From Rhizobium sp. ASV8 (lineage in GTDB: Bacteria > Pseudomonadota > Alphaproteobacteria > Rhizobiales > Rhizobiaceae), in the NCBI RefSeq assembly GCF_016429255.1, contig NZ_JAELUG010000003.1, positions 62,001-126,000 of the forward strand: DNA of 64,000 nucleotides, read 5' to 3'. Numbering within the stretch: the stretch's first letter is position 1; each line of letters begins with the position of its first letter. Shown one piece after another: positions 1 to 64,000 of the stretch. The translations under genes were made by a program, and so were the position numbers. The notes under the pieces are model-generated. The model had not been told where the DNA came from, ran no database searches, and saw only the letters and a program-made list of their open reading frames with translations.

Positions 1-1110
1 CACGACCCGCAGCCCGTCACCATCGGGCTGATTACCACGCTGTCCACGCCGGCCGGTTACATCGGCGAGGATATCCGGGATGCCTTCAATCTCGCTCTCA
101 AGGAAGAAGGAGGCAAACTCGGAGGCGTGCCGGTCACGCTGAAGATCGAGGACGATGCGCTGAAGCCTGCCAACGGCAAGCAGATCGTCGACAAGATGCT
201 GGGGGAAAACATCAAGCTCTATACGGGTGTCAACTTCTCCAACGTGCTGGCGGCGGTCCTTCCGAGCGTATTGACCGCGAAGGCATTCTACGTGAGCAAC
301 AATCCCGGCCCGTCGACGTTCGCTGGCGAAAAGTGCAATTCGAATTACTTCGTCGCATCCTATCAGAACGACGCGTTTCATGAGGCCGCCGGCCTGGCGG
401 CCAACGAACTTGGCTTCAAGAAGATGGTCATTCTTGCGCCGAACTATCAGGCAGGACGCGATGCACTCGAGGGCTTCAAGCGTACCTATAAGGGGGAGAT
501 CGTCGGCGAGATCTATACCAAGCTCGATCAGACGGATTTTTCCGTCGAGCTTGCGCGCGTCAAGTCGCTTGCACCTGACGCCATCTACCAGTTCCATCCC
601 GGCGGCGCGGGCATCAATTTCGCCAAGCAATACGCCAATTCCGGCATGGCTGCCTCGATCCCGATGGTCATTCCGAGCTTCTCCATGGATGCGCGCATGA
701 TCCAGGCGACGGGCAATGCCGCCGATGGCGTCTACGCCTCCGCCCTCTGGACGACGGAGACCGATAACCCCGCCTCCAAGGCTTTTGTCGAGGCCTTCCG
801 TAAGGATTATGGCCGCGATCCGACGATCTATGCGGCGCAGGCCTATGATACCGCCCATCTGATCGGCACCGGCCTGAAGGCCGTGGGCGGCGATCTTTCC
901 AAGGAAGATGAATTCCGCAACGCGTTGCGAAAGGCCGATTTCACGGCGATCCGCGGCGCGTTCAAGATGGGACCCAATCAACATCCGATTCAAGACTACT
1001 ATCTGACAAAATTCGAAAAGAACGCCGATGGCAAGATCGTCCAGAAGATCGTTCGGAAGGTCGCATCGGACTACGGCGATGCCTATGCGTCCAAATGCTC
1101 GATGAAATAG
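1..1110 (+). CDS. ABC transporter substrate-binding protein, branched-chain amino acid type (5' end missing)
   Basis: This is the periplasmic binding component of an ABC importer (Peripla_BP_6, LivK-like family). The frame is open from base 1, so the signal peptide and true start lie outside the window and 369 codons are visible. The first visible residues (PVTIGLITTLSTPAGYIGED) are the typical first beta strand and ligand loop of this family. The remaining sequence follows the two-lobe pattern, with hinge-region segments such as AIYQFHPGGAGINF and a C-terminal stretch containing IRGAFKMGPNQHP. The permease gene begins about 90 bases downstream, after a strong hairpin. The ligand cannot be read from the sequence. 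The hydrolases later in the operon suggest an amide, nitrile or N-formyl compound rather than a plain amino acid, which is inference. Confidence 0.9.
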   Translation, partial: HDPQPVTIGLITTLSTPAGYIGEDIRDAFNLALKEEGGKLGGVPVTLKIEDDALKPANGKQIVDKMLGENIKLYTGVNFSNVLAAVLPSVLTAKAFYVSNNPGPSTFAGEKCNSNYFVASYQNDAFHEAAGLAANELGFKKMVILAPNYQAGRDALEGFKRTYKGEIVGEIYTKLDQTDFSVELARVKSLAPDAIYQFHPGGAGINFAKQYANSGMAASIPMVIPSFSMDARMIQATGNAADGVYASALWTTETDNPASKAFVEAFRKDYGRDPTIYAAQAYDTAHLIGTGLKAVGGDLSKEDEFRNALRKADFTAIRGAFKMGPNQHPIQDYYLTKFEKNADGKIVQKIVRKVASDYGDAYASKCSMK

Positions 1111-1128
1111 CGGTATTCGCTCAGAGAT

Positions 1129-1165
1129 CCCGCCTAGGAAGCAGCTGTTGCCGCTCCTGGGCGGG
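1129..1165 (+). promoter_or_regulatory. Intercistronic hairpin between binding-protein and permease genes
   Basis: CCCGCCTAGGA (1129-1139) pairs with TCCTGGGCGGG (1155-1165), an 11-bp stem with one G-T wobble and a 15-base loop. There is no U-run after it, so it is more likely an mRNA-stabilising or processing hairpin that keeps binding-protein mRNA above permease mRNA than a full terminator. Confidence 0.65.
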
Positions 1166-1203
1166 GTCATTGCCTCGCGAATTTTCAGAATGGGGAAAGC
1201 GGG

Positions 1204-2118
1204 ATGCTGCTATTCATCGAACAGGTGCTCAATGGCCTGCAATATGGGGCCATGCTTTTCATGCTGGCATCCGGACTGACGCTGATTTTTGGTATCATGG
1301 GCGTCATCAACCTGACCCATGGCGCGTTCTACATGGTCGGAGCCTATTGCGCCGCCTTCGCCATACTGGGAAGCGGCAGCTTCCTGGTGGGGATGGTGGC
1401 CGCCGTTCTGGGCGCGGGTCTTTACGCCATGGCGATCGAGCTTTCGGTCGTGCAATGGCTCTACAAGCGTGATCATCTCTATCAGGTGCTTGCTACGCTC
1501 GGGCTCATTCTGTTTACCAATGAAGCCGTCAGCATGATCTTCGGGCGCCAGCCGCCCTTTGTGGATATACCGTCCGCCCTGCAGGGCGCCGTTTCGATCC
1601 TGCCGGGGGTGGAATATCCCGTCATGCGTCTCGCATTCATCGTCGTCGGAGCGCTTGTGGCAATCGGATTGTGGTTGCTGGTCAACAAGACGCGTATCGG
1701 CATGCTGATCCGCGCCGGCGCGGACGACCGGGAGATGGTGGATGCGCTCGGGGTCAATGTTCGCCGTCTCTATACGATCCTGTTTGGTCTCGGCGGCGCG
1801 CTTTGCGGCCTGGCCGGCGTGATGGCCGCGCCGCTCCTGGCGATCGAGATCGGCATGGGCGAACGCGTTCTGATCACGACCTTCGTCGTCATCGTCATCG
1901 GCGGTGTCGGGTCGATCAGGGGAGCACTGGTCGGAGCGCTTCTGGTCGGGATGGTCGACAGCATGGGACGCGCCTACCTTCCACAACTGATGCAGTTGCT
2001 GCTGCCGCCTTCAACAGCCGATACACTCAGCGCCGGGCTCGTTTCCGCCAGTGTCTACGTTTTGATGGCCGTGGTGCTTTTGTTTCGCCCGCTGGGCCTG
2101 CTGGCGGCGAGAGGCTGA
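1204..2118 (+). CDS. Branched-chain amino acid-type ABC transporter permease (LivH family)
   Basis: This 304-residue inner-membrane protein is one of the two channel-forming subunits of the importer. It starts MLLFIEQVLNGLQYGAML, the classic LivH opening, and has roughly eight hydrophobic segments. The coupling-loop region NKTRIGMLIRAGADDREMVD (about residues 160-180) and the glycine-rich VIVIGGVGSIRGALVGALL (about 225-243) are family hallmarks. Length is normal for LivH (about 290-310). The gene is the first of an unbroken run in which each gene overlaps or nearly touches the next, so it is probably co-translated with the LivM partner 3 bases downstream. Confidence 0.93.
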   Translation: MLLFIEQVLNGLQYGAMLFMLASGLTLIFGIMGVINLTHGAFYMVGAYCAAFAILGSGSFLVGMVAAVLGAGLYAMAIELSVVQWLYKRDHLYQVLATLGLILFTNEAVSMIFGRQPPFVDIPSALQGAVSILPGVEYPVMRLAFIVVGALVAIGLWLLVNKTRIGMLIRAGADDREMVDALGVNVRRLYTILFGLGGALCGLAGVMAAPLLAIEIGMGERVLITTFVVIVIGGVGSIRGALVGALLVGMVDSMGRAYLPQLMQLLLPPSTADTLSAGLVSASVYVLMAVVLLFRPLGLLAARG

Positions 2119-2121
2119 CCG

Positions 2122-3090
2122 ATGCGTTCGACAAGAATTGCAATCATCCTCATCGGCCTTGTCGCCTTTGCTATCGTTCCGCTTCTATCAGCATTTACGG
2201 GCAATGCTTCCATCGAAGGTCTGGCTACACGCATCGTCATCTACGCGATTGCTGCCGTCAGCCTTGATCTGATCATGGGTTATGGTGCGCTCGTCAGCTT
2301 CGGGCATGCCATGTTCTTCGCCGTCGGTGGTTATGCCGTCGGTATCATCGCCTACCATACCAGCAATGGAGAGCCGCTTCTCGGTTGGCAAGGCACGAAT
2401 ACTGCCCTCATCGTCTGGCCGATTGGACTGCTTGCCTGCATCGCACTTGCGACGATCGTCGGCTGGCTTGCGCTCAAGACCGCGGGCGTGCAGTTCATCA
2501 TGATCACGCTGGCCTTCGCGCAAATGGTGTTCTTCATCCTTGTCTCGCTGGCCACATATGGCGGCGACGACGGCCTGCTGATCGACGCACGCAACACCTT
2601 GCCGCTGATCGACACCACCAACGGATCCAGCTTTTATTATCTATGTCTGTTTCTGCTGGTTCTCTGGACGATGTTCTGCATGATGATCGTCAATTCCCGC
2701 TTCGGCCTAATCTTCCAGGCGCTGCGTCAGAGTGAACGGCGGGCCGTCAATCTGGGCGTCCGCCCCTTGAATTTCCGGCTGACGGCTTTCGTCATTTCCG
2801 CCTTCGGCACCGGCCTGGCGGGCATTCTCTGGGCCAATTACGCGCTGTTCGTTACACCTGACATGGCAGCCTGGTCGAAATCAGGCGAGTTCATGGCAAT
2901 CGTCGTGCTTGGTGGTTTGGGCACGTTGATCGGCCCGATTGCCGGTGCCGCCGTCTTCATCATCCTGGAACAGATCCTGTCCGGCTGGACCGAGCAGTGG
3001 ATGATCATCATGGGCCCGATCCTGACCTTGATTGCCCTGTTCGGACGACATGGCATGCTGGGGCGCTTGTTGGGGAAACACCATGGCTGA
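2122..3090 (+). CDS. Branched-chain amino acid-type ABC transporter permease (LivM family)
   Basis: This is the second membrane subunit, 322 residues, with about nine hydrophobic stretches. The LivM signature DLIMGYGALVSFGHAMFF lies at about residues 49-66, and the coupling segment ALRQSERRAVNLGV at about 200-213. A further conserved stretch, IVVLGGLGTLIGPIAGAA, lies at about 257-274. It forms the heterodimeric channel with the LivH-type protein. Its stop overlaps the start of the first ATPase gene by 8 bases (ATGGCTGA), pointing to translational coupling. Confidence 0.93.
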   Translation: MRSTRIAIILIGLVAFAIVPLLSAFTGNASIEGLATRIVIYAIAAVSLDLIMGYGALVSFGHAMFFAVGGYAVGIIAYHTSNGEPLLGWQGTNTALIVWPIGLLACIALATIVGWLALKTAGVQFIMITLAFAQMVFFILVSLATYGGDDGLLIDARNTLPLIDTTNGSSFYYLCLFLLVLWTMFCMMIVNSRFGLIFQALRQSERRAVNLGVRPLNFRLTAFVISAFGTGLAGILWANYALFVTPDMAAWSKSGEFMAIVVLGGLGTLIGPIAGAAVFIILEQILSGWTEQWMIIMGPILTLIALFGRHGMLGRLLGKHHG

Positions 3091-3841
3091 CACGAAGGCA
3101 TCCGTCCTGGTACTTCAGAACCTCCAAAAGAAATTCGGTGCCTTGGTCGCGACCAACGGCGTCGATCTGGATGTGCGGCAAGGAGAGCTTCACGCCTTGA
3201 TCGGTCCGAACGGTGCCGGAAAATCGACACTGATCGCCCAGATTTGCGGTGAAATCGTCCCTGACGCCGGCCGCATTCTGTTCGACGGGCAAGATATCAC
3301 CGGTCTGCCCGCCTATCGGCGCGCGCGCATGGGAATGGGGCGTTCCTTCCAGCTCACGCAACTATGTGTCGACTTCACGGCAATGGAAAACGTTCTGCTG
3401 TCATTGGAGGCCAAGGGCGGCGGCTCGGCGGATATTTTCAGGAATCCCCGGCGCAATGCCGCCAATCTGCAAATTGCCAAAACCTGGCTTGAGCGGGCGG
3501 GCCTTGGCGATCAGGGAGAGCGTATCGTATCCAGTCTGGCACATGGCCAGAGGCGGCAGCTCGAAATTGCCGTCGCTCTTGCGCGCAATCCCCGGCTGCT
3601 CCTGCTCGACGAGCCGATGGCCGGCATGGGGGCGGAGGAATCCGCCTCGCTGACAGCTCTGCTGCGGGACCTCAAACGCGACTATCCCATCCTGCTTATC
3701 GAGCACGATATGGATGCCGTTTTCGCGCTAGCCGACAGGATCAGTGTCCTTGTCTACGGCAAGGTCATTTTTACCGGGACAGCAAGCGAGATCCGCGCTC
3801 ATCCGGAAGTCCGGGCCGCATATCTGGGGGAGGAAGCCTGA
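3083..3841 (+). CDS. Branched-chain amino acid-type ABC transporter ATPase (LivG family)
   Basis: One of the two cytoplasmic ATPases that drive the importer, 252 residues. Walker A GPNGAGKST is near residue 40, the signature-like SSLAHGQRRQLEIA near 150 (the H instead of G is usual in LivG), and Walker B LLLLDEP near 173. The H-loop appears as LLIEHDMD. An in-frame start 51 bases further upstream exists but would add an unconserved leader inside the permease gene. The ATG at 3083 gives MADTKASVLVLQ, the normal N-terminus. The stop shares its last base with the ATG of the partner ATPase (TGATG). Confidence 0.93.
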   Translation: MADTKASVLVLQNLQKKFGALVATNGVDLDVRQGELHALIGPNGAGKSTLIAQICGEIVPDAGRILFDGQDITGLPAYRRARMGMGRSFQLTQLCVDFTAMENVLLSLEAKGGGSADIFRNPRRNAANLQIAKTWLERAGLGDQGERIVSSLAHGQRRQLEIAVALARNPRLLLLDEPMAGMGAEESASLTALLRDLKRDYPILLIEHDMDAVFALADRISVLVYGKVIFTGTASEIRAHPEVRAAYLGEEA

Positions 3842-4527
3842 TGCTGACGCTCGACAAACTTGAGGCAGGATACGGTCAGGCGCGCGTCTTGTTCGGCATG
3901 TCCATAGAGGCCAAGGCGGGAGAGGTCATCTCGCTGATAGGCCGCAACGGCATGGGCAAATCGACCACCGTCAAGTCGATCATGGGCATGATCAAACCGA
4001 CGGCCGGAACGATCCGCTTCGCAGATACGATCGTCAATCGCTTGCCGCCAAATGCCATTGCGCGGCTTGGCATCGGACTGGTGCCGGAGGGGCGCCGCGT
4101 CTTTCCATCCCTGAGTGTCGAGGAAAATCTCATCGCGACCTCACGTCCCGGGGCATGGACGCTGCAACGCGTCGTCCAGCTTTTTCCGCGGCTGGAGGAA
4201 CGCAAGCGGCAACCGGCTCGAACTCTTTCGGGCGGAGAGCAGCAGATGCTTGCAATCGGTCGGGCTCTGCTCACCAATCCGAAGCTGCTCATCCTTGATG
4301 AGGCGACGGAGGGGCTCGCGCCGGTCATTCGTTCCGAAATCTGGCGTTGCCTGCATGAATTGAAAAATATCGGCCAGACTGTTCTGGTCATCGACAAGAA
4401 CCTGTCCGAGATGGCCACTCTGGTGGATCGCCACAATATCGTCGACAAAGGGCGCGTGGTGTGGACGGGAAATCCTGCCGAGCTCGCGGCCGACCAGGAC
4501 CTGTCACACCGCTATCTGGGGATTTGA
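3841..4527 (+). CDS. Branched-chain amino acid-type ABC transporter ATPase (LivF family)
   Basis: The second ATPase of the importer, 228 residues, slightly shorter than typical LivF (about 235). It has Walker A GRNGMGKST near residue 37, a canonical LSGGEQQMLAIGRAL signature near 130 and Walker B LLILDEATEGLAP near 150. It is co-translated with the LivG-type subunit through a one-base stop/start overlap. Only 2 bases separate its stop from the next gene, a hydrolase, so transporter and enzymes are made from one transcript. Confidence 0.93.
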   Translation: MLTLDKLEAGYGQARVLFGMSIEAKAGEVISLIGRNGMGKSTTVKSIMGMIKPTAGTIRFADTIVNRLPPNAIARLGIGLVPEGRRVFPSLSVEENLIATSRPGAWTLQRVVQLFPRLEERKRQPARTLSGGEQQMLAIGRALLTNPKLLILDEATEGLAPVIRSEIWRCLHELKNIGQTVLVIDKNLSEMATLVDRHNIVDKGRVVWTGNPAELAADQDLSHRYLGI

Positions 4528-4529
4528 CG

Positions 4530-5411
4530 ATGGCTGAATTCTTCTATCAGGGCTATGACGCCGCGGCTTTGGATATCCAATACAATGCGCGCGCAAGCGT
4601 TGCCTCCTTCGACGACGAATATGCAAGGCTTGTAGACGTCAGCAAGGCGGTGAGGCGGGATTTCAAGCACCAGGCGGGGATCGTCTACGACGACGATAGC
4701 GGTGAGACGCTTGATCTCTACCCGGCCGGCAAGGACGCGCCGCTGTTTGTCTGGATTCATGGCGGTTATTGGCGTGGCGGCAATGCTGCAGATAATGCCT
4801 TTGCGGTTCCCGGCTTGCATGTGCATGGCTTTAATGTCGCCGTGATCGACTATACGCTTGCGCCCGCCGTCACCCTCGATGAGATCGTCCGGCAGATCCG
4901 CACCGCGATCTCATTCCTGCATCGTAACCGAGACCGGTTCAACATCGGGGCGGGGCCCTTCGTGGTTGGCGGGACGTCAGCGGGCGGCCATCTGACGGCC
5001 ATGCTACTGTCGGATGACTGGCAGCGGGTCTACGGCGTGCCCGACGATATCGTTGGCGTCGCGCTCGATCTGTCCGGTTTGCACGACCTTACGCCTTTGC
5101 CGCACACGCATATCAACGGATGGATGAATTTCGACGCGGCAATGGTCGCCCGCAATAGCCCGATATTCCTGATGCCGAAGACCTCCTCCGCGCATCTCAT
5201 TGCTTCCGTCGGCGGCCTGGAGACGCCAGAGTTTCGCAGACAGACAGCTGCCTATGCCGAGGCATGGCAGCAGGCAGGACATTCGGTCACGGTGGTCGAT
5301 ATGCCTGACCTTAATCATTTCAACCTGCCGCTGACCCTGCAGGAGGCGGATGGGAAGCTCGTCCGCGCGGCTCTGCACGCCGCCACCCGCACCGGTATGT
5401 GGAGCCGCTGA
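4530..5411 (+). CDS. Alpha/beta hydrolase, kynurenine-formamidase-like
   Basis: A 293-residue cytoplasmic serine hydrolase. The oxyanion-hole motif HGGYWR near residue 75 is characteristic of arylformamidase-type and hormone-sensitive-lipase-type alpha/beta hydrolases. The nucleophile elbow GGTSAGG is near residue 148 and the putative catalytic His lies in DLNHFNLP near 275. Known members hydrolyse N-formylkynurenine or similar formamides and esters. No tryptophan 2,3-dioxygenase or kynureninase is nearby, so a formamide or amide carried by the upstream importer is the better guess. The start at 4530 was chosen because it lies just after the LivF stop; a longer frame reaches 4461 but overlaps livF. 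The stop overlaps the nitrilase ATG (TGATG). Confidence 0.85.
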   Translation: MAEFFYQGYDAAALDIQYNARASVASFDDEYARLVDVSKAVRRDFKHQAGIVYDDDSGETLDLYPAGKDAPLFVWIHGGYWRGGNAADNAFAVPGLHVHGFNVAVIDYTLAPAVTLDEIVRQIRTAISFLHRNRDRFNIGAGPFVVGGTSAGGHLTAMLLSDDWQRVYGVPDDIVGVALDLSGLHDLTPLPHTHINGWMNFDAAMVARNSPIFLMPKTSSAHLIASVGGLETPEFRRQTAAYAEAWQQAGHSVTVVDMPDLNHFNLPLTLQEADGKLVRAALHAATRTGMWSR

Positions 5412-6358
5412 TGACGACGTCATGGAAGGCCGCCATTGCCCAGTTTGGGTCCGTTCCCGACGATCCGGTTGCCGCTGCGCAAAAGGCGGCCGGAATCATT
5501 CATGAGGCTGCCGGGGAAGGTGCGCGGCTGATCGTCTTCCCTGAAGCCTTCCTTGGCGGCTATCCGAAGGGTGCCTCGTTCGGCTGTCCGGTTGGCGTGC
5601 GCAAGCCCGAAGGGCGCGAAGCCTACATGCTCTATCACAAGGCAGCGATCGACCTTGAGGGGCGGGAGGTCGAAACAATATGCGACGCGACGGCGAAGAC
5701 CGGCGCTTTCGTTGTGATTGGATGTATCGAGCGCGATGGGGGCACTTTATATTGCACGGCGCTGTTCTTTGATGGCGAACGAGGCCTCATTGGCAAACAT
5801 CGCAAGCTGATGCCGACGGCGGGCGAGCGGTTGGTCTGGGGTTTTGGCGATGGTTCGACGATGCCCGTCTTCGATACGCCGCTCGGCAGGGTAGGCGCTG
5901 TCATCTGCTGGGAAAACTATATGCCGATGCTGCGGATGCATATGTATTCGCAAGGAATCAGCATCTATTGCGCGCCGACGGCCGACGATCGGGACAGCTG
6001 GGTTCCGTCGATGCGGCATATCGCACTGGAAGGGCGTTGCTATGTGTTGACCGCTTGCCAATACATCACGCGTAATGCCTATCCCGCCGACCACGAATCC
6101 TCGATCGGCAACGCGCCTGAAACAGTCATGATGCGCGGCGGCAGCGCAATCATAGACCCGCTGGGTCGTGTGCTTGCCGGCCCGCACTTCGGAGGCGAAG
6201 CCATCCTATATGCGCAGATCGATCCCGACGAAGTGCTGCGCGGCAAGTTCGATTTCGACGTCGTCGGCCATTACGGTCGCCCCGACATATTCGAGCTGAC
6301 CGTCGACGACAGACCGAAGAATACGGTCAGGCCGCTATCACGGTTCGAAAAGGGTTAA
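5411..6358 (+). CDS. Carbon-nitrogen hydrolase, nitrilase family
   Basis: A 315-residue enzyme of the nitrilase branch. The catalytic triad can be read directly: Glu in FPEAFLGGYPKG (about residue 45), Lys in HRKLMPT (about 130) and Cys in VICWENYMP (about 165). The CWENYMP context is the form seen in true nitrilases, which turn R-CN into R-COOH plus ammonia; amidases usually carry different residues there. Length fits the family (about 310-350). It is translationally coupled to the hydrolase before it. With the importer, it suggests use of a nitrile or cyano compound as nitrogen source, but the substrate is not visible from sequence. Confidence 0.9.
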   Translation: MTTSWKAAIAQFGSVPDDPVAAAQKAAGIIHEAAGEGARLIVFPEAFLGGYPKGASFGCPVGVRKPEGREAYMLYHKAAIDLEGREVETICDATAKTGAFVVIGCIERDGGTLYCTALFFDGERGLIGKHRKLMPTAGERLVWGFGDGSTMPVFDTPLGRVGAVICWENYMPMLRMHMYSQGISIYCAPTADDRDSWVPSMRHIALEGRCYVLTACQYITRNAYPADHESSIGNAPETVMMRGGSAIIDPLGRVLAGPHFGGEAILYAQIDPDEVLRGKFDFDVVGHYGRPDIFELTVDDRPKNTVRPLSRFEKG

Positions 6359-6362
6359 GACC

Positions 6363-7019
6363 ATGCGGTTCGATATGAACAAGCTTAACGGACAGGAGCG
6401 CTACAAGATCCTCGCTTCGTCGATCGTCCCGCGCCCGATCGCTTGGATTACCAGTATCTCCGCGGACGGCGTTCGAAACGCGGCGCCTTTCAGCTTTTTC
6501 AACATGATGGGCAATTCGCCCCCGACCGTCGCCATCGGATTGATGCCGCAGGCCGGTCGCCTGAAGGATACGGCTGCGAACATTCTGGCCACCGGCGAAT
6601 TCGTCATCAATCTGGTCGATGAGCCGAACGCGCAAGCCATGAACCTCACCTGCATCGACGCTCCCGCAGACATCGACGAAATCGAATTGGCGGGACTTTC
6701 CGTGGCGCCGTCCGAGACCGTGGCACCCCCGCGCATATCGACCGCGCCAGTCTCGATGGAATGTCGCATGCTAAGCTCGGTCGTGACCGGCCCGCTCCAG
6801 ACCATCGTGATCGGGCAGGTGAACATGGTGCATATCCGTGACGAGTTCGTGCTTGACGCCGAGCGCTGCTATGTCGATACGCCGCGGCTCGGGCTGGTCG
6901 CTCGCACGCATGGAAGCGGTGGTTATCTGCGCTCGGGAGACTATTTCCAGATCGATAGGCCGACGTGGAAGGAGTATATAGAAAGCAAGGCCGACCGCGC
7001 CAAGCAATCGCCCGCCTGA
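6363..7019 (+). CDS. Flavin reductase-like domain protein (DIM6/NTAB type)
   Basis: A 218-residue protein whose start (YKILASSIVPRPIAWITSIS) and following APFSFFNMMGNSPPTVAIG match the FMN-binding split-barrel of the flavin reductase-like family. Members bind FMN and reduce free flavin for a partner monooxygenase, or act as flavoprotein oxygenases. No partner monooxygenase is in this operon, so it may act alone or with an enzyme encoded elsewhere. It sits 4 bases after the nitrilase stop, in the same transcript. The C-terminus (SGGYLRSGDYFQIDRP) is the usual tail of this subfamily. Confidence 0.85.
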   Translation: MRFDMNKLNGQERYKILASSIVPRPIAWITSISADGVRNAAPFSFFNMMGNSPPTVAIGLMPQAGRLKDTAANILATGEFVINLVDEPNAQAMNLTCIDAPADIDEIELAGLSVAPSETVAPPRISTAPVSMECRMLSSVVTGPLQTIVIGQVNMVHIRDEFVLDAERCYVDTPRLGLVARTHGSGGYLRSGDYFQIDRPTWKEYIESKADRAKQSPA

Positions 7020-7051
7020 ATTTGAAAGAGTAAGGACTGTTCCGTACCGCG

Positions 7052-7717
7052 ATGACCCTAGCTGAATCTGCCTATTTCAATCTACGCAACGACATATTGC
7101 ACGGGCGGCTCATTCCCGGCCAACCGCTTCGCCTGGAGTTTCTGAAAACACAGTATGGCCTGAGTTTTTCTCCGTTGCGCGAAGCGTTGAACAGGCTTCA
7201 TGCGGAGAGGTTGGTGGTCAACGACCCGCCGCGCGGGTTTACCGTTGCACCGGTCTCGCCCTCGGAAATGCAGGATGTAATGAATGTTCGAATCCTGGTC
7301 GAAAGTCAGGCGTTGCGGCAGTCGGTAGAACTTGGCGGCGACGATTGGGAGACGGAGGTCGTGGCGGCGTTTCATAAGCTCGACCTGCAATCGGGGCGGA
7401 TGAAGGATGCTGGTGGGACGGCTGACGGCGATGCGCTGATGCAATTTGAGCTTCGCCATCATGAGTTCCATCGAGCGCTGCTGTCGGCTTGCGGCTCGCC
7501 GCGCCTGCTTGCTTTGTTTGCGCAGCTCTATGCCGAAACGCAGCGTTACCGTCTGCCGAGCTTCAGAAATGTGGACCATTCGCGCTCGGCGCGTGATCTG
7601 TCTGCGGAGCATAGTGGCATCATGGAGGCCGCCCTGGCGCGGCAGGCGGATAAGGCTGTCGACCTGCTGCGTGAACACTACAATCGAACCGTCACCTATA
7701 TTGTCAACGCGACCTGA
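7052..7717 (+). CDS. GntR family transcriptional regulator, FCD subfamily
   Basis: A 221-residue regulator. The N-terminal winged helix (about residues 5-70) carries the GntR pattern LRNDILHGRLIPGQPLRLE followed by SFSPLREALNRL. The C-terminal all-helical FCD ligand domain includes the probable metal-binding positions in FELRHHEFHRALL and in REHYNRTV. It is the last gene of the importer-hydrolase operon, 32 bases after the flavin-reductase-like gene, so it is probably the autoregulated local controller. The operator would be upstream of the binding-protein gene, outside the window. Confidence 0.9.
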   Translation: MTLAESAYFNLRNDILHGRLIPGQPLRLEFLKTQYGLSFSPLREALNRLHAERLVVNDPPRGFTVAPVSPSEMQDVMNVRILVESQALRQSVELGGDDWETEVVAAFHKLDLQSGRMKDAGGTADGDALMQFELRHHEFHRALLSACGSPRLLALFAQLYAETQRYRLPSFRNVDHSRSARDLSAEHSGIMEAALARQADKAVDLLREHYNRTVTYIVNAT

Positions 7718-7953
7718 CGGCATTTATGCTTCTGGCTGGAGTTTGCCTTGGTAATTGCGGATTTCCGCGACTTCCTTGTTTCAAGGGCACCACTTGTCCC
7801 GACGAGGCGAAATCCAGTATTGAGTCGCCTCTTGCCTCACGGTCGCAAGGCCGGACAATCATAAAGAGGGCGGTCTGTTGCTGGCCGTCGTATTGGATGT
7901 TCGCCCCCAGGCTCTGATGGGGCATTCTTGTTTTTCGATGCAGAGGATGGACT

Positions 7954-8232
7954 ATGGGTCAGATTCTTCATGGGAGCGCCACGAGGGCAGTTGCCCTGGG
8001 CATTCTGCTGGCTTGTCCCGCGGTTTTGCTTGTTTCCTGCTCGACAGCTGGCGGAACGGGTGGTCAATCAAGTGCGGTAACCGCGAGCAAATCGACAGAT
8101 CCCGCCAGTGCCAAAGAAAAAGCGGCCGAGCGTCGGCGATGGGCAGAGAGAGTTCAGCGCGATAATGATCTCGCGCCAAGCGGATCGACGCCGGGCTACT
8201 ATGGCTCTTTCGGTCCCCGTTTCAGTTGGTGA
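7954..8232 (+). CDS. Small putative lipoprotein
   Basis: A 92-residue protein with a hydrophobic leader (ALGILLACPAVLLVSC) ending in the lipobox LVSC, so the mature lipoprotein would begin at Cys29. The mature part is short, polar and rich in Ser, Ala and Lys (KSTDPASAKEKAAERRR), then ends GYYGSFGPRFSW. The ribosome-binding site AGAGGATGG lies just upstream. No domain is recognised. It stands alone between the GntR gene and serA. Confidence 0.6.
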   Translation: MGQILHGSATRAVALGILLACPAVLLVSCSTAGGTGGQSSAVTASKSTDPASAKEKAAERRRWAERVQRDNDLAPSGSTPGYYGSFGPRFSW

Positions 8233-8476
8233 GCGATAGAGTTACAGATCGGTCCTGTCTGGACCCGATTGGCCTATAATGCCTTCTCCGCTCCCGATCT
8301 ATTTCACCATCGGCGTTCGTTCGGGCGGATAGGCTTGGGTTTGACATCCGCCTTGTCTGGGACTGAACCCGTTGCGTTTTTCCTGAGTTGTCTTACCCCG
8401 CGAGCTTGTGAGTTGCGCGCAGCACTCGTCCAGCGCGCAACCGATGACCTTCCGGAAAGCTGATTTCCCGCTCGCG

Positions 8477-9715
8477 TCAGTAAAGCAATCGCGCCCGTAT
8501 CGTTCCCGGGATCTGGCGAAGCGCATCGAGTATTTCATCCGCAATCTGGCCGGCACCTTCGGCTTCGATGACCACATAGCCCGTATCGCCATAGGTCTGC
8601 AGGAACTCGCCGACGATATTCAGCGAGCGGGACGAAAAGATCTCGTTGAGATTGATGAGGATGCCGGGGCGATTTTCGTGGACGTGAATGAAGCGAGTGC
8701 CATTCGGCCGCGGCGGCAGCTGAACCTGAGGAAAGTTGACCGCGCCGAGTGTCGAGCCGACGTCGGAATATTCCACGAGCTTTCTGGCGACTTCCCTTCC
8801 GATACGCTCCTGCGCTTCCTCGGTCGATCCGCCAATATGCGGGGTGAGAATGACATTGTCCAAGCCCTGCAGCGATGTCTCGAAACGCTCACTATTCGAT
8901 GCCGGCTCCTTCGGGAACACGTCCACGGCCGCGCCTGCGAGATGGCCATCCTTCAAAACCTTCGCAAGCGCTTCCAGATCTACGACGGTTCCGCGGGAAT
9001 TGTTGATGAAGAGAGCGCCCTTCTTCATCCGGCGCAGCTCAGCTTCGGTGATCATGTTTTGCGTCGCGCTGGTTTCGGGAACATGCATGGTCACGAAGTC
9101 GGAGATCTCCAGCAGCTCTCCGAGCGTCGCCATCGATTCCGAATTGCCGTGGCGAAGCTTGTCCGAGGGATCGAAATAACGGACGATCATTCCCATGCTT
9201 TCCGCGAGCACGCTGAGTTGCGAGCCGATGTTGCCGTAGCCGACAATACCAAGCGTTTTGCCGCGCACTTCACGACTGCCCACGGCGGATTTGTCCCATC
9301 CGCCCAGATGTGCAGACGCCGAACGCGGCAAGATCCGCCTCGTCAGCATGATGATCTCACCAATCACAAGCTCGGCAACGGAGCGCGTGTTCGAATAGGG
9401 GGCGTTGAATACCGGAATCCCGCGGCGCCGCGCCGCATCCAGATCGACCTGATTGGTTCCAACGGAAAAGCAGCCCACTGCCATGAGCTTGCGGGCAGCG
9501 CTGAAAATCTCTTCGGTCAGCTCAGTACGCGAGCGAATGCCGATAATGTGCGCATCGGCAATGCGTTCCTTGAGATCCTTGTCGTCCAGAGCCTTCGGCA
9601 GATGCGTGACGTTGGCGTAGCCGGACGATGAGAAATAGTCCACCGCAGTCTGGCTGATGCCCTCAAGCAGAAGGACGGAAATCCGATCGCGCGGAAGGGA
9701 AAGTTGTCGGGTCAT
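8477..9715 (-). CDS. serA: D-3-phosphoglycerate dehydrogenase, E. coli SerA type
   Basis: Oxidises 3-phosphoglycerate to 3-phosphohydroxypyruvate with NAD+, the first step of serine synthesis. The product is 412 residues, close to E. coli SerA (410). The Rossmann motif GIVGYGNIGS lies near residue 155. The catalytic residues are Arg in NNSRGTVVD, Glu in FPKEPAS and His in TPHIGGST. A C-terminal ACT domain (from about 335) ends GTIRARLLY, nearly the same tail as the serine-inhibited E. coli enzyme. The start at 9715 (MTRQLSLPRDR) was chosen by family length; the frame stays open to 10021 but that extension is unlike any SerA. Two near-identical 14-mers lie 60-110 bases upstream. Confidence 0.95.
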   Translation of the reverse strand: MTRQLSLPRDRISVLLLEGISQTAVDYFSSSGYANVTHLPKALDDKDLKERIADAHIIGIRSRTELTEEIFSAARKLMAVGCFSVGTNQVDLDAARRRGIPVFNAPYSNTRSVAELVIGEIIMLTRRILPRSASAHLGGWDKSAVGSREVRGKTLGIVGYGNIGSQLSVLAESMGMIVRYFDPSDKLRHGNSESMATLGELLEISDFVTMHVPETSATQNMITEAELRRMKKGALFINNSRGTVVDLEALAKVLKDGHLAGAAVDVFPKEPASNSERFETSLQGLDNVILTPHIGGSTEEAQERIGREVARKLVEYSDVGSTLGAVNFPQVQLPPRPNGTRFIHVHENRPGILINLNEIFSSRSLNIVGEFLQTYGDTGYVVIEAEGAGQIADEILDALRQIPGTIRARLLY

Positions 9716-9775
9716 TGAATTGCTTTCGCTTCTAGAATTCAACCAGGCTCGATGTCGCTCATGCGCAGACGCCCA

Positions 9776-9936
9776 CGGACATTGCAAGATCTTTTGCGAC
9801 CATCCGACGGACAGTGCAAGAACAAACTCAGCTTCGATTGCGATCACGCTCAGTGGCGATTTCACGATCTTGCCGACATGTCTGCTCCTTGCCGAGTGGT
9901 TGCCTCGGGCGCCCGGGGGACACAACGGACATTGCG
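9776..9936. repeat. Imperfect repeats CGGACATTGC upstream of serA
   Basis: CGGACATTGCAAGA (9776-9789) and CGGACAGTGCAAGA (9808-9821) match at 13 of 14 bases, 32 bases apart, about three helical turns. A shorter copy, CGGACATTGCG, is at 9926-9936. They occupy the 430-base gap between serA and the next divergent gene, so they could be regulator sites for serA. No gene was seen in this gap. Confidence 0.45.
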
Positions 9937-10145
9937 TCGCCAAAACAGGGTGCGCGTCAACTGCATAGGCTAAATCCATCATGGTCGATAGAGACCTTGA
10001 TGCCGCGGGCAATTGAAACATCCTTGACTAGTATTCGTTCGCCGCTAGAGCTGCGTTTGAGGCTTTGCGACCGTATTCTCGGTCGGGAAAGCTGGCTGGA
10101 CCACCGCTTCTCAGACCCTTCGCTCTCTTCCAGGAAAGACTGACG

Positions 10146-11051
10146 ATGACGATCCCGAGAACTCTGCAGCTTGCCTTCCTTCTGTCATGCCTTGGTCTCT
10201 TGAACGGATCATCCGCGGCAGCACAAAATGCCGCACCCGCATCGCCCGGCAGCTTTGCCGATCTATGCACCGCCAGCAGCGAACATCCGTCAAAGCTCTG
10301 GAAGATCAGCAGCAGGCTGGATCCTGCTCTATGGGGAGCGCGTATCGCCTGCGATCTGTCATCGCCTTCCCGGCCGATCCTGCGTATTACCGTGCATCCC
10401 GGAGATGCTTCAGACCAGAGCGTGGGCGATGCGCCGATCGAACGTGTGGAAATCCAGGTCAAGAGGGAGATCGTCAAATTCGACAGGCCGATCTGGTATC
10501 ATTTCGCCTTCCGGCTGGAAGCCCCCTGGCAGGGGATCGGCAATCGCACGGTCATCCACCAGGTGAAGCAGAACATTCCGACGGAAGAAACGAAGCCGCT
10601 GGGATCGTGTCAGTCAGCCAACCCGCTCTTTAAAATTGAAGCTATACCGTCCGCCACGGGGGCAGACTTCGTTGCCAAGGTGAGGGGAACAGCGGACTGT
10701 AACGCCGGACGCTCGAAGACCGTTTGCGGTCCCTGGCATCTGAATGTGGGTGACTGGAACGATGTGAACGTGATGCTGAAGCCCAGCCTGCAGGAGGGAG
10801 AAAGCGCCTTGCAGGTCTACCTCAACGGCCGTGCCTGCGATATCGCCTACACGGGGCGTCTCGGCTATGTCGATCACGGCATGCGGGATCAGAGCGGTCG
10901 CCCGTTCATCGACACTCAACCGCGTTTCGGGATCTATAGGGACGCTTTGCCGGATGTCGTGCAATCGATTGATTTTGCAGATATTCAGTTCTGGCCGACC
11001 GACCCTTACGGCGATCCCACCTGGGCGAAGCAAACGGCATCCTCCAAGTGA
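10146..11051 (+). CDS. Secreted polysaccharide lyase-like protein (heparin-lyase-I fold)
   Basis: A 301-residue exported protein with a signal peptide (LQLAFLLSCLGLLNGSSAAAQ, cleaved after about residue 26). The body has features of the PF14099 polysaccharide lyase / concanavalin-like group: PIWYHFAFRLEAPW, the segment NRTVIHQVKQN that contributes active-site residues in heparin lyase I-like enzymes, and DWNDVNVMLKPSLQ. A late strand reads FGIYRDALPDVVQSIDFADI. It probably binds or cuts an acidic glycan in the periplasm. The start at 10146 is preferred over an upstream frame because it places the signal peptide at the N-terminus and follows a gene-free promoter region. Confidence 0.7.
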   Translation: MTIPRTLQLAFLLSCLGLLNGSSAAAQNAAPASPGSFADLCTASSEHPSKLWKISSRLDPALWGARIACDLSSPSRPILRITVHPGDASDQSVGDAPIERVEIQVKREIVKFDRPIWYHFAFRLEAPWQGIGNRTVIHQVKQNIPTEETKPLGSCQSANPLFKIEAIPSATGADFVAKVRGTADCNAGRSKTVCGPWHLNVGDWNDVNVMLKPSLQEGESALQVYLNGRACDIAYTGRLGYVDHGMRDQSGRPFIDTQPRFGIYRDALPDVVQSIDFADIQFWPTDPYGDPTWAKQTASSK

Positions 11052-11205
11052 GGCTCTCCAAGTGATCGTCGCGGGTCGCTTGATTGCGCCGAAGCAGACG
11101 AAATCTGCCGGTTGGAGGTGAACGGCAGGAGGTCTCAGCGCCTGCCGTCGTTTCCGTTTCCAGCCTTGCTAGAGTGTTCCAGCCTCCGGCAACGGGGAAT
11201 TGCAA

Positions 11206-11988
11206 TCAGAGCACGACGACCTTCGTCCCGACGCCGACGCGGCCATAGAGATCCATCACATCCGGATTTGCCATGCGGATGCAGCCGGAGGATACCGCCT
11301 TGCCGATCGAGTTCGGTTCGTTGGTGCCGTGGATGCGGTAGAGAGTGGAGCCAAGATAGAGCGCGCGTGCGCCCAACGGATTGTTGAGGCCACCCTCCAT
11401 GCGGTCAGGCAATTCCGGACGGCGGGCGATCATCTCCTTGGGTGGCGTCCAACTCGGCCACTCTGCCTTGCGGCTGATCGTTTGAGTTCCCTTCCATGAG
11501 AAACCCTGCTTGCCGACGCCGATGCCGTATTTGAGCGCCGTTCCGTCGTTGAGCACGAGATAGAGGCGTCTTTCCTTGGTGGAGATGACGATCGTGCCGG
11601 GGTCGTAGCCGGAGAAGGCGACGACGCTGCGCGGAATTGGTGATCGTGCCAGGCTTGCCTGTCTGTCATCCTTGATGCCAGGGCTGAACTGCGGCGAGGC
11701 GGCACGCGGGTCGATCGAGGCCTGTCGCTGCGGACGGCGATCCAACGGGAAGTCCTCGTCTTCGTCGTCATAATAATCATAGCCGCGATCGCGATAGGAG
11801 TAGTCGTCACGATAGCGCCGATCATCGCGATAACGTGGTGGCGGTTCGCGCCAATCGCGTCGAATGACATAGCCGCCATCCGGATCGTCGCCATAGTCAG
11901 GCAGATATCCCCATTCCTGGGCATGCGCGGAGACGCTTGTCAAAAGCACTGCCAGAGCAGGGAAAAGGACCAATCGTATAGTCTTCAT
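11206..11988 (-). CDS. L,D-transpeptidase (YkuD domain)
   Basis: A 260-residue periplasmic enzyme that forms 3-3 cross-links in peptidoglycan or attaches proteins to it. A signal peptide (KTIRLVLFPALAVLLTSVSAHAQ) is followed by a low-complexity linker (about residues 30-85) unusually rich in Arg, Asp and Tyr. The YkuD domain covers about residues 110-260. The catalytic motif is clear: His in YRIHGTNEPN, then SSGCIRMAN with the nucleophile Cys. Start at 11988 (MKTIRL) chosen because it begins the signal peptide; the open frame extends to 12117. It is next to other envelope genes. Confidence 0.93.
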   Translation of the reverse strand: MKTIRLVLFPALAVLLTSVSAHAQEWGYLPDYGDDPDGGYVIRRDWREPPPRYRDDRRYRDDYSYRDRGYDYYDDEDEDFPLDRRPQRQASIDPRAASPQFSPGIKDDRQASLARSPIPRSVVAFSGYDPGTIVISTKERRLYLVLNDGTALKYGIGVGKQGFSWKGTQTISRKAEWPSWTPPKEMIARRPELPDRMEGGLNNPLGARALYLGSTLYRIHGTNEPNSIGKAVSSGCIRMANPDVMDLYGRVGVGTKVVVL

Positions 11989-12375
11989 CTCACAAACCAT
12001 ATTTCCCGAAGAACGCGCGGGATTGCGCCCCGCGCAGGCGGGGTATGCGAATAACCGACAATTCCGGAAACGGGGGCGTAATTGTGGCGGTGGGGCGCGA
12101 AAACCGACATTTTCCAACAGGTGCCTACATCGATGTCTTTGCCTCCTTGCTGTGTCGGCAAATTAGCCGGATGCGCCTCTCGCGCGACACCAAGCCTTTG
12201 GGGTGCGCTCCAAAGTCGGATCAGTTCTCAGTGGAAATCGGCAACCGGACTTCCCGAATTCGACATCGAAGGCAATTGGGCCCTTGAGGCGGGCGATGCG
12301 AGCTGGTTTGATCGCAGCCTCACCAGCGCTACCTATCCATTTGCGCAATGAGAAACCTTACTGGGTGACGATCAT
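11989..12375. other. Gene-free interval
   Basis: 387 bases between the divergent L,D-transpeptidase and DUF1311 genes. Short open frames here have no signal peptide, ribosome-binding site or recognisable domain. It should contain both promoters, but no convincing -35/-10 pair was found. Confidence 0.5.
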
Positions 12376-12792
12376 ATGAATATTTATAGATCATCCTTAT
12401 TCACGATCAGTGTCGGTTACGCGCGCGCGGCTGGGTTTGGCGTTGGCGTCGTGCTGACAACCGGCCTGCTGATGCCAATGATCGCCATGGGTGCCGGCTT
12501 TGATTGCAAATACGCCAAGAGCCATGTCGAGAAGCTGATCTGTGCGGATCCCGGCCTTTCCAAGCTGGACGAGCAGATGAACGTGCTCTTCGACAAGATC
12601 CAGGGTGAAACAGCCGGGCATGATGGGGAGACCGGAAAAGTCATTGATCCCGTCGGCAAGGAGCAAACCGCATGGCGTATGACCGTGCGCGACAAATGCA
12701 AGGATACCGCCTGCCTGAAATCTGCCTATACGACCCGTTTGTCGGATATGCGGAAAAACTGGGCGCAGGCTCTGGAGCCGGCCGATCAATGA
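12376..12792 (+). CDS. DUF1311 / LprI-like periplasmic protein
   Basis: A 138-residue exported protein. After a long, hydrophobic leader (to about residue 40) the mature part begins FDCKYAKSHVEKLICADPGL, the typical start of the DUF1311 (lysozyme inhibitor LprI-like) domain. Four Cys are spread as in the family: the pair CKYAKSHVEKLIC and, later, CKDTACLK. LprI of Mycobacterium inhibits lysozyme; the function in proteobacteria is not settled. A second DUF1311 protein is encoded on the opposite strand just downstream. Confidence 0.75.
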   Translation: MNIYRSSLFTISVGYARAAGFGVGVVLTTGLLMPMIAMGAGFDCKYAKSHVEKLICADPGLSKLDEQMNVLFDKIQGETAGHDGETGKVIDPVGKEQTAWRMTVRDKCKDTACLKSAYTTRLSDMRKNWAQALEPADQ

Positions 12793-12894
12793 TCGTCTGC
12801 CGATCTCCAGCAATAGGGCACGATCGGCGGGCTTCGTCGACGCGATCCGCCACCAAGAGCAGGCGGTGGATTGACGGTGGAGACGGCAGGCTGC

Positions 12895-13989
12895 CTATCG
12901 GGAAAGCCGGGTTTCCAGTTCCGAAGCTCGCTTTGCAGTCGCCTGGACCGCGCAATCATCGGAGATGATCAATTCAGCCGTGCCACCGGTTTTGTCAACT
13001 TCACACTCTTTGTCACGTTGGCCGATCCAGGCTCGTTGCTCATCCCGCAATTGCACCGCAGCTGCTTTGCCCAGCTTGGCGCGGAGCTTTTGGTAGGCCG
13101 CATTCAGGCGGTCATCCTGGTATTTATATTCGGCGTCTGCGCAATTCCGCATGGCGACGGTAACGCCATCGGACTGATCCGCGCAGGTCCCATAGGAGGG
13201 GCGGATCCCATTGGGATCCGGTCGCGTTCCGCTTGCAGATGGCTTCGAAGCCTTTGCCTGCGTCTGATTGGCGGGCGCCTTTTCATCCACCCGCCGATAG
13301 ACACGGGAAAAGCTGACATTGATCCCACCGCACATGCGGTTGTCGCGAACGACGAGATACCGTCCGAGCTGGCTCATCTTTACCTGGCATAGGCCCGGCA
13401 CCGATTTGTCCTGATAGGGAAGCAGCTTTTCACTCTTCTTCTCATCGTCGGCCTCGTAGCCGAACTGGGCGTGAGGCTGTGCACCGTCGATGAGGGCGGC
13501 AAACTGACCGCCTTCGCTACCATTGCCGAACTGGAGGTCGGCCTTCGCATCGATGCGGATCCTGCCATTCCGAGGCTTTGCGGTGATCGTCGTTTCGCTA
13601 TCACCCCAGCGTCCGACCCAGTCAGGGGCAAGCGATTTCGCAGCCAATCGATTGAGCGGCAGCCAGCCCGCGGTTTCGTCATCGTCGGGGCTCTTTGCCG
13701 GGCTATGATATTCTGCACATGCTCTGTCGCCATCGACCCTGCTAACGATCACTTGATCGCCTGCCAGCAGAAAGGCGCCCTTCTTGCAGAACACGGAGCG
13801 CTCCGGGCATTGAAATTCGACCTTTTCACCCGGCAGGACTTCATAGAGGCGTGCGGCCAGCGGATCGTCACCCATAGCATCGAAGCCGAAGCAATCCTTT
13901 TTCGCTTCGGCGGCGTTAACGAGAATGGGAATGGACACCGCCAGACTCGTAAGCGTGAGGCAGCGAAGAGCGCCAAACCAGAAACGCAT
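12895..13989 (-). CDS. Exported protein with C-terminal DUF1311 / LprI-like domain
   Basis: A 364-residue secreted protein. The signal peptide is RCLTLTSLAVSIPILVNAAEA (cleavage near residue 24). The middle (about residues 25-260) is not recognised but contains several Cys (KKDCFG, EFQCPERSVFCKKG) and an aromatic-rich region. The C-terminal 100 residues fit DUF1311: GTCADQSDGVTVAMRNCAD, then LRAKLGKAAAVQLRDEQRAW and a closing Cys pair. Start at 13989 (MRFWFGALRCL) gives a good signal peptide; the frame extends upstream without one. It may face lysozyme or another periplasmic enzyme, which is inference from LprI. Confidence 0.75.
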   Translation of the reverse strand: MRFWFGALRCLTLTSLAVSIPILVNAAEAKKDCFGFDAMGDDPLAARLYEVLPGEKVEFQCPERSVFCKKGAFLLAGDQVIVSRVDGDRACAEYHSPAKSPDDDETAGWLPLNRLAAKSLAPDWVGRWGDSETTITAKPRNGRIRIDAKADLQFGNGSEGGQFAALIDGAQPHAQFGYEADDEKKSEKLLPYQDKSVPGLCQVKMSQLGRYLVVRDNRMCGGINVSFSRVYRRVDEKAPANQTQAKASKPSASGTRPDPNGIRPSYGTCADQSDGVTVAMRNCADAEYKYQDDRLNAAYQKLRAKLGKAAAVQLRDEQRAWIGQRDKECEVDKTGGTAELIISDDCAVQATAKRASELETRLSR

Positions 13990-14060
13990 GCTATGTTCCT
14001 CCCAATAGACCGGCTTTCGAAGGCGGCAGTTCCCCGACCGAGCGGCGGGTCTCTTTCCGC

Positions 14061-14483
14061 TCACCCGCAGAAGTCGAATTTCACAACCTTGAGAAATGCT
14101 CCCATACGGCGAGCCAGCGTGAAGACGACCTCATGCAATGACAGTTCCAGTGGAAGCTCTAGGCCAGTCAGGGATTGCTGACCAGAACCTTCCACACGCT
14201 TTGGTGAATATAGACGCATGTGCACTTTTGACGGACACAACGATATCGGCGGCTCGCAAGGAGTCTGATAAGCGTCATCGGCTTGAGCCTTCGGCATAGC
14301 AAGCACCGTGCCGGGAGGCTTCGGTGCGGCCCTAGGGTTGCCGAAGGATCCAGCTTCGACCTGGCTTTCTGAGGAACCGGCATTGAGTGGCCTCATCGCC
14401 GTGGACGCCTTCGGACGCACGTCTATGGCGGAGATGAAATGGGGGGTATGAGCCTGCACATCCGGTGACTTGACGGACTTCAA
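14061..14483 (-). CDS. Possible hypothetical protein
   Basis: A 140-codon open frame in the otherwise empty interval between the divergent DUF1311 and DUF4424 genes. The C-terminal third (GLELPLELSLHEVVFTLARR) looks protein-like, while the N-terminal half is Pro/Ala-rich and unconvincing. There is no signal peptide and no clear ribosome-binding site. It could be a small unknown gene, a decayed remnant or chance. No function proposed. Confidence 0.25.
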   Translation of the reverse strand: MKSVKSPDVQAHTPHFISAIDVRPKASTAMRPLNAGSSESQVEAGSFGNPRAAPKPPGTVLAMPKAQADDAYQTPCEPPISLCPSKVHMRLYSPKRVEGSGQQSLTGLELPLELSLHEVVFTLARRMGAFLKVVKFDFCG

Positions 14484-14533
14484 CCATGATTGAACGACGT
14501 GGCCTGCTCTCCTGCCTTTTCGAGAAAGAATTT

Positions 14534-15565
14534 ATGATGCGTATTCAGTTGCTGGCCTGTATCGGCCTATTGGTTTTATCGACGCCCGCCCTTGCCGATG
14601 ACAGCTCGGCCACACTCGGGACCGGGGGGCTCGTCCTTCAGAAGACAGACAAGATCGCCCTTGTCTCGGAGGACTTGTACCTGTCGCCCACCGCTGTGCG
14701 CATTTTCTATCGCTTCCGCAATCTGACGGACGCCGACTACGCGACGACCATCGCTTTTCCGATGCCGGACTTCCCCGGTGGAGGTTCGAATTCCACCACT
14801 GTCGTTCCCGATCCGGCAAGCGACAACTTCATGAAGTTCCAGACCACCGTCGACGGAAAGCCCATCGCGTCGCAACTCGAACAGCGCGCCTTCATAACCG
14901 AGGACGGCAAACCGGACGTCGAGGTCACCGAAAAGCTGAGGGCGCTTCACATTCCTCTGGTTCCGACCGTCGATGCCACGCAGGCCGCGATCGGCAGATT
15001 GACGAACGAGCAGCGCAAAGGTCTGGCAGATGGCAACATCGTCGACCCCGGCGAGGAAAGCGACTATGCGGGCCAGCCGGCGACACTCTATCCGCTATGG
15101 ACCTTGCGCTCCAAATATTGGCGAGATCAGACCTTTCCTGCCGGCAAGGAGATCACGGTCGAGCAAAGCTACGTGCCCGTCGTCGGCGGCTTGTCCAGCC
15201 TGTCGATCGGTTCTCCCAACATCGATCCGGACAGCCTGAAAGCCTATCAGGAAAAATTCTGCACGGACGCAAGCTTTCTTAAAGCCGCACGCGCGCTCTA
15301 CAAGAAAGCAGGCGATGACAATGCAAGGACATTGCAATCCTTCGAGCAATATTTGTCCTACGTCATCATGTCCGGCGGCAACTGGGCGGGACCGATCGGC
15401 AGCTACAAGCTGATTGTCGACAAGGCTGATCCGAAGACCTTGGTTTCCTTCTGCGGCAACGGTGTGAAGAAAATCAGCCCGACGCAGTTCGAAATGAATA
15501 TCAAGAACTACACGCCCGATCGCGATATCGACGTCCTGCTTCTGCGCACAACATCGGTTCAATAG
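14534..15565 (+). CDS. Exported DUF4424 domain protein
   Basis: A 343-residue secreted protein. Start at 14534 gives MMRIQLLACIGLLVLSTPALA, a clean signal peptide (an ATG one codon later is equally possible). The mature sequence begins DDSSATLGTGGLVLQKTD and continues with VRIFYRFRNLTDADYATTIA, the typical N-terminal strand region of DUF4424, a periplasmic family of unknown role common in alphaproteobacteria. It is close to the usual length. It is separated by only 57 bases from the DUF4344 metallopeptidase gene on the same strand, so the two may be co-expressed in envelope maintenance. Confidence 0.75.
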   Translation: MMRIQLLACIGLLVLSTPALADDSSATLGTGGLVLQKTDKIALVSEDLYLSPTAVRIFYRFRNLTDADYATTIAFPMPDFPGGGSNSTTVVPDPASDNFMKFQTTVDGKPIASQLEQRAFITEDGKPDVEVTEKLRALHIPLVPTVDATQAAIGRLTNEQRKGLADGNIVDPGEESDYAGQPATLYPLWTLRSKYWRDQTFPAGKEITVEQSYVPVVGGLSSLSIGSPNIDPDSLKAYQEKFCTDASFLKAARALYKKAGDDNARTLQSFEQYLSYVIMSGGNWAGPIGSYKLIVDKADPKTLVSFCGNGVKKISPTQFEMNIKNYTPDRDIDVLLLRTTSVQ

Positions 15566-15622
15566 CCCGTTGTCGATCGCAGGATCCCCCGAACTCGATC
15601 GCTTGCCACTACCGGAGCCCCT

Positions 15623-17485
15623 ATGAACTTCACTTTCAGGCCCTATTCCAGCAAACTATTTCTGGCGCTGGCTCTCCTGCTCCCTATTGCCGCGCCGGTC
15701 TGGGTTCAGCCGGCGATGGCACAAAGTTCGAGCGGGGCCGGTGCCGCCAACTCGGATTCCATCGAGGGAAGTCTCAACATCTGGGAGCGGCGGCTCACGC
15801 AGGAGGGACTTATCCTGCTTGGCTATTATAATGGCTTTGCCGACGGCAACTTCGGTCCGAGCGGCCGAAACGCCATCGCCAGCTACCAGCGCGACCATAA
15901 TCGGCCCGCCACCGGCAAACTTTCGGCCCAGGATGCGTTGGAATTGGGGAGCGCTGCGCTCGATGTGCGCAAGCAGTTGCAATGGCGCTCGCTCGACAAC
16001 TCGCTTGCGGGAATGACGATCTCCTATCCTGCCGGCCTGCTGACGCAGCGAAAAGAAAACACGCTTGGCGGCGAAAATCTGCAGACCGAGGACGGAGTGA
16101 TTTCGCTGAAGACGGCGCGTTTTACCAATAGCGGCTCCGCGGAGCTCGAAAAGCTCTTTCAGAATCTTTTGAATGAGCAGGGCAGCACCATCACCTACCA
16201 GCTCAAGCGCCCGAACTGGTTCATCGTCTCCGGCACCGCTGGAGACCGTAAATTCTATTCGCGTTTTGAGCGGAGAGGCAATGAGATCCGCGGCTATGAT
16301 CTCAGCTGGAATGGCGACAAGAACAGCAAGCTCATCGAAAACATCTCGGTATTGATCTCCAACGGTTTCTATCCTTTCGGGGAAAATCCGTCCGATGGCG
16401 ATCCGAGCTATCCGACATTGATGAAGCTTGCCGATGCGGCGGGTGCCGGCAGTCAGGGCGCTTCCGCAAATGGAAAGGGCCCTGCCGATACTCAGGCTCA
16501 ACCCCGGCAAAACGATGGTTCGACCGGCGCCGAAACAGCGCAGGCCGGTGGCGACAAGGACGGGGTTACGGAACAGAAGGACGGCGCGCTTCCGCCACCC
16601 ACAGACGGTTCACTTGTGACTTCGGACGGCAAGGGGCTGCGTTTCGTCTATCATTATTTTCCGCCTGAAGACCCCAAGTTCAATTACGCTTACCAATGGG
16701 CCGTCGACACACATCTCTTTCTAAATATTCCCGAGATCGATGGTCTGGACGGCCTTTTCGTTACACCCCGTCCGCTCCATTACGTCACGAGGCAATGCAA
16801 CACGATCAATGCATTCTACGACAAAAAGAACGGCGCGGTCTTTCTCTGTTACGAGATGATCGACAGCCTGTTGCAAATGGGTCAGGCACTTTCGAAAGGC
16901 GCGTCGGACCCCAAGGCGCTGACGATCGAATTCGTTCAGGATAATCTGCGCTTCATCCTGCTCCACGAATCCGGACATGCCCTGATCGATTTGCTCGATC
17001 TGCCCGCAGTCGGCCGTGAAGAAGATTCCGTCGACCAACTCGCCGCCGTATTGCTGTTGTCCCATGTCGACGACAGGGAGAACAAAAACGATATTACGCG
17101 CGTTCTTCAACTGGCGTCCATCTGGTTCAAGATCAACAGCCAATCCTCGGGCTCACCGGATGTGGCGTCGTTTGCCGACGAACATTCGCTGGATGCACAG
17201 CGCTATTTCAATCTGCTCTGCATGGTCTATGGCCTCGATCCGGAAAGCAACGGCTCGATCGTCGAAAACGGCATGCTGCCGAAGGAACGGGCTGCTCGCT
17301 GCCCCGATGAAGCCTTGAAGATCAATCGTTCCTGGGCGCGGCTGATCCTTCCGCACTTCTCGCCCAGATTCCAGCCGAAGTCGGACGATGCCGGTGCAAA
17401 CCAGCAAACAACGACGACCCCGCAGCCGGCACAAAGCGGTAATCCGCTCGAATGGGACAGGAAGTCGAACCCATTCGCCAAGTGA
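15623..17485 (+). CDS. Secreted putative metallopeptidase with peptidoglycan-binding domain (DUF4344)
   Basis: A 620-residue exported protein with three parts. A signal peptide (residues 1-34, ending PAMAQ) is followed by a PG_binding_1-like module (about 48-110: ERRLTQEGLILLGYYNGFAD then FGPSGRNAIASYQRDHN). The central region is unrecognised, followed by a Gly/Gln/Asp linker (about 270-330). The C-terminal DUF4344 domain (about 335-600) has the zinc-protease motif HESGH near residue 448. A further acidic cluster, VGREEDSVDQLA, follows and could supply the third zinc ligand. The design suggests a protease anchored to peptidoglycan. The peptidoglycan-binding and DUF4344 pairing is notable. Confidence 0.8.
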   Translation: MNFTFRPYSSKLFLALALLLPIAAPVWVQPAMAQSSSGAGAANSDSIEGSLNIWERRLTQEGLILLGYYNGFADGNFGPSGRNAIASYQRDHNRPATGKLSAQDALELGSAALDVRKQLQWRSLDNSLAGMTISYPAGLLTQRKENTLGGENLQTEDGVISLKTARFTNSGSAELEKLFQNLLNEQGSTITYQLKRPNWFIVSGTAGDRKFYSRFERRGNEIRGYDLSWNGDKNSKLIENISVLISNGFYPFGENPSDGDPSYPTLMKLADAAGAGSQGASANGKGPADTQAQPRQNDGSTGAETAQAGGDKDGVTEQKDGALPPPTDGSLVTSDGKGLRFVYHYFPPEDPKFNYAYQWAVDTHLFLNIPEIDGLDGLFVTPRPLHYVTRQCNTINAFYDKKNGAVFLCYEMIDSLLQMGQALSKGASDPKALTIEFVQDNLRFILLHESGHALIDLLDLPAVGREEDSVDQLAAVLLLSHVDDRENKNDITRVLQLASIWFKINSQSSGSPDVASFADEHSLDAQRYFNLLCMVYGLDPESNGSIVENGMLPKERAARCPDEALKINRSWARLILPHFSPRFQPKSDDAGANQQTTTTPQPAQSGNPLEWDRKSNPFAK

Positions 17486-17584
17486 AAATGTTCATCACCT
17501 CTCCGCCTGTTGCGCTCTCACCGCAAGTGAGATGCTGAAGCCGGCGGTTCTCCGATGGATGAAGGTTTAAGCGAACGGTTGGCC

Positions 17585-18457
17585 CTATTCGGACTTATGC
17601 CATTTCAACCGCTCGCAGACGGCATCATAACCCAACACTGTCGGCGTTCCGTCTCCAAAGCTAGTGACGCCGAGTTCCATGTCGCCCTTGTGATAATAAT
17701 AGCTGCAATAGGCGAAACCCGTTCCGGAGCAATCGGTCGTTTCCACGATGCCCATCTTGCGGATGCTGTCGCCGAAGGGGTCCGGATATGATGGCGCCGG
17801 GCTCTGAAACGGCTCCCATCCCTTGGCAATGACCGCTTGGCGGGCTTCGGTGATGGGTTTGCCGTAGAGGTTCGGTACGACCGCCTTGCCGTCACAAACC
17901 TGTTCCTCGCCGGCAAGCGGCTTTACGTCAACATTTCGACCCCCGCCGAGCCAGATTTCACCCACCGGCATCTGAACGAGGTCGCCGTCAAGAATGCGCA
18001 GATGATCCTTGATCGCGACGATCGTGCCGATCGACAGCTTGCTGTTCTTGTCGGCATAGATGAGAGCCAGCAACTTCGAACCATCAAAGAGCGCCACATT
18101 CCCTTGGCTGATATCGCAGGACGAGCCAGTTGCCTGCTCAAATTCTCCGGCAAAGCTGACGGCCTCATAGGGCCCCAATCTCGCCTCACCGGTCACGCCC
18201 CAGCCAAGAGCAGCGGCGATCTTGCCGCCTTCGCCTTTCGGTTGCGGCACCACGCCGCATGGTGCATCAGATACTGGTTGCGGCGCCTTCGGCAGCGTCT
18301 GGAGCCGGGCGATCTTCAGTCCGGACACGTCGGATTTAAGTGCAATATCCGATGTCGCGCCGGCAGGCCATGCGGTTGAACTGGCGGCAAGGATCGAGGC
18401 GAACGCCAGCAAAATGCGGCCGGTTGATCTTGGGAAGGGGCAGATCGAGGCAAACAT
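17585..18457 (-). CDS. Exported protein with a PASTA-like segment
   Basis: A 290-residue exported protein of unknown function. The signal peptide is TGRILLAFASILAASSTAWP (mature from about residue 33). The middle (about 55-190) is predicted beta-rich and mentions no known motif. From about residue 200 the sequence VPNLYGKPITEARQAVIAKG matches the start of a PASTA repeat (V-P-x-L-x-G-x-x-x-x-x-A), a module that binds peptidoglycan stem peptides in other proteins. The tail has several Cys and aromatic residues (TDCSGTGFAYCSYYYHKGD). It is convergent with the DUF4344 metallopeptidase gene and belongs to the same envelope island. Confidence 0.6.
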   Translation of the reverse strand: MFASICPFPRSTGRILLAFASILAASSTAWPAGATSDIALKSDVSGLKIARLQTLPKAPQPVSDAPCGVVPQPKGEGGKIAAALGWGVTGEARLGPYEAVSFAGEFEQATGSSCDISQGNVALFDGSKLLALIYADKNSKLSIGTIVAIKDHLRILDGDLVQMPVGEIWLGGGRNVDVKPLAGEEQVCDGKAVVPNLYGKPITEARQAVIAKGWEPFQSPAPSYPDPFGDSIRKMGIVETTDCSGTGFAYCSYYYHKGDMELGVTSFGDGTPTVLGYDAVCERLKWHKSE

Positions 18458-18581
18458 GAAGGGATTGGACTCGCGAGTGTTGAGAATTCATGATCCGGCT
18501 AGTGGCTGGGAACCTTGAGGAGCAGGGTCGGCGACGCGATACGCTGGCAATTTAGCCGTCCGACATGTCGAATGGCAAGGT

Positions 18582-19622
18582 TCAACCCGAGCGGCGGTCG
18601 ATGCCATCCTCGCGCAGTTGAGCAAAAGCCGGCGTGACACCCGAAGGCGGTTGAAGCATGTTTTTCAGCGTCTCGCCCGGTGTGTGCCCGAACTCTGTCT
18701 TGAACAGGCGATAGAAATACTTTTCATTCGAGAATCCATGGCGCCAGGCAAGTTCCGCTATGTGGGGCCGTGGCCTCTTCGGGTCCGCCAGCAATTGGTA
18801 AGCCCGGTGAAGGCGTTTGCGCTGTATCTGCCGCATGACACCGCCATTGCCCTCGAACAGTTGATAGAGCTTGGCGCGCGAAACTCCGACATCACGGCAA
18901 ATCCTGTCGGGCGTCAGATCCGCCTCGAGTAGATGCGTGTCGAGATATCGCAGGACGCGACCAAGCAAAAGCTCGCGCATGGGGCCTGCCGTCTCCTGCA
19001 TCGCATCGGATGCGGAGGAAACAACGGCCGTTAGCAGTTGCAACGTGGATTGCACCACATAGGGGATCTCCTGTTCCTTAAGCATGGGGAGATTGCGAAA
19101 CAGTGAGATGAGGTGATCAGTCAGGAGACCGGCAACGCCGGCTGTCAGTGTATGCCCGTGCAGGAGCGCTGTCTGGCTGGGCAGCAAATCTCTCGGAACG
19201 GCGAGCGAAATGACATTGTTGCCCTCGACGATACAGTCATTGACCTGAGCTCCATCCAGGAGGAACAGGTCGCCCGCTGATTTGACCGATACCGGCTCTG
19301 TCGATCGGAAAAGGTAACGCCCGTCGAGAACCAGCGTGAACCGGAAAAAATCATGACTATCGGCTCGGATATGCCGGTTCGTTGTCGGAGCTTCGCAACC
19401 TGGTGCCTGTACGCCGCCGGGCCATTCTCGACCCGACAGGATGAGCGGACCAAGCTCCGCTCCGATCGCTTCCACATCGAATGATACGAGTTCGGGATTC
19501 CACACGCGACAGTCGCAATGATTGTCTTTGACCCAGAAGCGGAGCCGGTCATTTTCGGGAAGATCGCCTGTTGAAAAATCGTAGACAGAGCTGGAAGATG
19601 TTTGCGCCATTATCCTATGCAT
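18582..19622 (-). CDS. AraC family transcriptional regulator
   Basis: A 346-residue regulator with an N-terminal AraC_binding_2-like domain (about residues 20-200) and a C-terminal double helix-turn-helix (about 245-335). The first helix pair contains ICRDVGVSRAKLYQLFEG, the second the classic IAELAWRHGFSNEKYFYRLF. The last helix ends FGHTPGETL. This layout resembles FeaR/ArgR-like activators that sense small metabolites. A second ATG four codons in (MAQTSSS) is an equally plausible start. No target operon can be assigned; both neighbours are unrelated. Confidence 0.9.
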   Translation of the reverse strand: MHRIMAQTSSSSVYDFSTGDLPENDRLRFWVKDNHCDCRVWNPELVSFDVEAIGAELGPLILSGREWPGGVQAPGCEAPTTNRHIRADSHDFFRFTLVLDGRYLFRSTEPVSVKSAGDLFLLDGAQVNDCIVEGNNVISLAVPRDLLPSQTALLHGHTLTAGVAGLLTDHLISLFRNLPMLKEQEIPYVVQSTLQLLTAVVSSASDAMQETAGPMRELLLGRVLRYLDTHLLEADLTPDRICRDVGVSRAKLYQLFEGNGGVMRQIQRKRLHRAYQLLADPKRPRPHIAELAWRHGFSNEKYFYRLFKTEFGHTPGETLKNMLQPPSGVTPAFAQLREDGIDRRSG

Positions 19623-20229
19623 TCCTCGGCCCCCCGGCCTCAGAGGATAAATATGTCAACCATCGCCTGTGGCAATAGGCTACTGTTGAACGTAATGCGC
19701 GTTAGATTCAGCCTTCAGCCCATTCCCGCAAGTTCCTTCCGGATCGGAAATACCGGATCGGCGCCTTCAGGCCGCGAGCCATAGTTGTTGGTATCGGCAG
19801 AAGTGAGTTGGGACTATACGAGTGGCTCGAACCGGAGAGTGGGGCTCGTCTTTCGGTAGAGGTTGATGGGAACGGTTGCAATGTCGACCATATCGAGGTT
19901 GACAGGCATGCGGCTTCATTTCCCTCCAGTTGGCCGGCACATCGGGAGGATGCTGCGATTCACCATGCATGTTCGCGTATAGTGCTATGGGTCAGCGGCT
20001 GGTGTGTTCGCGGTTTGAGGAATGAGCTTGCTTTGGCAATGTTTCTTGAGGCCCCGATCGTGTCCACCATCATCACATGGGCTGGAATGTACGGGCGGCG
20101 ACGGATGTGGATGGTCACGTCCGTCGCTTACGTGGCAAACTTTTCATTCGCCGGACTTCACCAGTCGGATCGTCGGCAGGTCAACAGATGTCGACCGGCG
20201 CCTGGTCGGCGATGATGTGTTGCGTCCCG
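19623..20229. other. Gene-free interval
   Basis: About 600 bases between the AraC gene and the hydrolase gene. Overlapping short open frames occur on both strands but none has a credible ribosome-binding site, signal or domain. It probably holds the AraC promoter and decayed sequence. Confidence 0.45.
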
Positions 20230-20967
20230 TTACTTGGAACGGGCCTGCGCGATCTGGCCGACGAGCTTCGCCCAAGGCATGTCCAGGGCCTCGTAGACGG
20301 CTCCGGCCTCGGGCCGCCCGTTATCCTTCAGGATCTCGACCATCAAGGTTGCGTAGTCGGAGAGGATGACGCCGGCCTGCAACATGCGAAGGAGGCCGGC
20401 CTCATGCTTTGTCTCGCTGAACGTCCCCGATGCATCAACAGCCACGTAGGCGTCATAACCTTTGCCGATCGCCGTCATGGCTGGGAATGCGGCACATACT
20501 TCGAGCGAGATCCCGGCAAAGATCAGCTTCTTGCGGCCCGTCGCTTCGATGGCCGCTGCCACCGCCGGATCGTCGAAGGCATTGACTGATGAACGGTCGA
20601 TGATGGCGATACCCGGTAACGCCTCGACCAATTCCGGAAAAGTTGGACCCCACATGCTGTCGCGGGCTGTTGTCGTCACGACGATCGGAAGCTTGAGTGC
20701 CTTGGCCGCCTTTGCGAGAGCAACGACATTGTGCTTCAGTTCGCCCGTCGAATAGTCGCGCACACCGGTCATCAGGCCGATCTGGTGGTCGACAAGAACC
20801 AACGCGGCATTGTCGGATGTCAATGGTTCATAAAGATGAGTTTGCTCGCTCATTTCATTCTCCTGTGATCGGCGTGGATGAAGCGTGGCGGCAGGCGAAG
20901 GGAGGGAACCGAGAATGGCCGTTGCTGCCCCGATTGTCGCGACTTGGAGGAACTGACGCCGTTCCAT
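20230..20967 (-). CDS. Isochorismatase-family hydrolase, YcaC-like, with possible Tat leader
   Basis: A cysteine hydrolase of the isochorismatase superfamily. From the longer start it has 245 residues. The catalytic Asp lies in LVLVDHQIGLM and the nucleophile Cys in ISLEVCAAFPAMTA; the Lys/Arg position falls in VVTTTARDS. It most resembles E. coli YcaC, whose physiological substrate is not established. Two starts have good ribosome-binding sites: 20967 (GGAGG, 4 bases away), which adds MERRQFLQVATIGAATAILG with a twin-arginine-like RRQFLQ, and 20853 (AGGAG), which gives a cytoplasmic MSEQTHLYEPL protein of about 207 residues. Both forms may be made. It is divergent from a LysR gene. Confidence 0.88.
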   Translation of the reverse strand: MERRQFLQVATIGAATAILGSLPSPAATLHPRRSQENEMSEQTHLYEPLTSDNAALVLVDHQIGLMTGVRDYSTGELKHNVVALAKAAKALKLPIVVTTTARDSMWGPTFPELVEALPGIAIIDRSSVNAFDDPAVAAAIEATGRKKLIFAGISLEVCAAFPAMTAIGKGYDAYVAVDASGTFSETKHEAGLLRMLQAGVILSDYATLMVEILKDNGRPEAGAVYEALDMPWAKLVGQIAQARSK

Positions 20968-21063
20968 GATGCCTCCGGATGGTTCCCGGATCGCCCCTTT
21001 GGCGCATCCAGGGTCGCAACTGGTGGCGACGGATGGAATTTAGGGCTTGGTGCTTCGGCTAAG

Positions 21064-21084
21064 AAGTCACTATTTTCTAGACTT
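21064..21084. promoter_or_regulatory. Candidate LysR-type operator
   Basis: AAGTC (21064-21068), 11 bases, then GACTT (21080-21084): a perfect interrupted dyad of the size LysR proteins recognise. It lies 33 bases upstream of the LysR start and between two divergent genes, the normal location for a recognition site. Confidence 0.55.
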
Positions 21085-21117
21085 AATGTCCAACTGGCTG
21101 GACGATGGGGAGCCCAG

Positions 21118-22029
21118 ATGCTTGATCTCAACGACTTCTTCTATTTCGTGCAGGTGGTCGATCGAGGCGGCTTTACAGCCGCTGGACGAACGCTTCGCAT
21201 GCCGAAATCGACCTTGAGCCATCGGATCCAGCAGCTTGAAGCGGAACTCGGCGTTCGATTGCTCAATCGCACGTCGCGGCGCTTCGGAATGACCGATGCC
21301 GGCAATGAGTTCTACCGGCACGCCGTCGGGATGCTTCAACAGGCGGAGCAGGCAGAAACGGCGATCCGCCACCGATTGACCGAACCGACCGGCACGGTGC
21401 GTTTCACCGCGGGTCTGGCGACGACCCAGTTTGCAATGCGCGACATGGTTGCCGATTTCCTGGTCCGGTTCCCAAAGGTGAATGTCATCGGTCACGCGAC
21501 CGATCAGACCGTCGATATTGTCGGCGAGAATTTCGACGTGGCGATCCGTGCCCATTCCATGCCGTTGCCGGACTCGACCTTGGTGCAGCGAACGCTGGCT
21601 CCTGCGCCCTGGTATCTGTTCGCCGGCACCGGCTACCTCGAAGCAAACGGTAACGTTGGGACACCGCAGGACCTCGCCAAGCACCCGTCACTCTTCATGA
21701 TGCGTACCGGCGTTTCTCCGGCCTGGCGCCTGCGTCATTCCAGCGAAGGCAAGGATGAGGTGATCATGCCGCTTACGCCGCGACTTTTGAGCGATGACAT
21801 GGTCGGTCTCAAGCAGGCGGCGATTGCGGGTCTCGGGGTGGTCGCACTTCCGGGCTATATTTGCCGTGATGAAGTGAGATCAGGGCAACTGTGCCGCGTT
21901 CTCCCGAATTGGCTGGCCGGAGACTCGATGCTGACTGCGCTAATCCCCTACCGACAGGGCTTGTTGCCTTCCGTTCGTGCCTTTCTTGATCATCTGGCCG
22001 AGGAGTTTCCCAAGGTTGTGGTGATGTAA
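21118..22029 (+). CDS. LysR family transcriptional regulator
   Basis: A 303-residue LysR regulator. The N-terminal winged helix reads LNDFFYFVQVVDRGGFTAAG then MPKSTLSHRIQQLEAELGVR, typical of the CrgA/DsdC-like branch. The effector domain follows (about 90-295), including GTVRFTAGLATTQFA. The ATG at 21118 was chosen because it gives the canonical start MLDLNDFFYFV; the frame is open further upstream without conservation. It is divergently placed from the YcaC-like hydrolase, which is its most likely target. Confidence 0.93.
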   Translation: MLDLNDFFYFVQVVDRGGFTAAGRTLRMPKSTLSHRIQQLEAELGVRLLNRTSRRFGMTDAGNEFYRHAVGMLQQAEQAETAIRHRLTEPTGTVRFTAGLATTQFAMRDMVADFLVRFPKVNVIGHATDQTVDIVGENFDVAIRAHSMPLPDSTLVQRTLAPAPWYLFAGTGYLEANGNVGTPQDLAKHPSLFMMRTGVSPAWRLRHSSEGKDEVIMPLTPRLLSDDMVGLKQAAIAGLGVVALPGYICRDEVRSGQLCRVLPNWLAGDSMLTALIPYRQGLLPSVRAFLDHLAEEFPKVVVM

Positions 22030-22200
22030 TGCGTCCGATGGTCGGGATTCACCCGGCAATAGCCCCGCAGAAGCCGCGGATTATGAGAAATGCCACGCAG
22101 GAGACGGCGCCCGCGCACAGCACGCCTGCATCTGACGAGCCAATTTATTTTTGATTGCCGGCGCAGGGAGAAACCTTCAAAATAAATAAATTGCTAATAT

Positions 22201-22240
22201 TTGACAATTTGCAAGTGATTACCAAAAAACGTGCTATGAT
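22201..22240 (+). promoter_or_regulatory. Candidate promoter for the small-gene pair
   Basis: An extended -10 TGCTATGAT (22232-22240) lies about 40 bases before the first small gene in a markedly AT-rich stretch. A perfect TTGACA at 22201 is 28 bases upstream of it, too far to be its -35, so the extended -10 would have to work alone. Confidence 0.4.
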
Positions 22241-22278
22241 GACCTGTTCTTAGAAAATAATTACAAAAAGGAACAGAC

Positions 22279-22413
22279 ATGAAAAATTATTTTATTTCCC
22301 TAAAGGGGCAGCGGTTTGCGCTGCTTCTGGTGGAGACATCGGTTTTGCTTGCGGTGACGGCAGCTGTTCTCGTTGTTGGCCTTCCGGCGCTGCATTTGGG
22401 AGCGCTGTCATGA
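22279..22413 (+). CDS. Small single-pass membrane protein (44 aa)
   Basis: MKNYFISLKGQRFALLLVET opens a 44-residue protein whose second half (SVLLAVTAAVLVVGLPAL) is one strong transmembrane segment. The Shine-Dalgarno AAAAGGAA is 5-6 bases before the ATG. A short basic N-terminus suggests it is inserted with the N-terminus inside. Its stop overlaps the next start (ATGA), so the two small genes are translationally coupled. AT content just upstream is much higher than in the surroundings. I do not recognise the family. Confidence 0.55.
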   Translation: MKNYFISLKGQRFALLLVETSVLLAVTAAVLVVGLPALHLGALS

Positions 22414-22577
22414 GCAAGGCTCGGAAACGGTTCATATGCCCCATCAATGAGAAGACCGAAACGGTGTTTCGGACTGTCAGGACTGGTGATGTCGCGGCAC
22501 GCCTTGAAAAGTCCGGGCTATTGAAAGCCCTGCGGATTGAACGCGACCGGCCTCCATGCCGGCCGACCCGGCATTGA
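22410..22577 (+). CDS. Small basic protein (55 aa)
   Basis: A 55-residue protein beginning MSKARKRFICPINEKTETVF, with many Arg and Lys and ending RPPCRPTRH. It overlaps the preceding small membrane-protein gene by the four bases ATGA, which makes chance less likely. No domain is recognised; a CPI motif and a later Cys do not form a clear metal site. Confidence 0.45.
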   Translation: MSKARKRFICPINEKTETVFRTVRTGDVAARLEKSGLLKALRIERDRPPCRPTRH

Positions 22578-23175
22578 GACGGTATAGAGGCACGGCCTTA
22601 TGTGCTAAGCGCGACGGCCAGTCTTCTTTGTTCGTGCCGTAGAGCGGCTCTCATGTCGCATGGCCATCGCATGGATACTTGAGGTGATCCCCATAGATCA
22701 CGTTCAATAGCAGGTCTGCGCCCTTGGCATCAATTTTCTGGTCCGCAGGCCCACGGCGCTTCACAGGATGTGACCGCAAGCCGTGCCAGCGGCTGAAGAA
22801 ACACCCTCCATCGGGAAAGCTTCAGAAGCGAGCTCTGTAAACAGGTGATAACGCTTGCGGATATGGCGATTGGGGCGCAGACTATTGTTGTGACTGCTAT
22901 GCTAGTGATGTGTCGTCTCTGAGTTGGCGAGGCTGATCCCAATGAAAGGGTATGGGATGTCTCGGAAATTCTATTCCCTTATGCGCTGTAGGAAATCCGC
23001 TCTGGACGCGGGTGCCTTGGTAGCCGAAAAATCAGTCGTGGTGTCGGTGCTTCCGCTGCCGCGAACATGTTCTGAATGGCTTCATTTCAACGTTCACACA
23101 CCTGATTGAGGCCTCATCTGAAATGGGCCTACGTCGCACCCACAATCATCGTCGAGACAAATTGAGGAGAGACCC
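22578..23175. other. Gene-free interval
   Basis: About 600 bases without a supported gene. Short open frames on both strands lack ribosome-binding sites and domains. Nothing regulatory stands out. Confidence 0.4.
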
Positions 23176-23316
23176 ATGGCAAAAGGCCAGATGCGTAGTA
23201 ATCGCGAAGTGCGAAAACCCAAGAAGGACAAGGTCGCAGCGGCAGCACCGCAGTTGGAGGGATCGCAGGTCAAGCTTGCAGGGAATGCCACGTTAGCTGC
23301 CGGCAAAAAGAAGTAG
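23176..23316 (+). CDS. Small basic hypothetical protein (46 aa)
   Basis: MAKGQMRSNREVRKPKKDK opens a 46-residue protein that is strongly basic at the start, Ala/Gly-rich in the middle and ends AAGKKK. A good ribosome-binding site (GAGGAGA) lies 5 bases before the ATG. This pattern resembles small, highly conserved hypothetical proteins of rhizobia that I recall with the same MAKGQMRSNRE opening. The role is unknown; nucleic-acid binding is a guess from its charge. Confidence 0.6.
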   Translation: MAKGQMRSNREVRKPKKDKVAAAAPQLEGSQVKLAGNATLAAGKKK

Positions 23317-23824
23317 CCCTTCATTCGGCTGGCTTGTGCTTTTGCCGTAGGGCGGAAGACCTCGACCTCAGTCGGGTGGGATGCTCCACCTGCGCCCGAG
23401 GCTTCGGGATGCGTTGACGGTCAAGCAGGCGCTCGCTGCGCAAGAGCGGGCGAAAATATCGGTCGGTGCATGCCATAGTGCGCAGTGCACCGACCGAAAC
23501 TCTTGTGTCGCCGATGGTGAGGAATCTGGTGTCGCTATCTGAGCGGCGTTTCTGAGCATTCCAACTAGGAACACAGAAAGTTCGCATGGATATCCAAGTG
23601 CGTCTATCGATATGCCGCAGAACACTCGCAGAATCGCGTCTGTACAACACGAAACGGCCGCATTGGCATGATATCCCTACAGCCATGTCGTGATGGCGCA
23701 CCTGAGACGGCGATATCCATAGCAGAAGCAACCTCAGTCGCGTCAGCAAATCCCCATATAATTGTTTAAGGAGCAAGCCGGAAAAGGCTTGGATCGTCTG
23801 TTGGTTTCAACACAACGAGCACAC
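23317..23824. other. Gene-free interval with a -10-like box
   Basis: No gene was supported here. A perfect TATAAT (23757-23762) lies 62 bases before the DUF4167-like gene, but the -35 position (TCAGTC) is poor. Any promoter for the DUF4167/desaturase pair is probably in this stretch. Confidence 0.35.
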
Positions 23825-24025
23825 ATGTCTACCCACACGGTCACCCTCGAGACCACCACATCAAAGTCTGCCTTCATGAACCTGAAACGAAGGTACGAGC
23901 ATTTTCAGCTATTGGCGCATGAAAGTGCTCGAGCTGGCGATCGCATCGAGGCCGAAAACATGTTCCAACACGCGGAGCACTACTATCGCGCCGCGGCCAT
24001 ACAGAAAGCCGGCGACCGCCGTTGA
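23825..24025 (+). CDS. Short DUF4167-like protein (66 aa)
   Basis: A 66-residue protein whose core, RRYEHFQLLAHESARAGDRI followed by EAENMFQHAEHYYRAA, matches the helical DUF4167 motif. In the usual alphaproteobacterial protein that motif sits near the start of a 200-300-residue, low-complexity protein. Here only the motif plus a short N-terminus (MSTHTVTLETTTSKSAF) remains, so it is a mini-version or truncated paralog. A longer open frame begins at 23762, but the ATG at 23825 fits the domain better. It ends 5 bases before the desaturase ATG and is probably co-transcribed with it. Confidence 0.65.
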   Translation: MSTHTVTLETTTSKSAFMNLKRRYEHFQLLAHESARAGDRIEAENMFQHAEHYYRAAAIQKAGDRR

Positions 24026-24030
24026 TCGCA

Positions 24031-25071
24031 ATGACCATTTCCAAATCTCCAAATCAACCAGACGCGGCGGCATGGCTGAAAATTCTGTCGAAATATCGCA
24101 CACCCAGTCCGGGCCGCAGTGCTTTTGAACTCGCGGTCACGGCCATTCCCTTTATTGTGTTCTGGACACTCACCTGGGTTGCCGTGCATTACGGGTTCTG
24201 GTGGGGACTTGTCCTTATTGTTCCGGCCGCGGCATTTCTGTTGCGTCTGTTTATGATTCAGCACGATTGCGGCCATGGTTCGTTCTTTGCACATCGGCGT
24301 TTTGACGACTGGACCGGACGCGTTCTTGGTATCCTGACGTTGACGCCCTATGATTATTGGCGCCGCACACATGCCGCTCATCATGCCTCTGCCGGAAACT
24401 TGAGCGAGCGCGGCCTCGGCGACATAACGACATTGACCGTGAGAGAATACCACGCTCGTTCGAAATGGGGGCGAATTGGCTATCGTCTCTATAGGCATCC
24501 GCTGGTGATGTTTGGGATTGGACCAATATGGCTTTTTCTTTTCCAGCAACGTCTCCCGGTCGGGATGATGCGGGACGGTTTGCTTCCATGGGCATCGGCG
24601 ATGTCGACCAATCTGGCGGTTGCCGTGATCATGTCACTTCTTATCTGGTCAATTGGCGCCACGACCTTTTTCATGATTCATCTGCCTATCGTTTTATTGG
24701 CTGGAGCCGTTGGCATCTGGCTGTTTTATGTCCAGCATCAATTCGAGGAAACGCACTGGTCGACGAAGCCCGAATGGCAGTTTCCGAACGCCGCATTGCA
24801 TGGTGCCTCCCACTATGATTTGCCACCTATTTTACGTTGGGTGACCGGAAATATCGGTATTCATCATGTGCATCATCTCTGCAGTCGCATTCCTTACTAC
24901 CGCCTGCCGGAAGTCCTGCGAAACCATCCGGAACTTGGTGGCATAGGCCGGATCACATTGCGTCAGAGTCTGCAATGCGTAAAGCTCGTCCTTTGGGACG
25001 AAAGCGGCCGGAAGCTGGTTTCATTCCGCGAGGCAGCGAAAATCGCGAGAGCGTCGTCGCCTATCGTGTAA
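24031..25071 (+). CDS. Membrane fatty acid desaturase
   Basis: A 346-residue integral-membrane di-iron enzyme that inserts a double bond into acyl chains. All three His boxes are visible: HDCGH (about residue 78), HAAHH (about 114) and HHVHH (about 281), with four or five hydrophobic segments between them. This spacing matches the DesA/omega-3-type FA_desaturase family. A TTG nine bases earlier could also serve as start. The neighbouring upstream gene (a short DUF4167 protein) overlaps its leader, so expression may be coupled; a link of DUF4167 to lipid change is inference. Confidence 0.9.
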   Translation: MTISKSPNQPDAAAWLKILSKYRTPSPGRSAFELAVTAIPFIVFWTLTWVAVHYGFWWGLVLIVPAAAFLLRLFMIQHDCGHGSFFAHRRFDDWTGRVLGILTLTPYDYWRRTHAAHHASAGNLSERGLGDITTLTVREYHARSKWGRIGYRLYRHPLVMFGIGPIWLFLFQQRLPVGMMRDGLLPWASAMSTNLAVAVIMSLLIWSIGATTFFMIHLPIVLLAGAVGIWLFYVQHQFEETHWSTKPEWQFPNAALHGASHYDLPPILRWVTGNIGIHHVHHLCSRIPYYRLPEVLRNHPELGGIGRITLRQSLQCVKLVLWDESGRKLVSFREAAKIARASSPIV

Positions 25072-25247
25072 TGGCCAAATGGCCTCTCGGGGTCTCGGGC
25101 TCTTCATGCCATCGGGCGCGAGAAGGGGGAGGGTACCAAAAGGGTGTCTTTTCCCTTCCGCGCCTTCACCTTGCAACGGCACAAGAGGGCTGCCTGCCCG
25201 GCCTTGGTTGGATGTTCACATCCCCGGCAAGATGCCATGGCATCCGA

Positions 25248-25388
25248 CTATTTCGCGATATCGTTCGCCGTGGCGGGATTCGCCGGCGGGGAACGCCTGT
25301 GCGTGCCGCTTAGCCCATAGAGAATGGAAAATAACAGGCCCACGATCATGGCGATGACCATTGCTCTCCTGCCAAATCGCGATTCCAT
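25248..25388 (-). CDS. Small membrane protein (46 aa)
   Basis: On the reverse strand, MESRFGRRAMVIAMIVGLLF begins a 46-residue protein with one transmembrane helix (AMVIAMIVGLLFSILYGL) and a polar Pro-rich tail ending ANDIAK. A strong ribosome-binding site GAGAGGAGA lies 6 bases before the ATG. Positive residues before the helix point to an N-in topology. It is in the interval between the desaturase gene and the LysR gene. The family is not recognised. Confidence 0.55.
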   Translation of the reverse strand: MESRFGRRAMVIAMIVGLLFSILYGLSGTHRRSPPANPATANDIAK

Positions 25389-25783
25389 GCTGGTTCTCCT
25401 CTCAACGCTTTATCTTGCCGTTCGCATTGCGGGCTTCCAAACGTCAGCGATGCCCTTGGGGAAGTTTCGAACAATCGCAATTTAAGGACAGGCAGAAACG
25501 TTCTTCGGAAGCGGAGTTGTCCAATTGCTTATGTCGGCCCTGTCTTTCCTGCAAAGTATAGTCGAGTCCACCAGTCTGCGCCCGCATTTTTCTGCCCTGC
25601 CGGCGGCGTTCCATCTGTCGACGGGTAGCTTACCGCCGTGCTGCCGGGCATGACCCTTCTCCGGGTGCAATGACGATGGTGCTGGTGCGCGGCACGATCT
25701 TTCGGCGTCGCTTCTGGCGCTTTAGCCTTTGGTTCCGCGCAGGTCGTTATCGCAAAACCGCTGCAAGTCTTGCGCGGCACACA
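25389..25783. other. Gene-free interval
   Basis: 395 bases between the small membrane-protein gene and the LysR stop codon. No supported gene, hairpin or promoter was seen. Confidence 0.4.
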
Positions 25784-26671
25784 TTAGCTTCGTAACGCAC
25801 CAACAAATGCGGCAAATGCCGGAGACGCTTGCCGTCTGCTCGGATAGTAAAGGTGGTATCCTTCGAAAGAAGGGCACCATTCGTCCAGAACCCGGATCAG
25901 TTCTCCGGCGGCGATATAGGGTTGGGCGACATCTTCCATGATCAATGCAAGTCCCAGTCCGCTCAAGGCTCCTTTCAGGGCGTGGCTGGTGCTGTTGACA
26001 ACAAGCTGGCCGTCGACGCGCACATTTTGGCTAACCTTGTCCTTCTCAAATTCCCAGATCAGCAGGCCGCCATAGGTTGGCATTCTCAGATTGACACATG
26101 CGTGCTCGATCAAATCGTTTGGAACAGACGGCCTGGCGCGCTTGGCGAAATAGGCCGGTGAGCCGACGACGGACATTCGCAGGTTCGGACCGATGCGAAC
26201 GGCGATCATATCTCGGGCAAGTCTCTCGCCGAGCCGAACACCGGCATCGAAACCTTCGGCAACGATATCCGTCAAACCGTGATCTATGGCCAACTCCACC
26301 TTGACGTCGGGATAGGTCTCAAGAAAGCCGGGTAGCTTCGGCCAGACGGCGGTCCGTGCCGCGTGTTCGCCAAGGCTGATCCTTATGGTCCCGGCAGGCT
26401 TGTCCCTGAAGGCGCTAAGAGCGTCGAGTTCGGCAGCAATATGTTCGAGATCGGGGGCGATGGCGCTTGCCAGGCGCGCTCCCGCTTCCGTCGGCGCCAC
26501 GCTTCTCGTCGTGCGCGCGAGAAGCCGCACGCCAAGTCTGGCCTCAAGATTGCGGATGACCTGACTGAGGAAGGGCTGCGAGATGCCGAGGCTGGCAGCG
26601 GCCTTCGTAAAGCTGCCCTCCCGCACGACCGTCAGGAAGGCAAGGAGGTCGTTGAGGTCGGGCTTGGCCAT
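25784..26671 (-). CDS. LysR family transcriptional regulator
   Basis: A 295-residue LysR regulator. The DNA-binding helix region is LNDLLAFLTVVREGSFTKAA, followed by LGISQPFLSQVIRNLEARLG. The effector part begins about residue 90 (GTIRISLGEHAART). It is divergent from two aldo/keto reductase genes with a 99-base AT-rich gap, so it most likely controls them. Members of this branch beside aldo/keto reductase genes are common in rhizobia. Confidence 0.93.
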   Translation of the reverse strand: MAKPDLNDLLAFLTVVREGSFTKAAASLGISQPFLSQVIRNLEARLGVRLLARTTRSVAPTEAGARLASAIAPDLEHIAAELDALSAFRDKPAGTIRISLGEHAARTAVWPKLPGFLETYPDVKVELAIDHGLTDIVAEGFDAGVRLGERLARDMIAVRIGPNLRMSVVGSPAYFAKRARPSVPNDLIEHACVNLRMPTYGGLLIWEFEKDKVSQNVRVDGQLVVNSTSHALKGALSGLGLALIMEDVAQPYIAAGELIRVLDEWCPSFEGYHLYYPSRRQASPAFAAFVGALRS

Positions 26672-26737
26672 TCATAACTCATAGCAATAGGTACTAGTAA
26701 TATTTAGCGGATAATCGAATGAAGCGAAAGGCGATAG

Positions 26738-28808
<2,071 letters not shown>

Positions 28809-29235
28809 GCGGCTGTCCGGGCGCCCAACGCATGGTTGAAAAAGGCGGCTGTGGACGCCGGTGACCGCGATGCGGCAGGATGCGTTCGGCGCCATTCTGT
28901 GCTCCGCGGATCGCCGGCTTTCCGCACATCATGATCACTGTCGAAACTGCAGCGTGATTGACGATAAATGGCGGTCGTTTCAGCGATTTCCGCCGCGATC
29001 GCCGGACACCTCTTCTCACGGACGTCCTTAGTCTCGCCTGGATCAGGCGGTCAGACTGTCCTCTTGTCGCCAACGGCGGCAATGCTGCAATCGAATTCCA
29101 CACATATTCAGCACGCCGCTGTCGGAGAGCTCCAAAAGCTTCGCGTGGCCCGAAACTGATGCCGCGTAGCCTACAATTGCCGCTGCCCGGTGTCGCTGCG
29201 ACCGGCTCTCGTTCTCTCGCCTGCCTTTTCAGCTC
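28809..29235. other. Gene-free interval
   Basis: About 430 bases after the tandem reductases without a supported gene on either strand. The right end leads into the promoter of the second importer operon. Confidence 0.4.
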
Positions 29236-29263
29236 TTGACACAGCTCCTCTTCAATCTATCAT
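29236..29263 (+). promoter_or_regulatory. Predicted sigma-70 promoter of the dipeptide-type importer operon
   Basis: A perfect -35 TTGACA (29236-29241) and a -10 TATCAT (29258-29263), 16 bases apart. Transcription would start near 29270, about 45 bases before the binding-protein ATG, inside the repeat that follows. Confidence 0.6.
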
Positions 29264-29297
29264 TCCACTATTAAATCTTCTATTCCATAATTGAATA
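29262..29297 (+). promoter_or_regulatory. Tandem operator-like repeats, candidate IclR site
   Basis: ATTCCACTATTAAAT (29262-29276) and ATTCCATAATTGAAT (29282-29296) match at 12 of 15 bases, 20 bases apart, about two helical turns on the same face. The second lies within a TATTC-N7-GAATA dyad (29281-29297). They overlap the -10 and transcription start, a repressor-like position. The 10-mer TATTCCATAA recurs inverted beside the IclR gene at 35499-35508. Confidence 0.5.
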
Positions 29298-29313
29298 ATA
29301 AGGGGAGAAGGGA

Positions 29314-30843
29314 ATGAAACATCTGAAGCTTGCAATGCTCGTTTCCGCGGCTCTGATCGCATCATCGCCAGTCGCTTTCGCACAACAGAAGGGCGGCGTG
29401 ATTACAGTTGCCACTGTCGGCGAACCGCCGACGCTGGATCCAATGGTTTCGACGGCCGATCTCGTCGGCATCGTCAGCCAGCATATTTTCGAAACGCTTT
29501 ATACCTTCGACGCAAACTGGAAGCCCACGCCGCTTCTGGCATCGGCGCTGCCAGATATCAGCGGAGACGGGAAGATCTATGTGATCAAGCTCCGCCAAGG
29601 CGTTAAGTTCCATGACGGCACGGACATGACGGCGAAGGACGTGGTTGCGTCGCTGGAGCGCTGGACCAAGGTGGCCTCGCGCGGCAAGCAGACCGCCACG
29701 ATGATCCAAAAGATCGAGGCGGTCGACCCGCTGACGGTCAAGATCACGCTTTCTGCGCCCTATGCGCCGCTCGTCTCGCTGCTCGCTTTCAACAATTCGG
29801 CAGCCATCATCCTGCCTGCTGCCAAGCAGGCGGAACCGTTGACCGAATTCATCGGCACTGGGCCCTATAAGCTGAAGGAGCGCAAGCCGGATCAATATAT
29901 TCAGCTCGAGCGTTTTGACGGCTATCAGTCTCCTTCGGGCGACAGTAACGGCTACGGCGGCGCGCGCCACCAATATCTGGACGAGATCCGCTTCGTGCCG
30001 GTGCCGGATGCCAATACCCGTATCGAGGCCGCCATTTCCGGCCAATATGACTATGTCGATTCCATTCCGGTCGAATCCTATGATCGCATCAAGGGATCGA
30101 CTGCGTCCGAACCAGTCATGCTGAAGCCGTTTGGAATGGCGGTTTTTGTTCTCAATTCCGGCGAGGGCATCACCAAGAACAAGGCGCTTCGACAGGCCGT
30201 GCAGGCAGCGCTCGGTGATGAGGACATGATGACCGCGGCCTTCGGATCCACCGATTTCTATGCGGCGGACGGAGCGCTCTATCCGAAGGGCTTTGCCTGG
30301 AACACACAGGATGGCGTCGAAGGACACTACAACATCGCCGATCCCGCAAAAGCAGGCGAATTGTTGAAGCAGGCAGGTTACAAGGGCGAGCCCTTGCGCA
30401 TTCTCACCAGCCGTCAATACGAGTTTCACTACAAGATGGCCCAGGTTGCCGCCGAGTATCTGAAGGCTGCCGGTTTCACGGTCGATCTGCAGGTGGTGGA
30501 TTGGGCCACGCTGACCCAACGCCGCGGCGATCCCAAGCTCTGGGATATCTACATCACCCACTCGCCATTCCTGCCGGAGCCGTCGCTGATCGGCATGTTA
30601 TCGACCAGCGCGCCGGGTCGTTGGGACACGCCGGATCGAGCAAAGGCGGTTAACGCCTTCAATGCGGAATCCGACCCGCAGAAACGTGTCGCTCTATGGG
30701 CCGATGTGCAGAAGGTGATCATGGACGAAGTGCCGTTCATAAAGGTTGGCGATTTCAACGCCGTTTCCGCCAAATCCAAGAAGCTGGACGGCGTAACGCC
30801 GGCACCATGGCCCTACTTCTGGAATGCATCGGTAAAGAAATAG
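29314..30843 (+). CDS. ABC transporter substrate-binding protein, dipeptide/oligopeptide type (SBP_bac_5)
   Basis: A 509-residue periplasmic binding protein with a signal peptide (LAMLVSAALIASSPVAFAQQ). Mature sequence begins KGGVITVATVGEPPTLDPMV, the classical SBP_bac_5 opening. The segment YVIKLRQGVKFHDGTDMTAK is the usual family signature, and NKALRQAVQAALG a second. The downstream catabolic genes (cog3964 amidohydrolase, RidA, SelA-like enzyme) suggest that the ligand is an acylated amino acid or similar compound rather than a plain dipeptide; this is inference. A good ribosome-binding site (GGGGAGAAGGGA) precedes the ATG. Confidence 0.92.
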   Translation: MKHLKLAMLVSAALIASSPVAFAQQKGGVITVATVGEPPTLDPMVSTADLVGIVSQHIFETLYTFDANWKPTPLLASALPDISGDGKIYVIKLRQGVKFHDGTDMTAKDVVASLERWTKVASRGKQTATMIQKIEAVDPLTVKITLSAPYAPLVSLLAFNNSAAIILPAAKQAEPLTEFIGTGPYKLKERKPDQYIQLERFDGYQSPSGDSNGYGGARHQYLDEIRFVPVPDANTRIEAAISGQYDYVDSIPVESYDRIKGSTASEPVMLKPFGMAVFVLNSGEGITKNKALRQAVQAALGDEDMMTAAFGSTDFYAADGALYPKGFAWNTQDGVEGHYNIADPAKAGELLKQAGYKGEPLRILTSRQYEFHYKMAQVAAEYLKAAGFTVDLQVVDWATLTQRRGDPKLWDIYITHSPFLPEPSLIGMLSTSAPGRWDTPDRAKAVNAFNAESDPQKRVALWADVQKVIMDEVPFIKVGDFNAVSAKSKKLDGVTPAPWPYFWNASVKK

Positions 30844-30852
30844 CGCGCCCGA

Positions 30853-30876
30853 TCCGGCCGGGTCAGCCCGGCCGGA
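30853..30876 (+). promoter_or_regulatory. Perfect intercistronic hairpin after the binding-protein gene
   Basis: TCCGGCCGGG (30853-30862), loop TCAG, CCCGGCCGGA (30867-30876): a perfect 10-bp GC stem starting 10 bases after the stop. No U-run follows. It occupies the same position as the 1129-1165 hairpin in the first importer operon, so a role in mRNA 3'-end protection and differential expression is likely. Confidence 0.7.
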
Positions 30877-30917
30877 GTTCGCGTTCCCCTGTTGAAACGC
30901 CGGAACTGTCGTAGATC

Positions 30918-31859
30918 ATGATACGCTACATAATTCAAAGATTGATCGGCATGATCGTCGTGATGTTTCTGGTCGTCACGATCGTTTTCATCATCGTTCG
31001 CGTCACTCCGGGCGATCCGGCCGCCGTGATGCTGGGGCCGGATGCCACGCCGGCCGACATTGTCGCTCTTCGGGCCCAGCTGGGCCTCGATCAGCCACTC
31101 GTCCTGCAATATGTCTATTATCTCGGCAATCTGCTGAAGGGTGATCTCGGTCAGTCGATTTTCCTCAACCAGCCAGTGCTGAGCGCGCTTGGCGATCGGG
31201 CAGAACCGACATTTTTCCTGACGCTGTTCTCGATCGTCATCGCCTGTGCCGTCGCCTTGCCGGTTGGTATCTACGCCGCCTATAGACGCGGCTCGCTGAT
31301 CGACCAGGCTGCGACCACGCTTGCAATGTTCGCCGCGAGCATTCCGAGCTTCTGGCTCGGCCTGTTGCTGATCCAGTTTTTCGCGGTCCGCCATGGTTGG
31401 TTTCCGGTGTCGGGCTACGGTGGGCCGGATGCGAGTTTTCTCGACCGCATGTGGCATCTGAGCCTGCCGGCAATTGCCCTTGGCCTCGTTTCCTCCGCAC
31501 TCATCTTGCGTTTCACCCGCGCATCGATGCTGGATGTTCTTGGCGACGATTACGTGCGCACGGCGCGCGCCAAGGGGCTCGATGAGCGGCGCGTCGTCCT
31601 CAAGCACGCATTGAAAAACGCCTTGATCCCGATCCTTACAGTCATAGGGCTTACCATGGCCGTGCTGATTTCGGGTGCCGTGGTCACGGAGACCGTGTTC
31701 GGTCTGCCTGGTGTCGGCAATCTGGTGGTGTCGGCGGTGTTGCGGCGCGATTATCCTGTCATTCAAGGGGCGCTTCTCGTTATCGCGGCGCTTTATGTGT
31801 TGATCAATTTTGCCATCGATATGCTCTACTTGCTGGTCGATCCGAGGGTGCGCTACTGA
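30918..31859 (+). CDS. ABC transporter permease, DppB family
   Basis: The first membrane subunit of the dipeptide-type importer, 313 residues. It opens MIRYIIQRLIGMIVVMFLVV, the typical DppB start, and has about six hydrophobic segments. The coupling motif region DDYVRTARAKGLDERRVVLK (about residues 213-232) is the EAA loop that contacts the ATPase. A second stretch, ALIPILTVIGLTMAVLISGA, follows. Its last base overlaps the start of the DppC gene (TGATG). Confidence 0.93.
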   Translation: MIRYIIQRLIGMIVVMFLVVTIVFIIVRVTPGDPAAVMLGPDATPADIVALRAQLGLDQPLVLQYVYYLGNLLKGDLGQSIFLNQPVLSALGDRAEPTFFLTLFSIVIACAVALPVGIYAAYRRGSLIDQAATTLAMFAASIPSFWLGLLLIQFFAVRHGWFPVSGYGGPDASFLDRMWHLSLPAIALGLVSSALILRFTRASMLDVLGDDYVRTARAKGLDERRVVLKHALKNALIPILTVIGLTMAVLISGAVVTETVFGLPGVGNLVVSAVLRRDYPVIQGALLVIAALYVLINFAIDMLYLLVDPRVRY

Positions 31860-32743
31860 TGACCGATACCGCCATCGAATCCTCCGGTCCCGTCAAGCAG
31901 CAGAGCGAGCGCGTCAAGTTTCTGCGCAGGCTCTTGAAGCGCAAGACCGTTGCCGTTGGTCTTGCAATCCTCGCCGTCTTCGTGCTGCTTGCCATTCTGG
32001 CGCCGTGGATTGCGCCCTACAATCCCTACAAGCTCTCAATCGTCAATCGTCTCAAACCGCCATCGAGCCTCTATTGGTTCGGCACGGACGAGTTCGGGCG
32101 CGATGTCTTTTCCCGCACCATCTATGCCGGGCGTCTGTCGCTGCTTGTCGGTGCCGCCGTCGTCACGCTCACATCGGTCATCGGCGTGACCATGGGCTTG
32201 CTTGCCGGCTTCTTTCCAAAGCTCGATGCGCCCGTCGCCCGGCTGATCGACGCGATGATGGCCTTTCCGGATATTCTGCTCGCAATTGCACTTGTCGCCG
32301 CGCTCGGGCCGTCGCTGGCGACCGTGATCGTGGCACTGTCCATCGTCTATGCGCCGCGCCTTGCCCGAGTGGTGCGTGCCTCGACGCTGGTGATCCGCGA
32401 GTTGCCCTATGTCGAGGCCGCCGTTTCCATGGGTGTCTCGACGTCGCACATCCTGGCACGCCACGTGCTGCGCAACTTGGTGTCACCGATTATCGTCCAG
32501 GCAACCTTCCTGTTTGCGAGCGCGATGTTGGCGGAGGCGGGTCTGTCCTTCCTGGGCCTTGGCGTCAGCCCGGACATTCCCACCTGGGGCACCATGATCG
32601 CTAGCGGCCGCCAATATGTCGGGCAGGCCGACTGGATGACGCTGTTTCCCGGCGCCGCCATCGTGCTCTCCGTGCTGTCGCTGCAAATGGTAGGCGATGG
32701 TTTCCGTGATCTTCTCGATCCTCGCCTGAAAAAGGATATATGA
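31859..32743 (+). CDS. ABC transporter permease, DppC family
   Basis: The second membrane subunit, 294 residues. A cytoplasmic N-terminal tail (about residues 1-35) leads to a first membrane helix, then the usual periplasmic segment with WFGTDEFGRDVFSRTIYAGR, a DppC hallmark. The EAA loop reads PYVEAAVSMGVSTSHILARH (about 182-201), followed by GLSFLGLGVSPDIPTWG. It pairs with the DppB-type subunit. The ATPases are not in this transcript but in a fused gene beyond the IclR gene. Confidence 0.93.
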   Translation: MTDTAIESSGPVKQQSERVKFLRRLLKRKTVAVGLAILAVFVLLAILAPWIAPYNPYKLSIVNRLKPPSSLYWFGTDEFGRDVFSRTIYAGRLSLLVGAAVVTLTSVIGVTMGLLAGFFPKLDAPVARLIDAMMAFPDILLAIALVAALGPSLATVIVALSIVYAPRLARVVRASTLVIRELPYVEAAVSMGVSTSHILARHVLRNLVSPIIVQATFLFASAMLAEAGLSFLGLGVSPDIPTWGTMIASGRQYVGQADWMTLFPGAAIVLSVLSLQMVGDGFRDLLDPRLKKDI

Positions 32744-32747
32744 TCTC

Positions 32748-33959
32748 ATGCCGGCGCATGCCTCATCCAATGCTTCGTTGCTTATCGTCAATGTCAAACC
32801 CGTGGCGTTCGGCGCTGGTGGTCCGGCCGGACCTCTCGACATTCTTGTCGGCCGGGACGGCACGATTGCTAAGGTCGGCACAAATCTCTCCCGGGATGGC
32901 GTCGGTCAGGTAATCGACGGCAAAGGCGCCTGGATTTCGCCCGGCTGGGCCGACCTTCACGCGCATGTCTGGCATGGCGGCACGGATATTTCCGTGCGCC
33001 CCAATGTGTGCGGCGTGCAGCGCGGCGTGACCACCATCGTCGATGCCGGCTCGGCGGGCGAGGCCAATTTTCACGGTTTCCGCGAATATATCATCGAGCA
33101 ATCGCGGGAGCGCATAAAGGCCTTCCTCAATCTCGGTTCCATCGGCCTCGTTGCCTGCAACCGCGTCAGCGAATTGAGCGACATCCGTTCCATCGATCTC
33201 GACCGCATCGTCGCCTGCTATGAAGCCAATCGCGAGCATATTGTCGGCATCAAGGTGCGGGCAAGCCATGTCATCACCGGCTCATGGGGCGTCACGCCGG
33301 TCAAGGTCGGCAAGAAGATCGCAAAAATCCTGAAGATCCCGATGATGGTGCATGTCGGCGAGCCGCCGGCGCTCTATGACGAAGTGCTCGAAATTCTCGG
33401 TCCGGGCGATATCGTCACCCATTGCTTCAACGGCAAGGTCGGCAGCAGCATCATCGAAGACGAGGACCTGTTCCAACTGGCCGAGCGCTGCGCGAAAGAC
33501 GGTATTCGCCTGGATATCGGCCATGGCGGCGCGTCTTTCTCGTTCAAGGTCGCTGAAATCGCCATCGAGCGCGGTCTGTTGCCATTCTCTATTTCGACCG
33601 ATGTGCATCTGCGCAGCATGAACCAGTCGGTCTGGGATCTCGGCACAACCATGTCGAAGCTGCTGAGTGTCGGTATGCCGTTCGAAAAGGTTGTGGAAGC
33701 GGTCACGCATGCCCCCGCAGAGGTGATCCGTCTGCCCATGAACGATTTGCTGAAACCTGGGGCGCGTAGCGAGTTCACGATCTTCGACCTTGTCGATTCC
33801 GAACTGTCGGTGATGGATTCGCTCGGTCACAGGGCAACGCTTTCCCGGCTTTTCGAGCCGCGTTACGCCGTCATCGGCGGCGATGTCTTCCCGGCGAACC
33901 GTTACCAGCCCGATGCGGTCGGCTGCGCCGACCACAACCATGGCCACGTTTGCCGCTGA
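32748..33959 (+). CDS. cog3964 amidohydrolase/deacetylase-family metallohydrolase
   Basis: A 403-residue metal-dependent hydrolase of the amidohydrolase superfamily. The first metal-binding HxH is in WADLHAHVWHG (about residue 68). Further ligands are His in MMVHVGEP, His in VTHCFNG and Asp in ISTDVHLRS. This is the cog3964 group, once miscalled dihydroorotase; from memory, the Agrobacterium member Atu3266 cleaves acetyl esters of alpha-hydroxy acids such as acetyl-(R)-mandelate. Where the usual carboxylated Lys is expected, GIKVRASHVI supplies a Lys. In other bacteria this family is often next to SelA-like PLP proteins, as here. It starts 4 bases after the DppC stop. Substrate: probably the imported acyl compound. 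Confidence 0.85.
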   Translation: MPAHASSNASLLIVNVKPVAFGAGGPAGPLDILVGRDGTIAKVGTNLSRDGVGQVIDGKGAWISPGWADLHAHVWHGGTDISVRPNVCGVQRGVTTIVDAGSAGEANFHGFREYIIEQSRERIKAFLNLGSIGLVACNRVSELSDIRSIDLDRIVACYEANREHIVGIKVRASHVITGSWGVTPVKVGKKIAKILKIPMMVHVGEPPALYDEVLEILGPGDIVTHCFNGKVGSSIIEDEDLFQLAERCAKDGIRLDIGHGGASFSFKVAEIAIERGLLPFSISTDVHLRSMNQSVWDLGTTMSKLLSVGMPFEKVVEAVTHAPAEVIRLPMNDLLKPGARSEFTIFDLVDSELSVMDSLGHRATLSRLFEPRYAVIGGDVFPANRYQPDAVGCADHNHGHVCR

Positions 33960-34016
33960 TCCTATCGAGAAAGACGGCGGCTGCAGATCAAGCGCCGCAG
34001 AATGACAGGAGTTCCC

Positions 34017-34517
34017 GTGTCGACCCGTATTGCAAATTCAACGACCGCTCGAGAGATCGATCCGTACAAACGTCTGGAAGCACTCGGCATTCGTCTTCCG
34101 GACGCGCCGCCGCCGATCGCCAATTTCGTGACACATGTGCAAGAGGGCAATGTACTCTATCTGTCTGGCCAAGGGCCTCTTGGAACTGACGGCGCCTTGC
34201 ACAAGGGCAAGGTCGGGAGCTCGGTCTCGATCGAGGAGGCTTACGGGCATGCACGTTTGACGGGGATCAATCTTCTCGCAGTCATGCATCAGGCCTTGGG
34301 CGACCTCAACCGGGTGAAACGCATCGTCAAGCTGCTTGGCATGGTCAACGCCGAACCGGACTTCGGGGACCATCCGCGCGTGATCAACGGCTGCTCGGAT
34401 CTTTTCGTCGAGGTCTTCGGCCCGACCGGCCATCATGCGCGCTCGGCCATCGGGGTCGGCTCGCTTCCCAACAATATTTCCGTCGAGATCGAAGCCATCG
34501 TCGCCCTGCACGAGTAG
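34017..34517 (+). CDS. RidA (YjgF/YER057c/UK114) family protein
   Basis: A 166-residue RidA-fold protein that probably hydrolyses enamine or imine intermediates released by PLP enzymes. Family features include FVTHVQEGNVLYLSGQGPL near residue 35 and the C-terminal ARSAIGVGSLPNNISVEIEA; the conserved Arg is ARSAIG. The GTG at 34017 was chosen over an ATG at 34002 because AGGAG (34007-34011) sits 5 bases before the GTG and inside the longer version. It is the last gene of the transporter/amidohydrolase transcript. Being paired with the SelA-like PLP enzyme across the IclR gene supports a detoxifying role. Confidence 0.88.
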   Translation: MSTRIANSTTAREIDPYKRLEALGIRLPDAPPPIANFVTHVQEGNVLYLSGQGPLGTDGALHKGKVGSSVSIEEAYGHARLTGINLLAVMHQALGDLNRVKRIVKLLGMVNAEPDFGDHPRVINGCSDLFVEVFGPTGHHARSAIGVGSLPNNISVEIEAIVALHE

Positions 34518-34586
34518 GGCGGCCCCAGGAAACATGCAGACGGGTTTTCCGTCCGCCACCACGGAACGGCAACGAAACAGGAGGGG

Positions 34587-35402
34587 TCAATGATTGCGCC
34601 AGCCCATCGCCTTCTCGATCCGCTCGGCGGATTGCCGGACGCTTTCGGTGTAATGCGCCGGATTTTCCGCGATTTTCTGTTCGGGCAGCACGATCGAGAT
34701 GGTGGCGACGCAGACGCCCTTCTCGTTGCAGACGGGCGACGCGATGCAGGCGACCGCGTAGTCGGATTCTCCCGCCTGAATGGAAAGCCGCTGCCCGAAG
34801 GCGCGTTTGGCCGCGTCGGACAGGGTTTGCGGGTCGGTGTCCGCGCGACCGGTGGGCGAGGCGGTGGCGCTGCGCCGGAACAAGGCCAATCGCTCATCGT
34901 CGGGCAGATGGCCTACCAACAGGCGCCCCGATGCCGTCCAATTCAGGGGAACGCGAGTTCCGACCCGCGAGGTCACCTGAAAATGGCCGGGGCCATCGGC
35001 CATGGCGAGCACCTGCATATAGTCGCCGTCCAGCCCGCAAAGCTGGATCGTTTCGCCAATCTGGCGGCAAAGATCGTGCATCTCACCATTGGCGACGCTC
35101 AGGAAATCCAGCGAGCGCGCATAAGCGAGGCCATAGCGATAAAGCCGGTCGCCCAGCCAGAGATTGCCGTCGGATCCGCGCGACAGCAGACCTTTTTCGA
35201 CCATGTCTTCCACGATGACGTAGACGGTGGAAAGCGGTGCGCCGATGGATTTGGCAATGACGTATGCGCCGCTCGGACGCCCGGTATCGTACAGGAAATC
35301 GAGCACCTGCAGGACGCGATCAATGCCGCTGACGCGCGAGCGGCGCGCTGCTTTGTCCGTGACGGACGCAGGTTCGGCTTTAAGAGCGGGTTCAGGGGGC
35401 AT
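34587..35402 (-). CDS. IclR family transcriptional regulator
   Basis: A 271-residue regulator. The N-terminal winged helix (about residues 22-85) includes GIDRVLQVLDFLYDTGRPSG and LSTVYVIVEDMVEKGLL. The C-terminal IclR effector domain (about 100-265) contains GDYMQVLAMADGPGHF and YAVACIASPVCNEKGVC. It is placed between the two arms of the importer system: convergent with the RidA gene and divergent from the SelA-like gene, so it is very likely the controller of both. The shared 10-mer at 29281 and 35508 is a candidate recognition sequence. Confidence 0.93.
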   Translation of the reverse strand: MPPEPALKAEPASVTDKAARRSRVSGIDRVLQVLDFLYDTGRPSGAYVIAKSIGAPLSTVYVIVEDMVEKGLLSRGSDGNLWLGDRLYRYGLAYARSLDFLSVANGEMHDLCRQIGETIQLCGLDGDYMQVLAMADGPGHFQVTSRVGTRVPLNWTASGRLLVGHLPDDERLALFRRSATASPTGRADTDPQTLSDAAKRAFGQRLSIQAGESDYAVACIASPVCNEKGVCVATISIVLPEQKIAENPAHYTESVRQSAERIEKAMGWRNH

Positions 35403-35498
35403 GAAATGGGCTCCATCGAAAATTCGTTTGCGACGCGGAATCCCGGCGGCGGGACGAGATTGACCGCTTGTTACATAAAACCGAAATAAATGCCAGAT

Positions 35499-35508
35499 TT
35501 ATGGAATA
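35499..35508 (-). promoter_or_regulatory. Second copy of the TATTCCATAA motif, candidate IclR site
   Basis: On the reverse strand this reads TATTCCATAA, identical to 29281-29290. It lies between the divergent IclR and SelA-like genes, about 50 bases before the latter. No clear -35/-10 pair accompanies it. Confidence 0.45.
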
Positions 35509-35560
35509 ATCCGCCAGAAAATGAACGCCGAACCACGGGCGTATCGGTCGGGAGATGAAG

Positions 35561-36760
35561 ATGACCAATGTGAATATTCGCAACATGCTCGGACTGCGGG
35601 AAGTCGTCAACGTTTCGGGCACGATGACGGGGCTTGGCGCCTCTATCGCTGGGCCTGAAGTGGCCGAGGCGATGAGCCGCATCCTGCCGCAATTCGTCGA
35701 GGTCAACGACCTTCAGCGCAAGGCGAGTGCCGTGATCGCCAGGCTGACGGGAGCAGAAGCCGGCTTCGTCACAGCCTCGTGCTCGGCGGGTATCTCACTT
35801 GCGATCGCGGGCTCCATGACTGGGGACGATCTGGCTGCGATAGAACGCCTGCCGGATACCGCCGGGTTGAAGAACGAGGTCATCGTGCAGATGGGGCATG
35901 TGGTGAGCTACGGCGCGCCGGTCGATCAGGCGATCCGTATCGCTGGGGCGAAGCCCGTGCTGATTGGACAGGCGACCAGCGCTTACGATCATCATCTGGA
36001 AGGGGCGATCAACGAACGTACCGCGGCAGCCGTCTATGTCGTTTCGCATCATGTCGTCAGCTACGGCCTCCTGGGCTTGACCCGCTTCGCGGAGATCTGC
36101 CATGCGCGCAATGTTCCTGTCATCGTCGACGCTGCGTCGGAATATGATCTGCGCGGTTTTCTCAAAGCCGGTGCCGATGTGGTGCTCTATTCCGGCCACA
36201 AATTCCTCGGCGGTCCGACCAGCGGCATCGTGGCCGGCACCAAGGAAATGGTGCGCCATGCTTTCCTTCAGAACGCCGGCATAGGGCGCGGCATGAAGGT
36301 CGGCAAGGAAAGCATCTACGGCGTCATGGCGGCGCTCGAGGCATGGGAAAAGCGCGATCACGCCGCCATTCGCGCACGGGAAAAGTCCTATCTCGATCTC
36401 TGGCGTGATGCGCTCGACCGTTATGACGGGGTAAGCACCGTGATCGAGGCCGATCCTACCCATAATCCGCTTGATCGCCTGCGCGTGAGCGTCGACGCCA
36501 AGGTGGCGCACATCACCGCCTGGGATCTGGTCGATGCCTTGGCGCGGGGCAATCCGCCTGTCATCGCGCGAGACCATGAGGTGGAGCACAACTACTTCTA
36601 TCTCGACCCCTGCAATCTACACCCCGGCCAGGAAGAGGTGGTCGCAAAACGCCTTGGCGACGAACTCGACAAGGCGCGCGCATCCAATGAGATCATCGCG
36701 ACATCGCTTAGCGACCGCAACAGGCGCCGTTTTGACAGCCTTCGTCGCTGGCCAGACTGA
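35561..36760 (+). CDS. SelA-like PLP-dependent enzyme (DgaE / D-glucosaminate-6-P dehydratase group)
   Basis: A 399-residue PLP enzyme with a fold-type I layout. The Schiff-base Lys is in [13 protein letters not shown] (about residue 213) and the pyridine-binding Asp in [11 protein letters not shown]. The sequence belongs to the SelA-like group found beside cog3964 amidohydrolases; a characterised relative, Salmonella DgaE, dehydrates and deaminates D-glucosaminate-6-phosphate. The substrate here is unknown; a beta-hydroxy or acyl D-amino acid would fit the neighbours. The ATG at 35561 is chosen because GGGAG lies 6 bases before it; the ATG at 35555 touches that site. Confidence 0.8.
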
Positions 36761-36765
36761 AGTCC

Positions 36766-36802
36766 GTCTTCCCCAAGGCGGAATTAGCTTTGGGGCGAAG
36801 AC
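36766..36802 (+). promoter_or_regulatory. Hairpin between SelA-like and ATPase genes
   Basis: GTCTTCCCCAA (36766-36776) pairs with TTGGGG-CG-AAGAC (36790-36802), a stem of about 11 pairs with a 2-base bulge. No U-run follows, so it could be a partial terminator or a stabiliser between the two cistrons. Confidence 0.45.
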
Positions 36803-36838
36803 AGCTCAACCACACGGAACTAGGCAGGAATAGAAACC

Positions 36839-38659
<1,821 letters not shown>

Positions 38660-38661
38660 TG

Positions 38662-38686
38662 AAGAGCTCTCCAATGTGAGCTTTTT
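38662..38686 (+). terminator. Probable intrinsic terminator after the fused ATPase gene
   Basis: AAGAGCTC (38662-38669), an 8-base loop, then GAGCTTTT (38678-38685) running into TTTTT. The 8-pair stem has one G-T wobble. It begins 3 bases after the stop codon and is the best terminator in the window. Confidence 0.5.
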
Positions 38687-38773
38687 GTCCGCACACAGCA
38701 TCACGCGGCCGGATTGAGCGCATCCGGCCGCATCGCGTCATCACAACGACCTGGCGTGACGATCGCTAAGCCG

Positions 38774-39670
38774 CTATCCCCACTTCATCTCGCCCTTGAC
38801 GACCTTGGCGCCCAGTTCGAGGGAACTGGCATCGGCGAGATTGGGGTATCGCTTGGTCATCGCCGCGATCAAGGCTGCGCTGTCCTTGGCCCTCTGTTCT
38901 TCTTCGTGGAAGGCGATCAGATAGTCGCGTGTGAACTTGACAGCGTCGAGGCCCTGCGGCGCGCCTTCGGTCTGATGGGCGGGAATGACGATCTTCGGCT
39001 TGCGGGCCGCTAGTTGGTCAAGCGCCTTGATCCATGCCTGACGTTTTTCAGGGGCGGCTTCGTCGGCGACCCAGACGTGAATGCCCGAGGATACCAGTAC
39101 GCCGCCGAAGACGGCCTTGAGGGACGGAACCCACAAATAGCGCCGATCGTGCATGTCGGGGACCTCGACGATTTCGATCTTCTCACCGTCGAGTTCGAGC
39201 GCCTTCAGATCCGACGCAGTCGGAATGACGACATCGGACAATTTCTGCGGACCGTTTTCCTTCAGTTGCGGTCCCCAGATGGCGAGCTTGCCTTCGACAT
39301 TGGCGTGGATGGCCGCAACCGTGGCAGGCTTGGCGATGACCTTCGCATCCGGGAAGGCTTCGACGATCGGGCGGAGACTGAAGTAGTAGTCGGGATCGTT
39401 GCAGCTCACATAGATGGTGCTCAAGTGCTTGCCCGTCGATTTGATGGCGTCAGCGACGGCGCGCCCGTCGGAAAGCGTGAAGCCACCGTCGAGGAGGATT
39501 GCCTCCTTCTTTGCCGTGAGCAGCACGGGGGTGCGGCGAAAGCCTGTCTCGGGCGCCTGGAAATATTGCCAGTTGAGCTTGGAGCTTGCGGCCCAGGAGG
39601 CGGTCATGGGGACAATCGAGATGGCGCTTGCGGCGAGGGAAAGTCTCAGTGCGTCACGTCTGGTAAACAT
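38774..39670 (-). CDS. Exported metallo-beta-lactamase-fold protein with altered metal site
   Basis: A 298-residue protein with a twin-arginine-like leader (TRRDALRLSLAASAISIVPM, cleavage near ASWA). The body follows the MBL fold: KEAILLDGGFTLSDGRAVAD, then the position of the metal motif HxHxDH. There it reads SCNDPDYYFS, so only the Asp pair is kept and the His ligands are missing. Later segments (VPDMHDRRYLWVPSLKAVFG, IVIPAH) retain the C-terminal pattern. It may bind one metal through other residues or act without metal. It is in tandem with a DsbA-family gene. A ribosome-binding site AGGAG is 5 bases from the ATG. Confidence 0.75.
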   Translation of the reverse strand: MFTRRDALRLSLAASAISIVPMTASWAASSKLNWQYFQAPETGFRRTPVLLTAKKEAILLDGGFTLSDGRAVADAIKSTGKHLSTIYVSCNDPDYYFSLRPIVEAFPDAKVIAKPATVAAIHANVEGKLAIWGPQLKENGPQKLSDVVIPTASDLKALELDGEKIEIVEVPDMHDRRYLWVPSLKAVFGGVLVSSGIHVWVADEAAPEKRQAWIKALDQLAARKPKIVIPAHQTEGAPQGLDAVKFTRDYLIAFHEEEQRAKDSAALIAAMTKRYPNLADASSLELGAKVVKGEMKWG

Positions 39671-39695
39671 GGAAACTCCTTTATTGTTCTCAGGA

Positions 39696-40334
39696 TCATG
39701 CAGCGTTCAGATGCGCCATGAGGTTGTCATAGCTGCTGAAGAGGGCACTGGCGTCCAGAAGGTGCTGATGGCCGCCTTTTTCGGTCACCAGGGCCGGAAC
39801 TCCATTCGCGCCGTGCCGGTGAAACAGATCCTGGCCCTGCGCGATGAGTTGCCGATTGCTGGCAAATAGCTGGTCGGAACCTTCGATCAACAGGCTGGCC
39901 GCCTCCGCGAAGCCTCCGGAGGAGAGTAGATCGGCGAGGACGGACAGGCTGGTGATGTCCAGCCCCGTCACATATCGGGCATGCTGGATGAGGCGCAGCG
40001 CGTCGAAGCGCTTATGATGGTCCGCAACTCCGGCCGCCGTGATGGCAAGGGTGGCGGCGCTCGAGTCGAACAGCGTGCCTGATCGGTTCAAGACCTTCGA
40101 GCGGTAGTCGTCGGAAAATGGCTGGCCGCTCATGCGTTCGATGCGCTGATCGTTCGACCAGGCATAGGCTGCGAACGATGCATCCATCTCGCGTGCGCCG
40201 GATCCGGAAAACAGACCCGTCGGAAGCAGGCGAACATTAACGCCTGCCGACAGCAGACGCTCGATCATCGGGCTTGCGCCATAGCACCAGCCGCACAAGG
40301 GGTCGAAGAGATAGGTGGCTGACAATTCCGGCAT
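39696..40334 (-). CDS. DsbA-family thioredoxin-fold protein
   Basis: A 212-residue protein with a CGWC active site near residue 14 (LFDPLCGWCYGASP) and the long helical insertion of the DsbA/FrnE family. No signal peptide is evident, so it is likely cytoplasmic, like FrnE. A cis-Pro region is found in NGVPALV. It lies 25 bases upstream of the MBL-fold gene in the same direction and is divergent from a LysR regulator, so the two genes probably form the LysR target operon. The substrate is unknown. Confidence 0.85.
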   Translation of the reverse strand: MPELSATYLFDPLCGWCYGASPMIERLLSAGVNVRLLPTGLFSGSGAREMDASFAAYAWSNDQRIERMSGQPFSDDYRSKVLNRSGTLFDSSAATLAITAAGVADHHKRFDALRLIQHARYVTGLDITSLSVLADLLSSGGFAEAASLLIEGSDQLFASNRQLIAQGQDLFHRHGANGVPALVTEKGGHQHLLDASALFSSYDNLMAHLNAA

Positions 40335-40352
40335 GGATCATGTCCTCTGTTG

Positions 40353-40402
40353 AGAGCATGACGCGGAAAACTGTATGCGGCTTTCGGACGACGTCATGCT
40401 CT
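40353..40402. repeat. Extragenic palindrome, AGAGCATGACG family
   Basis: AGAGCATGACG (40353-40363) and CGTCATGCTCT (40392-40402) form a perfect 11-bp stem around a 28-base centre with further A-rich/T-rich partial pairing. The sequence resembles palindromic repeats that I recall from rhizobial intergenic regions. It lies just outside the DsbA-family gene. Confidence 0.7.
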
Positions 40403-40456
40403 ACTTCCCTGATTGTAGAGCCTGATCATCTCAGCTCTTGCCGCGTAGATAAATAT

Positions 40457-40475
40457 CGGTCAATCGTACAGACCG
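40457..40475. promoter_or_regulatory. Candidate LysR operator
   Basis: CGGTC (40457-40461) and GACCG (40471-40475) form a dyad with a 9-base centre. Flanking ATA/TAT extend it with a one-base offset. It lies 22 bases before the LysR start, between it and the divergent DsbA-family gene. Confidence 0.5.
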
Positions 40476-40497
40476 TATGAATTAATCAGACAATGAC

Positions 40498-41409
40498 ATG
40501 AGCGAACTCCTCAATCTCAACAGGCTTGTATTCTTCACCTCCGTCGTGGAGACGGGGTCGTTCACCGCCGCCGGCGAGCGACTTGGCGTTGCCAAGGCCG
40601 TGGTCAGCCACCAGGTGGCACGCCTGGAGGAGGAACTTGGCGTCTCCTTGCTGATGCGAACGACGCGGCGGTTGCACGCGACGGAAGAGGGTCGGGTGTT
40701 TTACGATCGCTGCGTGATCATTCTGCGGGAAGCGGAAGCCGCCTATGGAGAAATGTCCCTGCATGCGAGCGAACCGACCGGCACTCTGACGCTGACCGCA
40801 CCATTGGACTACGGTGCTGCGGTTGTTGCGTCCGTGGTTGCCGAATATCGCGAGCGCTTTGCGCAAATGCGCGTCGATCTCATCTTCGATGACAGCGTGA
40901 TTGACCTCGCCAGTGGCCAGGTTGATCTGGCAATCAGGGTCGGCTGGCTGAACGATATGAGCAACAAGGCGCAGCGCCTGGGCACGTTCCAGCAATATCT
41001 GGTGGCGACGCCGAAGCTTGCGGCACGCTTCCCCAAGGTCACGGAACCGTCCGACGTGTCGTCACTGCCCTGGATCGAGAACGCGGTGCTGCGCCAGCCG
41101 CTGCGCTGGGTGTTTTCGCAGGAAGGCCATCGATCCGAGATCGTCGAGATGCGTTCTGCGGTGCGCGCGGACAAGACGCCGTCAGCCTATGCCTGCGTGA
41201 AGGCCGGCATCGGCGTTTCGGTCTTTCCGGACTATATGGTCGTGGACGACATGGCGGCCGGGCGCCTGCAGCGACTGGTTCCCGAGTGGACGTTGCCTGC
41301 AGGCGGAATCCACGCGGTCTTGCCCATCGCCCGCTTTCGTCCGGCCAAGGTGCGGCGGTTTATCGAGATGATGCAGGCCGCCGAAAGTTGCCGGCGCAGT
41401 CAGGCCTGA
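40498..41409 (+). CDS. LysR family transcriptional regulator
   Basis: A 303-residue LysR regulator. The winged helix reads LNLNRLVFFTSVVETGSFTA, then GVAKAVVSHQVARLEEELGV. The effector domain begins near residue 90 (GTLTLTAPLDYGAAVV). It is divergent from the DsbA-family/MBL operon and 109 bases upstream, in the same direction, of the molybdenum hydroxylase operon. Either could be its target; the divergent pair is the more usual one. Confidence 0.93.
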   Translation: MSELLNLNRLVFFTSVVETGSFTAAGERLGVAKAVVSHQVARLEEELGVSLLMRTTRRLHATEEGRVFYDRCVIILREAEAAYGEMSLHASEPTGTLTLTAPLDYGAAVVASVVAEYRERFAQMRVDLIFDDSVIDLASGQVDLAIRVGWLNDMSNKAQRLGTFQQYLVATPKLAARFPKVTEPSDVSSLPWIENAVLRQPLRWVFSQEGHRSEIVEMRSAVRADKTPSAYACVKAGIGVSVFPDYMVVDDMAAGRLQRLVPEWTLPAGGIHAVLPIARFRPAKVRRFIEMMQAAESCRRSQA

Positions 41410-41438
41410 CTTTTCAATGAGTTTTCGGATTTGCTTAA

Positions 41439-41449
41439 CAAGATTCTTG
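41439..41449. promoter_or_regulatory. Palindrome upstream of the molybdenum hydroxylase operon
   Basis: CAAGATTCTTG is a perfect 11-base palindrome about 70 bases before the hydroxylase ATG, in an AT-rich segment between the LysR gene and the operon. It is a possible operator half-pair; no matching -35/-10 was found. Confidence 0.35.
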
Positions 41450-41518
41450 CGAAAAATGAGATCTGGTGATCTAACCTAGGGGTAGAGAACGCTCCAAGAG
41501 CACCATGGAGTCAGTGCC

Positions 41519-44344
41519 ATGAACAGGTCCTTTTCTCGTCGGAATTTTTTGAAGGCAAGTGTGGCGGCAGGTGTTGCGATCAAGGTGACGTTCCTTGCTG
41601 CCAAGGCCGAGGCGCAATTGATCGAGACGCCGCCGCGACCCGGTCCCGATTGGCTGAACAGTGGAGGCAAGCCGAAATACCGCCTCGATGCCATCGCCAA
41701 GGTTACCGGTGAAAAGACCTTCTCACGCGACTATCGTGCTCGCGATCTCGATGGATGGCCAAAGGAGCAATCGTATGCCTTCCTGCTGCATGCGACGAAA
41801 ACGGATCTGGCCTTTGCCGGTATCGACCTCAAGGTGTTGGGGGACGATCTGAAGCCAGATCGCATGGTGCTACATGAAGATCTGATCGCTGACGGCATCG
41901 AGATCCCGGTCCCAGGCTTTTACGGCGACGTTTTCCTGGTGCCGAAGGGGCAGACGGCGCGGCTGCTCGGCCAGCCCGTGGCTTTGCTCGTCTATCACGA
42001 CTTCGCCCGGTATGATGCGGCCAAGCGCCTGGTGCGCTTCGACGACAGCGTCGTGCGCTACGGCGGAAAGGCGGCGTCCACCACCCCCGGACCCTATGCC
42101 TCGGCACGTTATGTGCGCATCGATGGCGGAGATCCCTCTGCGGAGGATCGGTATTCGTCCCTCAAGGACACCGTGATTCGAGCCGGCTTCAAGGGCGATG
42201 AGCCGCAATGGCCGGCAGCCGGTGACGGCGACGCCATGGCGCGCGGTATGGCTGCGGCGGCGGAAATCGAACGGGAGATCGCAGCTGCCGGCGATGACGT
42301 TCTGGTACTGAAGCGGCACTTTTTCTCGCAGTCGACCGATGCCTCGGCCATGGAGGCCGACAATGGCAATGTCTGGTATGATGCGGCAAGCGGAATCCTG
42401 CATGCGATTATCGCGACACAGTCGCCTTATGAAGTCGCCGAAGTCGCCGCCCATATGGTCTCGAAGTCGAAATATCCCCTGAAGGAAGTCGATCTTCGGG
42501 TCGGTTATACGGTCGGCTACGGCACCAAGGATCACGCGATCTTCCCCTTCTACTGCGTGCTCGCGGGGCTCTACGGCGATGGCAAGCCGGTGCGCCTTGC
42601 CAATGATCGCTATGAGCAGTTCCAGATGGGGCTGAAGCGCCACGCCTTTTGGATGGACAATGTCCTGGTGGTCGACCGCAAGACCGGGCAGTTCCGCGCC
42701 ATGACCGGCGTCTATAAGAACGATGGCGGTGGACGCGAGAACTTCTCGCCCTCCGTCGGCGCGGTCGGCGCGACGGCGGCACAGGCGATTTATTATCTGC
42801 CGAAAAGCGATTTTTCGGCGGCGACCGTTGCGTCGAGGGCTGTCGATGCCGGCTCGACCCGCGGCTACGGCACGCTCCAGACCATGTCGGCAACCGAGAT
42901 GATGGTTGACGAGGTGGCCGAACTCATCGGCATGGACGTCATGGATCTGCGGCTGAAGAACGTCCTGCGCTCGGGCATGAAGAACCAGCAGGGTGCGATT
43001 CCGGCGGGTGCCATGCGTCATGAGGAGATTATTCGCAGAGCGCGCGAGCATCCGCTATGGAGCGAACGTCAGAAGAAGAAGGCCGCTTTCGAAGCGGCGA
43101 ATCCCGGCAAGAAATATGGTGTCGGCTACGGTCACGTCCATAAGGATTACGGCACCGGTGCGGAGGCGGCGCTTGCCACGATCGAGTTCGATGCCAAAGG
43201 GCGATTGAAGCTCGTCCATGTCGCCCATGAAATCGGCACGGGCGCGACCACGTCGCAGGCTATCATGGTGGCCGATATTCTCGGCGTAGCACCAGATGAC
43301 ACCGAATATGGCAAGGTGCGCTGGCCGCAGATGCCGCTCGAAACCGCCGATCAGCCGTATACCACGTCGCAGGACGAAGAAGACCAGCGCATGCGCAACC
43401 CGCGCTGGACCCCATCGTTCACATCGCCAATGAGCGCGTCCAACAGCGTCTACTATCTCGGCCACGCAACGCGGGAAGCGGCGCAAGCGCTGATCGATCT
43501 CTCCATCTGGCCGGCGGCGCGCGCGCTATGGTCGCGGGGTATCGGCGGCGGCCAGATAGCGCCGGAGGCGGTGCGGCGGCGCGATCTGCGGCTTGCGGGC
43601 GGAATGATCAATGCCGCGGGCCTGCAGCCGCTCTCCTTCGCGGAGGTGGCGGCCGAAGCCCATCGGCAGGGGCTGGTCACCGGGGTGACGGTCCACACCT
43701 TCAATCGCTGGCAATGGGCGGAGGCGGAATTCGATCTCGGCGCGCTCGGGCAGCACCGTTTCGCCATCGATGCCCTGGCCGTGCGCTATGGTGACGGCGC
43801 GCCGGCCGAGCGCAAGGCGCTCATGACACTGGATGGTTGGCAGTTCGTGGACCGCAAGGCCGTGACCTACCCGCCGGTCCAGCGCAACAATGCCGGCGTG
43901 ACCTACTATACTCCCATGGCTACCCTTGCCGAGATCGTTGTCGACAGCGCGACCGGCAATGTCTCGCTGCTTTCGCATCATTCCATTATGGACTGCGGTC
44001 GGCAGATCGTGCCGGAGCTGGTCTCGGGACAGATCCAGGGTGGTCTTGCCATGGGGATCGGCCATGCTCTCAAGGAGTTTCTACCACTCTACGAAGACGG
44101 GCCGGGCGATGGCACCTGGAACTGGAACCGCTACGAGCTTCCAATGGCAAAGGATGTTGCCGTGTGGACGCAGACCTACGAGATCCTGCCGGCGCTGTCT
44201 GAAACCGACACGCCCAAGGGAATGGCGGAGGTGGTCATGATTGCCGTCGTACCCGCAATCGCCAATGCCGTCGCCCATGCCATCGGCAAGCGGTTCTACA
44301 GCTTGCCGATCACCTCGGAAAAGATCCTGGAGGCGCTGTCATGA
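41519..44344 (+). CDS. Periplasmic molybdenum hydroxylase, large (molybdopterin) subunit
   Basis: A 941-residue xanthine-dehydrogenase-family catalytic subunit. A textbook Tat leader, FSRRNFLKASVAAGVAIKV, shows it is folded with its cofactor and exported. The molybdopterin-binding region covers most of the remaining sequence; the conserved cofactor stretch includes DAGSTRGYGTLQTMSATEM (about residue 440). The probable active-site Glu lies near the C-terminus in TPKGMAEVVMI. Family members oxidise aldehydes, isoquinoline or nicotinate-like heterocycles with water as oxygen donor. It is co-translated with the iron-sulfur subunit (ATGA overlap). The substrate is not evident from the sequence. 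Confidence 0.92.
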   Translation: MNRSFSRRNFLKASVAAGVAIKVTFLAAKAEAQLIETPPRPGPDWLNSGGKPKYRLDAIAKVTGEKTFSRDYRARDLDGWPKEQSYAFLLHATKTDLAFAGIDLKVLGDDLKPDRMVLHEDLIADGIEIPVPGFYGDVFLVPKGQTARLLGQPVALLVYHDFARYDAAKRLVRFDDSVVRYGGKAASTTPGPYASARYVRIDGGDPSAEDRYSSLKDTVIRAGFKGDEPQWPAAGDGDAMARGMAAAAEIEREIAAAGDDVLVLKRHFFSQSTDASAMEADNGNVWYDAASGILHAIIATQSPYEVAEVAAHMVSKSKYPLKEVDLRVGYTVGYGTKDHAIFPFYCVLAGLYGDGKPVRLANDRYEQFQMGLKRHAFWMDNVLVVDRKTGQFRAMTGVYKNDGGGRENFSPSVGAVGATAAQAIYYLPKSDFSAATVASRAVDAGSTRGYGTLQTMSATEMMVDEVAELIGMDVMDLRLKNVLRSGMKNQQGAIPAGAMRHEEIIRRAREHPLWSERQKKKAAFEAANPGKKYGVGYGHVHKDYGTGAEAALATIEFDAKGRLKLVHVAHEIGTGATTSQAIMVADILGVAPDDTEYGKVRWPQMPLETADQPYTTSQDEEDQRMRNPRWTPSFTSPMSASNSVYYLGHATREAAQALIDLSIWPAARALWSRGIGGGQIAPEAVRRRDLRLAGGMINAAGLQPLSFAEVAAEAHRQGLVTGVTVHTFNRWQWAEAEFDLGALGQHRFAIDALAVRYGDGAPAERKALMTLDGWQFVDRKAVTYPPVQRNNAGVTYYTPMATLAEIVVDSATGNVSLLSHHSIMDCGRQIVPELVSGQIQGGLAMGIGHALKEFLPLYEDGPGDGTWNWNRYELPMAKDVAVWTQTYEILPALSETDTPKGMAEVVMIAVVPAIANAVAHAIGKRFYSLPITSEKILEALS

Positions 44345-44886
44345 CCCTTTCGACAAAGCAATTGTCGCTCACCGTCAACGACAAGGCCGTTGGCCCGATC
44401 GACGTTCCCGAAGCGATGATGATGCAGGATTTCCTCTACGAGTACCTGAATCTCACGGGCTCGCGCATGGGCTGCGGCCAGGGCATCTGTCATGCCTGTA
44501 CCGTCCTTCTGGAAAAGGACGATGGTGCGCTTGAGGAAATGCGGACCTGTATCGTCGGTGCCCACTGGTTTGCCGGCCGCAAGGTTCGAACCGTGGAAGG
44601 ACACGCCAAGCGTGACGCCAATGGCACAATCATAGAACTGTCGCCGGTTCAGCAGGCCTTCATCGAGCATTTTTCGTTCCAGTGTGGTTATTGCACGCCG
44701 GGCTTCGTGACGGCGGCAAGCGTCCTGATGGACAAGCTGAAGCGCGAGCCGGTAAGGCGGGCTGAACTCGAACAGGCAATCACCGATACGCTCGGTACCC
44801 ATATCTGTCGATGTACCGGCTATGTGCGCTATTTCGAGGCGGTGCGCGATCTCGCCCTCAATACCCCTGGTTTGGTGAAGGCGTAG
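44341..44886 (+). CDS. Molybdenum hydroxylase, 2Fe-2S subunit
   Basis: A 181-residue electron-transfer subunit with two 2Fe-2S clusters. The ferredoxin-like N-terminal part has RMGCGQGICHACTV near residue 40 with the remaining Cys in MRTCIVG. The C-terminal helical part has CGYCTPGF near 115 and CRCTGY near 155. It has no signal of its own, so it is likely carried to the periplasm with the Tat-exported large subunit. It starts within the last codon of the large-subunit gene. There is no FAD-subunit gene; electrons go to the cytochrome encoded next. Confidence 0.94.
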   Translation: MTLSTKQLSLTVNDKAVGPIDVPEAMMMQDFLYEYLNLTGSRMGCGQGICHACTVLLEKDDGALEEMRTCIVGAHWFAGRKVRTVEGHAKRDANGTIIELSPVQQAFIEHFSFQCGYCTPGFVTAASVLMDKLKREPVRRAELEQAITDTLGTHICRCTGYVRYFEAVRDLALNTPGLVKA

Positions 44887-44893
44887 CGCGATC

Positions 44894-46177
44894 ATGATGA
44901 GAAAACTGCTTTGGATTATAGCAGCCGTCATCGTGGTGGGCGCTGCCGCTGCGGGGGGCATTTTCCTCGGCCTGTTTGAGAAAAGCGTGGTCGCGAAGGA
45001 CGTCGACCAGCCTTTGACGGGCGATCAGATGAAGGATCTCGCCAAGCGCGGCGCCTATGTCGCCGTGGCCGCGGATTGCTATGCCTGTCACACGGCCAAA
45101 GGCGGGGCACCCTGGGCCGGCGGCCTGCCTTTCAAGACACCATTCGGCACGATCTATGCGACCAATATTTCGCCGGACAAGGACAATGGCATCGGCAACT
45201 GGACGCGCGCGGAATTCCATCGGGCCGTGCGCGATGGTGTCGGCAAGCACGGACATCTATATCCGGCGATGCCTTATGCATCCTACCGCAAGATGACACC
45301 GGAGGATGTCGATGCTGTTTATGCCTATCTGATGACACGCGAACCGATGAAGGTCGCAAACAAGAAGAACGAGCTGGGCTTTCCGTTCAGCATCCGGCAG
45401 GGTCTGACGTTCTGGAACCTCTTCAACCTGCATTCCGATGTCTCCACATCGGATCCTGCGCGCTCGGCCATCTGGAATCGCGGGCGCTATCTGGCGGACG
45501 CGCTTGCCCATTGCGGGGAATGCCACACGCCGCGCAACCTCCTGCAGGGCATGAAGCAGGATGCCTATCTCGAGGGGGCCGTGATCGAGGGAGCCAACGC
45601 TCCCGATATCACCAAGGGCGGCCTGACGCAGATGGGCTTCACGCCAGCCGTGCTGGCCTCATTCATGAAATCCGGCCTCTCTGCGCAGGGAGCGATGACG
45701 GGGCAGATGTTCGAGGTTGTGCATTTTTCGACGCAATACATGACGCCCGACGACCTCGGCGCCCTATCAGCCTACCTCTTCGATCTCGACGATCCCTCGA
45801 AAGGACAAACGCCGGCGGCGCCGGTTCCCATCTCCGTCGCGCCCGAACTTACCGCCTCGGCAAAACCCACCTATCTCGCTCTTTGCTCAGGCTGTCACGG
45901 GGTGGAAGGGCAGGGTATCCCGCATGTGGTGGTGCCGCTCGCCACCAATGCGACGTTGCGATTGACCAGTGCGCGCAATCTCATCCGCGCCGTGGTCGAG
46001 GGTATTCCTGCTCAGCAATTTCCCGGATTGGAGCGCATGCAGCCGATGCCTGGCTTTGGTCATCAACTTGACGACCGCCAGCTGGCGGATCTTGTGAACT
46101 GGATGCGCGAAAACTGGGGTAATCAGGAATCCAAACTGACGCCCGACGACGTGAGGCAGCTGCGTGAAGGCAAGTGA
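44894..46177 (+). CDS. Membrane-anchored triheme cytochrome c, partner of the molybdenum hydroxylase
   Basis: A 427-residue cytochrome with an uncleaved-looking N-terminal anchor (LLWIIAAVIVVGAAAAGGIF). Three heme c motifs are present: CYACH (about residue 62), CGECH (about 207) and CSGCH (about 331), so it has three domains like the alcohol/aldehyde dehydrogenase cytochrome subunits. Distal Met ligands are likely in nearby YPAMPYASY-type segments. It passes electrons from the 2Fe-2S subunit to the ubiquinone pool or an oxidase. It is the third gene of the operon, 7 bases after the iron-sulfur gene. Confidence 0.93.
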   Translation: MMRKLLWIIAAVIVVGAAAAGGIFLGLFEKSVVAKDVDQPLTGDQMKDLAKRGAYVAVAADCYACHTAKGGAPWAGGLPFKTPFGTIYATNISPDKDNGIGNWTRAEFHRAVRDGVGKHGHLYPAMPYASYRKMTPEDVDAVYAYLMTREPMKVANKKNELGFPFSIRQGLTFWNLFNLHSDVSTSDPARSAIWNRGRYLADALAHCGECHTPRNLLQGMKQDAYLEGAVIEGANAPDITKGGLTQMGFTPAVLASFMKSGLSAQGAMTGQMFEVVHFSTQYMTPDDLGALSAYLFDLDDPSKGQTPAAPVPISVAPELTASAKPTYLALCSGCHGVEGQGIPHVVVPLATNATLRLTSARNLIRAVVEGIPAQQFPGLERMQPMPGFGHQLDDRQLADLVNWMRENWGNQESKLTPDDVRQLREGK

Positions 46178-46347
46178 AATCGGCTGACCGTTAGCCGGTG
46201 GCCAGTCGATCGCCGGTTTCGAGGAGGCGGGATAAGGATCGGGCGTGGAGCGACTTGGAATCTCGAGCCTGTCAATCCGGACGATAGCCGATCGCAAAGG
46301 CTGGAGAATTTTTAAAGCGGCCGCCGGAATGCGCTGCCGCCCGATTC

Positions 46348-46722
46348 CTATCCCGAGACCTTGGTTTCGCTATTCAGACTACGTGCCTCCTTGGCCTGCC
46401 TGACGACATAGATGGCCTCGCCAACGATCTCGCGTCGCCGATGCCGGGCAACAATAATGGCGCGGGCTCGCTCAGCGTCCGTTGCGGCAATGTTGGTAGG
46501 CGGCACGGAGACTTCGTTCTCGATCATATCGATCAGCAGGTTGCGCATCACGCCAGTCTCTTCCTTCAGGCGCTCCAGCTCCCCAATCAGAGGGGAAGCT
46601 TTCAACCTATGACCAATCACCTCATCGATCGCCTTCTCGGCCAGCCGCGTTCGCACCGCAAAGAAGCGTGCAATGAAAAACGTGCAAACAACTGCGCATA
46701 AGGTGAGAATGAGGTACGGCAT
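46348..46722 (-). CDS. Hypothetical membrane-anchored coiled-coil protein
   Basis: A 124-residue protein beginning MPYLILTLCAVVCTFFIARF, a single transmembrane helix, followed by a charged helical region (LIGELERLKEETGVMRNLLI) and a basic stretch (ARAIIVARHRRREIVGEA). The start at 46722 was chosen because AGGAG lies 7 bases before it; an ATG 21 bases earlier is in frame but overlaps that site. Topology would be N-out, with most of the chain in the cytoplasm. It may be a scaffold or phage-shock-like protein; no family is recognised. Confidence 0.6.
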   Translation of the reverse strand: MPYLILTLCAVVCTFFIARFFAVRTRLAEKAIDEVIGHRLKASPLIGELERLKEETGVMRNLLIDMIENEVSVPPTNIAATDAERARAIIVARHRRREIVGEAIYVVRQAKEARSLNSETKVSG

Positions 46723-47030
46723 GGCGAGGCTCCTGTAACCCAATAGAGATTGGGGTGGAGAGCCGAGGTTTCAATAGATGTGACGTGCTGGCACGAGCGA
46801 TAAGGCCTTGGACCAGCCCTTAGGGATGGGGTGCGGCAGTCCGGCTGGCTGTGCGCCGCGTCCGGGTCCGGATCCTCAGTCCCAAGTCGGTCCTTATCCG
46901 TCTGGGCGCAGGGCGTAGCCCAGATACTGGGATGGTAGATTTTCTGTCGCTGCTGGCAGATTTAAAGCGCTTTCCTTCTCCTTGGGCAGCAGGTATCGCC
47001 TTTGCAAGACGATGAAACTGGGGGCATGGC
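46723..47030. other. Gene-free interval
   Basis: 308 bases between divergent genes. Nothing with domain or ribosome-binding support was found. It presumably carries the promoters of both neighbours. Confidence 0.4.
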
Positions 47031-48029
47031 ATGTTGCGTTGGGGTTTCTTGGGGACGAGCTTCATTTCCCATACGATGGCGAAAGCGGTTGCCAGAAGCG
47101 CTGGGTCCGAGTTGGTGGCGGTTTCAGGGCGTGATCGGGCTCGGCTTGACGCCTTCGCCACGCAATACGACGTGCCAAGACGCTATGACAGCTTGGACGC
47201 CGTCGCGAAGGACGGAGATGTCGACGTGATCTATGTCGGTCTTCCCAACAACCTCCATGCCCAAGCTGTTATTGCCGCTGCCGCGCAAGGAAAGGCGGTT
47301 CTCTGCGAGAAATCGCTGGCAACGAATATGGAAGACGCACGTGCGATCGCAAAGGCGGTAAAGGATAGCGGAATATTTTTCGTCGAAGGGCTGATGTATC
47401 TCAGTCACCCGATCATCGCCGCATTCGGCGACATTATCGAGTCCGGCCGCCTGGGGCGTCTGCGCACGGTTTCGGCGACTTACGCCGCAGATATTTGGGA
47501 TGTCGTCAATCCGAATGGCAAAGGAACCATCTTCAATCTCGGGTGCTATCCGGCCTCTTTGCTACAGTATGCCCTGAAAAAGGGTTGCGGTGACGCCGTG
47601 TTCGCGCAAAGGCATGTCCAGGCTACCGGCAATCGCTCTCCAAAGGATCGGAACATTTGTGATGCCACCGCGATCCTCAAGTTCGACAACGGACTTATTG
47701 CTGGCATAACGAGTACCGACAGTTTCGGTATGTCCCACGAGTTCATCGTTCGAGGGGAGCTCGGCTCGGTACGGTTTCTCACCAACCCATGGCTGCCCGC
47801 GGTGGGCGAAAACAGCCTCGAAATCGAAATTTACGGCCACCCGATCGAAAGGCTAACGCTCTCATCGGGCTATGATGCTTTCGATTATCAGGTCCAGCTT
47901 GTAGAGGCGGCGATCAGAAATGGGCAGCGCGAAGCCACGTCGCCGTCACCAAGTCTTGAGGACTCGCTGCAGATAATGGGCTTTCTGACGGAATGGCAGG
48001 CCCTGGCCGAAAGCGCCACTCCCGATTGA
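47031..48029 (+). CDS. Gfo/Idh/MocA family NAD(P)-dependent oxidoreductase
   Basis: A 332-residue dehydrogenase. The Rossmann start WGFLGTSFISHTMAKAVARS is typical, with the cofactor Asp/Ser-rich VAVSGRDRARL. The family EKP motif appears as LCEKSLATN (Pro replaced by Ser). The catalytic YP-like region falls in NLGCYPASLLQYAL. Members act on sugars, inositols or nucleotide sugars. It is about 620 bases from the glycan operon downstream and may feed it, but it could also be independent. A G-rich ribosome-binding site precedes the ATG. Confidence 0.88.
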   Translation: MLRWGFLGTSFISHTMAKAVARSAGSELVAVSGRDRARLDAFATQYDVPRRYDSLDAVAKDGDVDVIYVGLPNNLHAQAVIAAAAQGKAVLCEKSLATNMEDARAIAKAVKDSGIFFVEGLMYLSHPIIAAFGDIIESGRLGRLRTVSATYAADIWDVVNPNGKGTIFNLGCYPASLLQYALKKGCGDAVFAQRHVQATGNRSPKDRNICDATAILKFDNGLIAGITSTDSFGMSHEFIVRGELGSVRFLTNPWLPAVGENSLEIEIYGHPIERLTLSSGYDAFDYQVQLVEAAIRNGQREATSPSPSLEDSLQIMGFLTEWQALAESATPD

Positions 48030-48086
48030 TGCAGATAGTCTTGCCTGCGTATGAGCGCGCGCGGACAAACCGCCATTTGAAGGGCG

Positions 48087-48341
48087 ATGCTTACGGTCCA
48101 GTTGCATGGCATCAACGATGCAATGGATGCGATGAGCACCAATATCATGATTGCTGGCGCCAAACTCAACATTGTCCACACCAATCCGGCAGTCCGCGAT
48201 TGCTACAGCGGGGCAGGCGACCTCGAGAACAAACGGCTACAGGCAGATATACGGAGGCATACGGGCAGCCGACGGTTCTTGTCGGCGATGCGTCGCGGTC
48301 TTCAGATTAGTTTTGTGCACTTAGCCTTGCTGGCCTGTTGA
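48087..48341 (+). pseudogene. Possible remnant of a methyl-accepting chemotaxis PAS domain
   Basis: In the roughly 620-base gap before the glycan operon a reading frame contains INDAMDAMSTNIMIAGAKLN then IVHTNPAVRDC, which resembles the first PAS helix and strand of chemoreceptors (pattern ALD-xxxTNVMIAD-xxNIVYxNPAV). A following LQADIRRHTG is close to the ADIRK segment. After that the frame becomes unrelated and stops, and no signaling domain is present. This suggests a decayed or truncated fragment. The rest of the gap has no supported gene. Confidence 0.35.
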
Positions 48342-48651
48342 GTCACGCCGTTACATGTCGCGGCTTCTGCAGTTCCTCGATCGACAAGAGACCGGGCACG
48401 TTGCCGAGCCGGTTCCGAAGCCGTCAGCTTTATTCGTCTGAGCGTCAACAAATTGGACTTGGAGATAGTCAGTACATGCGCCTCCTGCCACCCCTGGCAT
48501 GACGAGCAAGGGCAAGGCTGGAGCAAGCTCGGCTCGATAGCCTCCGTAAAAAGGAGAGGGCGATCATTTCTGCAGTCTTACCCTCGCGATCTGTGGTTTG
48601 TCCGCTTGTGCGTGATATGCCCGTCATTGGGCTGGTTTGAAAGAACTCGAT

Positions 48652-49176
48652 ATGACTGATATTTCCTTCTCACCTCTGGCCCAGAGACTGCGGGATGCGG
48701 TGGCCTTTGCGTCCCGGGCTCCTATTGAATTCGGAGCGGACGCGGTCTTGGATCGAGCGAATGATCAGATAGGTATTGGAAAAATTGTCGATCTCCCGCG
48801 GATTCCGGACAGTCGCGGGTCGCTGACTTTCATCGAAGGCGGCGGGCACATACCCTTCGACATAAAGCGGGTCTATTATCTTTATGACGTTCCCGGTGGA
48901 GCAACGCGCGGCGGTCATGCTCACAAGGGCTTGCATCAGCTCTTAATAGCCATGGCAGGCAGCTTCGATATCATTCTTGACAACGGGAAGAAGGCGCAAC
49001 GCCATTCCCTCAATCGCTCCTATTTCGGCCTGCACATCCCTCCTATGACCTGGCGTGAGATGGAGAATTTCTCGTCCGGGGCAGTGTGTCTTGTGCTCGC
49101 CTCGGAGCACTACGACGAAGCCGATTACTATCGCAACTACGAAGCATTTATGGAAGGCGTTCAGGCAAGCCGATGA
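48652..49176 (+). CDS. Sugar 3,4-ketoisomerase-like cupin (FdtA/QdtA family)
   Basis: A 174-residue cupin of the FdtA/QdtA/WxcM-like group. Known members isomerise dTDP-4-keto-6-deoxyglucose to the 3-keto sugar, which is then aminated. The barrel contains DSRGSLTFIEGGGHIPFDIK, then the catalytic His pair in TRGGHAHKGLHQLL. The N-terminal 45 residues are longer than in FdtA. The ATG at 48652 was used; an in-frame TTG is 15 bases upstream. It begins an operon in which every junction overlaps or is within 30 bases. Next is the aminotransferase that would use its product. Confidence 0.85.
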   Translation: MTDISFSPLAQRLRDAVAFASRAPIEFGADAVLDRANDQIGIGKIVDLPRIPDSRGSLTFIEGGGHIPFDIKRVYYLYDVPGGATRGGHAHKGLHQLLIAMAGSFDIILDNGKKAQRHSLNRSYFGLHIPPMTWREMENFSSGAVCLVLASEHYDEADYYRNYEAFMEGVQASR

Positions 49177-50312
49177 CCGGTATTTCATTCTTCGATCTCG
49201 CGAGCGTCAATGCGCCGCTCGCCGCCGATCTCGGCAGAGCGGCTTCAGAAGCGATCGCCAGCGGTTGGTTTATTCTTGGCAGGCGGGTCGAGGCGTTCGA
49301 GGCCGAGTTCGCGGCCTACACCGGAGTTTCGCATGCGATTGGTGTGGCAAGCGGGCTCGACGCGCTCGCGTTGACGCTGCGCGCCTGGAAGCAGCAGGGG
49401 AAGTTGCGCGATGGCGATGGTGTTGTCGTGGCTGCCAACACCTATATTGCAAGTATTCTTGCCATCACGGAAAGTGGTCTTACGCCTGTCCTCGTCGAGC
49501 CGGATGAAGCCACATTCAATCTGTCGGTCGAGGGTGTGCGCTCTGTGTTGTCGCAGAAGCCCAAGGCGGTCATGGCTGTGCATCTCTATGGCCAGCTCTG
49601 CCCGATGCCGCAATTGCGCGCGCTATGCGATGAAAACGGGATGCTGTTGCTTGAAGACAGCGCCCAGGCGCATGGGGCGGTCATTGACGGGCGCAAGGCC
49701 GGCACGTTCGGCCACGCTGCGGGGTTCAGCTTCTATCCCAGCAAAAATCTCGGTGCTCTTGGTGATGGCGGAGCAATCACCACTGCCGATGCCGAGCTGG
49801 CGGACCTGTTGAGAAAGCTGCGCAACTATGGTTCGCATCGCAAATATTATCATGAGCATGTGGGTATCAATAGCCGCCTTGACGAGATGCAGGCTGCCTT
49901 CCTTTCGGTCAAGCTTCCACATCTCGACGCTGGCAATGCAAGGCGGCGGGAAATCGCAAGGCGCTATCGCGACGGGATCACCAACAGGGCAGTTATGGTG
50001 CCTAGTGTCGAGGGAGATGAGGCTGGTCACGTCTGGCATTTATTCGTTGTGCGTTGCAGTCAGCGTGAGGAACTATTCGAGCACCTGCTGACTTCGGGTA
50101 TCCATGCGGCAATACATTATCCCGTCCCCCCGCATCTCCAACCTTGCTACCGCGAGGCGTTGGCCGGCTACGATCTGCCCATGACGGAACGCCTGCACAA
50201 AGAGGTACTCTCGCTTCCTATGAGCCCTGCTCTGACGGATGATGAAGTGCAAAGGGTGATTGCCGTGACCAACGCTTTTCACTCAGACCTCAAGGCAAAT
50301 GCGAATGGCTGA
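49173..50312 (+). CDS. DegT/DnrJ/EryC1/StrS aminotransferase, FdtB/QdtB-like
   Basis: A 379-residue PLP-dependent sugar aminotransferase. The Schiff-base Lys lies in FSFYPSKNLGALGDGG (about residue 186), the cofactor Asp in LEDSAQAHGA (about 160), and substrate-loop features in NYGSHRKYYHEHVGINSRLD. It should transfer an amino group to the C3 keto group made by the preceding enzyme. It starts by an ATGA overlap with the ketoisomerase gene. Neither the nucleotidyltransferase nor the 4,6-dehydratase that would supply dTDP-4-keto-6-deoxyglucose is in this window. Confidence 0.92.
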   Translation: MTGISFFDLASVNAPLAADLGRAASEAIASGWFILGRRVEAFEAEFAAYTGVSHAIGVASGLDALALTLRAWKQQGKLRDGDGVVVAANTYIASILAITESGLTPVLVEPDEATFNLSVEGVRSVLSQKPKAVMAVHLYGQLCPMPQLRALCDENGMLLLEDSAQAHGAVIDGRKAGTFGHAAGFSFYPSKNLGALGDGGAITTADAELADLLRKLRNYGSHRKYYHEHVGINSRLDEMQAAFLSVKLPHLDAGNARRREIARRYRDGITNRAVMVPSVEGDEAGHVWHLFVVRCSQREELFEHLLTSGIHAAIHYPVPPHLQPCYREALAGYDLPMTERLHKEVLSLPMSPALTDDEVQRVIAVTNAFHSDLKANANG

Positions 50313-51060
50313 GACCGTTTCCTTTGACAATATAGGTTTCGAGGACTTCAGAAGGTTTGCTCAGGATGCATCCTTGTCCAAATACGAACGCATCGGGTTC
50401 CCCGATTCATATCGTGAAGGTAAGGAAGCCGCTATTTTCGCGGATATTCGTACCAAGCTGACGAATTTGCAGCGCCATGGTCAGCGATGCCTCGATATCG
50501 GTCCCGGCTGCAGCGATTTGCCCTTGATGCTTATGGCATTGTGCAGCGAGCAGGAGCATGAACTGGTTTTGGTCGACAGCCAGGAAATGCTGGATCTCCT
50601 ACCGCAGGGCGACGGGTCAAGGGTCGAAAAAATTGCCGCCCGCTATCCGGAATGCCCGGCGCTCATATCTGCGTCGCAGGGCCGTTTCGACATCATCCTT
50701 TGCTACAGCGTGCTGCATTACATCATGATCGATGTCGCCTTCTTCCGGTTTCTCGATGTGTCGTTGGCACTACTCGCGCCGGGAGGCCAGATGCTAATCG
50801 GCGACATCCCGAATATTTCCAGGCGCAAACGCTTTTTCGCGAGCGATACGGGAATACGGTTCCATCAGGAATTCATGAAAACCGACGCGGTGCCGTCGGT
50901 CACGTTCAACAAGATAGAGCATGATCACATCGACGATGCGGTCGTGATGGCCATCGTTCAGCGCGCCCGCCTCCAGGGATTTGATGCCTATATCGTACCA
51001 CAGAACGTTGACTTGCCGATGGCAAACCGTCGCGAAGACATTCTTATCGTTCGCCCTTGA
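50299..51060 (+). CDS. SAM-dependent methyltransferase
   Basis: A 253-residue class I methyltransferase. Motif I reads CLDIGPGCSDLPLML (about residue 58) with an acidic strand end LVLVDSQ. Post-motif segments include FDIILCYSVLHYI and LLAPGGQMLIGD. The N-terminal extension (FDNIGFEDFRRFAQDA) is similar to methyltransferases in surface-polysaccharide clusters. It overlaps the aminotransferase gene by 14 bases. Its likely role is N- or O-methylation of the amino sugar, inferred from context only. A second in-frame ATG is two codons later. Confidence 0.85.
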   Translation: MRMAETVSFDNIGFEDFRRFAQDASLSKYERIGFPDSYREGKEAAIFADIRTKLTNLQRHGQRCLDIGPGCSDLPLMLMALCSEQEHELVLVDSQEMLDLLPQGDGSRVEKIAARYPECPALISASQGRFDIILCYSVLHYIMIDVAFFRFLDVSLALLAPGGQMLIGDIPNISRRKRFFASDTGIRFHQEFMKTDAVPSVTFNKIEHDHIDDAVVMAIVQRARLQGFDAYIVPQNVDLPMANRREDILIVRP

Positions 51061-51089
51061 ATGGGCCTTTCCAGAAGAGGCAAGCCGGC

Positions 51090-51770
51090 ATGATGAAAAC
51101 GAAGAGACTTTTTATTGTCGGTGACAGCGCATTCGCCGAGATTGCCTATGAATATTTTATGGCCGATTCAGACTATGAAGTCGTCGGGTTTGCGGTCGAG
51201 GCTGCATATCTGAAGCAAAGCGAGCTGTTCGGGCTTCCAGTCGTGCCGCTCGAACAGGTCGGGCAGCATTTTCAGCCTGAAGATACTGAGTTCTATGCGG
51301 CTATCGTCTACTCTCAGCTGAACCGCTTGCGCCATCGTCTCTACACTGAAGTCAAGGCATTGGGGTATCGCCCCGCCAGCTATATAAGCAGCCGTGCATT
51401 TGTCTGGAGGAATGTTGCGCTTGGGGAACATTGCTTTATCTTCGAGGATAATACCGTCCAGCCGTTCGTCACCATCGGTGATAACGTCGTGCTCTGGAGC
51501 GGTAATCACATCGGGCATCATAGCCGGGTTGAAGATAATTGCTTCATATCGTCCCACGTCGTTATTTCCGGTTTCTGCAATATCGGCTGCAATAGCTTTC
51601 TCGGTGTAAACGCTACGATTGCCAACAATATCACGGTTGGTGCCGACAATTGGGTCGGCCCCTCGGCGACAATCATGAAGGATACCGATAAGGGTGCGTT
51701 CTTCAGGACTGTGCATAGCGAGGTTGCCAAAATCAGCGCCCCGCGCTTTTTCAGAATAGCTGGAGAATGA
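51090..51770 (+). CDS. Sugar O/N-acyltransferase, NeuD/PglD-like hexapeptide family
   Basis: A 226-residue protein with an N-terminal Rossmann-like domain (RLFIVGDSAFAEIAYEYFMA) and a C-terminal left-handed beta helix (about residues 100-215) with hexapeptide repeats. The catalytic His is in WSGNHIGHHSRVED. This is the NeuD/PglD architecture that acetylates an amino sugar with acetyl-CoA, so the product after the aminotransferase is probably an N-acetylated 3-amino sugar. Two adjacent ATG codons (51090, 51093) could serve as start. Confidence 0.88.
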   Translation: MMKTKRLFIVGDSAFAEIAYEYFMADSDYEVVGFAVEAAYLKQSELFGLPVVPLEQVGQHFQPEDTEFYAAIVYSQLNRLRHRLYTEVKALGYRPASYISSRAFVWRNVALGEHCFIFEDNTVQPFVTIGDNVVLWSGNHIGHHSRVEDNCFISSHVVISGFCNIGCNSFLGVNATIANNITVGADNWVGPSATIMKDTDKGAFFRTVHSEVAKISAPRFFRIAGE

Positions 51771-51773
51771 GCG

Positions 51774-52700
51774 ATGCAATGGGAGAAACTCGGGGTCATT
51801 TGGTCTCCCCCGGGCAACAAGGCATGGGCGCGAAAATATGCAACATGCCCGACGCCCCTCTGGCGCAAGGATGGCTCACTGCGTCTCTATATCCAATGTC
51901 GCGATGATCTCAATGTTGGAAGGGTCGGCTACGTCGATGTCGATCCCGACAACCCTTTACGCATAATATCTGTATCCGAGGAGCCGGTTCTCGATCGCGG
52001 TGTTTCCGGTGCATTCGACGATAACGGCGTTTTCCAGACGTCGGTTGTGCGCGTGCCGGATGGACGTATCTTTATGTATTACGTCGGTTTCGAGCTTTGC
52101 CACCAGATCCGTTACCGTTTGCTGACCGGCCTCGCCATCAGCCAAGATGACGGCTGCTCGTTCGAGCGGGTTGCCAACACACCAATCCTCGAACGCTCTT
52201 CTTCTGAGTTGCATATCCGTTGCGGCCCATGTGTTTTGCCCCCTGAAGGCAATGGGAATTTCCGCATGTGGTATGTTGCGGGAAGTGAGTGGGAAGAGAT
52301 CGATGGCAAGTCCATGCCCCTTTACGATCTGCGCTATATCGAGTCGCCCGACGGCATAGTTTGGCCGCGTGAGGGGCAAGTAATCATGAATATCAATCAC
52401 AACAATGAGCACGGCTTCGGTCGCCCGTGGATCGTTCCATCCGCGAACGGCTACCGAATGTTTTACAGCATACGGGGCCGCATGCCGCGAGCCTACTATC
52501 TCGGCTATGCGGAATCGAAAGACGGTCTGCAATGGGCGCGTAAGGATGATCTGATGAATCTGGATGCCGCAGAAACTGGCTGGGATAGCGAGTCGATCGA
52601 GTATTCAGCTGTTGTCAGTTATAATGGTCAAACATACTGCTTCTATAACGGCAACGACTTCGGGGTGACCGGCTTCGGCGTCGCCAGATTGGTACAATGA
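51774..52700 (+). CDS. GH43/GH32-like beta-propeller protein
   Basis: A 308-residue protein with repeating blade signatures such as GYAESKDGLQWARKDD, YIESPDGIVWPREG and AISQDDGCSFERV. This is the five-bladed propeller pattern of GH43/GH32/DUF1861-like glycan enzymes or binding proteins. There is no signal peptide, so it acts in the cytoplasm. Candidate acidic catalytic residues are in FDDNGVFQTSVV and HIRCGPCVL but could not be confirmed. It is 3 bases after the acyltransferase gene. Glycosidase, sugar-nucleotide phosphorylase or regulator are all possible. Confidence 0.7.
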   Translation: MQWEKLGVIWSPPGNKAWARKYATCPTPLWRKDGSLRLYIQCRDDLNVGRVGYVDVDPDNPLRIISVSEEPVLDRGVSGAFDDNGVFQTSVVRVPDGRIFMYYVGFELCHQIRYRLLTGLAISQDDGCSFERVANTPILERSSSELHIRCGPCVLPPEGNGNFRMWYVAGSEWEEIDGKSMPLYDLRYIESPDGIVWPREGQVIMNINHNNEHGFGRPWIVPSANGYRMFYSIRGRMPRAYYLGYAESKDGLQWARKDDLMNLDAAETGWDSESIEYSAVVSYNGQTYCFYNGNDFGVTGFGVARLVQ

Positions 52701-53674
52701 CCTGGTCGATCATTCCTTTTGATGACAGTTATCGGCAACTATGGGACGACTGGTGTGCGGGAGCGGTCAATGGCACATTCTTGCATACGCGCCGCTTTCT
52801 GAGCTATCACGGTAGCCGTTTCGCGGATGCCTCGGTGATGGTGTTCCACGACGGCAGGCTCGCAGGCGTCTTGCCGGCAGCTCTTGCCCCGGGAAATCCT
52901 AAGAAGGTCGTCAGCCATCCTGGCGCCACCTATGGTGGCGTCGTGCATAACGGACGTATGGGTGGTGAAAAAATGCTCGCCGCAATGCGGGCGATCGTTG
53001 ACCATTACCGGACGCTGGGCGTCGAAACGCTTCTCTACAAGGTTGTTCCCAATGCTTATGCCCAAGTTCCCTCACAGGACGATCTCTATGCCCTGTTTCG
53101 GCTGCGAGCACAGCTTGTGCGACGTGACTTGTCATCGACCATCGACCTCTCTAATCGCCTGCCCCTCACGGATCTGCGCAAGCGCAGCCTGAAAAAAGCG
53201 CTCAAACAAGTCACATTGAGTGCCGAAAGCCGATTTCTTCCCGATCTATGGAATGTTCTGAGCGAGAACCTGGCCCGAAAACACGAGGCAAAGCCTGTTC
53301 ATTCCATGGGCGAACTTCGCCTCCTGATTGACCTCTTTCCGGAGAATATCTCCATACGATGCGCTCTTCAGGATGAAAACGTCGTTGCGGGTATCGTTGT
53401 ATTTCATTCACCCGTGGTCTGGCATGCGCAATACATCGCGTCCAGCGAGGTTGGGTATGATGTTTCGGCCCTCGATGCGGTGTTTGCTGCGTCCATAGAG
53501 GAAGCCGGCAATACGGGCGCCAGATATTTTGATTTTGGTATAAGCAACGAGAGCGGCGGCCTGGTGCTCAACGAAGGGCTTTATAATTTCAAGTCCGGAT
53601 TTGGCGGCGGCGGCATGGTGCATGATTTCTATGAGGTCGACATCGCCTGCTCCGCCCAAACACGAACCGCATAG
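52697..53674 (+). CDS. FemAB/GNAT-like acyltransferase
   Basis: A 325-residue protein of the Acetyltransf_6 / FemAB-like GNAT group often found in exopolysaccharide clusters. The N-terminal half contains WCAGAVNGTFLHTRRFLSYH, the C-terminal half the typical end FDFGISNESGGLVLNEG then FKSGFGGGG. It probably transfers an acyl or aminoacyl group to the amino sugar. It starts by an ATGA overlap with the propeller gene. A second acyltransferase beside the NeuD-like one suggests two different modifications. Confidence 0.78.
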   Translation: MTWSIIPFDDSYRQLWDDWCAGAVNGTFLHTRRFLSYHGSRFADASVMVFHDGRLAGVLPAALAPGNPKKVVSHPGATYGGVVHNGRMGGEKMLAAMRAIVDHYRTLGVETLLYKVVPNAYAQVPSQDDLYALFRLRAQLVRRDLSSTIDLSNRLPLTDLRKRSLKKALKQVTLSAESRFLPDLWNVLSENLARKHEAKPVHSMGELRLLIDLFPENISIRCALQDENVVAGIVVFHSPVVWHAQYIASSEVGYDVSALDAVFAASIEEAGNTGARYFDFGISNESGGLVLNEGLYNFKSGFGGGGMVHDFYEVDIACSAQTRTA

Positions 53675-53694
53675 CTCGCGGCGGGAGAAACTAC

Positions 53695-55953
53695 TTGCAA
53701 GTCAATATCGAGAATCTTGAGGAAGAACTCGCGCGATTTTATAGTGCGAAAGATTTCGAGACAATGGCGCAGACTATTCGTCACCTGTTTCGTATGCTGC
53801 GGCAAGACCAGCGCATGTTCGGCATGGCGCTTTATGAACCGGTATCAGATCGCTATCTCTATCGCATCGCCCACTTGTTACATCGGCGACAGTCTGCTGT
53901 TTTGAATGCGAATACCGTGATGCATGTCATTTCGCAGGTCTATACCACCGGTGGCCACACACGTGTGTTCGAGGACATCGTCTCAGCCATGCCAGAGAAG
54001 AAGCATGTCCTGATCATGACGAACGCCACGGAACACTACACAGGATATTTGCGCCTGCCGGATCTACTGGAAGAGCGTTTCAGGAAGTTGGGTGTCGAGG
54101 TCATCTTTCTCCAGAAGGGAGGCTTGCTGGATCGCATTTATGAATTGCTCGATCATGTAGATCATTTCGCTCCGCAGACCATTTTCCTCAATGCGCATCA
54201 TGAAGACGTCATTGCATATGGTGCGATATGCGGCGATACGGCACCGCGTGTACACTTCCTTCATCATGCCGATCACCACCCAAGCCTGGGTGCGACGCGT
54301 CCGGACTATGAGCATGTCGATCTGACCGCGGAGTGCCATCGGTTTTGTTGCACGCATGTCGTCCCTGCACCTTCAATGCTCAATATGACGGTTACTGACA
54401 AAGGAGCTATCTACGCCGTACCACAGGGTCCGATTACCGGAGCGACGTCCGGCGCCCATCATAAGTTCCACGGCAAACTGCTGTTCAGCTATCCGGAACT
54501 TCTGGCAGCAATGTTCAAAAGTGGGCTCGAAAAGTTCTACCATATAGGCGACTTGTCAGCGACGGAAATCGAGCATATTCGCAAGGAAGTCGTCCTCAAT
54601 GGAGCCGATCCCGACCGCATCGTTTTTACCGGCAACGTTCCCTCGCTCGCGGATTTCCTGAAAGAGCTGACGCCCCATTTTTATATGGAGTCGCATCCCG
54701 TCGGTGGTGGCAAGGCCCGCATTGAGGTCATGAGTTTGAGATTGCCCGTTCTGCGCGCAGAACCGGATGAAAAAATACCGCTCTTTCGATGGGTGGACAA
54801 TAAGATCGGCTCGGCTGTACTCATCACCACGCTTGATGAGGTAGCCGCGAAATTACAGGAACTTCTGCAAAACAGGGAGCGGATCGCCGACGAAAATAGG
54901 CTCTTTTACGAAGAAAATCATCGACCAGAGCGGTTCCGCGATACATTGCTTGCCATGACCGAAATCTTGCCGGAAGGTGCGCGGCCTCCCGTACCTGACG
55001 ACTATAAAGACGCCGGCGATCTGACGTTGATGTCAACTCACGAGATCCGAGCGCTGGACACTGAGCTTGATCGTCGCGCGGGGACCGGGCATCCTGCCAG
55101 CATACTCAAGCCAGAGGTTCAGTCGCCAGCCGGAACGGCCGTTAGCGGACATGAAGGCTATCTGTTCATCGGCAATGGTACGAACCGATGGGAAGAACAG
55201 TTTCTCGGCACGCTCGATCCGGGTGTCGATTGGCTTGGGGCATGGTCGGAGCTTCTTGATAGACGCCAGTCAATGGCGCAAGCCGCCGGGGTGTCGCTTT
55301 GGAATCTCGTCATCCCGGAAAAGCAGTCCGTTCTGACCAGAAAACGCTGGCCAGATTTTCCAGATGCCGAAATTGCACGCCCAATCCTCAAGCTGCTGGA
55401 CAAGGTGGAGATAGACAAACATCTGATGTATCCGGACAGGACACTCTTGACTGCGACCGCCAGTTCACCGGTTTTCTTCAGACACAACTCTCATTGGACG
55501 GCATCCGGTTGCCTGGCTGTTATCCGGTTGCTGATGATGGCATTCTCTTCAACGGTGGACGTGGATACTCTGAAGTTCAAGGTCGAGCGCCGGACCCTCG
55601 CGCATGATCTGACGGTTCATTTCTTCGATCCGGCTCCGGAGGAAGAGGTTGTCAACCTCGCCGCATGCGGCAAGGTCGTGGCTGACAATCGGATGTACCA
55701 GCTTCAGGGGCGGCATACCGGGAGCAGCTACAAACTGGAGAATCTGTCTGCGCCGGAGAAAAGGTCTGTGATGATCTTCGGGGACAGTTATTCCTACGAT
55801 GCAGGCCTCTCCTATGCTCTCTCGGCCATATTCTCCACGGTTAGCTTCATATGGTCTAAGGATATCCTGTGGAGCGAGGTCACGGCACAGAAGCCCGATA
55901 TCGTGCTGTGGGAGAGCGCCGAGCGCTACATTCTGACGGTTCCCACAGACTGA
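53695..55953 (+). CDS. Fused glycosyltransferase and AlgX/AlgJ-like SGNH acetyltransferase
   Basis: A 752-residue protein with two unrelated halves. Residues 1-430 look like a GT-B glycosyltransferase (ISQVYTTGGHTRVFEDIVSA near 80 and a C-terminal lobe with ESHPVGGGKARIEVMSLRLP near 355). Residues 480-752 match the AlgX/AlgJ SGNH acetyltransferase fold: GYLFIGNGTNRWEEQFLGTL, a His region RHNSHWTASG near 600 and the Ser motif IFGDSYSYDAG near 695. The classical DxHW dyad here reads NSHW, with Asn for Asp. The start is TTG at 53695, supported by GGGAG 7 bases before it; the next ATG (53763) would trim 23 residues. There is no signal or membrane segment, so acetylation would happen in the cytoplasm. 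Confidence 0.75.
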   Translation: MQVNIENLEEELARFYSAKDFETMAQTIRHLFRMLRQDQRMFGMALYEPVSDRYLYRIAHLLHRRQSAVLNANTVMHVISQVYTTGGHTRVFEDIVSAMPEKKHVLIMTNATEHYTGYLRLPDLLEERFRKLGVEVIFLQKGGLLDRIYELLDHVDHFAPQTIFLNAHHEDVIAYGAICGDTAPRVHFLHHADHHPSLGATRPDYEHVDLTAECHRFCCTHVVPAPSMLNMTVTDKGAIYAVPQGPITGATSGAHHKFHGKLLFSYPELLAAMFKSGLEKFYHIGDLSATEIEHIRKEVVLNGADPDRIVFTGNVPSLADFLKELTPHFYMESHPVGGGKARIEVMSLRLPVLRAEPDEKIPLFRWVDNKIGSAVLITTLDEVAAKLQELLQNRERIADENRLFYEENHRPERFRDTLLAMTEILPEGARPPVPDDYKDAGDLTLMSTHEIRALDTELDRRAGTGHPASILKPEVQSPAGTAVSGHEGYLFIGNGTNRWEEQFLGTLDPGVDWLGAWSELLDRRQSMAQAAGVSLWNLVIPEKQSVLTRKRWPDFPDAEIARPILKLLDKVEIDKHLMYPDRTLLTATASSPVFFRHNSHWTASGCLAVIRLLMMAFSSTVDVDTLKFKVERRTLAHDLTVHFFDPAPEEEVVNLAACGKVVADNRMYQLQGRHTGSSYKLENLSAPEKRSVMIFGDSYSYDAGLSYALSAIFSTVSFIWSKDILWSEVTAQKPDIVLWESAERYILTVPTD

Positions 55954-56160
55954 TCGGTCAGAATCGGAATGGGCTTGGCTAGCGGAACGATCCGCTTGAG
56001 ACCCGCTGACGTCGCGAGACGACTGGCGCCGCCGCGGCGGTCCACAGGGGCTGCGGCGTGGCGCGTATTGCTTCTTGCCTTTCAATGGCCGATTGATCGG
56101 TTCCATATTGGCTGACATAGTTCCGACGCACATCCGCCCATAGCAAGCAAAGATCCATCG

Positions 56161-57009
56161 ATGACCGAATCTGCCAATCCCTCCGCATTGTCCGTTTCCG
56201 CTCGCCCCTTGGCGAAGATCAGCCTGAAATGGGGCATGGTCGAAGAGCCTTCGCTTTCTATTCTGGAAAAGTTCCAACTGTTGCGGGATCTCGGCTATGA
56301 CGGGGTTGAGCTCGACTCGCCCAATGATTTGCCGCTCGACGAGGTTCTGAACGCCTGCGACAAGACAGGTCTTGCTATCCCCGGCCTCGTCAATGCCGTG
56401 CACTGGAAGCATCCCCTAACGGATCCCGATCCGTCAGCGCGTCAGGCCTGTGTCGATGCGATGGTCAAATCGCTCCATGAGGCAAAGCTCTACGGAGCCA
56501 CGACGGTGCTGCTCGTTCCCGGCGTCGTCAATGCAGGTACAAGTTACAAGACCGCTTACGAAAGAGCCGGCGAGGAAATCGCCAAGATCTTGCCCGCCGC
56601 GGAAGCGAGCGGCATATCGATCGCGCTCGAAAACGTGTGGAACGATTTTCTGCTGAGCCCACTCGAAGCGGCTGGCTTCATCGATCGCTTCGACCATCCG
56701 AAGCTCGGCTGGTATTTCGATGTCGGCAACGTCCTCCGCTACGGCAGACCGACGCACTGGATCGAGGCGCTCGGCAAGCGCATCCTGAAGGTCGACATCA
56801 AGGAATACAGCCTTGAGAAGATGAACAGCGAGGGCCCGTGGAAGGGCTTCGATGTCGAGCTGGGCGAGGGCGACTGCGATTGGGCTGAAGTCAACAGGGC
56901 CCTGACTGATGTCGGCTATTCCGGCTGGGCCTCGATCGAGGTGCCGGGAGGCGATCGGAAACGCCTCGCCGATCTCAAGAAGCGCGTCGACCGCATCGCC
57001 GCGCTCTGA
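56161..57009 (+). CDS. TIM-barrel sugar isomerase/epimerase (AP-endonuclease-2 family)
   Basis: A 282-residue xylose-isomerase-like TIM-barrel protein. Metal ligands are expected in the ALENVWNDF, DVGNVLRYG and KVDIKEYS segments (Glu, Asp/His and Asp). The N-terminal stretch ILEKFQLLRDLGYDGVELDS is typical of the family. Members epimerise or isomerise sugars, and some cleave glycosides after oxidation to keto sugars. Its start is 207 bases from the glycan operon. A second family member and a GMC oxidoreductase lie just downstream, so these three probably form a pathway. Confidence 0.85.
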   Translation: MTESANPSALSVSARPLAKISLKWGMVEEPSLSILEKFQLLRDLGYDGVELDSPNDLPLDEVLNACDKTGLAIPGLVNAVHWKHPLTDPDPSARQACVDAMVKSLHEAKLYGATTVLLVPGVVNAGTSYKTAYERAGEEIAKILPAAEASGISIALENVWNDFLLSPLEAAGFIDRFDHPKLGWYFDVGNVLRYGRPTHWIEALGKRILKVDIKEYSLEKMNSEGPWKGFDVELGEGDCDWAEVNRALTDVGYSGWASIEVPGGDRKRLADLKKRVDRIAAL

Positions 57010-57024
57010 TTTTCAGATTGCAAG

Positions 57025-57070
57025 AGCAATTCCAGGAAAAGTGCGCCGCGGTTTTCCGTCCGGAATTGCT
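57025..57070. repeat. Extragenic palindrome, AGCAATTCC...GGAATTGCT type
   Basis: AGCAATTCC (57025-57033) pairs with GGAATTGCT (57062-57070), and nested inside GGAAAA (57035-57040) pairs with TTTTCC (57052-57057). The sequence, followed by TTAAAACAAAATGCTAGAG, closely resembles a dispersed palindromic repeat I recall from brucella, ochrobactrum and rhizobia. It lies between two convergent sugar-isomerase genes and may also act as a bidirectional terminator. Confidence 0.75.
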
Positions 57071-57096
57071 TAAAACAAAATGCTAGAGGGCAATGT

Positions 57097-57987
57097 TCAG
57101 CGGCCGGCCGCGGCCGCAAACATTGCCTTCGCATTCTTCAGCCCGATTTCGCAGCCGAATTGCGCCGGCTCGTTGCCTTCATATTCCAGCGAGACGAAGC
57201 CGTCGTAACCCGAGGCGACGATGTCTTCGACGATCGACCTGACCGGCAGATCGCCATAGCCGAAGACCGCGCCGCGGATCGCCTGGCCGCCGATGGTCTG
57301 CAGCCAGTCTGCGCCCGGCGCCGTCTGGCGCACGTAGAAATCCTTGATGTGGACGAAGCTTGCTTCCGAGAGACAAGCACGCGTGCCTGTCAGCGGATTC
57401 TCATCGACGCAGAGGAAATTGCCGATATCGACGGTCAGTTTGAAATTCGGCAGGTTGACGGCATGCTGAAGCCGCTTCATCCGCTCGCTCGAATTCATGA
57501 AGAAGCCGTGATCCTCGATACTGGTGGTGACGCCGTAGCGGCCCGCATGCGCGGCAAGCTCATGGGTGGCCTCGGTGATGACTGGGAAGGCAGCTTCGAA
57601 CTGGCCTGGGTCGGTCGCGCGCAACGACCATGGCACGACATCGTGGCGCAGGAAGCGGACGCCGAGCTTGTCGCATAGCTCGACATAGTGCTTCAGCCGG
57701 CTGAGCTGGAATGCCCGCTCACCGTCATCGATGAAATTTCCGGACGTGCAAATGCCTGAAATGGGTACGCCGCTTCTCTGCGATGCGTCGGTCAGCCGTT
57801 TCAGCATTTCCGCATCATTGCCGAGTTCATACTGGACGTCCTGGCCTTCGGGCGCGACGGAATGCGTCGACAGTTCGACATGATCGCCGCCATGTTTGCC
57901 GACCCACGCAAAGATATCCTCGATCTGCATGCCGCCGCTTTGCATCAACGAACGGAAACTGTATGAACTCAAACCTATCTTCATCAT
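57097..57987 (-). CDS. TIM-barrel sugar phosphate isomerase/epimerase
   Basis: A 296-residue AP-endonuclease-2-fold protein of the same superfamily as the gene just upstream but on the other strand. It starts MMKIGLSSYSFRSLMQSGGM. Probable metal ligands are in TSIEDHGFF (Glu), TVDIGNFLC (Asp) and SFVHIKDFYV (His), and the C-terminal VSLEYEGNEPAQFG gives another Glu. A strong ribosome-binding site (GAGGAGAGG) precedes it. It is divergent from the GMC oxidoreductase gene across a 119-base gap containing a dyad. Confidence 0.88.
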   Translation of the reverse strand: MMKIGLSSYSFRSLMQSGGMQIEDIFAWVGKHGGDHVELSTHSVAPEGQDVQYELGNDAEMLKRLTDASQRSGVPISGICTSGNFIDDGERAFQLSRLKHYVELCDKLGVRFLRHDVVPWSLRATDPGQFEAAFPVITEATHELAAHAGRYGVTTSIEDHGFFMNSSERMKRLQHAVNLPNFKLTVDIGNFLCVDENPLTGTRACLSEASFVHIKDFYVRQTAPGADWLQTIGGQAIRGAVFGYGDLPVRSIVEDIVASGYDGFVSLEYEGNEPAQFGCEIGLKNAKAMFAAAAGR

Positions 57988-58071
57988 GCCTCTCCTCGAG
58001 CGCTTTCATCAAAACTTTGTTCGACAACTTAACAATGCCTGTTGACTTCGGCTACGATACATCTTTGTCTA

Positions 58072-58086
58072 AAATCAAATTGATTT
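58072..58086. promoter_or_regulatory. Operator-like dyad between divergent sugar genes
   Basis: AAATCA (58072-58077), AAT, TGATTT (58081-58086) is a perfect 6+6 dyad 21 bases before the GMC oxidoreductase ATG. Two other short dyads (TTGT-TCG-ACAA near 58017, AACA-5-TGTT near 58031) occur in the same gap. The regulator is unknown. Confidence 0.4.
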
Positions 58087-58106
58087 AACAATAGGGAATA
58101 GCAGAA

Positions 58107-59594
58107 ATGTCTCGTCAGTCTGCCGACGTCGTCATCATCGGAAGTGGCCCGACCGGCTCGGCCTATGCGCGTGTCATCAGGAATAATTGGCCGGAAGCGC
58201 GGATTTTGATGGTGGAAGCCGGTCCGCAGATTCTGCCGCAGAAGGGCGCACATCTCGACAATATCGCCGACCTCGACGAACGCGCAGCCTTCGAAGTGCG
58301 CGCCCAGGGTGGCGACCGCAGCCCGCGCATGCCGATCAACAAGGAGGAATGGGAGGCTCGGCGCGCCGGTGGTTTCGATCATTCGTTGCTGCGCCGTTCG
58401 GGTCTGTTCATCGCCAACGACGCCGATGCCCAGGATGAAAACCTCTTTGCCGGCTTCTCGGCAGCCAATGTCGGCGGCATGGGCACGAAATGGTCGACCG
58501 GCACGCCGGTCCCATCCGAGATCGAACTGGTGCCCTTCATCCCCACCGATGAAATGCACGGGGCTCTCGCCTTATCGGCGCAATTGCTCGGCACCAACAA
58601 GGACCCGCATGCCGGCGATGCTGCAGCCATCGCAATGCGCGAGCGCCTGGGCGAGGCCTTCAATTCCGGCCGCACACCCGATCGCTTCGTCCAGCCGATG
58701 CCGCTTGCCGCAACGCCCGGTCCCGGTGGCCTGCGCTATCATGGCACCGACGTCGTGCTCGGCGATCTCGTCGATGAGCCGGAGGAGAGCTTTCAGATTC
58801 TCTCAGAAACCGCATGCCGTCGGGTGATTCATGAGAATGGCCAGGTCACGGGTGTCGAACTTACGCGCGCGGGCTCGGAGGAGAGCTTTACCGTCCGCGC
58901 CGGCACGGTCGTCGTTGCCTGTGATTCGCTGCACTCCCCGCAGTTGCTCTACGCCTCGGGCATCCGTCCCGAAGCTCTCGGCCGCTATATCAACGACCAC
59001 TATATCGTCTCGCAGATCACCGAGATGCAGACGGATGAGTCCATGAGCGCTATGAGCTGGATTCCGGCCACCCGCGATCTTCCCTATTCGGTCACCATTG
59101 CCCCGGCCAGCCTGCGTTCGATGCCGCATACCAGCGAAATGAGTGGCCAGCCGGTCGGCATGGGCGTTTTCGTACCCTCCGATATCAGCGCCGAGAACCG
59201 GGTCACTTTCGACGACAATCGCCGCGACTGGCTCGGCCTGCCGGCCATCTCCATCCATTGGCGTCAGTCGGAAGGCGATAAGGCGCGCCTGGAAGACGCC
59301 AAGGGCCTCGCCCAGCGGGTTTCGGCCATTATCGGTCGCCCGGCAGCCGGCTTTGCCACTTTCGTGCAGCCCGTTGGCTCGTCGCTGCATTATCAGGGCA
59401 CGATCCGCATGGGCGAACGCGACGATGGCACTAGCGTCTGCGACAGGAATTCCAAGGTTTGGGGTTTCGCCAACCTGTATGTTGCCGGCAATGGTGTCAT
59501 TCCGACGATGACCGCCACCAACCCGACCCTGTTCAGCGTCGCTCTCGCCAGCATCGGCGCCCGTCAGATCGCCGCCGCGCGCCGCACCGCCTGA
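58107..59594 (+). CDS. GMC-family oxidoreductase
   Basis: A 495-residue flavoenzyme. The dinucleotide-binding motif VVIIGSGPTGSAYARVIRNN is at the N-terminus, followed by MVEAGPQILP. The second FAD/substrate region includes GGMGTKWSTGTPVPS. The catalytic His is in SLHYQGTIRMGERDDG and the C-terminal closure is FANLYVAGNGVIPTMTATNP. It is closest in pattern to pyranose oxidase and to glucoside 3-dehydrogenase large subunits. With the two TIM-barrel sugar enzymes beside it, oxidation of a sugar or glycoside to a keto sugar followed by isomerisation is likely. No signal peptide. Confidence 0.9.
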   Translation: MSRQSADVVIIGSGPTGSAYARVIRNNWPEARILMVEAGPQILPQKGAHLDNIADLDERAAFEVRAQGGDRSPRMPINKEEWEARRAGGFDHSLLRRSGLFIANDADAQDENLFAGFSAANVGGMGTKWSTGTPVPSEIELVPFIPTDEMHGALALSAQLLGTNKDPHAGDAAAIAMRERLGEAFNSGRTPDRFVQPMPLAATPGPGGLRYHGTDVVLGDLVDEPEESFQILSETACRRVIHENGQVTGVELTRAGSEESFTVRAGTVVVACDSLHSPQLLYASGIRPEALGRYINDHYIVSQITEMQTDESMSAMSWIPATRDLPYSVTIAPASLRSMPHTSEMSGQPVGMGVFVPSDISAENRVTFDDNRRDWLGLPAISIHWRQSEGDKARLEDAKGLAQRVSAIIGRPAAGFATFVQPVGSSLHYQGTIRMGERDDGTSVCDRNSKVWGFANLYVAGNGVIPTMTATNPTLFSVALASIGARQIAAARRTA

Positions 59595-59741
59595 CCGGCG
59601 AACCGTCTGAGCGGCGACGCAGGAATTTGAGGTTCTGATCGTCGGACCCGCCCAGATGAGGCAGATCCCTGTCGTCGACAGTGGCTATTCATCGAATGGG
59701 CCGAAGGGTCGCATTCATATATTGAGAGGTCGGATCATCCG

Positions 59742-60173
59742 CTAAGATGGACCGGCCTCCGTGTGACGGCTCAGCCATTCGGTGGCGCCAGGCGAAAGCG
59801 GGCGGGATTTTCGCGTTGCCTCATCGACCTGCACGATGACGGTTTCGGCCGTTGCCGCCAAGCGACCGTCCTGAAACACTGCCTGCGCCAGAGTGAGAGA
59901 ACTCCTGCCGACGGAAGCGACGCGAGTACCGATTGTCACCTCGCCTGGCCAGAGGATCTCTGCGCGAAAATCGAGCGCCAGTCGGGCGACGACAAAGGCG
60001 CAGTCGGGCTCAGCCACTCGGGCCCTCGCATCATAGAGAACTTCGACGCGACCGGTTTCAAGAAAGGTCGCAAAGACGGCATTGTTGACGTGACCCTGTC
60101 GGTCCGTATCTCCATAGCGGATCTTGTCTACGGAGTGCCATGGGAACTGTTCTATTCTAATATCGGTCGTCAC
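59742..60173 (-). CDS. Acyl-CoA thioesterase (hot-dog fold)
   Basis: A 143-residue hot-dog-fold thioesterase of the 4HBT/YbgC-like group. The family motif YGDTDRQGHVNNAVFATFLE carries the catalytic Asp and the His/Asn pair. The start at 60173 (GTG) was chosen because it overlaps the upstream GST stop as GTGA, indicating translational coupling. The frame is open further upstream, but that part lies inside the GST gene. Substrate acyl-CoA unknown. Confidence 0.85.
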   Translation of the reverse strand: MTTDIRIEQFPWHSVDKIRYGDTDRQGHVNNAVFATFLETGRVEVLYDARARVAEPDCAFVVARLALDFRAEILWPGEVTIGTRVASVGRSSLTLAQAVFQDGRLAATAETVIVQVDEATRKSRPLSPGATEWLSRHTEAGPS

Positions 60174-60886
60174 GGCCTTGTCCTGTCGGAGGCAATTTGT
60201 CGGGCGGAGCGAGCAAGTCCTCCGAAAGCGTCGAGAAGGCGATCCCGCCAATGGAAAACCGGATCGTCGGCTTCGAGCAGCTCAACCGGGCTCGAACAGC
60301 GCGCCCACATGAACATGCCGAACACGCAATAATCAGCATAGGCCGGCGCCGCGCCGGACACATAGGGGTATTGCCTTAAAACATCGCGCAGCGGCGCCAA
60401 GCCCTTCCGCAATGCCAGGAGATGCGCAGGGCGATCCGCGACGACGGCTTCAAGGCTCTCGCCGAAGCGCTTCTCGCGCGATGCGCGGAAATAGGCCTGA
60501 TCGACGGGGGACAAACAGTCGTGAATGTCGAGCAGAATGACCCGGGAAATCAGCGAGAGCAGCGTCCTGTCGGCCCAACTGTTAACGAAGCCCGCGAGCG
60601 GCACCGTTGCACTTGCTTCAAACAGAAGAGGGGTATTCGGGTACCGTGCGTCCAGATGCTGGGCGATGCGCCAGGAATCGCTTACGATCTCTGCGCCATC
60701 GATCAGCACCGGTACATTGCCCTGACCGGAGAAGGAGATGGCATCCTTTTCGGTGAAGCGCCAGGACCGGCTTTCCGCCACCAGCCCCTTATGCGCAAGC
60801 GCCATGCGCACCTTCCAGCAATGTGGGCTGAAAAGCAGCTCCGGGTCGGCACCGGCAAGTTCGTAGAGTATCATGCCCGAGCTCAT
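60170..60886 (-). CDS. Glutathione S-transferase family protein
   Basis: A 238-residue GST-fold protein. The thioredoxin-like domain starts MILYELAGADPELLFSPHCW, with the conserved GNVPVLIDGAEIVSDSWRIA (about residues 60-79) that holds glutathione. The C-terminal helical domain follows, with YADYCVFGMFMWAR near 195. The start at 60886 (MSSGM) was chosen because GGAGG is 8 bases upstream. It is coupled to the thioesterase gene by the GTGA overlap. The role could be conjugation or thiol-dependent detoxification; not determined. Confidence 0.88.
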   Translation of the reverse strand: MSSGMILYELAGADPELLFSPHCWKVRMALAHKGLVAESRSWRFTEKDAISFSGQGNVPVLIDGAEIVSDSWRIAQHLDARYPNTPLLFEASATVPLAGFVNSWADRTLLSLISRVILLDIHDCLSPVDQAYFRASREKRFGESLEAVVADRPAHLLALRKGLAPLRDVLRQYPYVSGAAPAYADYCVFGMFMWARCSSPVELLEADDPVFHWRDRLLDAFGGLARSARQIASDRTRP

Positions 60887-61164
60887 GTCATTGGCCTCCG
60901 ACAGCGCTAGCAAACTGACCGAAGAGGCACATGCTGTCACTCTTGATCGGGTAAATGCAGTTGAAAATCAAAATGAGGTCTTCTGTGGTTCGGATGCTTG
61001 CGCAGGCAGGCCCAATCTCGCGGCCGTTCATACCTGTCTCACTACGGCGGTAGATCATCTCCAGTCCTCGGCAGCATCGTCGCGACTGCTTGTTTCAGAC
61101 GATCATCAGCTTTGGTTGAGGTGTCAAGAACGAAGCGAGATGAGCGTCACCAAAAGGAGGCCGA

Positions 61165-61400
61165 TTATCGTCGATGAAATCGCAGCGGCTGTGCCCGTAG
61201 TTTGCCGGCAAGGTGGAACGCATTCCAGGCAAGCGCAGCGCCGCGAGCTTCCGCCGTTCGCCGGGCGCCGATACCTTCGAGAGCTTTCAACGCGGCATCT
61301 GCCGTCAGATTTCCTTCGCGGCACAGCCGGCCGTCATTGGCTCCGACAATCGTGCCCACCGCCTTGAACCTACGCGGCGCCAGCTGCAATGCCGACAGCT
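61165..61400 (-). pseudogene. Probable decayed remnant of an AlkA-like DNA glycosylase
   Basis: Downstream of the membrane-protein gene a reverse-strand frame reads RLCREGNLTADAALKALEGI then GARRTAEARGAALAWNAFHL and AGKLRA. This resembles the helix-hairpin-helix end of AlkA-type 3-methyladenine glycosylases (LPGIGxxTAxYIALRALGWPDAFPAGDLALR), but the key Asp of AGD is Lys and the N-terminal two-thirds are absent. It has no start of its own. The gap between this fragment and the GST start otherwise shows nothing. Confidence 0.35.
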
Positions 61401-61402
61401 TG

Positions 61403-62113
61403 TTAGTCGCTTCGGTTCGCGGGCAGCTTCTCCGCCAAAAGGGCGAACAGCACATGCCGGTTGCGCAAATGATCTTCATCCACGGTCAATTCCCGATGCT
61501 GATCGGCAATATGCAGGATGCGGCTTTGCGCCCCCATATTGGATTGGCTGACGAAGCGGATTGTGCTGATTGCGGCGATTGGAATGCAGTCCTTGCGCAG
61601 GGTCAACGTGTTTTGGCCCAAAGATGCACCCGGACCGAATGAGACCTGTTCGCCCCTCTCTAGCGCATGGTGCGCCTTGTGCCAGAGATGCGGCAAGGTT
61701 CGGTCCTCCAGTAATCGTTCCCAGATGGCGGCGGCTTGCCAAATATCCCAGCGCAGCAGAAGCCGCTTGCCATCAGACAGTCGAATTTCGGTCGCAGCCT
61801 TGCTGACGTAGGATCCGATGCCGGTCATCTCCGCATAGGGATAGGTCTTCCCGCCATAGATCATCGCCTGTTCGTCGAAGGTCAGCCGCTTGGGGCTGAG
61901 CACATAATAGGCAAGGGTCGACCATTGGCCGATCATCATCAACACCATCAGACCGCCAAGGATCGCGACGCTGGCCGGAAGTGTGGCCAAGCCATAGCGT
62001 CCGGCATAAGCACCGATCGCACTGGCCGCGATTGCGCCCGTCAGGCTTATGAGCAAGGAGCGAAGAGGTAACCGCCGTTTCGCGTGGAGCGCAGAAAATT
62101 GTGCGTCACCCAT
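61403..62113 (-). CDS. Hypothetical membrane protein
   Basis: A 236-residue protein with two or three hydrophobic segments in its first third (LLISLTGAIAASAIGAYAG and ATLPASVAILGGLMVLMMIG), then a soluble C-terminal part. The latter has two similar stretches (YYVLSPKRLTFDEQAMIYGG and TEIRLSDGKRLLLRW) typical of PH-like membrane-tethered proteins. The ATG at 62113 overlaps the stop of the upstream gene (ATGGGTGA) by 8 bases. A longer start at 62143 is possible. It forms a pair with the upstream membrane protein; function unknown. Confidence 0.65.
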   Translation of the reverse strand: MGDAQFSALHAKRRLPLRSLLISLTGAIAASAIGAYAGRYGLATLPASVAILGGLMVLMMIGQWSTLAYYVLSPKRLTFDEQAMIYGGKTYPYAEMTGIGSYVSKAATEIRLSDGKRLLLRWDIWQAAAIWERLLEDRTLPHLWHKAHHALERGEQVSFGPGASLGQNTLTLRKDCIPIAAISTIRFVSQSNMGAQSRILHIADQHRELTVDEDHLRNRHVLFALLAEKLPANRSD

Positions 62114-62639
62114 TGGATTGTGCGTGGCTGGCCGCTGCCGCATAAAGGCTGCATAGCCGCAAATATTCGTCGCGCTTTATGCGGAAATGCGTGGCGACGA
62201 CAGTATGGCTCTTCGCGGGATCGCCACCCCGCAGGGAGATGATGCTGCTCGTCTTGATCACGCGATAGGTATCGATCCAGTCATTCTCGACCACGGTTGG
62301 CCATGCCATCAACTTGCCGAATCTGCGCGTGCGCAGGTGCAATCCGGCCTTTGAGAGCACGATGATCGGTTGCCTCACATAGCGAAACTGCAAAAGCAGG
62401 GCCGCTGCGGCCGCCAGAAAGAGGATGGCAAAACCGATCGCCCAATTCGTCTTGTGTGTGGACATCAACAGCGCGCTCAATGCGCCGCCGGCGATGATGT
62501 AAAGTGCCAGCCGGATCAGGATTTTCGGTACGGACGCGAAGATTTCATAGGGCTGCTCCAGTTGGCGCAGCGTATTTTCGTTCAAATATATGGGAGTGTC
62601 CGAAGTCCGGGTCGCAGATGAGGTTGTCATGGGAATCAT
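62106..62639 (-). CDS. Hypothetical membrane protein, PH-like
   Basis: A 177-residue protein with two hydrophobic segments near residues 45-85 (LIRLALYIIAGGALSALLM, then IGFAILFLAAAAALLLQF) and a C-terminal soluble part with VRQPIIVLSKAGLHLRTRRF and WPTVVENDWID, the pattern of small PH-like proteins. It likely forms a two-gene operon with the following membrane protein, to which it is translationally coupled. Start at 62639 (MIPMTTSS) or 62630 cannot be separated; neither has a strong ribosome-binding site. Confidence 0.65.
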   Translation of the reverse strand: MIPMTTSSATRTSDTPIYLNENTLRQLEQPYEIFASVPKILIRLALYIIAGGALSALLMSTHKTNWAIGFAILFLAAAAALLLQFRYVRQPIIVLSKAGLHLRTRRFGKLMAWPTVVENDWIDTYRVIKTSSIISLRGGDPAKSHTVVATHFRIKRDEYLRLCSLYAAAASHAQSNG

Positions 62640-62803
62640 AATCCATTCTTCATATGGAAGACGTCGAGATTAAAAGCCGATGCGGCGGCGGAATCATCTA
62701 ACGCCACCGTATGTCATGGATATAGTCGGATAGATGCCTATGTCGATCCTGGCGGCGATCGTCGATCTGACGTGATCGGGCAAAAAGTCTGCTGGAGAAA
62801 GCG

Positions 62804-63856
62804 ATGAACAGACGTCTTCCGCGCACTCGCGAAGAACTTCGTGCTTCCCTACAGGAAACGGAACTGCCCGAGGATGTCGTGTCGCAGCTGGTGGCTCAGG
62901 CGCGGCAGGCGCTTCTCCTGACCACGACGGATGCGGGCATAAGCGAGATTGCGCTTGGAGAAAGCCGGCTCGGCGGCGCACCCGACCTGCCGGTTGGGAT
63001 GGCGTGGCCGGAGCGCCCGGCCTATCCGGATGGAGCATTGCGGGCCGCACAGCACCGGCAGCATGCCGCCTATCTGCTGGAGGCCTCGCAAAAGCCCGGC
63101 TCCTGGATGACACAAGAGCAAGGGGCGGAATTCAGCCGGAACGAACAGCTCCGTGCCGATGCGATGGAACGGCCCTTTCCACTCGCATTCTTCGGCCAAT
63201 TCGACCTTGCGGCGCTCTCCAAGATTGAGGGGTTCGATGCGATGCTGCCGGCCGAGGGGCGTCTTCTCGTCTTTTACGATTCCTGGGAGCTCCCGGAGGA
63301 GTTTTGCCCCGAAGCCGCCCTTGGCTGGCGCGTGATCTGGGACCGGTCCTCCGCCGGATCGCTAAGGCGTGCTTCGATCCCCGAGGCACTTCTGACAGTC
63401 GCAGGCTGGACGACGGTCTTCAAGCCGGTGCCGATCTCGGCCACGCCGATCGTCACGCCGATCTCGCCGGACGACAGGAATTGGCATGCCTTCGATCTCA
63501 CCGATGACGAGTTGTACGACGCCTATGACGATTGGCTTGCACAGTTCGGCAAGCCGGACAAGAAGGGCGGCGAGAACCATCAGCTCGGCGGTTATCCGCG
63601 CACGCTGCAGAACGGGTTGCAATCGCGCGCTCAACTTGCCGCCAACGGCATCAACTGCGGCCGCAGCGATGCTTGGGACACGCCCGAGGCGCAGGCGCTT
63701 CTACAGGGTGCGGGGGAGTGGCGGCTCCTGCTTCAAATCGGCGTCGACCAGAGCGCCGGGATGGAGGGGCCGGGGGCCTTTTACGTGATCATCCGCGACG
63801 AAGATCTTGCTGGCCGCCGCTTTGAGCGCGCGCGTGTAACCTACCAGTGCGATTAG
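62804..63856 (+). CDS. DUF1963 (YwqG-like) protein
   Basis: A 350-residue cytoplasmic protein of the DUF1963/YwqG family. Family signatures include SRLGGAPDLPVGMAWPE near residue 55, PLAFFGQFDLAAL near 127 and GRLLVFYDSWE near 150. A late motif HQLGGYPRTLQNGL is near 263. The family's function is unknown, though it is sometimes linked to immunity or toxin-antitoxin loci. A ribosome-binding site CTGGAGAAAGC precedes the ATG. Its stop overlaps the end of a convergent partial gene by 4 bases. Confidence 0.82.
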   Translation: MNRRLPRTREELRASLQETELPEDVVSQLVAQARQALLLTTTDAGISEIALGESRLGGAPDLPVGMAWPERPAYPDGALRAAQHRQHAAYLLEASQKPGSWMTQEQGAEFSRNEQLRADAMERPFPLAFFGQFDLAALSKIEGFDAMLPAEGRLLVFYDSWELPEEFCPEAALGWRVIWDRSSAGSLRRASIPEALLTVAGWTTVFKPVPISATPIVTPISPDDRNWHAFDLTDDELYDAYDDWLAQFGKPDKKGGENHQLGGYPRTLQNGLQSRAQLAANGINCGRSDAWDTPEAQALLQGAGEWRLLLQIGVDQSAGMEGPGAFYVIIRDEDLAGRRFERARVTYQCD

Positions 63857-64000
63857 AGCCATTCCACGGCCCGGGCCGGAGTTTCGGTAGGATGTTCGGT
63901 ATGCGGGGCCGCCGCCGTCCAGGCTGAAACAGCGCCGCCGACGGCGATCAATACGGGGTTTTCGCAGCCGATCTTCCCTATGCCTTCGGCAAGAATTTCG
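63853..64000 (-). CDS. Partial protein, C-terminal fragment only
   Basis: On the reverse strand a frame open from the window edge reads EILAEGIGKIGCENPVLIAV then GGAVSAWTAAAPHTEHP and ends VEWL. Only 48 residues are visible. I do not recognise the family. It is convergent with and overlaps the DUF1963 gene by 4 bases at their ends. Confidence 0.5.
   Translation of the reverse strand, partial: EILAEGIGKIGCENPVLIAVGGAVSAWTAAAPHTEHPTETPARAVEWL

Follow-up and report, generated by a model that had tools for sequence, protein, structure and literature searches.

The gene at positions 53695-55953 of the window (the whole 64,000-nucleotide stretch of Rhizobium sp. ASV8 DNA that was analysed) genuinely joins two known kinds of enzyme, a GT-B-like glycosyltransferase (GT) and an AlgX/AlgJ-like SGNH domain; the fusion was found in one genome and lies in a cassette of genes predicting a sugar. 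We consider it nearly an even chance that the product is a cytoplasmic two-domain enzyme in which the GT adds an amino sugar and the AlgX-like half O-acetylates the resulting product, with acetyl-CoA as the probable donor. The features of the fusion and of the cassette upstream of it are as follows.

48637-49176, + strand: FdtA-type dTDP-4-keto-6-deoxyhexose 3,4-ketoisomerase (PF05523, E 4.7e-54).
49086-50312, + strand: DegT/DnrJ/EryC1 sugar aminotransferase (PF01041, E 4.8e-107).
50299-51060, + strand: methyltransferase-like protein, cassette member, below the Pfam cut-offs.
51057-51770, + strand: NeuD/PglD-type hexapeptide acetyltransferase, cassette member, by family match.
51774-52700, + strand: GH32/GH130-like protein, cassette member, both matches below the curated cut-offs.
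52697-53674, + strand: FemAB-like GNAT acyltransferase (Acetyltransf_6), cassette member, by family match.
53695-55953, + strand: GT-SGNH fusion, open reading frame of 752 aa with a TTG start, from the open frame scan.
53695-54978, + strand: GT-B-like glycosyltransferase domain, residues 1-428, with GGHTR (86-90), HHADHH (190-195) and GGGKARIE (337-344), by alignment and structure match.
54979-55143, + strand: linker, residues 429-483, by codon-position GC, starting at the end of the standalone homologue L002.
55144-55950, + strand: AlgX/AlgJ-like SGNH domain, residues 484-752, with PEK (541-543), NSHW (598-601), Ser698 and AER (742-744), by Pfam, profile and alignment.

Pfam ALGX (PF16822) matched residues 519-709 with 27.0 bits in the whole protein and 30.2 bits in the SGNH half alone, the cut-off being 26.5. 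Searching the PDB with an SGNH family profile of 22 rows, the window domain among them, recovered AlgJ (4o8v, E 6e-26), PatB1 (2e-13) and AlgX (7e-7), and the TDTHW of AlgJ was aligned on the DxHW column; plain phmmer of the PDB with the whole protein gave nothing better than E 0.03. The single-sequence AlphaFold model of this half had a mean pLDDT of 31, and the kinship with AlgX and AlgJ rests on the sequence profile. An earlier note had proposed this kinship from the letters and had called for a profile search of the C-terminal half; the search confirmed it. The altered motif, NSHW at 598-601, was confirmed as well.

AlgJ has been described as carrying two signatures, PhiPhiPhiPxK and (R/K)TDTHW, the latter with the catalytic Asp (PMC9487903). 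The fusion keeps the first as LVIPEK and reads RHNSHW at the second, with Asn598 at the Asp position. The Trp of NSHW is kept, GYLFIGNG occupies residues 488-495, and the catalytic order is permuted as in AlgJ/AlgX, with His600 preceding the block I Ser698. Among 33 aligned AlgX-like domains (the duplicate L037 was left out), all 33 had the His and the Ser, 32 had the PxK Lys and 31 had the Asp, the two with Asn being the window domain and L024. Asp638 was tried as the counterpart of the active-site Asp of AlgJ and dropped, as a count along the profile alignment puts it near residue 235 of Pseudomonas putida AlgJ and not at D254, a member of the AlgJ network (PMC9487903).

Hydropathy found no N-terminal signal or transmembrane helix in the fusion; the maximum, 1.62 at residue 603, lies inside the SGNH domain. 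The absence of an export signal noted earlier was thus confirmed. It is not peculiar to the fusion, as a tree of 45 AlgX-like domains (33 aligned plus 12 more, midpoint root) shows. By a chosen hydropathy threshold (1.4 over 19 residues), an upstream hydrophobic segment was missing in 29 of the domains and present in 16. One side of the tree has 29 rows, of which 28, many of them free-standing proteins, lacked the segment; each side held a single exception (L029 and L038), and none of 500 label shuffles clustered as well as observed. In L029 the segment is part of a long N-terminal stretch and is perhaps no membrane helix. Support for the main split was moderate (89/83, below the firm mark). 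The window domain groups with the signal-less relatives, which also exist as free-standing proteins of about 300-330 residues, on a branch of 1.9 changes per column; its row is in no firmly supported group, and its exact place is unsure.

The motif Asp was present in 42 of the 45 tree domains, including all 28 other rows without the hydrophobic segment, and also in the fragments shorter than 200 residues that were left out of the tree, wherever these covered the column. Asn replaced it in three: the window domain, L024 and L116. The latter two form a firm pair (support 100/98) on the opposite side of the tree, so that NSHW arose twice on this tree. Both are predicted to be membrane-anchored, and the other signal-less domains keep Asp; the Asn is therefore not tied to a cytoplasmic location, although the earlier note had linked the two. 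Judged from these sequences, cytoplasmic location and loss of the Asp need not coincide. L024 (also numbered L113) and L116 further carry DSMG in place of GDSY/F.

These observations bear on a rival reading that we regard as rather unlikely, namely that the SGNH half has degenerated and lost catalysis, as marked by Asn598, and now serves as a carbohydrate-binding module by which the growing glycan is positioned for the GT. The long branch of the window domain would agree with such decay, as would the report that exchanging Asp for Ala at the DxHW position abolished AlgX activity (PMC9487903). However, the domain retains Ser, His, Trp and the PxK lysine, and the recurrence of NSHW in a separate anchored pair suggests a tolerated variant rather than decay. 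Within the superfamily, many CE2 enzymes are believed to work with a Ser-His dyad (PMC9487903), so SGNH activity without the Asp is possible.

The acetyl supply was examined at the level of the genome. No MBOAT match was obtained at E 0.001 in the ASV8 genome (completeness 99.98), and thus no AlgI/PatA-type supplier was found; the MBOAT search of 14 control genomes gave matches in three. PF16822 was present in one protein of the ASV8 genome and in none of the 14 control genomes. Another acetyl supplier, such as an AT3 acyltransferase, is possible in the same genome. WssI, a relative of AlgJ, has been described as accepting acetyl-CoA in vitro (PMC10302187). Given this use of acetyl-CoA by WssI, the predicted cytoplasmic location and the absence of an MBOAT match, acetyl-CoA would be the obvious donor.

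The GT-B domain of the fusion (residues 1-428) looks intact, and a Pfam scan of these residues matched no family. The full-length AlphaFold model was weak (mean pLDDT 40, with the SGNH half below 50), leaving only the GT half usable, and the structural comparisons that follow come from this low-confidence model. Two Rossmann-like domains of the GT-B type were present. Over residues 73-425 the GT half matched the GT-B enzymes 4xso_A (Z 11.2, rmsd 4.3, 269 aligned) and 5djs_A (Z 11.2, rmsd 5.4, 310 aligned), and the top Foldseek rows were XcOGT and SPY (E about 4e-5), which we take to be GT41 enzymes. The matched rows mostly span residues 33-425, which makes the absence of AlgX from them uninformative. 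XcOGT was also matched weakly by the GT profile (E 0.025). The motif of GT4 enzymes, E-x7-E, was absent from all seven aligned GT rows, which have V, F, T or L at position 336 and an invariant E344.

A free-standing GT homologue of 430 residues with 48% identity occurs in a Rhizobium tropici relative, and longer relatives covering most of the GT profile were found in G340, G341, G272 (interrupted), G812, G630 and G897. Eight GT loci were retained in total, the window gene included. A public genome scan with a 3-row GT alignment gave three loci, including Rhizobium tropici IGFRI Rhizo-19 and Candidatus Magnetaquicoccus (G897). The GT profile matched 45 of 385 genomes at the level of the class and 16 of 299 at that of the phylum. 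Most of these matches took in just some 60-70 positions, around profile 290-365, in long proteins that were not counted as members; G630, G812, G897 and G272 were taken as members from these searches. L007-L009, which are distant, as well as L047-L049 and L100, stand outside the eight loci, and L010 was dropped as a sulphate permease by eye. Two other arrangements were observed in this family. At L094:3633-9596 (- strand), a 1987-residue protein combines the same GT family with a WbsX domain and a GT2 domain and adjoins FdtA and DegT genes. At L040 (G272), the NeuD-like and GT genes are each split around seemingly the same element, a pair of ORFs (167 and 123 aa) that is present at each of the two sites.

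The six cassette genes upstream of the fusion lie on the + strand and nearly touch one another. The FdtA and DegT genes are adjacent, and together these enzymes are expected to give a dTDP-3-amino-3,6-dideoxyhexose; the DegT gene likelier starts at the ATG at 49173 than at the listed overlapping start. The protein at 51774-52700 presumably has a beta-propeller fold; it weakly resembles beta-1,2-mannobiose phosphorylase (E 9e-14, far below the cut-off) and is conserved in the cassette. All six genes recur with the GT in G340. The methyltransferase-like, NeuD-like, GH32/GH130-like and FemAB-like genes recur in G272, with DegT a few kilobases on, and a methyltransferase adjoins one SGNH copy of that genome. 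G630 has DegT and the NeuD-like, GH32/GH130-like and FemAB-like genes with the GT, and in G031 and G812 FdtA and DegT recur with it. DegT thus lies near the GT in six of the eight loci and FdtA in four. Other glycosyltransferases adjoin the GT of G341 (12 kb examined), and no sugar genes were seen among the four neighbours scanned in G897.

The cassette (window 48600-56060) has a GC content of 52-59%, compared with 56-64% in its surroundings. On its right side, the block at 56.06-59.6 kb is matched at 85-87% by five Rhizobium plasmid records, and at that sensitivity the cassette was found in none of the 10 records listed out of 17, as would suit an island gained by horizontal transfer. Neither a flippase nor a polymerase family was detected among the cassette genes scanned with Pfam, so the cassette probably acts on a glycan or protein that is made elsewhere. 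The plasmid-borne relatives of the SGNH half lay in glycan loci in all seven records examined of nine matches; two near-copy pairs reduce the seven to five independent cases. Around the chromosomal signal-less copy of G423 (genus g88), the six neighbouring frames comprised one Lon-type, one ABC and four without a family.

We propose that the reactions would run as follows. FdtA and DegT would make the 3-amino-3,6-dideoxyhexose, which the NeuD-like or the FemAB-like enzyme, or both, would N-acylate. The GT-B half would most likely move this amino sugar onto a glycan, lipid or protein acceptor, and the AlgX-like half would O-acetylate the product before export, using acetyl-CoA directly; the Ser698-His600 pair would catalyse, with Asn598 at the usual Asp position. 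The donor sugar, the acceptor, the acetyl donor and the activity of the SGNH half are all what we infer. In favour of amino-sugar O-acetylation we counted the frequencies of DegT and FdtA near the GT, the His and Ser kept in 33 of 33 domains, the PxK motif, the plasmid glycan loci, the absence of an MBOAT match and the use of acetyl-CoA by WssI; against it we counted the lost Asp, a possible other acetyl supplier and the neighbourhoods of G423 and G897, where no glycan or sugar families were seen among the neighbours scanned.

The SGNH half could instead be a cytoplasmic esterase (deacetylase), or catalyse another acyl transfer, and in this way modify the amino sugar either ahead of the GT step or following it. 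Genes for other acyl transfers are already present in the cassette, and AlgX-family enzymes are described as showing esterase activity in vitro (PMC9487903); nevertheless, the characterised proteins matched in the PDB (AlgJ, AlgX and PatB1) serve O-acetyl transfer according to the same source, and we judge this reading improbable.

Further fusions were sought in several genome sets. A search with the whole protein matched two of 61 relatives, and order-wide searches matched the GT half in 8 of 397 genomes and the SGNH half in 16 of 397; the SGNH profile matched in 21 of 229 genomes of the order. These genome sets and those of the class and phylum overlap, and each count includes the ASV8 genome. 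Among the matches listed, only the window gene carried both domains, both when the GT profile was run against 310 frames and when the SGNH profile was run against 66 GT loci. No second GT-SGNH fusion was found in the genomes searched. Pattern scans with the protein found no relatives in public genomes or in viral contigs, and phage records gave no match. In plasmid records the GT half had a single match, a weak one at 28% across one third of the query, and the whole protein matched nine records, all to the SGNH half. No such fusion is named in the titles or abstract openings searched, which lie mostly outside the subscription literature.

AlgX-like domains do have other partners, with TPR repeats in L103 and L038 and a CDC27 family annotation for L105. 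In L023 (G218), a long SGNH frame runs on into a part that looks by eye like a methyltransferase. On an Alloyangia plasmid (L102:3862-7194), a protein of 1110 aa has an AlgX-like C-terminus by profile and an N-terminus of about 780 residues; a Pfam scan of this protein gave no match at E 0.01. The genus g88 (loci L013-L019 and L028-L038) has up to four AlgX-like matches per genome.

The integrity of the gene was examined across its length. The 752 codons form a single open frame (window 53695-55953, + strand), present as a single copy without an internal stop on a contig of 154,630 bases, and the linker has codon-position GC of the coding type in the same frame throughout. A join artefact is unlikely. 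GGGAG stands upstream of the TTG, its end 7 bases away, and the standalone GT homologue L002 has an ATG at the same position of the alignment, so TTG is supported as a sound start. The reading of a GT fused to an AlgX/AlgJ-like half in one frame from a TTG start stood; the frame break near residue 450 that the earlier note had named as refuting it was not found, and the assembly join that it had named beside this is unlikely. That neighbouring genes were joined by accident, through stop loss or an assembly error, is very unlikely: the fusion is known from one genome, a draft of 1562 contigs, but the frame is unbroken across the coding-type linker, it lies well inside its contig, and around the other seven GT loci, in stretches of about 11-20 kb, no separate SGNH gene was detected with the SGNH profile, whereas a simple join of neighbours would predict one.

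In the literature examined, AlgX, AlgJ and PatB form that end of MBOAT-SGNH relays which lies in the periplasm or outside the cell. The sequence of the fusion suggests that one molecule attaches and acetylates a sugar inside the cell; if so, the AlgX fold would function in the cytoplasm as well, with acetyl-CoA at hand, and the fusion makes such cytoplasmic activity testable with one protein. More broadly, signal-less AlgX-like domains occur in plasmid glycan loci, an arrangement for which the titles and abstract openings searched held no description. It is conceivable, though on balance we would not expect it, that a soluble AlgX-like branch O-acetylates cytoplasmic glycans from acetyl-CoA without a membrane shuttle, and that the fusion would add and acetylate each 3-amino-3,6-dideoxysugar in a single pass by means of a Ser-His pair supported by Asn. 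The G423 copy, which has no glycan families among the neighbours scanned, weakens the generality of the link to glycan loci. The GT family, which has no Pfam match and travels with 3-amino-sugar genes, should help to predict surface glycans in Rhizobium and others.

Comparison with known systems places the fusion beside four of them. With the GT-B enzymes of the GT41/GT4 type (XcOGT, SPY, HepE and TarM) it shares the GT-B fold over residues 73-425 in the low-confidence model, whereas the GT half has neither a Pfam GT family match nor E-x7-E. WcbI, a CoA-binding capsule protein, has been described as a putative acetyltransferase of capsule synthesis and as a novel fold, and this description sets it apart from the fusion; a literature search for WcbI together with SGNH returned nothing. 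The cellulose O-acetyltransferase WssI, whose closest characterised homologue is AlgJ and which uses acetyl-CoA in vitro, is described as predicted periplasmic and part of the wss machinery (PMC10302187), and is likewise set apart by description. AlgJ and AlgX (PF16822) are periplasmic, whereas the fusion has no export signal by hydropathy; it also differs from them in lacking a detected MBOAT partner, in having NSHW instead of (R/K)TDTHW and in being joined to a GT. It shares with them the SGNH family, PhiPhiPhiPxK, the His of HxW, the block I Ser and the order of His before Ser.
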